From contig JACPSX010000288.1 in assembly GCA_016193065.1 (NCBI GenBank), positions 1-11,454 of the forward strand: DNA of 11,454 nucleotides, read 5' to 3'. The notes beneath the pieces were generated by a model that saw only the letters and a list, made by a program, of their open reading frames with translations, was not told the DNA's origin and searched no databases. This document shows, in pieces, positions 1 to 11,454 of this stretch. Source of the stretch: Candidatus Tectimicrobiota bacterium. GTDB taxonomy: Bacteria; JACPSX01. The position numbers and the translations under genes were made by a program. The stretch's first letter is position 1, and each line of letters begins with the position of its first letter.

Positions 1-3541
<3,541 letters not shown>

Positions 3542-3547
3542 ATCTCA

Positions 3548-3554
3548 CTCCCCC
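3548..3554 (-). promoter_or_regulatory. Shine-Dalgarno sequence deciding the rpoC TTG start
   Basis: Read on the minus strand this is GGGGGAG, followed by 6 nt (TGAGAT) and then TTG. The TGA inside that spacer is in frame with rpoC and excludes any upstream start. The first G of the site is the last base of the inverted-repeat element that fills the rpoB-rpoC spacer, so the element ends exactly at the ribosome-binding site. Confidence 0.8.
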
Positions 3555-3780
3555 TAGTGCCGGTCCAATTAACTTCGCCTAACTTCGTATCACCCACAAG
3601 GTGGGTACCCGCCCTCGCTCTCCCTGCGGCGTACTCCCTTGGTACGCCTCAGTCGGCTCCGGGTACCCGCGGCTCTGCCGTGGGTGTGCGCCTGCACCCA
3701 TCTGCGATGGGTACCCGGCTCGTTCTTTGGCCCGGCACGCCGCGCGCTCTTTCAGGGCAAAATAGCTAGAACAGCACTGG
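3554..3780. mobile_element. MITE-like inverted-repeat element filling the rpoB-rpoC spacer
   Basis: A 227-bp non-coding block starts on the base after the rpoB stop codon and ends on the first base of the rpoC Shine-Dalgarno. Its two ends are an imperfect terminal inverted repeat: CTAGTGCCGGTCCAATTA at the plus-strand left end, and CCAGTGCTGTTCTAGCTA when the right end is read in reverse complement (12 of 18 identical; 15 of 18 paired in RNA if G-U is allowed). The left end closely matches the ends of the element at 9590-9698. Inside is a chain of GC-rich hairpins. I see no transposase or credible protein; a 75-codon minus-strand frame through it overlaps the rpoB end and looks spurious. The CTAG at one end and CTGG at the other could be a decayed target duplication (CTAG or TA), which is inference. 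It could instead be a hairpin-type regulatory or REP-like repeat. Confidence 0.6.
3592..3716. repeat. Hairpin cluster with three GGGTACCC palindromes inside the rpoB-rpoC element
   Basis: GGGTACCC occurs at 3603-3610, 3661-3668 and 3709-3716. Successive short-loop inverted repeats can be read: ACCCAC/GTGGGT with a 3-nt loop (3592-3606); GGCGTAC/GTACGCC with a 7-nt loop (3628-3648); ACCCGCGGC/GCCGTGGGT with a 3-nt loop and one internal mispair (3665-3685); and ACCCATC/GATGGGT with a 3-nt loop (3696-3712). The stems share an ACCC/GGGT base, as if one hairpin unit had been duplicated and had diverged. No U-run follows any stem on the transcribed strand, so these are not typical intrinsic terminators. 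Confidence 0.7.
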
Positions 3781-6700
3781 TTATTCTTCCTTATGACCAT
3801 TCTCAATGAGCTCCACGTCCAGCGCCAAGCTCTGCATCTCCTTGATCAACACATTGAAGGACTCGGGCAGGCTCGGCTCCAGGGTATTTTCCCCCTTCAC
3901 GATGGCCTCGTACATGCGGGTGCGGCCCTGCACGTCATCGGATTTTACGGTAAGCATCTCCTGCAGGGTGCGGGCGGCCCCGTAGGCTTCCAGAGCCCAA
4001 ACCTCCATCTCTCCCAGACGCTGGCCCCCGAACTGGGCCTTGCCGCCCAGGGGCTGCTGGGTCACCAGAGAATAGGGGCCTGTGGAGCGGGCGTGAATCT
4101 TGTCGTCGACCAGGTGGTGAAGCTTCATCATGTAGATCTGGCCCACCACCACCTTTTGATCGAAGGGGATCCCCGTCTTGCCGTCGTAGAGCACCGTTTC
4201 CCCGCTTTCGGGCAAACCGGCCCGCTGCAGGAGTTCACGGATCTGAAACTCTTTGGCGCCGTCGAAGACCGGGGTCGCATAATACTCCTCGAGCTTCCTG
4301 GCTGCCCACCCGAGACTGGTCTCCAGGATCTGGCCCACGTTCATACGGGAGGGGACCCCCAGGGGATTCAAGATGAGCTCGATGGGCATCCCATCCTCCA
4401 TGAAAGGCATGTCTTCCTCGGGAACGATGATGGAGACCACCCCCTTGTTGCCGTGGCGGCCCGCCATCTTATCCCCCACCGAAAGCTTGCGCTTCATGGC
4501 AATGTAGACCTTGACCATCTTGATGACCCCGGGAGGAAGCTCGTCCCCCTTGCGCAGTCTGGCGATCTTCTCCGCCATGAGGGTCTCCAGGGCGTGAATC
4601 TGATCCTTGGCCCCCTCTTCAACCTCCTGGACGCTGTCGCGAACCGACTCGGAGTCGATCAGGGAGGCGATGACACTCAGATCCTTGCCCCCGAACTTCT
4701 CCACCATGCTCAAGGTGATTTTCTTTTTCTTGGGGATCAGAACCTCCGAGTTCTTCTTGCGCTGGAAATCTTCACGGAGCGTGCGCCCTTCCAGGAGGTT
4801 GCGAATCCGTTTGTCGCGCTCCTCCTCCACGATGCGGATCTCGTCGTCGAAGTCCTTCTTGACGCGAGCGATCTCTTCCTCCTCGATGGATTGAGTCCGC
4901 AGGTCCTTGTCAACCCCCTTGCGGGAGAAAACTTTCACGTCGATCACGGTGCCCTCAATGCCGGGCGGCACCGTGAGGGAGGTGTCCTTCACGTCCCCTG
5001 CTTTGTCTCCGAAAATGGCCTTGAGGAGCTTCTCCTCGGGGCTGAGCTGGGTCTCCCCTTTGGGGGTCACCTTGCCCACCAGAATATCCCCCGGGCGAAC
5101 CTTGGCGCCCATGCGGATGATGCCGCTTTCATCCAGGTTCTTCAGGGCCTCCTCGCCCACGTTGGGAATATCCCGGGTGATCTCCTCTTTGCCCTGCTTG
5201 GTATCCCTGGCCTCAACCTCGAACTCCTCGATATGGATCGAAGTGAAGATGTCCTCCTTGACCACCTTCTCGCTGATGACAATGGCGTCTTCGTAGTTGT
5301 ATCCACCCCAGGGCATGAAGGCCACCAGGATGTTCCTGCCCAAAGCGAGCTCCCCTTTATCCGTTGCCGGACCGTCCGCAATCACATCCCCCGCTTCCAC
5401 CCAATTCCCCTCCCGGACGATGGGCTTCTGGTTGATGCTCGTGTTCTGGTTCGAGCGCTGGTACTTGGTCAGCGTGTAAATGTCGACCCGGGGTTCCGTG
5501 CCGGACCCGCTACCTCCCGAAGTGGCCCTGACCACAACCCGAGTGGCGTCCACGCTCACCACTTCTCCGGGTGCTTTGGCAAGCACAACCGCCCCCGAGT
5601 TGCAGGCCGTGATGTACTCCATCCCGGTTCCCACCAGGGGCGCCTCGGTGCGCAGCAAAGGCACGGCCTGCCGCTGCATGTTGGAACCCATGAGGGCCCG
5701 GTTGGCGTCGTCGTTCTCCAGGAACGGAATCAGGGAGGCGGCCACGCTCACCAGCTGCTTGGGGGAAACGTCCATGTAGTCCACCTTGTCCGGAGGAACC
5801 ATGACGAACTCCCCGCCCTTGCGGGCCGAGATCAAATCTTGGGCCAAATAGCCCTTCTCATCGAGCTCCGCGTTGGCCTGGGCAATAATGTATTTGTCCT
5901 CCTCGATGGCCGAGAGGAAATCCACTTCGTCGGTCACCTTGCCTTTTTGGACCTGGCGGTAGGGAACCTCGATGAAGCCAAACTCATTGACCCGGGCATA
6001 GGTGCTCAGGGAAGCAATGAGCCCGATGTTGGGGCCTTCCGGGGTCTCGATGGGACAGATGCGACCGTAGTGGGTTGGGTGCACATCCCGGACTTCAAAC
6101 CCCGCCCGCTCGCGGGTCAACCCCCCGGGTCCCAGAGCGCTCAGGCGGCGCTTGTGGGTGATTTCGGAGAGGGGATTCGTCTGGTCCATAAACTGGGAGA
6201 GCTGGCTGGAACCGAAGAACTCCTTGATGGCCGCCGAAACGGGCTTGGAGTTGATCAGATCATGGGGCATGGCTCCTTCCAGATCCTGGATGCTCATGCG
6301 CTCCCGGATGGCCCTCTCCATGCGAACCAACCCGATCCGGAACTGGTTTTCGAGAAGCTCTCCCACCGAGCGCACCCGGCGGTTGCCCAGATGGTCGATA
6401 TCGTCCACAAGTCCGATCCCATGCCGCAGACCCAGAAGGTATTTGACCACCGCCACCACGTCCTGCGCGGTGAGCTTCCTCTGGTCCAGGGGGAGGTCGA
6501 GCCCCAGCTTGGTGTTGAGCTTGAGGCGGCCAATCCGGGAGAGATCGTAACGCTTGGGATTGAAAAACAGGTTCTCGAACAGGTTCCTGGCCGTATCGAG
6601 GGTCGGAGGATCACCGGGTCGCAGGCGCTTGTAGATGTCGATCAAGGCTTCCTCGGGAGTCTCCACCCGGTCGACCGCCATGGTATCCCGCAGAGCCGTA

Positions 6701-7854
6701 TCGTACTGGTAGTTGTCGATGAAGAGGATGTGGAATTCCTTGATCTTTTTTCCCTTGATGATCTCCACCTTCTCCGGAGTGAGCTGCTCGTTGATCTCCA
6801 GCAGGACTTCTCCCGTGTTCAGATCCACTACGTCCCGGGCGATGAACTGCCCGACCAGGTCTTCCTCCAAGATCGGGATCGAGTCCACTTTGAGCTGCTG
6901 GAGCCGCTTGAGGGCCCCCCGGGAGATCCGGCGTCCGGCCTTCACCAGCACCTCTCCGGTCTCCGAATCCACCAAATCATCCCGGACCCGCTGGCGCAGC
7001 AGGAGATCGGAGACTTTCTTGACAAACGCGCCCTTGGTGGGCTGGTAGGACATCCTCTCCTTTTCATAGAAGGCGTCCAGCAGGTCCTCGGTGTTAAGAC
7101 CGAAAGCCCGCAGGAGGATGGTGGCGGGGATTTTCCGGCGCCGGTCGATCCGCACATAGATGATTTCCTTGGCGTCCAGCTCAAAATCGATCCAGGAACC
7201 CCGGTAGGGAATGATGCGGGCCATGTACATCCCCCGGCCGCTGGCGTGACTCTTCCCCTTTTCGTGGCTGAAGAAGGCCCCCGGGGAGCGGTGCAGCTGG
7301 CTCACGATGACCCGCTCGGTACCGTTGATGATAAATGTTCCCTTCTCGGTCATCAGGGGGATCTCGCCCAGGTAGACCTTCTGCTCCTTGATGTCCTTAA
7401 CGCGCAGCTCTCCCGTGGCGCTATCCTTCTCCCCCAGCACCATGCGCACCAACACCCTCAGGGGGTCCGCGTAGGTCATCCCCCGCTGGCGGCACTCATC
7501 CACATCGTATTTGCTGCGGTAGAGAACCTCCTGGTGGCATTTCTCGCAGACCACGCCCGGTGCACCCAACCCCCGGTACTCACCGCAGTCGCACTCCCAG
7601 GCGCCGATCTCGTAGCCCACGTACTCGAGAAACGAAGTCTCGTTGAAATCGCTGATGGGAAAAACGCTGCGGAAAACCCCCTCCAGCCCCTTGTCCTCCC
7701 GCTGCAGAGGATTGCGATCATACTGGAGAAACCACTCATAGGAGCGCAACTGGATGTCAATCAGGTTGGGGATCTCGATGATCTTGGGGATGCGAGCGAA
7801 GTCGATCCGCTCTCTGTACTTGCTGCCCTGAGAGGTTGGCTTGGCCTCAAACAT
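3781..7854 (-). CDS. rpoB: DNA-directed RNA polymerase beta subunit
   Basis: Beta forms the other half of the polymerase active site and holds the rifampicin pocket. The 1,357-residue protein is complete from ATG to TAA, close to Gram-negative lengths. The rifampicin cluster runs from F546 ([16 protein letters not shown]); the usual resistance positions keep the sensitive residues D557, H567 and S572 (E. coli D516, H526, S531), while the E. coli N518 position is T559. The catalytic block [12 protein letters not shown] has K1129 and K1137, matching E. coli K1065 and K1073. A charged, partly coiled insert before this block is the large insert of Proteobacteria-type enzymes. Residues 88-106 carry an unusual C-x-C-x12-C-x2-C motif. 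An AAGGA site lies 9 nt before the ATG. It is 58 nt downstream of rplL and is followed directly by the spacer element. No TTA, CTA or TCA codon appears in almost the whole gene. Confidence 0.99.
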
Positions 7855-7874
7855 TCTCTTACTTCCTTATCAGT

Positions 7875-7896
7875 CTGGCACTGGGTGAAACGCCAG
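7875..7896 (-). other. Small hairpin in the rplL-rpoB leader
   Basis: The 58-nt rplL-rpoB spacer holds one inverted repeat, CTGGC/GCCAG, with a 12-nt loop. It sits where E. coli has an attenuator and RNase III site, but five pairs with no U-tract are too weak to call a terminator. It may be a minor processing or attenuation structure, or chance. Confidence 0.25.
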
Positions 7897-7912
7897 GTCA
7901 GAACGGCCCGAG

Positions 7913-8293
7913 TTACTTTATCTCCACCGTGGCCCCCACTGCCTCTAACTGCTGCTTGATCTTTTCAGCCTCCTCTTTGCTGACCCCTTCTTTGACGGTC
8001 TTGGGAGCACCGTCCACGAGATCTTTGGCCTCTTTCAGCCCCAGACTCGTCAAGGCTCGAACCTCCTTGATCACCTGAATCTTCTTTTCTCCAACCGCGG
8101 ACAGGACCACCGCAAACTCGGTCTTTTCTTCCTCCTGCGCTGCGGCCGCCGCCGGCGCCGCCGCGGCCACGGCAACAGGGGCCGCAGCGGTCACGCCAAA
8201 ACGATCTTCGAGCTTCTTGACGAACTCCGAGAGTTCGAGGACCGTCATGTTTTCGATGTAGTGCATGACATCATCTTGGGTGATGGTGGACAT
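7913..8293 (-). CDS. rplL: 50S ribosomal protein L7/L12
   Basis: L7/L12 is the multi-copy stalk protein that recruits and stimulates translational GTPases; it binds the ribosome through L10. The 126-residue protein shows the three expected parts: an N-terminal dimerisation helix region ([17 protein letters not shown], about 16-32), an Ala/Pro/Val-rich flexible hinge (about 34-52), and a C-terminal domain from about residue 57 ([20 protein letters not shown], then [20 protein letters not shown]) containing the factor-binding helices. It starts 26 nt after rplJ with a GGGAGG site about 9-10 nt before the ATG. The length is normal and nothing is unusual apart from the very alanine-rich hinge. 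Confidence 0.98.
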
Positions 8294-8319
8294 TCCCTTC
8301 TTCCTCCCTTGACTCAGCT

Positions 8320-8838
8320 CTAGGTGCTCTTCTTCGCCTTAATGGCATCCAACGTATACAGAAACTTGCGCACGACCCCCGCCAGAGCGCCGACCAAGCC
8401 GCTGGCCGGCGCTTGAAAACTGGCCAGAGCCCGGGCCAGGAGAACCTCCCGAGGCGGCAACTCCGCAACCGCTTTGACCTGGGTGGCTTCCAGGACTCTG
8501 CCCTCCATGGCCCCGCCCGTGACCACCAACAGGGGTTCCCGGCGCTGGAATTCCGAGATGACTTTGGCCGTGGCCACCGGGTTCTTATAACTAAATATGA
8601 CCGAGGTGGGGCCGCTCAAGCGGGCGGAAACCCCCTGGAACGGAGTGCCCTGCACGGCCCGGCGGGCCAGAGTGTTCTTTACCACGGCCATCTCGGAGCC
8701 CACTTGGCGCAAGGCCTGGCGCAATTCGGTGATCTGCTGCACATTCATCCCCCGAAAACTCGCCAGGTAGGCAGCCTCAGCCCGGGCAAACTTTTCGCTG
8801 AGCTCCTCAACTTTTCTTACCTTCGCTGGATTGAGCAC
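8320..8838 (-). CDS. rplJ: 50S ribosomal protein L10
   Basis: L10 anchors the L7/L12 dimers at the base of the ribosomal stalk. The N-terminal half ([38 protein letters not shown], then [11 protein letters not shown]) is the rRNA-binding globular domain and the C-terminal helix carries the L7/L12 sites. I place the start at the GTG giving MLNPAKV, 172 residues, because AAGGAG lies exactly 7 nt upstream of it; a GTG two codons earlier (8844) leaves only 1 nt after that site. It follows rplA by 34 nt and precedes rplL by 26 nt. The 34-nt leader is too short for the long L10-(L7/L12) mRNA operator known in E. coli, so classical autoregulation at this spot is doubtful. Confidence 0.96.
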
Positions 8839-8845
8839 GACCACA

Positions 8846-8851
8846 CTCCTT
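8846..8851 (-). promoter_or_regulatory. Shine-Dalgarno sequence deciding the rplJ GTG start
   Basis: AAGGAG on the minus strand, 7 nt before the GTG at 8838 and only 1 nt before the alternative GTG at 8844. The spacing favours the shorter protein. Confidence 0.7.
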
Positions 8852-8872
8852 ACACAGGAAACGAATGGAAAA

Positions 8873-9580
8873 CTACCCCTTCAGAGCGGCGGCGAGCTGG
8901 GATTGATCAATCCGAATTCCGGGTCCCATGGTCGAGGACACGGTGATTCTCTTCAGGTACTGGCCTTTGCTCGAAGCCGGCTTGAGTCTGACCAGCACGT
9001 CGAAGAAGGCCTTGGCATTCTCTACCAGATCCTGAGCGCTGAAGCCCACCTTCCCTAAGGGAGCGTGGACGATGCCCGCCTTGTCGACGCGAAATTCCAC
9101 CTTGCCTGCCTTAATTTCTTTCACCGCGCGGGCCACATCGAAGGTGACCGTTCCCGCCTTCGGGTTGGGCATGAGGCCTCTGGGGCCCAGAACCTTTCCG
9201 AGCTTGCCCACGGCCCCCATGATGTCGGGAGTCGCCACCGTCCGGTCAAACTCCAGCCACCCTCCCTGGACTTTCTCCACGTACTCCTCAGCCCCGACGT
9301 AGTCCGCTCCTGCCTCCAGGGCCTCTTTCACCTTTTCCCCTTTGGCAAACACGAGCACCTTGACCGTCTTGCCGATCCCCTTCGGGTAAACCACACTGCC
9401 CCTCACCATCTGGTCCGCATGGCGGGGATCCACGCCAAGGTTAACCGCCACGACAACCGACTCATCGAACTTGGCGTGGGGACCCTTCTTGATCAACTCG
9501 ACGGCTTCCTCCAGACCGTAAAGACGGGTGCGATCCACCGAATTCCGGAACGCCTCGTATCTCTTTCCGTGCGCTCTCAT
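8873..9580 (-). CDS. rplA: 50S ribosomal protein L1
   Basis: L1 binds 23S rRNA, forms the mobile L1 stalk near the E site, and in many bacteria represses its own mRNA. The 235-residue protein has the family's usual length and landmarks: an N-terminal [11 protein letters not shown], the [18 protein letters not shown] strand region, the [15 protein letters not shown] signature (about 131-145), and a C-terminal [11 protein letters not shown] motif. The start is supported by GGAGG with a 5-nt spacer. The ribosome-binding site directly abuts the 109-bp inverted-repeat element that separates rplA from rplK, and the rplJ leader begins right after the TAG stop. Confidence 0.98.
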
Positions 9581-9585
9581 CCTAA

Positions 9586-9590
9586 CCTCC
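9586..9590 (-). promoter_or_regulatory. rplA Shine-Dalgarno sequence overlapping the repeat end
   Basis: GGAGG on the minus strand, 5 nt before the rplA ATG. Its first G is the final base of the CTAG that closes the inverted repeat. In mRNA the site therefore starts at the foot of a predicted 17-bp stem. Confidence 0.8.
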
Positions 9591-9698
9591 TAGTACCGTT
9601 CCAACTATTCCTAAGCCACGCTTCCGGTCCGCGTGGTCCATGTTTGTGCTGCCAGGCAGGTCGCTCCAATTGGGTGGATCAAGTTGGAACGGCACTAG
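9590..9698. mobile_element. MITE-like inverted-repeat element filling the rplK-rplA spacer
   Basis: This 109-bp element is bounded by 17-nt terminal inverted repeats (9590-9606 and 9682-9698) of the form CTAGT(A/G)CCGTTCCAACT, differing at one base. An internal hairpin CCACGC/GCGTGG (9616-9636) and a CTGCCAGGCAG palindrome (9649-9659) lie between them, and there is no coding potential. The ends begin and finish with CTAG, which may be a duplicated CTAG or TA target; that is inference, modelled on IS5-type (YTAR) or IS630/Tc1-type (TA) insertion. The same terminal repeat, more diverged, bounds the rpoB-rpoC element, which argues for a dispersed family. The rplK stop codon lies inside the right repeat. 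An alternative is a conserved RNA structure rather than a mobile element. Confidence 0.7.
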
Positions 9699-10120
9699 AC
9701 AACCACCTCGATCCCCATGCTGCGGGCAGTCCCCATGATGATCTTTACGGCCGCATCCATGTCCGCGGCATTCAGATCCTTCCGTTTGATCTCGGCGATC
9801 TCGCGCACCTGAGCCGCGGTCACCCGGCCGACTTTGTTCCGGTTGGGCTCCCCCGATCCCTTGACAATTCCGGCGGCCTTTTTTAACAAAACGGAGGCCG
9901 GAGGCGACTTGGTGACAAAAGTAAAAGAGCGATCCGAATAGACGGTAATGAGGACCGGAATGATCGTCCCTACCTGATTCTGAGTCTGGGCATTGAAGGC
10001 CTTGCAAAACTCCATGATGTTGACACCGTGCTGCCCCAGGGCGGGGCCAACGGGTGGAGAGGGGTTCGCCTGTCCCGCCTGCACCTGCAACTTGACGATT
10101 GCCGTAATCTCTTTTGCCAT
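9695..10120 (-). CDS. rplK: 50S ribosomal protein L11
   Basis: L11 forms the GTPase-associated centre with 23S rRNA and is needed for RelA activation and thiostrepton binding. The 141-residue protein is of standard length. Its N-terminal domain has the proline-rich [19 protein letters not shown] segment (about 21-40), and the C-terminal rRNA-binding domain has [30 protein letters not shown] and [10 protein letters not shown]. The ATG follows nusG by 10 nt, and the GAGGG ribosome site overlaps the nusG stop. The TAG stop and the last residues lie at the edge of the repeat element: the repeat itself contributes the stop. The protein ends EVVV, so little or nothing of the expected C-terminus was lost. 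Confidence 0.98.
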
Positions 10121-10130
10121 TGTCCAACCC

Positions 10131-10661
10131 TCAGATTTTCTCGACCTGCAAGAATTCCAGTTCCACGGGGGTGGCGCGCCCGAAAATGCTCACCATCACC
10201 TTGAGCTTGCCGCGCTCGGGATTCACCTCATCGATCACTCCGCTGAAGTTGGTAAAAGGCCCGTCGATCACCCGCACGTTCTCGCTCTTCTCAAACATGA
10301 CCTTAGGCTTGGGCTTGGCTTTTTCACCGCGGGCCTGTTTGAGCAGATCCTCCACCTCCCCCTCGGAGAGCGGGCTGGGAACATTCCCCCCTCCCAAAAA
10401 GCCGGTGACCTTGGGTGTATTCTTGATCAGGTACCAGGTGTCATGGTCCATTTCCATCTCAACGAGGACGTAGCCCGGGAAGAACTTCCGAGCTGAAATC
10501 CGCTTCTTGCCGCCGCGGATCTCCACCACATCTTCCGTAGGAACCATGATCTGGGTGACCTTTTCAGCCAGCCCGGTAGAGCCCAGCCGCTCCTCGATGC
10601 TGGACTTTACCTTTGATTCAAACCCGGAATAGGTGTGGATCACATACCACTGCTTGGCCAT
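10131..10661 (-). CDS. nusG: Transcription termination/antitermination factor NusG
   Basis: NusG binds the polymerase clamp, suppresses pausing, and links polymerase to Rho or to the ribosome via S10. The 176-residue protein shows an N-terminal NGN domain ([17 protein letters not shown] at 3-19; [13 protein letters not shown] at about 60-72; [11 protein letters not shown] at about 81-91), a charged linker rich in Lys and Glu, and a C-terminal KOW domain ([20 protein letters not shown], about 133-152). The ATG is 11 nt after the secE stop, with GAGG overlapping that stop. The secE-nusG pairing is the usual arrangement. Length and motifs are ordinary. Confidence 0.98.
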
Positions 10662-10672
10662 TCCCGCCTACC

Positions 10673-10867
10673 TCAGCGAATTAACGTGGCCACAAAGCGG
10701 GCCAATCCCAGATCCACAACCCCCAGGAAGATGGCCACGACGATGGAAACCAGCAACACCATGGCCGTGGAGGCCATGGTCTGCTCCCGGGTGGGCCAGG
10801 AGACTTTCTTGAGTTCCAGGCGGGACTCCCGAAGAAATTGCGCAAGCTGATCGATCTTTTCCTTCAT
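10673..10867 (-). CDS. secE: Preprotein translocase subunit SecE
   Basis: SecE is the essential small membrane subunit that clamps SecY in the Sec translocon. The sequence has the short amphipathic N-terminal helix, the family signature KKVSWPTREQT, and a single C-terminal membrane segment (MVLLVSIVVAIFLGVV). I chose the ATG giving MKEKIDQLAQ, 64 residues, because it matches the single-TM SecE family. An ATG 12 codons earlier (10903, 76 residues) lies in the loop of a hairpin just behind tRNA-Trp, has no ribosome site, and adds an unconvincing MGWQGGSARLVN. A GTG two codons before the chosen ATG is also possible. None of the starts has a strong Shine-Dalgarno at ideal spacing, so the exact N-terminus is uncertain. 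Confidence 0.88.
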   Translation of the reverse strand: MKEKIDQLAQFLRESRLELKKVSWPTREQTMASTAMVLLVSIVVAIFLGVVDLGLARFVATLIR

Positions 10868-10890
10868 GTTCACCAGTCGTGCGCTTCCCC

Positions 10891-10920
10891 CCTGCCAACC
10901 CATCCCGAATCGTTGGCAGG
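10891..10920 (-). other. Perfect 9-bp hairpin overlapping the tRNA-Trp 3' end
   Basis: On the transcribed strand CCTGCCAAC pairs perfectly with GTTGGCAGG across a 12-nt loop. The left arm includes the last three acceptor-stem bases, the discriminator G and the encoded CCA of tRNA-Trp; the loop holds the upstream ATG of the long secE frame. A G-run follows, not a U-run, so it is not a terminator. It may compete with the acceptor stem and affect 3' processing. Confidence 0.5.
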
Positions 10921-10990
10921 CCAGGAGGGATTCGAACCCCCAACACCCGGATTTGGAGTCCGGTGCTCTAACCGTTAGAGCTACTGGCCT
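10914..10990 (-). tRNA. tRNA-Trp (anticodon CCA)
   Basis: The 77-nt transcript folds into a clean cloverleaf: acceptor AGGCCAG/CTGGCCT, D-stem GCTC/GAGC, anticodon stem CCGGA/TCCGG with loop CTCCAAA (anticodon CCA at 10954-10956), variable GTGTT, T-stem GGGGG/CCCTC with loop TTCGAAT, discriminator G, and an encoded 3' CCA. Its position between rpmG and secE is a common arrangement in this gene cluster, so it must be cut from the polycistronic transcript. A perfect hairpin overlaps its 3' end. Confidence 0.98.
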
Positions 10991-11001
10991 GCTTCCGGAT
11001 C

Positions 11002-11086
11002 TTGTCTCCCCAAACCCTCAAAGATCCCCCCGCCCCGCGATTTTTAGAAAGTCTCTCGCAAGCGTGCTTTGTCCCGTCGGAGACAA
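11002..11086 (-). other. Alternative stem structures in the rpmG to tRNA-Trp spacer
   Basis: The 118-nt spacer has no gene. Transcribed-strand TTGTCTCC (11079-11086) can pair either locally with GGGACAA (11069-11075; 7 pairs with one G-U, 4-nt loop) or perfectly with GGAGACAA (11002-11009), enclosing about 70 nt just before the tRNA. The second could bracket a processing region. I see no clear -35/-10 pair for an internal promoter. Confidence 0.3.
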
Positions 11087-11108
11087 TCTTCGACTCGGTG
11101 GAAAATCC

Positions 11109-11258
11109 CTATTTAGTCTCCCGGTGCGGGGTATGTTTCCGGCAGAAGCGGCAATATTTCTTGAACTCCAAGCGGTCGGGGGTGCTCTTCTTGTTTTTCG
11201 TCGTCGAGTAGTTGCGGCGCTTACATTCGGTACACGCCAGCGTCACGATCTCCCTCAT
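11109..11258 (-). CDS. rpmG: 50S ribosomal protein L33 (zinc-ribbon form)
   Basis: This 49-residue protein was found by reading the minus strand from the ATG at 11258 to the TAG at 11111-11109. It begins [19 protein letters not shown] and ends [10 protein letters not shown]. Two CxxC pairs (C9/C12 and C36/C39) mark the zinc-binding type of L33, and [18 protein letters not shown] is the family core. L33 sits near the E site of the large subunit. It starts 27 nt after tuf with a purine-rich GGAGGAGAGGG 6 nt before the ATG. The order tuf-rpmG-tRNA-Trp-secE-nusG is widespread in bacteria. The four-cysteine form is the one replaced by cysteine-free paralogues under zinc limitation in some bacteria; no paralogue is in this window. 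Confidence 0.96.
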
Positions 11259-11285
11259 GACCAGCCCTCTCCTCCCCGCGCCGGA

Positions 11286-11454
11286 TTACTCTATGACTTC
11301 GCTGACGACGCCAGCGCCCACGGTCCGTCCCCCTTCCCGGATCGCAAAGCGCAATTCCTTCTCCATCGCAATGGGCGTGATCAGCTCCACCTGAAAGGAC
11401 ACATTGTCCCCCGGCATCACCATCTCCACCCCCTCGGGCAGCGTCACCACCCCC
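11286..11454 (-). CDS. tuf: Elongation factor Tu, C-terminal fragment (5' part off the right edge)
   Basis: The last 55 residues and the TAA stop of EF-Tu are present. They cover part of domain [40 protein letters not shown] and AGVVSEVIE, all close to the family consensus. EF-Tu delivers aminoacyl-tRNA to the ribosome. Its GTPase domain lies outside the window. Being first in the visible order, its upstream region probably supplies the promoter for the genes that follow, as no promoter is clear within the window. Confidence 0.97.

Follow-up and report, generated by a model that had tools for sequence, protein, structure and literature searches.

A probable MITE-type family with CTAG target duplications, found in a ribosomal protein–RNA polymerase operon and in genomes from several bacterial phyla

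The spacer between rplK and rplA holds a complete member of a family of short elements that are very probably of MITE type, with inverted ends around a core of ~100 bp, a 4-bp CTAG duplication, and presumed movement in trans. Three features that characterize prokaryotic MITEs as a class were found: the elements are short and non-coding with terminal inverted repeats (108 bp, with 17-nt arms), copies are dispersed at unrelated loci, and there is a target duplication with an empty site. The preliminary description had proposed a family of short non-autonomous elements, a claim borne out by many copies in the same genome and in others. Soil and groundwater bacteria from six or more phyla carry the same element ends.

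Two elements in one operon

The window, meaning the whole 11,454-nt stretch of DNA analyzed here, is one entire contig (C263) of a 2.9-Mb metagenome-assembled genome (MAG; hereafter the own genome, G000) and carries tRNA-Trp, nusG, rplK, rplA, rplJ, rplL, rpoB, and rpoC on its minus strand. The element in the rplK–rplA gap spans positions 9590–9698, that is, 109 bp including both CTAG copies, with a core of 101 bp. Downstream of it lies rplA (ribosomal protein L1; 8873–9580, minus strand), assigned by tblastn against other genomes, and on its other side rplK (ribosomal protein L11; 9695–10120, minus strand), assigned from the open reading frame (ORF) list and tblastn, whose stop codon falls within a CTAG of the element. 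Arm complementarity and the logo of pooled ends delimit the left terminal inverted repeat TACCGTTCCAACT (9594–9606, plus strand) and the right one, TGCCGTTCCAACT (9682–9694, minus strand). Together with the flanking CTAGs these form arms of 17 nt each (9590–9606 and 9682–9698), complementary at 16 of 17 positions, in agreement with the near-perfect repeats originally described as bounding this spacer. The first copy of the target duplication (CTAG, 9590–9593), defined from the sequence and from comparison with empty sites, shares its first two bases with the rplA Shine-Dalgarno sequence AGGAGG (minus strand, 9586–9591), and the second copy (CTAG, 9695–9698) supplies the TAG stop codon of rplK at 9695–9697 on the minus strand. 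Allowing up to three mismatches, we detected three end-like sites in the window against 0.12 expected, a number reached in none of 200 shuffles.

Deleting the element and one CTAG in silico restores the junction GTC-TAG-GAGGTTAGG-ATG, in which the rplK TAG stop is overlapped by the Shine-Dalgarno sequence and the rplA ATG lies 12 nt past the stop. The same 12-nt spacing was found in five other genomes (loci L189, L191, L194, L198, and L208), and none of the rplK–rplA spacers of other bacteria compared contained the element. The preliminary description had proposed looking for empty sites in sister genomes; no near relative of the own genome was present among the genomes searched, and the comparison is with other bacteria. 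The rplK TAG stop would thus survive insertion, CTAG being duplicated.

The gap between rpoB and rpoC holds an element of a second family (3554–3780), 227 bp long here and about 190 bp elsewhere in alignments. Its first duplication copy, CTAG, lies at 3554–3557, and its second, now CTGG, at 3777–3780 (both from sequence and alignment). The left terminal repeat TGCCGGTCCAATT (3558–3570, plus strand) was recovered by end search, BLAST, and alignment. The right terminal repeat (3764–3776, minus strand) is decayed, less so in the own-genome copy on contig C123 and in copies in a Methylomirabilota MAG (G002), and an internal end-like sequence, TTGGCCCGGCA (3727–3737, minus strand), is kept across the second family in alignment. 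As first described, the left end including its flank (3554–3570, CTAGTGCCGGTCCAATT) is identical to the left arm of the rplK–rplA element at 14 of 17 positions and has a decayed copy on the right (3764–3780, AGCTAGAACAGCACTGG), which by eye matches the right arm at 13 of 17. The stop codon of rpoB (3781–3783) abuts the element on the side where the flank reads CTGG instead of CTAG.

The cores of the two window elements are unrelated, and the pattern of same ends with different cores had been put forward for both. It holds between genomes for the 108-bp family; the rpoB–rpoC element, however, is of another family, with a core that the own genome shares with the distant Methylomirabilota MAG. 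Nine copies of the second family from the own genome and G002 could be aligned end to end, with conserved interior blocks. The rpoC proteins of these two genomes are only 70% identical, and the similarity therefore spans distant hosts, between which the second family keeps its interior whereas the 108-bp family does not.

Copies, anatomy, and insertion sites

In the own genome, which holds some 20 copies besides the rplK–rplA element itself, we found 32 exact ends, many as inverted pairs 107–109 bp across, and 19 paired copies, mostly of that same length. BLAST with the rplK–rplA element returned 17 places, and BLAST with the rpoB–rpoC element 11 matches at ~8 places on seven contigs, the query being included in both cases. 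Further paired copies, anticipated in the preliminary description, were thus recovered: the exact paired pattern occurred 10 times in the own genome compared with 0 for the reversed control, while a single-end pattern at two mismatches was far less specific (60 matches versus 42 in the control). A paired-end scan of GTDB species genomes, requiring the first 16 end bases and allowing lengths of 104–132 bp, yielded at least 117 stretches, from records named Methylomirabilota, Acidobacteria, Gemmatimonadetes, Beta- and Gammaproteobacteria, Nitrospirae, and Omnitrophota. Among 192 broadly sampled genomes the paired pattern was present in the own genome alone, and the distribution is therefore patchy. 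Per strand, six chosen genomes had between 17 and about 125 ends; the bearers are MAGs, in which single contigs can be misbinned, and several have many copies over many contigs. Plasmids searched for the ends gave no real match, and viral contigs gave 22 single-end matches, near chance by our own estimate. A single paired 108-bp-family copy (L224, about 13187–13301) sits on a contig that IMG/VR assigns to viruses, which may be host DNA or prophage.

The 264 ends pooled from other genomes read CTAG-TRCCGTTCCAACT-N2-TT-N2-GCC-N-AA, with no conservation beyond; bases 1–16 of this consensus were imposed by the scan, and conservation from base 17 onward is independent of it. The main family would accordingly consist of a ~100-bp core in which inverted ends of the form TGCCGTTCCAACT-N2-TT-N2-GCCNAA enclose near-indifferent filler. 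It would insert at CTAG or at a site differing from it by one base, and the 4 bp duplicated there bring the total to the usual 108 bp. Length is held closely, with 107–109 bp measured in 124 of 161 elements and the commonest length in most of 31 genomes. Interiors, by comparison, exceeded the 99.9% shuffle threshold in 2% of pairs between genomes and in 40% within genomes. Own-genome pairs with interiors that were 76%, 63%, or 56% identical had ends 93%–94% identical, although these pairs were themselves collected via their ends. Constant ends with diverged interiors would fit long residence and selection for mobility.

Evidence of insertion came from G002, where elements are nested inside elements. 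Two inserts sit within one 281-bp composite (L283:8645–8925), the first 107 bp long with flanks CCAG/CCAG and the second 74 bp long with flanks TTAG/TTAG. When both are taken out, along with one copy of the flank in each case, the outer element is restored at exactly 108 bp and is identical to an uninterrupted paralogue (L058) at 102 of 108 positions. The lengths of other composites in this genome (177–178, 211, and 281 bp) are accounted for by the same nesting. Composites of ~281 bp recur on contigs C32, C49, C86, and C92, so that 108 bp is no absolute limit, and they seem to be themselves mobile or duplicated as units. Of 208 pairs over all loci collected, 152 had CTAG on both sides. Where a single base deviated at both ends, the deviation was identical in 10 of 15 elements (~7 independent events), and identical deviations occur at each of the four CTAG positions, in pairs including TTAG, CCAG, CTGG, and CTAA. 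No direct repeats were found outside the 4-bp CTAG. From the nested empty site, the matched deviations, and this absence of repeats beyond, the target duplication is 4 bp, usually CTAG. G002 also contains arrays of ends at 25-, 38-, or 57-bp spacing (L278:7656–7860 and L289:7154–7290), of which the 25-bp steps can arise from elements inserting at the conserved CNAA at positions 26–29 of another's end.

Most elements lie between genes. In 1.35 Mb of G002, 58 of 62 were located outside ORFs, and 13 of the 62 duplications overlapped a stop codon, an upper estimate because a TAG stop may also be a product of the insertion. The proportion at stop codons is similar for ordinary CTAG sites in this genome, of which 73 lie at stop codons and 356 in non-coding DNA. 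CTAG is scarce in coding DNA and common at stop codons, and tolerated insertions would gather just behind genes, also inside operons. The preliminary description had two elements landing in the most highly expressed and essential operon; two insertions there are, but a special preference for the ribosomal protein–RNA polymerase operon need not be invoked, as the elements, judged from sequence, appear to track non-coding CTAG sites. A nested composite follows rplA in the same operon of G002, with the rplA TAG within its CTAG, a reading based on two contig ends that both contain the composite. This composite, between rplA and rplJ (L274:9015–9155 and L356:1–211), marks a break in the assembly and lies where the L10 leader would be expected.

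The mobilizing enzyme and alternative readings

A transposase or recombinase acting in trans would have to recognize the ends and the 4-bp target. The preliminary description suggested a single transposase whose gene would have the same ends; no such gene was found for four transposase families in 24–31 genomes, nor did an autonomous copy turn up in the parts of the genomes that were covered. DDE_3/IS630, DDE_5/IS701, DUF772, and DDE_Tnp_1 were all absent from G002–G006, MAGs with incomplete assemblies and 17 to about 125 copies each; G002, a 2.9-Mb Methylomirabilota MAG, combines about 125 copies with none of the four. Among the 24–31 element-bearing genomes, the loci fetched for these families lacked the ends and gave only partial matches at chance level. 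DDE_5 was present in 6 of 31 genomes, never with these ends, and assignment to IS701 failed; likewise, none of the DUF772 or DDE_Tnp_1 loci fetched had the ends, and assignment to IS5 or IS1182 failed. In 1.64 Mb of the 2.9 Mb of G002 there was no credible pair of ends 0.7–3.5 kb apart, and pairs suggesting an autonomous copy were absent in G000, G003, and G005 among the matches listed. IS481 targets CTAG; a motif scan for rve (IS481 and others) in the same 1.64 Mb gave no convincing match. Genes recurring beside the elements at 117 loci belonged to common families only, with no transposase recognized. Several loci were considered as a parent insertion sequence (IS) and rejected: L081 and L342 have only poor partial ends, L380 is a yidC gene flanked by end-like sequences, and in L424 a pair of second-family elements in facing orientation encloses folate genes. 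Possible movers are a lost or unassembled IS, a transposase of another family, or a stand-alone recombinase.

The last of these, in a REPIN-like arrangement in which a single-copy recombinase not flanked by the ends moves the elements, refines the MITE reading and is compatible with it; we consider it a tentative option, with perhaps a modest chance of being correct. Up to about 125 copies per genome without a visible autonomous copy or any of the four searched transposase families speak for it, as do the diverged interiors and nearly constant ends in the own genome, which point to long residence. A RAYT (HUH tyrosine transposase) as the mover is disfavored by the 4-bp duplication and by ends that are not palindromes; a coarse HUH motif scan gave no match in 1.64 Mb of G002. 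More specific, and rather doubtful in our judgment, is the idea of an undescribed, conserved stand-alone recombinase shared by at least six phyla that moves length-locked (100-bp core), CTAG-duplicating elements by which it is not itself carried. If true, this would be a partnership of the REPIN kind that uses another chemistry.

Movement by an IS630/Tc1-mariner transposase, as for RUP and Correia elements, with TA duplicated within C-TA-G, was the model first favored, and we now consider it very unlikely. TA is present in CTAG, and the size matches RUP (107 bp) and the short Correia form (about 107 bp) (PMC3049150, PMC2229807). The sole DDE_3 (IS630-type) match of the own genome, in an element of ~1,030 bp (L159 on contig C24, 1072–2101), has ends that begin CTAGTGC. 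However, these ends (CTAGTGCACTGAC), although also on CTAG, diverge after CTAGTGC (GTGCACTGAC) and are otherwise unlike the element family. DDE_3 is also missing from 20 of 30 element-bearing genomes, G002–G006 among them. The model was given up on the TTAG, CTAA, and CCAG pairs: the outer C and G co-vary on both sides (TTAG/TTAG, CTAA/CTAA), giving a duplication of 4 bp and not 2.

That the spacers are instead a fixed regulatory RNA of the operon (an attenuator or processing hairpin) and not mobile DNA is highly improbable, and as a sole explanation it is ruled out by the nested insertion with its empty site: both elements do fold far more stably than shuffled sequence (rplK–rplA, z = −5.3; rpoB–rpoC, z = −4.0), as inverted repeats must, and the second-family core is kept between two distant genomes, but copies lie at many unrelated loci, the hairpin is missing between rplK and rplA in other bacteria, 108-bp-family interiors are near random between genomes, RNAalifold gave the second family a covariation gain of about zero with compensated changes in 2 of 42 pairs, and an Rfam scan of both element sites found no family above its gathering score, a tRNA being the sole above-threshold match. 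On the MITE-type reading, a secondary regulatory role is possible. In mRNA, the rplK–rplA element would fold into a long hairpin separating the messages of the two genes, with a possible effect on mRNA decay or translation, and both window elements may be RNA processing sites; RNase III processing has been proposed for Correia elements.

Comparison with known systems

The IS701 and IS5 families make 4-bp duplications at YTAR- or CTAG-like targets and so resemble the present family in how many bases are duplicated and in the type of target sequence; they differ in that no member with the same ends was found and their domains are absent from G002–G006. A search of the open literature turned up no account of these ends; matches to their 10-mers look like chance and fall in papers unrelated by title. 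We therefore report a MITE-type family for which no description was found there and which stands at a small distance in principle from known kinds. What sets it apart is one end sequence across phyla, a fixed length with free filler, and a missing enzyme. Copy-rich genomes without the usual transposases pose the problem of the identity of the moving enzyme. A CTAG target would explain how elements reside in a ribosomal protein–RNA polymerase operon with its genes unbroken, the stop codon serving as target and being duplicated.

Among described elements, RUP is about 107 bp long, has terminal inverted repeats and some 108–110 intergenic copies, and is assumed to move in trans (PMC3049150, PMC2229807). 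The likeness extends to size, inverted repeats, high copy number, intergenic sites, and presumed movement in trans. RUP, however, has been described in pneumococcus, inserts at TA, and has IS630-Spn1 as its partner, whereas here the duplication is 4 bp, the ends occur across phyla, and no partner was found. Correia/NEMIS elements of Neisseria include a ~107-bp form beside a longer one and lie next to genes as transcribed hairpins (PMC2229807); they differ in having other ends, TA termini, a single host genus, and similar interiors between copies. REPINs are inverted doublets amplified within genomes without a transposon of the same ends, by REPIN/RAYT logic (PMC3116915), but REPs are palindromes and RAYTs HUH enzymes, unlike the non-palindromic ends and 4-bp duplication here. 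The Chunjie MITE of Geobacter uraniireducens likewise has conserved ends and a variable interior, with one copy in an operon (PMC10969869); at 178–235 bp and in one species it is distinct, a separation made by description and not by end sequences. Bacterial MITEs have mostly been described one species at a time, while here a single set of ends reaches across MAGs of uncultured bacteria from six phyla or more. The elements keep to a total of 108 ± 1 bp with a near-free filler, RUP and the short Correia form are close in length, and this shared size makes the question of why small MITEs measure ~105 bp a testable one.
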